A stretch of DNA of 8,285 bases from Anaerolineaceae bacterium. GTDB lineage: Bacteria; Chloroflexota; Anaerolineae; Anaerolineales; Anaerolineaceae. The notes beneath the pieces were generated by a model that worked only from the letters and a program-made list of their open reading frames with translations, was not told the origin of the DNA and searched no databases. The stretch lies in the NCBI GenBank assembly GCA_014860845.1, contig JACZIY010000815.1, positions 1 through 8,285 of the forward strand. Direction: 5' to 3'. Shown in pieces: positions 1-8,285 of the stretch. How positions within the stretch are numbered: position 1 is the first letter of the stretch; every line of letters begins with the position of its first letter. A program made the translations under genes and the position numbers.

Positions 1-55
1 CAATGAACCCGGCCAGGAAACTCAACACAATCAGTCCAATGGTTAATTTTTTCAT
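1..55 (-). CDS. N-terminus of a secreted or membrane protein (partial, runs off the left edge)
   Basis: Only the first 18 codons are inside the window, reading MKKLTIGLIVLSFLAGFI on the minus strand. This is a typical signal peptide or N-terminal membrane anchor: two lysines, then an unbroken hydrophobic stretch. The chosen ATG (55-53) has GGAG six bases upstream. An in-frame ATG two codons earlier (61-59) abuts that GGAG and is too close to use it. The gene is divergent from the nurA operon, and a candidate promoter lies at 151-179. Too little is visible to say what the mature protein does. Confidence 0.6.
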   Translation of the reverse strand, partial: MKKLTIGLIVLSFLAGFI

Positions 56-150
56 TTTCATCTCCAAATCACCAATAAACAACGATGTTAACGTAATGCT
101 CATCTTTTGATTTAATTTTATGACATTTTAGATCATATTTACTTAACAAA

Positions 151-179
151 TTTGTAACCCCGCATGATATCAGAGTCAA
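151..179 (-). promoter_or_regulatory. Candidate sigma-70-type promoter for the left-edge gene
   Basis: On the minus strand, TTGACT (179-174) is followed after exactly 17 bases by TACAAA (156-151), giving 5/6 and 4/6 matches to the consensus. It would give an untranslated leader of about 90 nt before the start at 55. The region is AT-rich and non-coding. Assigned by eye only. Confidence 0.4.
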
Positions 180-241
180 GCACAAGTCTAAACAAATCCA
201 AAAATCCAGGCAAGAGACCCATTCGTGGGCAGATGTCTTTC

Positions 242-250
242 TGCTATAAT
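242..250 (+). promoter_or_regulatory. Extended -10 promoter of the nurA-herA operon
   Basis: TGCTATAAT at 242-250 is a perfect -10 hexamer (TATAAT, 245-250) with the TGN extension. The -35 position 17 bases upstream (222-227, TTCGTG) is poor, which fits an extended -10 promoter. The transcript would start near 257, leaving about 25 nt before the ATG at 282, with AAGGGG at 271-276 as ribosome binding site. No other promoter is evident before the three-gene operon. Confidence 0.6.
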
Positions 251-281
251 TCATCAATGATCAAGCAAAAAAGGGGTCAGC

Positions 282-1454
282 ATGCCCATTAATTTCCAGC
301 AAATCCGTTCAGCCATCCAGAAATTCGGTCAGGAAGCGCCTGCTCAGGCAAAATTACGGGAACAAAACCTGGAAACGGCACTTTCACTTCTCCGGCAATG
401 TAGCCAGGAAAGTGAACAATTACAGGAGAGTATTCAGCTGGCAATGATTGCCAATCCAGATTTACGTTGTGCTCTCCCAACCAGGGAACCTTTGGATTCC
501 TCTCACACAGCTACTCCTTTCACAGAACCCATCATCCTGCTGGCAGCGGACGGATCACAAATCATCCCCGATCAACACCTGGCCGTTCAATTTGGGGTCA
601 TCAATGTTGGCTTGATGCGTATGCAGACAGGTAGCACTCCGCGTGAAAGCATTGAAAGCGATCTGCTCTACGCACAGGATATTTTCAGCGAACAAGGTTA
701 TTTGGTCGGGGAAGAATTGATCGCCTTGCGACGGGATCATAAAGAACGCAGTCATCTACTGCAGGCAGCCTTGCAGGAAAACCAGACCGTCCTGACGCTG
801 ACCGATGGACCACTGGAACTGTTCCGCGAGGGACGAGAAACAGCAGAATATCAGAATCTACTCACAGACTATCTCAACATCCTGGCTGAAATGGCGCAGC
901 ATGCTGTTCTGACAGCCGGATATGTTGATAAACCGCGCAGTGACCTGCTCATTCGCACCCTGGAAATAACCATGTTGCCAGAAGATCGTCTCTCGGAAGC
1001 AGGACGTGTCCGGCAGTTACCAGGTATCACTGATGCGGATCTGTTCGGCCAGGTATTACAACCACAGCAGCGTTCTGCCATCTTCGGCTTGAATTCCAGC
1101 AGTGGCAAACGCTTCCATGGGCCATTGGCGATTCACTTTTTCTATCTCAATATCGGTCGTGAAAACAAACCGCAAATCGCCCGAGTGGAAATCCCCGCCT
1201 GGGTGCTCAGAAACCCGGAAAATATCGACCTCATCCATCATCACCTGCTGGATCAGTGCCAGATCATGGGCGTGAAAGCCTATCCATATATTCTGCACCG
1301 GGCACATGAGATCGCCCTGGTCAGTTATCAGGAGCGCCAGCATTTACTGGGATTGCTGCAGCAGACTTTACTCAATCAGGGATTAGAACCCGGGGATAAA
1401 TCCTCCAAACAGTATCATAAAGACCTAAGTGGAAAGACGAGGTATCGTAAATGA
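282..1454 (+). CDS. nurA: NurA-family DNA end-resection nuclease
   Basis: This is a 390-residue cytosolic protein of the NurA nuclease family, metal-dependent nucleases that work with the HerA translocase to resect DNA ends. The family pattern is visible. A first core strand carries Asp90 in AADGSQI. A second ends in LTDGPLE with Asp175. Then come GYVDKPRS (Asp216) and a C-terminal HRAHEIALVS segment (about 339-348) with the conserved late histidine, probably His342. An N-terminal helical region of about 75 residues rich in Gln and Glu precedes the core. The start is supported by AAGGGG five bases before the ATG and by the extended -10 at 242-250. The stop overlaps the next start as ATGA (1451-1454), so translation is probably coupled. 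The herA gene two places downstream confirms the family call. No frameshift or missing core motif is seen. Residue roles are inferred from archaeal NurA. The in vivo role here, housekeeping repair or defence, is not shown by the sequence. Confidence 0.9.
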   Translation: MPINFQQIRSAIQKFGQEAPAQAKLREQNLETALSLLRQCSQESEQLQESIQLAMIANPDLRCALPTREPLDSSHTATPFTEPIILLAADGSQIIPDQHLAVQFGVINVGLMRMQTGSTPRESIESDLLYAQDIFSEQGYLVGEELIALRRDHKERSHLLQAALQENQTVLTLTDGPLELFREGRETAEYQNLLTDYLNILAEMAQHAVLTAGYVDKPRSDLLIRTLEITMLPEDRLSEAGRVRQLPGITDADLFGQVLQPQQRSAIFGLNSSSGKRFHGPLAIHFFYLNIGRENKPQIARVEIPAWVLRNPENIDLIHHHLLDQCQIMGVKAYPYILHRAHEIALVSYQERQHLLGLLQQTLLNQGLEPGDKSSKQYHKDLSGKTRYRK

Positions 1455-2068
1455 ACACCAACCAGATTGGATTTCTGCTACGCGCCAGCACCAGCGATTG
1501 TATTGCAGGCTGCCGGGTGGCGTCTCTTGATTTACCACAGCTCGGTGGAATGGTGACCATACAACCATCCAGAGATTTACAGATCTTCGGTTTGATTTAT
1601 GACCTGCACATCGATGATGATGGGCTGGTGCGTCAACTGGTCACCACCGAACATATCAAACCAGAAGTCATCGCCGATAATCGCAACAATCGCACCGTCC
1701 CGGTGGAGATCAGCATTGTCTTCTGTGGCTATCAACAGCATGATGAGGTTTTTCATCTCCTGCCACCGCGTCCACCTTTGACACTGGATGAGGTCTATGT
1801 TTGTGATGTTCAACAACTGTGTACCTTTACTTCGGCGGCTCGCTTTGGTTATTTTCGACACATTCTCAGAGGGCAGGATTACCCGGTGGCGGAAATTCTG
1901 GCCAGCCATTTGAAACTGGCATCCCAGGCACATACCGCACAGCAGAACCCCAATTGGATCAATGCTGCCATACAGGAATTGATCGTGCTTTTACGGGATG
2001 ATTACGCCACCTTAATGAACGTTTTGGGTGCGCTGGCCGATGCAAAATTGACTCACGAGGAGGGCTGA
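1451..2068 (+). CDS. HAS-barrel protein without ATPase domain, between nurA and herA
   Basis: This 205-residue soluble protein does not match a named enzyme. Its N-terminal half looks like the HAS-barrel found at the N-terminus of HerA-type ATPases, and it can be aligned by eye with the HerA encoded just downstream. IGFLL (6-10) matches IGYVV. GGMVTIQPSRDLQIFGLIYDL (32-52, here split as GGMVTIQPS and IFGLIYDL) matches EGSFVVIEA and FYGLITDL. VPVEISIVFCGY (83-94) matches LPVHLSSLLHGQ. A Pro-rich segment (104-110, LPPRPPL) resembles the linker after HerA barrels. Residues from about 130 to 200 are predicted helical and end acidic. There is no Walker motif, membrane segment or obvious catalytic cluster. 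GAGG at 1439-1442 lies eight bases before the ATG, which overlaps the nurA stop by 4 nt. The herA gene starts one base after its stop. Inferred role: subunit or adaptor of the NurA-HerA machine. The HAS-barrel fold assignment is fairly secure; the function is not. Confidence 0.8.
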   Translation: MNTNQIGFLLRASTSDCIAGCRVASLDLPQLGGMVTIQPSRDLQIFGLIYDLHIDDDGLVRQLVTTEHIKPEVIADNRNNRTVPVEISIVFCGYQQHDEVFHLLPPRPPLTLDEVYVCDVQQLCTFTSAARFGYFRHILRGQDYPVAEILASHLKLASQAHTAQQNPNWINAAIQELIVLLRDDYATLMNVLGALADAKLTHEEG

Positions 2069-2069
2069 G

Positions 2070-3782
2070 ATGGCGATCAAACCTGGCATGAACATTGGTT
2101 ATGTGGTGGGTGGTGGGCTTAAAAATAATCTCAACATCCGGCTGACCGTTCCTTCCCATGAAGTGCAGGAAGGCAGCTTTGTGGTCATAGAAGCTGGCAA
2201 CGATAACTTTTACGGACTGATCACAGATCTGCAGCTCGGCAGCACCGATCCGCGTTTTGCTGATGAGCAGAGCGAAAACCGCCTGCCAGTTCACTTATCC
2301 AGCCTGCTGCACGGGCAGACGCTCTTCACCAATCTTGAGGTCATGCCCATGTTGATGCTTGATCGTGGACCTGATCCCGGTTCACCGGAATACCCTGCTT
2401 GGCGAGCACAAAATCCTGACGATGAAACCCGTGCCAAACCAGTCAAAACCATCCCCGCCCACCACGCCATTACCCGGGCTGCTCATGCCGGCGACGTGGC
2501 GCAGATCTTCGGAGATCCGGAGAAGAAGGGTAATTTTGTGGTGGGTACTACCCGCGAACAAAACCACCCGGTCGTTCTCAACCTGGAGAAATTTGTGCAG
2601 CGCTCCTCCGGAATCTTTGGTGCCACCGGTACCGGCAAATCTTTCCTTACTCGAATTATCCTTTCCGGAATGATCCACCATGACCTGGCATCCCTGCTGG
2701 TTTTCGACATGCACAACGAGTACGGTTACGACGATACGTCTTCGGATACCAACCAGAAAGTAGCCGGTTTGCGTACAAAATTCCCACTCAAGGTCAAAGT
2801 GGTCGGTCTGGGCGCTGGTTCTACCATCCGTGGCAAAAGTGCGGATTTCAATCTACAGCTGGCGGAGTCTGACATTGCACCCGAAGACATTCTTATGCTT
2901 TCCCGTGAATTAAATCTGCGCGAGACCACCGCTGCCACCCTGGATGCCCTGGTGCACGCCTTCGGGGAAAAACGCTGGTTTCATGAGTTCAAACAACTGA
3001 AAAATGGCGCTATGATCGAAAATGATGATGGCAAAAAAGTTCCTGCCCTGGACAGTGTAGCTTTTTGGGCAAATCAAAATGGAATGAACGCTATAGCCGC
3101 AGAAGCCCTGCATACCAAAATGAACCGCATATTCAATCTGCCTTACATCAGCCAGAATCCTCCCGGGCAACCCTTGCAGGACATCATCCACTACCTGGAA
3201 CAGGGCAAGCACATCATTCTCTCCTTTGGAGATTTCGAACGCGATCTGGACTATTTGTTGGTTACCAATCTGTTGACTAGAAAAATTCGCAAATCCTGGG
3301 AGGAAAAAACCAACACCTTCCGTGGTGGCAAAAACAGCCAGGCGCCGCGCCCGCTGGTGATCGTCGTTGAGGAAGCCCATAAACTTCTCAACCGAGAAAT
3401 GTCCGCCCAGACTACATTCAGCACCATCGCCCGGGAGATGCGCAAATACTATGTCACCCTATTGATCATCGACCAACGTCCCTCTCAGATCTATGATGAA
3501 GTCATGTCGCAACTGGGCACCCGCATCAGTGGCTGGCTGGGGGATGATGACGACATCTCCTCTGTTCTCTCCGGTCTGGCAGGTCGGGATGCCTTACGGG
3601 GCATGCTTTCCCGTTTGCAGCCCAAAGAGGAAGTGCTCATGCTGGGTTGGGGCATCCCCATGCCCATTCCCCTGCACTCACGGCGGTACGATCAGAAATT
3701 CTGGAATGAATTGCTCGGCAAGTCAGATGTCACAACCAAATCCACCGACGACCTGATCAAATCCCTGGGTTTTGATGCCTGA
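2070..3782 (+). CDS. herA: HerA-type hexameric DNA translocase (HAS-barrel plus DUF87 ATPase)
   Basis: This 570-residue HerA/FtsK-superfamily ATPase is expected to form a hexameric ring that pumps duplex DNA and drives the NurA nuclease. Residues 9-100 form the N-terminal HAS-barrel. Walker A is GATGTGKS (184-191). Walker B is VIVVEEAH (430-437), with the acidic pair Glu434-Glu435 in place of the more usual DE. A following IIDQRPSQI segment (466-474, Arg470) and SQLGTRISGWL are the HerA sensor and arginine-finger region. The C-terminus (about 525-570) carries LGWGIPMPIPLHSRRY, like the substrate-facing tail of HerA proteins. Length is within the usual 500-620 range. Start: GAGGAGGG at 2057-2064 lies inside the end of the upstream gene, five bases before the ATG. 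The one-base gap implies coupled expression with the HAS-barrel protein. No truncation is seen. FtsK itself is excluded by the lack of membrane and gamma domains and by the nurA neighbour. Confidence 0.93.
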   Translation: MAIKPGMNIGYVVGGGLKNNLNIRLTVPSHEVQEGSFVVIEAGNDNFYGLITDLQLGSTDPRFADEQSENRLPVHLSSLLHGQTLFTNLEVMPMLMLDRGPDPGSPEYPAWRAQNPDDETRAKPVKTIPAHHAITRAAHAGDVAQIFGDPEKKGNFVVGTTREQNHPVVLNLEKFVQRSSGIFGATGTGKSFLTRIILSGMIHHDLASLLVFDMHNEYGYDDTSSDTNQKVAGLRTKFPLKVKVVGLGAGSTIRGKSADFNLQLAESDIAPEDILMLSRELNLRETTAATLDALVHAFGEKRWFHEFKQLKNGAMIENDDGKKVPALDSVAFWANQNGMNAIAAEALHTKMNRIFNLPYISQNPPGQPLQDIIHYLEQGKHIILSFGDFERDLDYLLVTNLLTRKIRKSWEEKTNTFRGGKNSQAPRPLVIVVEEAHKLLNREMSAQTTFSTIAREMRKYYVTLLIIDQRPSQIYDEVMSQLGTRISGWLGDDDDISSVLSGLAGRDALRGMLSRLQPKEEVLMLGWGIPMPIPLHSRRYDQKFWNELLGKSDVTTKSTDDLIKSLGFDA

Positions 3783-3790
3783 TACCATTT

Positions 3791-3821
3791 CGTACGGGCG
3801 GGTTCAGAACCCGCCCGTACG
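3791..3821. repeat. Perfect 14-bp-stem palindrome after herA (REP-like, possible 3' end structure)
   Basis: CGTACGGGCGGGTT (3791-3804) is separated by the three-base loop CAG from its exact reverse complement (3808-3821). The stem begins nine bases after the herA stop. No T-run follows, so it is not a standard intrinsic terminator, though it could stabilise the mRNA 3' end. Its GC-rich form and intergenic site, next to a second palindromic element, suggest an interspersed REP-type repeat. Copy number in the genome cannot be seen from here. Confidence 0.75.
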
Positions 3822-3838
3822 CGCATTGTTCGTCACAT

Positions 3839-3915
3839 GTAGGGGCAGCAGCTTGTCCCTGCCCTGGCTTGTCCCTGCCCCGTGGTTTGGGGTAAGGACG
3901 AGCCGTTACCCCTAC
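3839..3915. repeat. 77-bp intergenic element bounded by GTAGGGG and CCCCTAC
   Basis: The element opens with GTAGGGG (3839-3845) and closes with the exact reverse complement CCCCTAC (3909-3915). A second, inner inverted repeat, GGGGTAA (3889-3895) and TTACCCC (3906-3912), shares the right arm, so two alternative folds are possible. The centre contains two 16-nt tandem copies. It has no coding potential and no transposase. It looks like a small non-autonomous palindromic repeat of the sort common between genes in Anaerolineae. That family link is inference. Confidence 0.55.
3851..3882. repeat. Two 16-nt tandem copies inside the 77-bp element
   Basis: Copy 1 (3851-3866) is GCTTGTCCCTGCCCTG and copy 2 (3867-3882) is GCTTGTCCCTGCCCCG. 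They differ at one position and lie directly end to end. GGGCAG at 3843-3848 is complementary to the CTGCCC in either copy, so the left arm could pair with copy 1 or copy 2. This suggests the element grew by slippage or local duplication. Confidence 0.7.
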
Positions 3916-3931
3916 CGATATCCATCGTAAA

Positions 3932-3965
3932 TCTCTCCCCGGTCGCCTGTCTCCCATCCCCCATC
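3932..3965. repeat. C-rich (minus-strand G-rich) degenerate tract
   Basis: This stretch has C-runs at 3937-3940, 3953-3955 and 3958-3962 separated by TCT, CTGTCT and AT spacers. On the minus strand it reads as degenerate GGGAGA / GATGGG units. It resembles the low-complexity purine-rich spacers of Chloroflexota genomes. No gene or clear stem is seen in it. Confidence 0.35.
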
Positions 3966-3986
3966 TTTTTAGCCTTAAGCTAAAAA
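3966..3986 (+). terminator. AT-rich hairpin upstream of the lipoprotein promoter
   Basis: TTTTTAGC (3966-3973) pairs perfectly with GCTAAAAA (3979-3986) around a five-base loop, CTTAA. Read in either direction the stem ends in a T- or A-run, so it could act as a weak terminator for transcripts leaving the herA operon. It sits immediately upstream of a promoter candidate, so it may instead be part of that control region. The stem is only three G/C-containing pairs strong at its apex. Confidence 0.35.
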
Positions 3987-3987
3987 T

Positions 3988-4016
3988 TTGTATTCTCTAC
4001 AAAACTTATATACAAT
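3988..4016 (+). promoter_or_regulatory. Candidate promoter of the lipoprotein gene
   Basis: TTGTAT (3988-3993) and TACAAT (4011-4016) are spaced by exactly 17 bases. The -10 matches consensus at 5/6, the -35 at only 3/6. The predicted start near 4023 leaves a leader of about 30 nt containing AGGAG (4042-4046), six bases before the ATG at 4053. This suggests the lipoprotein gene is transcribed separately from the herA operon. Confidence 0.45.
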
Positions 4017-4052
4017 CATAGATAATTACCAATCCCCCACCAGGAGAACCTG

Positions 4053-5462
4053 ATGCGTGAAAAAAAACAAATCCTTTTAGCTGTCGTGATAATTCTCCTC
4101 ACTTCTTTGGCTTGCTCATTACCCTTCAACACTGGTGGACCTACGCCAGAGGAGATTTCTGAAACCGCAGCAGCAGCGATTTCAGCCACCATAACAGCCA
4201 TGGCTCCGGAGGAAGCACCCACAGCCATAACCGAACCAGAGACTCCCGACAGCACTCCTTTACCAGCCACAGATCCAACAACAATTATCAAATCCAGACC
4301 GGATGAGCTAAGACTGGCGATTGTTGATTCTGAACACAACCTGTACACCTGGCAGGAAGGTGGAAGTCAGAATCTAATTGTCAATAAAGGCGATGTCTCC
4401 CAAGCTGTCCTTTCCCCCGATGGGGAATGGATTGTTTTCACCCGCATTTCTCCAGATGGAATTGACATCAGTCTATGGGCAATCCGCTTTGATGGCAGAG
4501 AACAAAAAAATCTTGTCAGTCATGTGGATTTCGTAGGAATGCCACTTCATCCCGATCTTGTAGATCTCTCCACAATTCTAACTGTTGCTCCGCATATGAT
4601 CAAATTCATACCCGGCACCCACACGGTTGTCTTTAATACCTATCCTCAATTTGATGCTCCTGGATTTTTAGATAACAAGGATCTCTATTACATTGATGTG
4701 GACACGGCTGAACGGCGTGCATTCTTATCACCCGGACAGGCAGGCCAATTTTACTTCAGTCCGGATGGTACACAGATGGCATTGGTCACCCCGGATCGCA
4801 TTGATTTGTTGAACACGGATGGCAGTAATCGCAGGATTGGTGTTTTATCCTATTCCTTCGTATATACCTATAGTGAATATGCCTACCATGCCGTCCCTGT
4901 CTGGTCACCAGATAGCAGCTACCTGCGCGTGGGTATTCCACCACAGGATCCTTTAGGGGATCCTACTGCTCCTGTCAATATTTACCATATCCCAACAGAT
5001 GGTTCTCTGGCAACTTTGCTCACTTCTGTTGTCGTAGCCCCATTGGATAATGTGATTCTCGCACCGGATATAAATCATTTTACCTATAAAGAACAAATCG
5101 GCGACCCGGCTGAAAACCTGTATTCTTTGAAATTCACTGATCTCTCCGGTTCAACACCCGTTGAATTCACTACGGGTTCACTTGGTTTTGGTGCCTGGGC
5201 TCTTGATTCAAGTCATTTTTATTTCATCAACTGGAATCCGCGCGAGATCTTCATCGGTCAAGTAGGAATACCAGGAGTAATTGTCCTGGATGTAAATCCA
5301 GCAATGAACTTCTCCTGGATCACATCGGATCGTTTTTTGTTTATTTATCAATCCGGAACAAATTACCAGCTCAGGATGGGTACTTTATCGACGTCCAGTG
5401 TGGAAATTGCTGACCTGGGTTCGGGATTGGGCAACCCAATGTATGATTTCGTCAGTCCATAA
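4053..5462 (+). CDS. Lipoprotein with WD40/TolB-like beta-propeller repeats
   Basis: This 469-residue protein is predicted to be exported and lipid-anchored. It has an N-terminal MREKK, a hydrophobic core (7-20) and Cys21 after SLA, which is a near-lipobox. Residues 22-82 form a low-complexity linker rich in Thr, Pro, Ala and Glu, beginning TPEEISETAAAA, which would hold the folded domain off the membrane. Residues 86-469 form a beta-propeller-like domain with PD40-type units: LSPDGEWIVFTR (120-131), FSPDGTQMALVT (235-246), VWSPDSSYLRVG (283-294), and degenerate ones near 336-345 and 380-392. Short IYHIPTDG and LLNTDGS turns follow the units. Such domains usually bind proteins or ligands; no catalytic residues are evident. 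The start has AGGAG at 4042-4046 and its own promoter candidate. The gene is monocistronic and ends at a terminator shared with the convergent DUF212 gene. Specific function unknown. Confidence 0.85.
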   Translation: MREKKQILLAVVIILLTSLACSLPFNTGGPTPEEISETAAAAISATITAMAPEEAPTAITEPETPDSTPLPATDPTTIIKSRPDELRLAIVDSEHNLYTWQEGGSQNLIVNKGDVSQAVLSPDGEWIVFTRISPDGIDISLWAIRFDGREQKNLVSHVDFVGMPLHPDLVDLSTILTVAPHMIKFIPGTHTVVFNTYPQFDAPGFLDNKDLYYIDVDTAERRAFLSPGQAGQFYFSPDGTQMALVTPDRIDLLNTDGSNRRIGVLSYSFVYTYSEYAYHAVPVWSPDSSYLRVGIPPQDPLGDPTAPVNIYHIPTDGSLATLLTSVVVAPLDNVILAPDINHFTYKEQIGDPAENLYSLKFTDLSGSTPVEFTTGSLGFGAWALDSSHFYFINWNPREIFIGQVGIPGVIVLDVNPAMNFSWITSDRFLFIYQSGTNYQLRMGTLSTSSVEIADLGSGLGNPMYDFVSP

Positions 5463-5469
5463 TTAACTG

Positions 5470-5501
5470 AAAAAAACTCCTGAAATTCTTCAGAATTTTT
5501 T
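5470..5501. terminator. Bidirectional intrinsic terminator between convergent genes
   Basis: An A7 run (5470-5476) and a T6 run (5496-5501) flank a hairpin: CTGAA (5480-5484), loop ATTC, TTCAG (5489-5493). A competing stem, AAATTC (5483-5488) with GAATTT (5493-5498), uses the same bases. On the plus strand the T-run follows for the lipoprotein gene. On the minus strand the complement of the A-run gives a T7 tail for the DUF212 gene. The stems are short and A/T-rich, so strength is uncertain. Confidence 0.6.
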
Positions 5502-5503
5502 CA

Positions 5504-5950
5504 TTACCAGATATACCAGACGGTCAGCGCTACTGCCACACCAAGAATGATGCCCCCTACCACCTGTGCGGGTGTATGCCCCAATACCTCTTTTAGTTTT
5601 TCAATCTCAATCGGTTCTCCATGTAGAAATTCTTCAAACAATTGATTAATTTTCTGGGCATGGATGCCTGCCTGCCGGCGCACACCTGAGGCATCATAAA
5701 CCACAATCATGGTAATGGCAAATGCTATCGCAAAAATAGCCGAATCAAAGCCATAATTCAACCCTGTAGATAGGGTTACAGACACCATTAACGAGGAATG
5801 GGTACTCGGCATTCCGCCGCTGCTAAACCATAATCCCCAATTGATACGGCGGTTGAGTAAATATTCCATCGGTACTTTCAGAAACTGGCCAAAAAACCAG
5901 CTGATCAAACCGGCAAATAAAACCTGATTTCTTAGTAGCTCTTCACCCAT
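5504..5950 (-). CDS. Divergent PAP2 family (DUF212) integral membrane protein
   Basis: This 148-residue membrane protein belongs to the DUF212 / divergent PAP2 family, relatives of phosphatidic acid phosphatases. Its diagnostic blocks are all present: SGGMPSTHSS (44-53), YDASGVRRQAGIHAQ (85-99) and LKEVLGHTPAQVVGGIILG (in pieces, 119-137). PSTH stands where classical PAP2 enzymes have PSGH. Hydrophobic segments fall at about 8-24, 54-66, 68-86 and 128-147. The length is normal for the family. A phosphatase activity on a lipid or isoprenyl phosphate is plausible but unproven for this family. The start codon shares one base with the xseB stop (TAATG, 5952-5948) and has no strong Shine-Dalgarno, so translation is probably coupled to xseB. 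The gene is last in the xseA-xseB operon and convergent with the lipoprotein gene. I see no functional reason for the pairing with ExoVII. Confidence 0.9.
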   Translation of the reverse strand: MGEELLRNQVLFAGLISWFFGQFLKVPMEYLLNRRINWGLWFSSGGMPSTHSSLMVSVTLSTGLNYGFDSAIFAIAFAITMIVVYDASGVRRQAGIHAQKINQLFEEFLHGEPIEIEKLKEVLGHTPAQVVGGIILGVAVALTVWYIW

Positions 5951-6180
5951 TAAGCATCTTGCTCATCTTCAGGGAGCTGATTCTCCAATCGTAATTTTTG
6001 TACCCGCAATTCGGCTGACTCTAATAAAGCTGCGCAACGAGTAGACAGGGCTTGACCGCGTTCGTATAAAGTTAATGACTCATCCAGATTAAGTGTCTCC
6101 GATTCCAACCGGTTAACGATCTGTTCCAATTCAGCAAATGCCTGTTCATAACTTAATTCATCTACCGAAGTTCTTTCCAT
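5950..6180 (-). CDS. xseB: Exodeoxyribonuclease VII small subunit
   Basis: This 76-residue cytosolic protein is the small, mostly helical subunit of exonuclease VII, which binds the coiled-coil region of XseA in several copies and is needed for activity. The family pattern is clear: LSYEQAFAELEQIVNRLES (9-27), then LNLDESLTLYERGQAL (30-45), then CAALLESAELRVQKL (49-63) and an acidic tail. GGAG (6190-6187) lies six bases before the ATG. The gene lies 56 nt after xseA, in a spacer where no promoter or terminator is evident, so it is probably cotranscribed. Its TAA overlaps the DUF212 start by one base. Length is typical (70-85 residues). Confidence 0.95.
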   Translation of the reverse strand: MERTSVDELSYEQAFAELEQIVNRLESETLNLDESLTLYERGQALSTRCAALLESAELRVQKLRLENQLPEDEQDA

Positions 6181-6236
6181 TATTTACTCCATTCACTCAA
6201 GTTAATCCTGGATGGCAGGCTGATAATTTTAACCTA

Positions 6237-7490
6237 TTATTGATGATCCTGATTAATTCGCTTTACTTCAGATTCAAGGATGCCATCTTTTAATCGTACC
6301 GTTACTTGGTTTCCTACCCGCACGCCAGTCACAGAAGTTACAATTTTTCCGTTTTCATCGCTTACAACAGCATACCCACGTTGCAATACCTGCCATGGAT
6401 TTAAAGCTTTCAAACGGGCGTCCAAACCTCCAAGCCGGGATTGTGACAATGATATTCGGTGATCAAATACCCGTTCCATGCGCACCAGCACCTCATCCAG
6501 TCGCTGTTGGTGATTGCGAATGCGGTTGATGGGGGAGAGAAAATTCAGCTGAGATTGCACGGATGAAAGGTCCTGGTGATATTGTCTGGTTTTCCTGTCA
6601 AACACGTCGTCCAATTTAGCTTGTAAACCAGCCAGATCAACCAATAAATCAGCTTTGTTGGGTGTCACCAATACCGCTGCGCCGGTGGGGGTGGGTGCCC
6701 GTAAATCAGCCACATAATCCGAGAGGGTGGTATCAGTCTCATGCCCAATGCCGGTCACCACCGGAATTCGGGATACTGCAATCGCTCGCACCACGCGTTC
6801 ATCATTGAAGGCCCACAGGTCTTCCATGGAACCCCCGCCGCGGGCTACGATGATGACATCTATATCCAACAGCTGATTGAGGTCGTGGATGGCCTGCACG
6901 ATTTTCGGTGGGGCATCAACTCCCTGCACCATCGTAGGAGCCAGGATTACTTCTACCAAAGGGAAGCGTCCTTTTAAAGTATTGAGCATATCCTGTAACG
7001 CCGCACCAGAAGGTGAGGTAACAATCCCGATCTTCTTCGGGAAAGTGGGAATTTCGCGTTTCCGCTCCTCATCAAACAATCCTTCCTCTTCCAATAAGGC
7101 TTTCAGGCGCATGAATTCCTGAAACAACATCCCTTCGCCAGCCATTCGCACCGTATCCACATATAGTTGGTACTGTCCACCAGCTTCGTAGACACTCACG
7201 GAGCCATGCACTTCCACGGCCATGCCTGTTTCCAGGCTTGTTCGCAAACGCATGGCATTTTGCTTCCAGATCACACATTTCAGCGTTGCAGAACTGTCCT
7301 TCAGATTGAAATAAATGTGTCCGGAACTGGGTTTTGAGAGCGTGGAAATCTCACCAGACACCCAAACATCCCGTAAAATATCATCACTTTCCAACAAGGC
7401 GCGCAAGTACTGTGTCATGCCACTGACGGATAATACTCTGGGTCCAAATAAACTCATTTGCTCTGCCATCGAATTAAGAATACCGAACAT
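6237..7490 (-). CDS. xseA: Exodeoxyribonuclease VII large subunit
   Basis: This is the catalytic subunit of ExoVII, which degrades single-stranded DNA from both ends to oligonucleotides and acts in repair. With the ATG at 7490 it has 417 residues. The N-terminal OB-fold (about 18-118) contains VWVSGEISTLSKPSSGHIYF-type residues. The nuclease domain (about 120-280) carries GIVTSPSGAALQD, VARGGGSMEDLWAFNDERV and GIGHETDTTLSDYVADLRA. Asp167, Arg217, His250 and Asp253 line up with E. coli Asp155, Arg205, His238 and Asp241. A coiled-coil stretch (about 280-360) and a C-terminal segment beginning NPWQVLQRGYAVV complete the family layout. Start choice: the ATG at 7490 has AGGA (7498-7495) four bases upstream. 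An in-frame TTG at 7505 would add five residues but has only a distant AGG. The gene is divergent from the HIT gene, leads into xseB, and has no strong promoter visible upstream. Confidence 0.94.
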   Translation of the reverse strand: MFGILNSMAEQMSLFGPRVLSVSGMTQYLRALLESDDILRDVWVSGEISTLSKPSSGHIYFNLKDSSATLKCVIWKQNAMRLRTSLETGMAVEVHGSVSVYEAGGQYQLYVDTVRMAGEGMLFQEFMRLKALLEEEGLFDEERKREIPTFPKKIGIVTSPSGAALQDMLNTLKGRFPLVEVILAPTMVQGVDAPPKIVQAIHDLNQLLDIDVIIVARGGGSMEDLWAFNDERVVRAIAVSRIPVVTGIGHETDTTLSDYVADLRAPTPTGAAVLVTPNKADLLVDLAGLQAKLDDVFDRKTRQYHQDLSSVQSQLNFLSPINRIRNHQQRLDEVLVRMERVFDHRISLSQSRLGGLDARLKALNPWQVLQRGYAVVSDENGKIVTSVTGVRVGNQVTVRLKDGILESEVKRINQDHQ

Positions 7491-7597
7491 GTTGTCCTGT
7501 GTCAATCAAAAATCATGCCTGCCTGTCATATAAATTTCGATGAACTTTTGTGTGACCGAATGATTTTTTAATTTATTCCATAAGCTCATTAATTTTC

Positions 7598-7606
7598 TGC
7601 TACAAT
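7598..7606 (+). promoter_or_regulatory. Extended -10 promoter of the HIT gene
   Basis: TGCTACAAT at 7598-7606 is a TGN-extended -10 with TACAAT (5/6). The -35 position 17 bases upstream (7578-7583, CCATAA) does not match. The expected start near 7613 leaves about 22 nt before the ATG at 7635. The block is nearly identical to the one before nurA. The rest of the 7506-7634 divergent spacer is AT-rich, and no convincing minus-strand promoter for xseA was found in it. Confidence 0.5.
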
Positions 7607-7634
7607 CAAATTAATCTAGAATGGCAGGTAATGA

Positions 7635-8114
7635 ATGGATCATCTTTGGTCTCCATGGCGTATGCATTACATCAATAATAAAGGTGAAGAACCACAATGT
7701 GTGTTCTGTTATGCCGTAGAACAAACACAGGATGCGGAATATCTGATTTTGTTTCGTGGTATACACGGTTTTGTGATGCTCAACCGCTTCCCCTACACCA
7801 GCGGACACCTGATGGTACTGCCCTACGAACATCAGTCATCCTACGAGGACCTGACCGCTGAAACCCGCGCTGAGATGATGGAGTTGATCAATACAGCCAC
7901 ACAAGTATTGCGGAAGGTATACAACCCGAACGCTTTCAACCTGGGTGCCAATATTGGTGAGGACGCTGGCGCAGGGATTGCTCCCCATTTTCATTTTCAC
8001 ATTGTGCCACGCTGGCGGGGGGATAGCAATTTTATGTCGGTAACTTCCGACACTCGTGTCCTCCCTGAAGATTTGCAGGTCAGTTACCAGCGTTTGAAAG
8101 AAGCCTGGGGTTAG
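7635..8114 (+). CDS. HIT-family nucleotide hydrolase or Ap4A phosphorylase-like protein
   Basis: This 159-residue cytosolic histidine-triad protein has the signature H-phi-H-phi-H (HFHFHIV, 118-124), in which the middle His120 is the expected nucleophile. Upstream are NLGANIGEDAGAGIAPH (102-118), which binds the nucleotide phosphates, and SGHLMVLPYEH (56-66). Cys22 and Cys25 in CVFC, probably with distant histidines, form the zinc site of this HIT branch. The N-terminus MDHLWSPWRMHYI is characteristic of the subfamily that includes mycobacterial Ap4A phosphorylase Rv2613c, so cleavage of diadenosine polyphosphates is likely; a general nucleotide phosphoramidase is possible. AGG (7626-7628) lies six bases before the ATG. 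An upstream ATG at 7621 is out of frame. The gene stands alone, divergent from xseA, and its TAG stop (8112-8114) overlaps a G-rich tract. Confidence 0.9.
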   Translation: MDHLWSPWRMHYINNKGEEPQCVFCYAVEQTQDAEYLILFRGIHGFVMLNRFPYTSGHLMVLPYEHQSSYEDLTAETRAEMMELINTATQVLRKVYNPNAFNLGANIGEDAGAGIAPHFHFHIVPRWRGDSNFMSVTSDTRVLPEDLQVSYQRLKEAWG

Positions 8115-8138
8115 GGGTTAGGGTTTGGGGGTTAGGGG
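8107..8138 (+). repeat. Telomere-like G-rich tract with five G-runs, overlapping the HIT stop codon
   Basis: G-runs of 4, 4, 3, 5 and 4 (starting at 8107, 8114, 8121, 8127 and 8135) are separated by three-base TTA or TTT spacers. This is a short degenerate GGGGTTA array fitting the usual G-quadruplex pattern on the coding strand. The first run encodes the last Trp-Gly of the HIT protein, and the TAG stop lies between runs one and two. It may affect transcript 3' ends or replication; that is inference. Confidence 0.75.
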
Positions 8139-8152
8139 TTTGTTGTGTCGTC

Positions 8153-8174
8153 CTGAAATAGGTTTTCAGTTTTT
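8153..8174 (+). terminator. Intrinsic terminator-like hairpin after the HIT gene
   Basis: CTGAAA (8153-8158) pairs with TTTCAG (8164-8169) around a five-base loop, TAGGT, and a T5 run (8170-8174) follows. The position, 39 bases after the HIT stop, fits a rho-independent terminator. The stem has only two G/C pairs, so it may be weak on its own; the G-rich tract just upstream could assist. Confidence 0.5.
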
Positions 8175-8251
8175 AATAGGATATTAGGATTGATATTGAT
8201 CAATTTGCCTGTGATGGGAACAAAATAGAGGGGTTTGGACGTCTTAATAGT

Positions 8252-8285
8252 ATGAAAACGAAAATTTTACATAAAATTGTACTGA
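8252..8285 (+). CDS. Possible gene start at the right edge (partial, hypothetical)
   Basis: An ATG at 8252 opens a frame reading MKTKILHKIVL before the window ends. The basic then hydrophobic composition would suit a signal peptide or membrane anchor. There is no Shine-Dalgarno at normal distance: GAGGGG (8228-8233) is about 18 bases upstream, and no convincing promoter was found in 8175-8251. With only 11 codons visible this may be a real start or chance. Confidence 0.25.
   Translation, partial: MKTKILHKIVL

Follow-up and report, generated by a model that had tools for sequence, protein, structure and literature searches.

Studies of NurA–HerA have treated it since about 2004 as a machine of two components; across Chloroflexota and in some haloarchaea, we find, it probably includes a third. 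This third protein, here called X, is predicted to be a free-standing relative of the N-terminal HAS barrel of HerA that lacks the motor. The two-part system is known; what is new here is its extension by a motorless barrel protein. X is encoded between nurA and herA in the window, the 8,285-nt Anaerolineaceae contig, and its association with NurA–HerA is well supported by both gene linkage and co-occurrence with nurA and herA. Our first-ranked reading, held at slightly less than an even chance, is that X is a dedicated subunit acting as an adaptor at the site of NurA docking on these barrels of HerA, with roles as a ring subunit or loader and as a regulator ranked behind it.

In the window, the plus-strand genes nurA (282..1454; a 390-residue nuclease, PF09376, E = 1.6e-20) and herA (2070..3782; a 570-residue DNA translocase) are ordinary by their domains, HerA having a DUF87 domain (PF01935, E = 1.2e-24), a Walker A motif (GATGTGKS at residue 184, by motif scan) and its own HAS barrel (residues 9–69, positions 2094..2276; PF09378, E = 2.1e-7). 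The intervening plus-strand open reading frame for X (205 residues, 1451..2068) overlaps nurA by 4 nt (ATGA at 1451–1454), and its TGA stop codon (2066–2068) is followed after 1 nt by the herA ATG at 2070. A ribosome-binding-site-like GAGGAGGG for herA (2057..2064, plus strand) lies within the 3′ end of X, 5 bases upstream of that ATG. These coordinates, the protein length, the overlap and gap, and the identity of the flanking genes had all been given correctly in an initial annotation of this DNA, but its view that such tight spacing implies fixed stoichiometry was not supported: spacing at X loci varies among relatives, ranging from overlapping genes to gaps of about 1.9 kb, 40 of 114 genomes lack herA in the 3 kb downstream of X, and the known NurA:HerA ratio is 2:6 in the portions available of PMC9960219 and PMC12977600.

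Window X matched no Pfam family at E ≤ 1 and nothing in NCBIfam or PADLOC, and BLASTP of X against HerA gave nothing significant. Its similarity to the HerA N-terminus, originally noticed by eye, is nevertheless above chance, with a local alignment score of 51 versus 27.2 ± 4.4 in 1000 shuffles, only one of which scored as high. Profile comparison with hhalign gave moderate signals against the neighbouring HerA (E = 3.4e-4, probability 38%) and against its N-terminus only (E = 5.7e-5, probability 66%), and a low-threshold profile alignment over the whole HerA N-terminus extends beyond the barrel into the ensuing ‘P.PP..V...’ segment. The AlphaFold2 model of X (pLDDT 85.6, pTM 0.81) consists of a barrel followed by helices. 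The barrel part (residues 1–117; 1451..1801, plus strand) has seven predicted strands, two of them short (E5–12, E16–22, E34–40, E43–54, E84–96, E99–101 and E114–117), and in Foldseek and VIA comparisons with the PDB the best matches of the model were HerA HAS barrels, all 50 matches listed being HerA or HerA-like entries. The predicted structure is thus of the HerA/F1-ATPase-type barrel fold that characterizes the HAS-barrel family, the N-terminal barrel of F1-ATPase subunits being among the closest known systems, and it bears out the HAS barrel that had been proposed. Within the X family, the Pfam HAS-barrel model matched 30 of 59 members at E ≤ 0.1 (best 3.9e-10), window X not among them; among seven members scanned singly, one matched above the curated cut-off (1.7e-7) and another below it (0.0045), with five unmatched.

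Residues 118–205 (1802..2065, plus strand), which lie at the position of the HerA motor, form a predicted helical C-terminus, as had been surmised. Modelled alone, this part yielded five helices (pLDDT 90.8) without a significant match in the PDB, and alignments of relatives reveal conserved residues in it. X lacks a Walker A motif in the motif scan and a DUF87 match in Pfam which, together with the helical C-terminus, sets it apart from the RecA-like motor of the HerA translocase. Compared with the HAS-barrel domain of HerA (PF09378), X is alike in predicted fold, in the order of elements through ‘P.PP..V...’ and in having its gene next to nurA, but differs in being a chain of its own with a helical C-terminus and neither motor match nor Walker A. 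The structural model and its PDB matches support X as a free-standing, motorless HAS-barrel relative of the HerA N-terminus.

X is widespread: a search of the protein collection at E ≤ 0.001 gave 5750 relatives, and two contigs labelled HGW-Chloroflexi-3 and HGW-Chloroflexi-2 encode versions 95% and 93% identical to that of the window. Among 301 Chloroflexota genomes, X was detected in 101 with profile A1 and in 119 with the broader profile A2, NurA in 187 (E ≤ 1e-3 for both proteins) and HerA of the window type in 118 (E ≤ 1e-40). Inspection of 18 genomes positive for NurA and negative for X identified nine with a gene for a protein of about 200 residues after nurA that is weakly similar to X, and the same gene follows nurA in G035 and G079, both with weak A2 matches. 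For this protein, X′, profile A7 matched 64 of the 301 genomes, of which 58 were kept after removal of six matches (E = 1.3e-5 to 8.8e-4) that were the X loci of those genomes, and its HerA type, HerA′, occurs in 59 (E ≤ 1e-60). Three of the 119 A2 matches (G035, G037 and G079) were moved from X to X′, since profile A7 scores them far better.

Either X or X′ is present in 173 of the 301 genomes, comprising 170 of the 187 with NurA and only 3 of the 114 without it, so that retention with nurA and herA among relatives, which the annotation had made a check of its proposal, is indeed observed. HerA of the X type accompanies X in 114 of 116 genomes and HerA′ accompanies X′ in 56 of 58, with types matched in the 169 genomes that have X or X′ plus HerA, even at unlinked loci, and no solely crossed pair in any of the 301, HerA profiles here being built from loci adjoining X or X′ and the genomes being related and many of them draft or partly incomplete. 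Conversely, HerA occurs without its X in 4 of 118 genomes and HerA′ without its X′ in 3 of 59. NurA lacks both X and X′ in 17 of 187 genomes, 12 of which have neither HerA type (G005, G008, G094, G166, G175, G199, G214, G238, G252, G253, G254 and G296); these NurA-domain matches might mean that NurA is used otherwise there, or that the genomes are incomplete. One genome, G046, has matches to both pairs: X (split in two) with HerA, and X′ with HerA′. In the control genome of Haloferax volcanii, the NurA model does match, though the accessible part of PMC7776575 says that this species has no NurA.

The X′ and X sets are homologous (hhalign E = 7e-16, probability 98.6%, 156 columns), and by this homology X′ would also be a barrel. 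X′ itself gave no Pfam HAS-barrel match at E ≤ 1 in any of the 10 proteins scanned, and profile comparison showed no signal against its own HerA type (E = 0.38) and a weak one against the window HerA type (E = 0.0073). All 120 relatives listed for haloarchaeal X′ carry PF26500, as do the closest X′ relatives in 46 rows of another listing, with named sources that include Natronobacterium, Haladaptatus, Halopiger, Halohasta and Halobacterium. One haloarchaeal PF26500 member is named DUF8166 in UniRef, and the two are apparently the same family. Because PF26500 is absent from the precomputed Pfam annotation of the 120 closest relatives of window X listed, X appears to be a sister family of PF26500/X′, with which it shares common ancestry by the profile comparison.

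The X′ genes also occur in larger clusters. On plasmids of Halobaculum marinum (NZ_CP119991), Natrinema zhouii (NZ_CP084885) and archaeon DL31 (CP002989), the order is metallophosphoesterase, SMC ATPase, NurA, X′ and a DUF87/ATP-binding protein, the first two in Halobaculum being Mre11-like and Rad50-like by NCBIfam, below curated cut-offs; in Halorussus salilacus, X′ and an ATP-binding protein lie at the end of the record. Eleven Chloroflexota loci have X′ near nurA, and all six that were extended upstream (L102–L107) have an Mre11-like gene (NCBIfam E = 7.5e-26 to 5.5e-35, short of the cut-offs) followed by a long open reading frame, Rad50-like in the two scanned as such, and by nurA, an operon of archaeal type in bacteria. 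X′ and herA have one additional gene between them in three of these six loci, as read in L095. The order in the three haloarchaeal plasmids and six Chloroflexota loci is thus that of the archaeal mre11-rad50-nurA-herA operon, from which they differ by the gene added between nurA and herA, whereas the window differs in having no Mre11 or Rad50 gene. On the Halorussus plasmid (L101, 2710–2871), a fragment predicted as DES beta-lactamase, which overlaps the HerA gene at its end, is probably a spurious call.

Among the 114 genomes with both X and its HerA, the herA start lies at most 150 nt downstream of X in 58, farther down but inside 3 kb in another 16, and elsewhere in 40; in 30 of the latter it is on another contig, where an assembly break in draft genomes is possible, and in 10 on the same contig, 8 of them at least 250 kb away. 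The nurA gene is at most 1 kb upstream of X in 32 of these 40 herA-unlinked genomes, and 4.8 kb upstream in G152. In the remaining 7, the surroundings of X yielded no NurA (four by reading the region, two from earlier loci), and G144 has no NurA match anywhere in its genome. In 40 X loci with longer flanks, several of them truncated by contig ends, nurA is at most 200 nt upstream in 24 and farther up in 10, and herA is at most 200 nt downstream in 27 and farther down in 3. X′ adjoins its herA in 49 of 58 genomes, in 27 of which the top NurA match lies on a different contig or at a great distance, and adjoins nurA with herA elsewhere in 3 of 58 (NurA positions were typed in 51 of the 58, best match only). 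These counts indicate that X usually stays by one partner and is at times retained near neither, a pattern such as a part working with both NurA and HerA would show, although it is no proof of contact with them.

Where such contact might occur is suggested by the known complexes. In the excerpts available, HAS barrels of Deinococcus radiodurans HerA hold NurA via the acidic residues D78, E80 and D81 (PMC9960219), and in Thermococcus kodakarensis NurA2–HerA6 the HAS α1 helices and preceding loops touch NurA (PMC12977600). By order of strands, the probable counterpart of this region in X is the β4–β5 segment, residues 55–83 (1613..1699, plus strand), for which the model predicts helices at 59–65 and 71–80, with low pLDDT and loosely placed. 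It holds 11 of the 54 positions invariant in 29 relatives versus 7.6 expected, its conserved residues including D56, D57 and R61. A mean entropy of 2.19 across the 59 members (segments ranging from 1.55 to 2.22) makes it one of the more variable segments. By net charge, the presumed docking segment is acidic in 24 of 24 HerA proteins and in 39 of 59 X proteins, the others being neutral (10) or basic (10). Strongly conserved are residues 102–112 (HLLPPRPPLTL; 1754..1786, plus strand), the counterpart of the segment C-terminal to the HerA barrel, with 9 of 11 positions invariant in 29 relatives versus 2.9 expected; P105 is invariant, and P106 and P108 are found in 58 and 57 of 59 members respectively.

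Of the three roles offered in the initial annotation, a ring cap, a swapped-in regulatory subunit and an adaptor, we favour the last because X retains this counterpart of the NurA-contact loop of HerA, even if conservation of the loop is modest. X, related to the HerA N-terminal region (the barrel and the next element) and with a small helical domain replacing the RecA motor, would sit where the NurA dimer, with its two-fold symmetry, docks onto the HAS-barrel face of the HerA ring; there the X barrel would present a NurA-holding surface of the HerA kind and its helical tail might grip the other partner, whereby X could bridge NurA and HerA or set their coupling. Several observations count against this: the X–HerA hhalign probability is just 38–66%; X′ has neither a Pfam HAS-barrel match nor a profile signal with its own HerA; HerA has a barrel of its own, and X is not needed for docking in the known two-part complexes; the acidity of the docking segment is only partly shared and the segment is variable; X is near neither partner in the seven genomes mentioned; and co-occurrence was scored in related, partly incomplete genomes with HerA profiles from X- or X′-adjacent loci.

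Retention of both the barrel and the post-barrel segment would also suit a protein whose barrels are interspersed with those of HerA or stacked on them, either as a stand-in protomer lacking the motor or as a washer by which the ring is opened, or its size fixed, when it is loaded on DNA ends. The matched X and HerA types, the position of X′ by its herA and the heptamer/hexamer switch of archaeal HerA, described in the accessible text of PMC5715905, speak for such a role. We nonetheless regard it as rather unlikely, given that X has no RecA domain, the site of the inter-protomer ATP site according to the available part of PMC9960219, and that in 32 of the 114 genomes it is close to nurA but away from herA. 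The tail, conserved in places yet without a relative found among solved structures, together with the occurrence of X′ in Mre11–Rad50–NurA–X′–HerA clusters, raises instead the idea that the X barrel binds HerA or NurA while the tail recruits SSB, RecJ or Mre11–Rad50, or that X blocks docking until a DNA end is found. This too seems improbable to us, as the window has neither an Mre11 nor a Rad50 gene and X is kept nearly one-to-one with its HerA type, which points to a structural part more than to an optional regulator. That X, resembling the HerA N-terminus without the motor, is merely a decayed, functionless duplicate carried in the operon can be virtually dismissed, since internal stops and fragmented matches affect just 4 and 3, respectively, of 119 genomes, its length is similar across great divergence, it has 5750 protein relatives, and it is kept as one locus per genome even when unlinked.

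A broader form of the adaptor reading, for and against which we see the chances as balanced, is that NurA–HerA is natively three-part over a large range, with a motorless HerA-like barrel (X, or DUF8166 in haloarchaea) as an obligate subunit that would adapt the two-fold nuclease to the six-fold motor. Such a subunit would have been overlooked because the Sulfolobus, Thermococcus and Deinococcus systems are described as two-part: the window nurA and herA carry the same known domains as these, whose published description, in the portions available of PMC9960219, PMC12977600 and PMC5715905, is of NurA2–HerA6 with no third protein. We found no description of a third NurA–HerA component in the open-licence literature, including the accessible parts of PMC9960219, PMC12977600, PMC5715905, PMC7776575 and PMC5448004, an earlier (2004) mention of stand-alone HAS barrels being possible. 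A role of HerA–NurA in 3′-end resection is doubted in the available text of PMC12977600 and its role is still debated. A third component in 170 of 187 NurA-bearing Chloroflexota and in haloarchaeal clusters suggests that two-part reconstitutions may miss something there. X also makes it possible to examine how a dimer is fitted to a hexamer, and together with X′ it places the uncharacterized domain DUF8166 in a likely context.

Downstream of the three genes, the window contains a perfect 15-nt inverted repeat with a 1-nt loop directly 3′ of herA (3791–3821), followed by a doubled GCTTGTCCCTGCCC (3851–3880), a feature that may represent a terminator or small repeat element. Genes for the small and large subunits of exonuclease VII lie on the minus strand at 5950–7505, about 2 kb downstream of herA, and Pfam identifies a DUF212 gene at 5504–5950 and a HIT-domain gene at 7635–8114, within whose last codons a doubled GGGGTTAGGGGTT begins (8107–8140).
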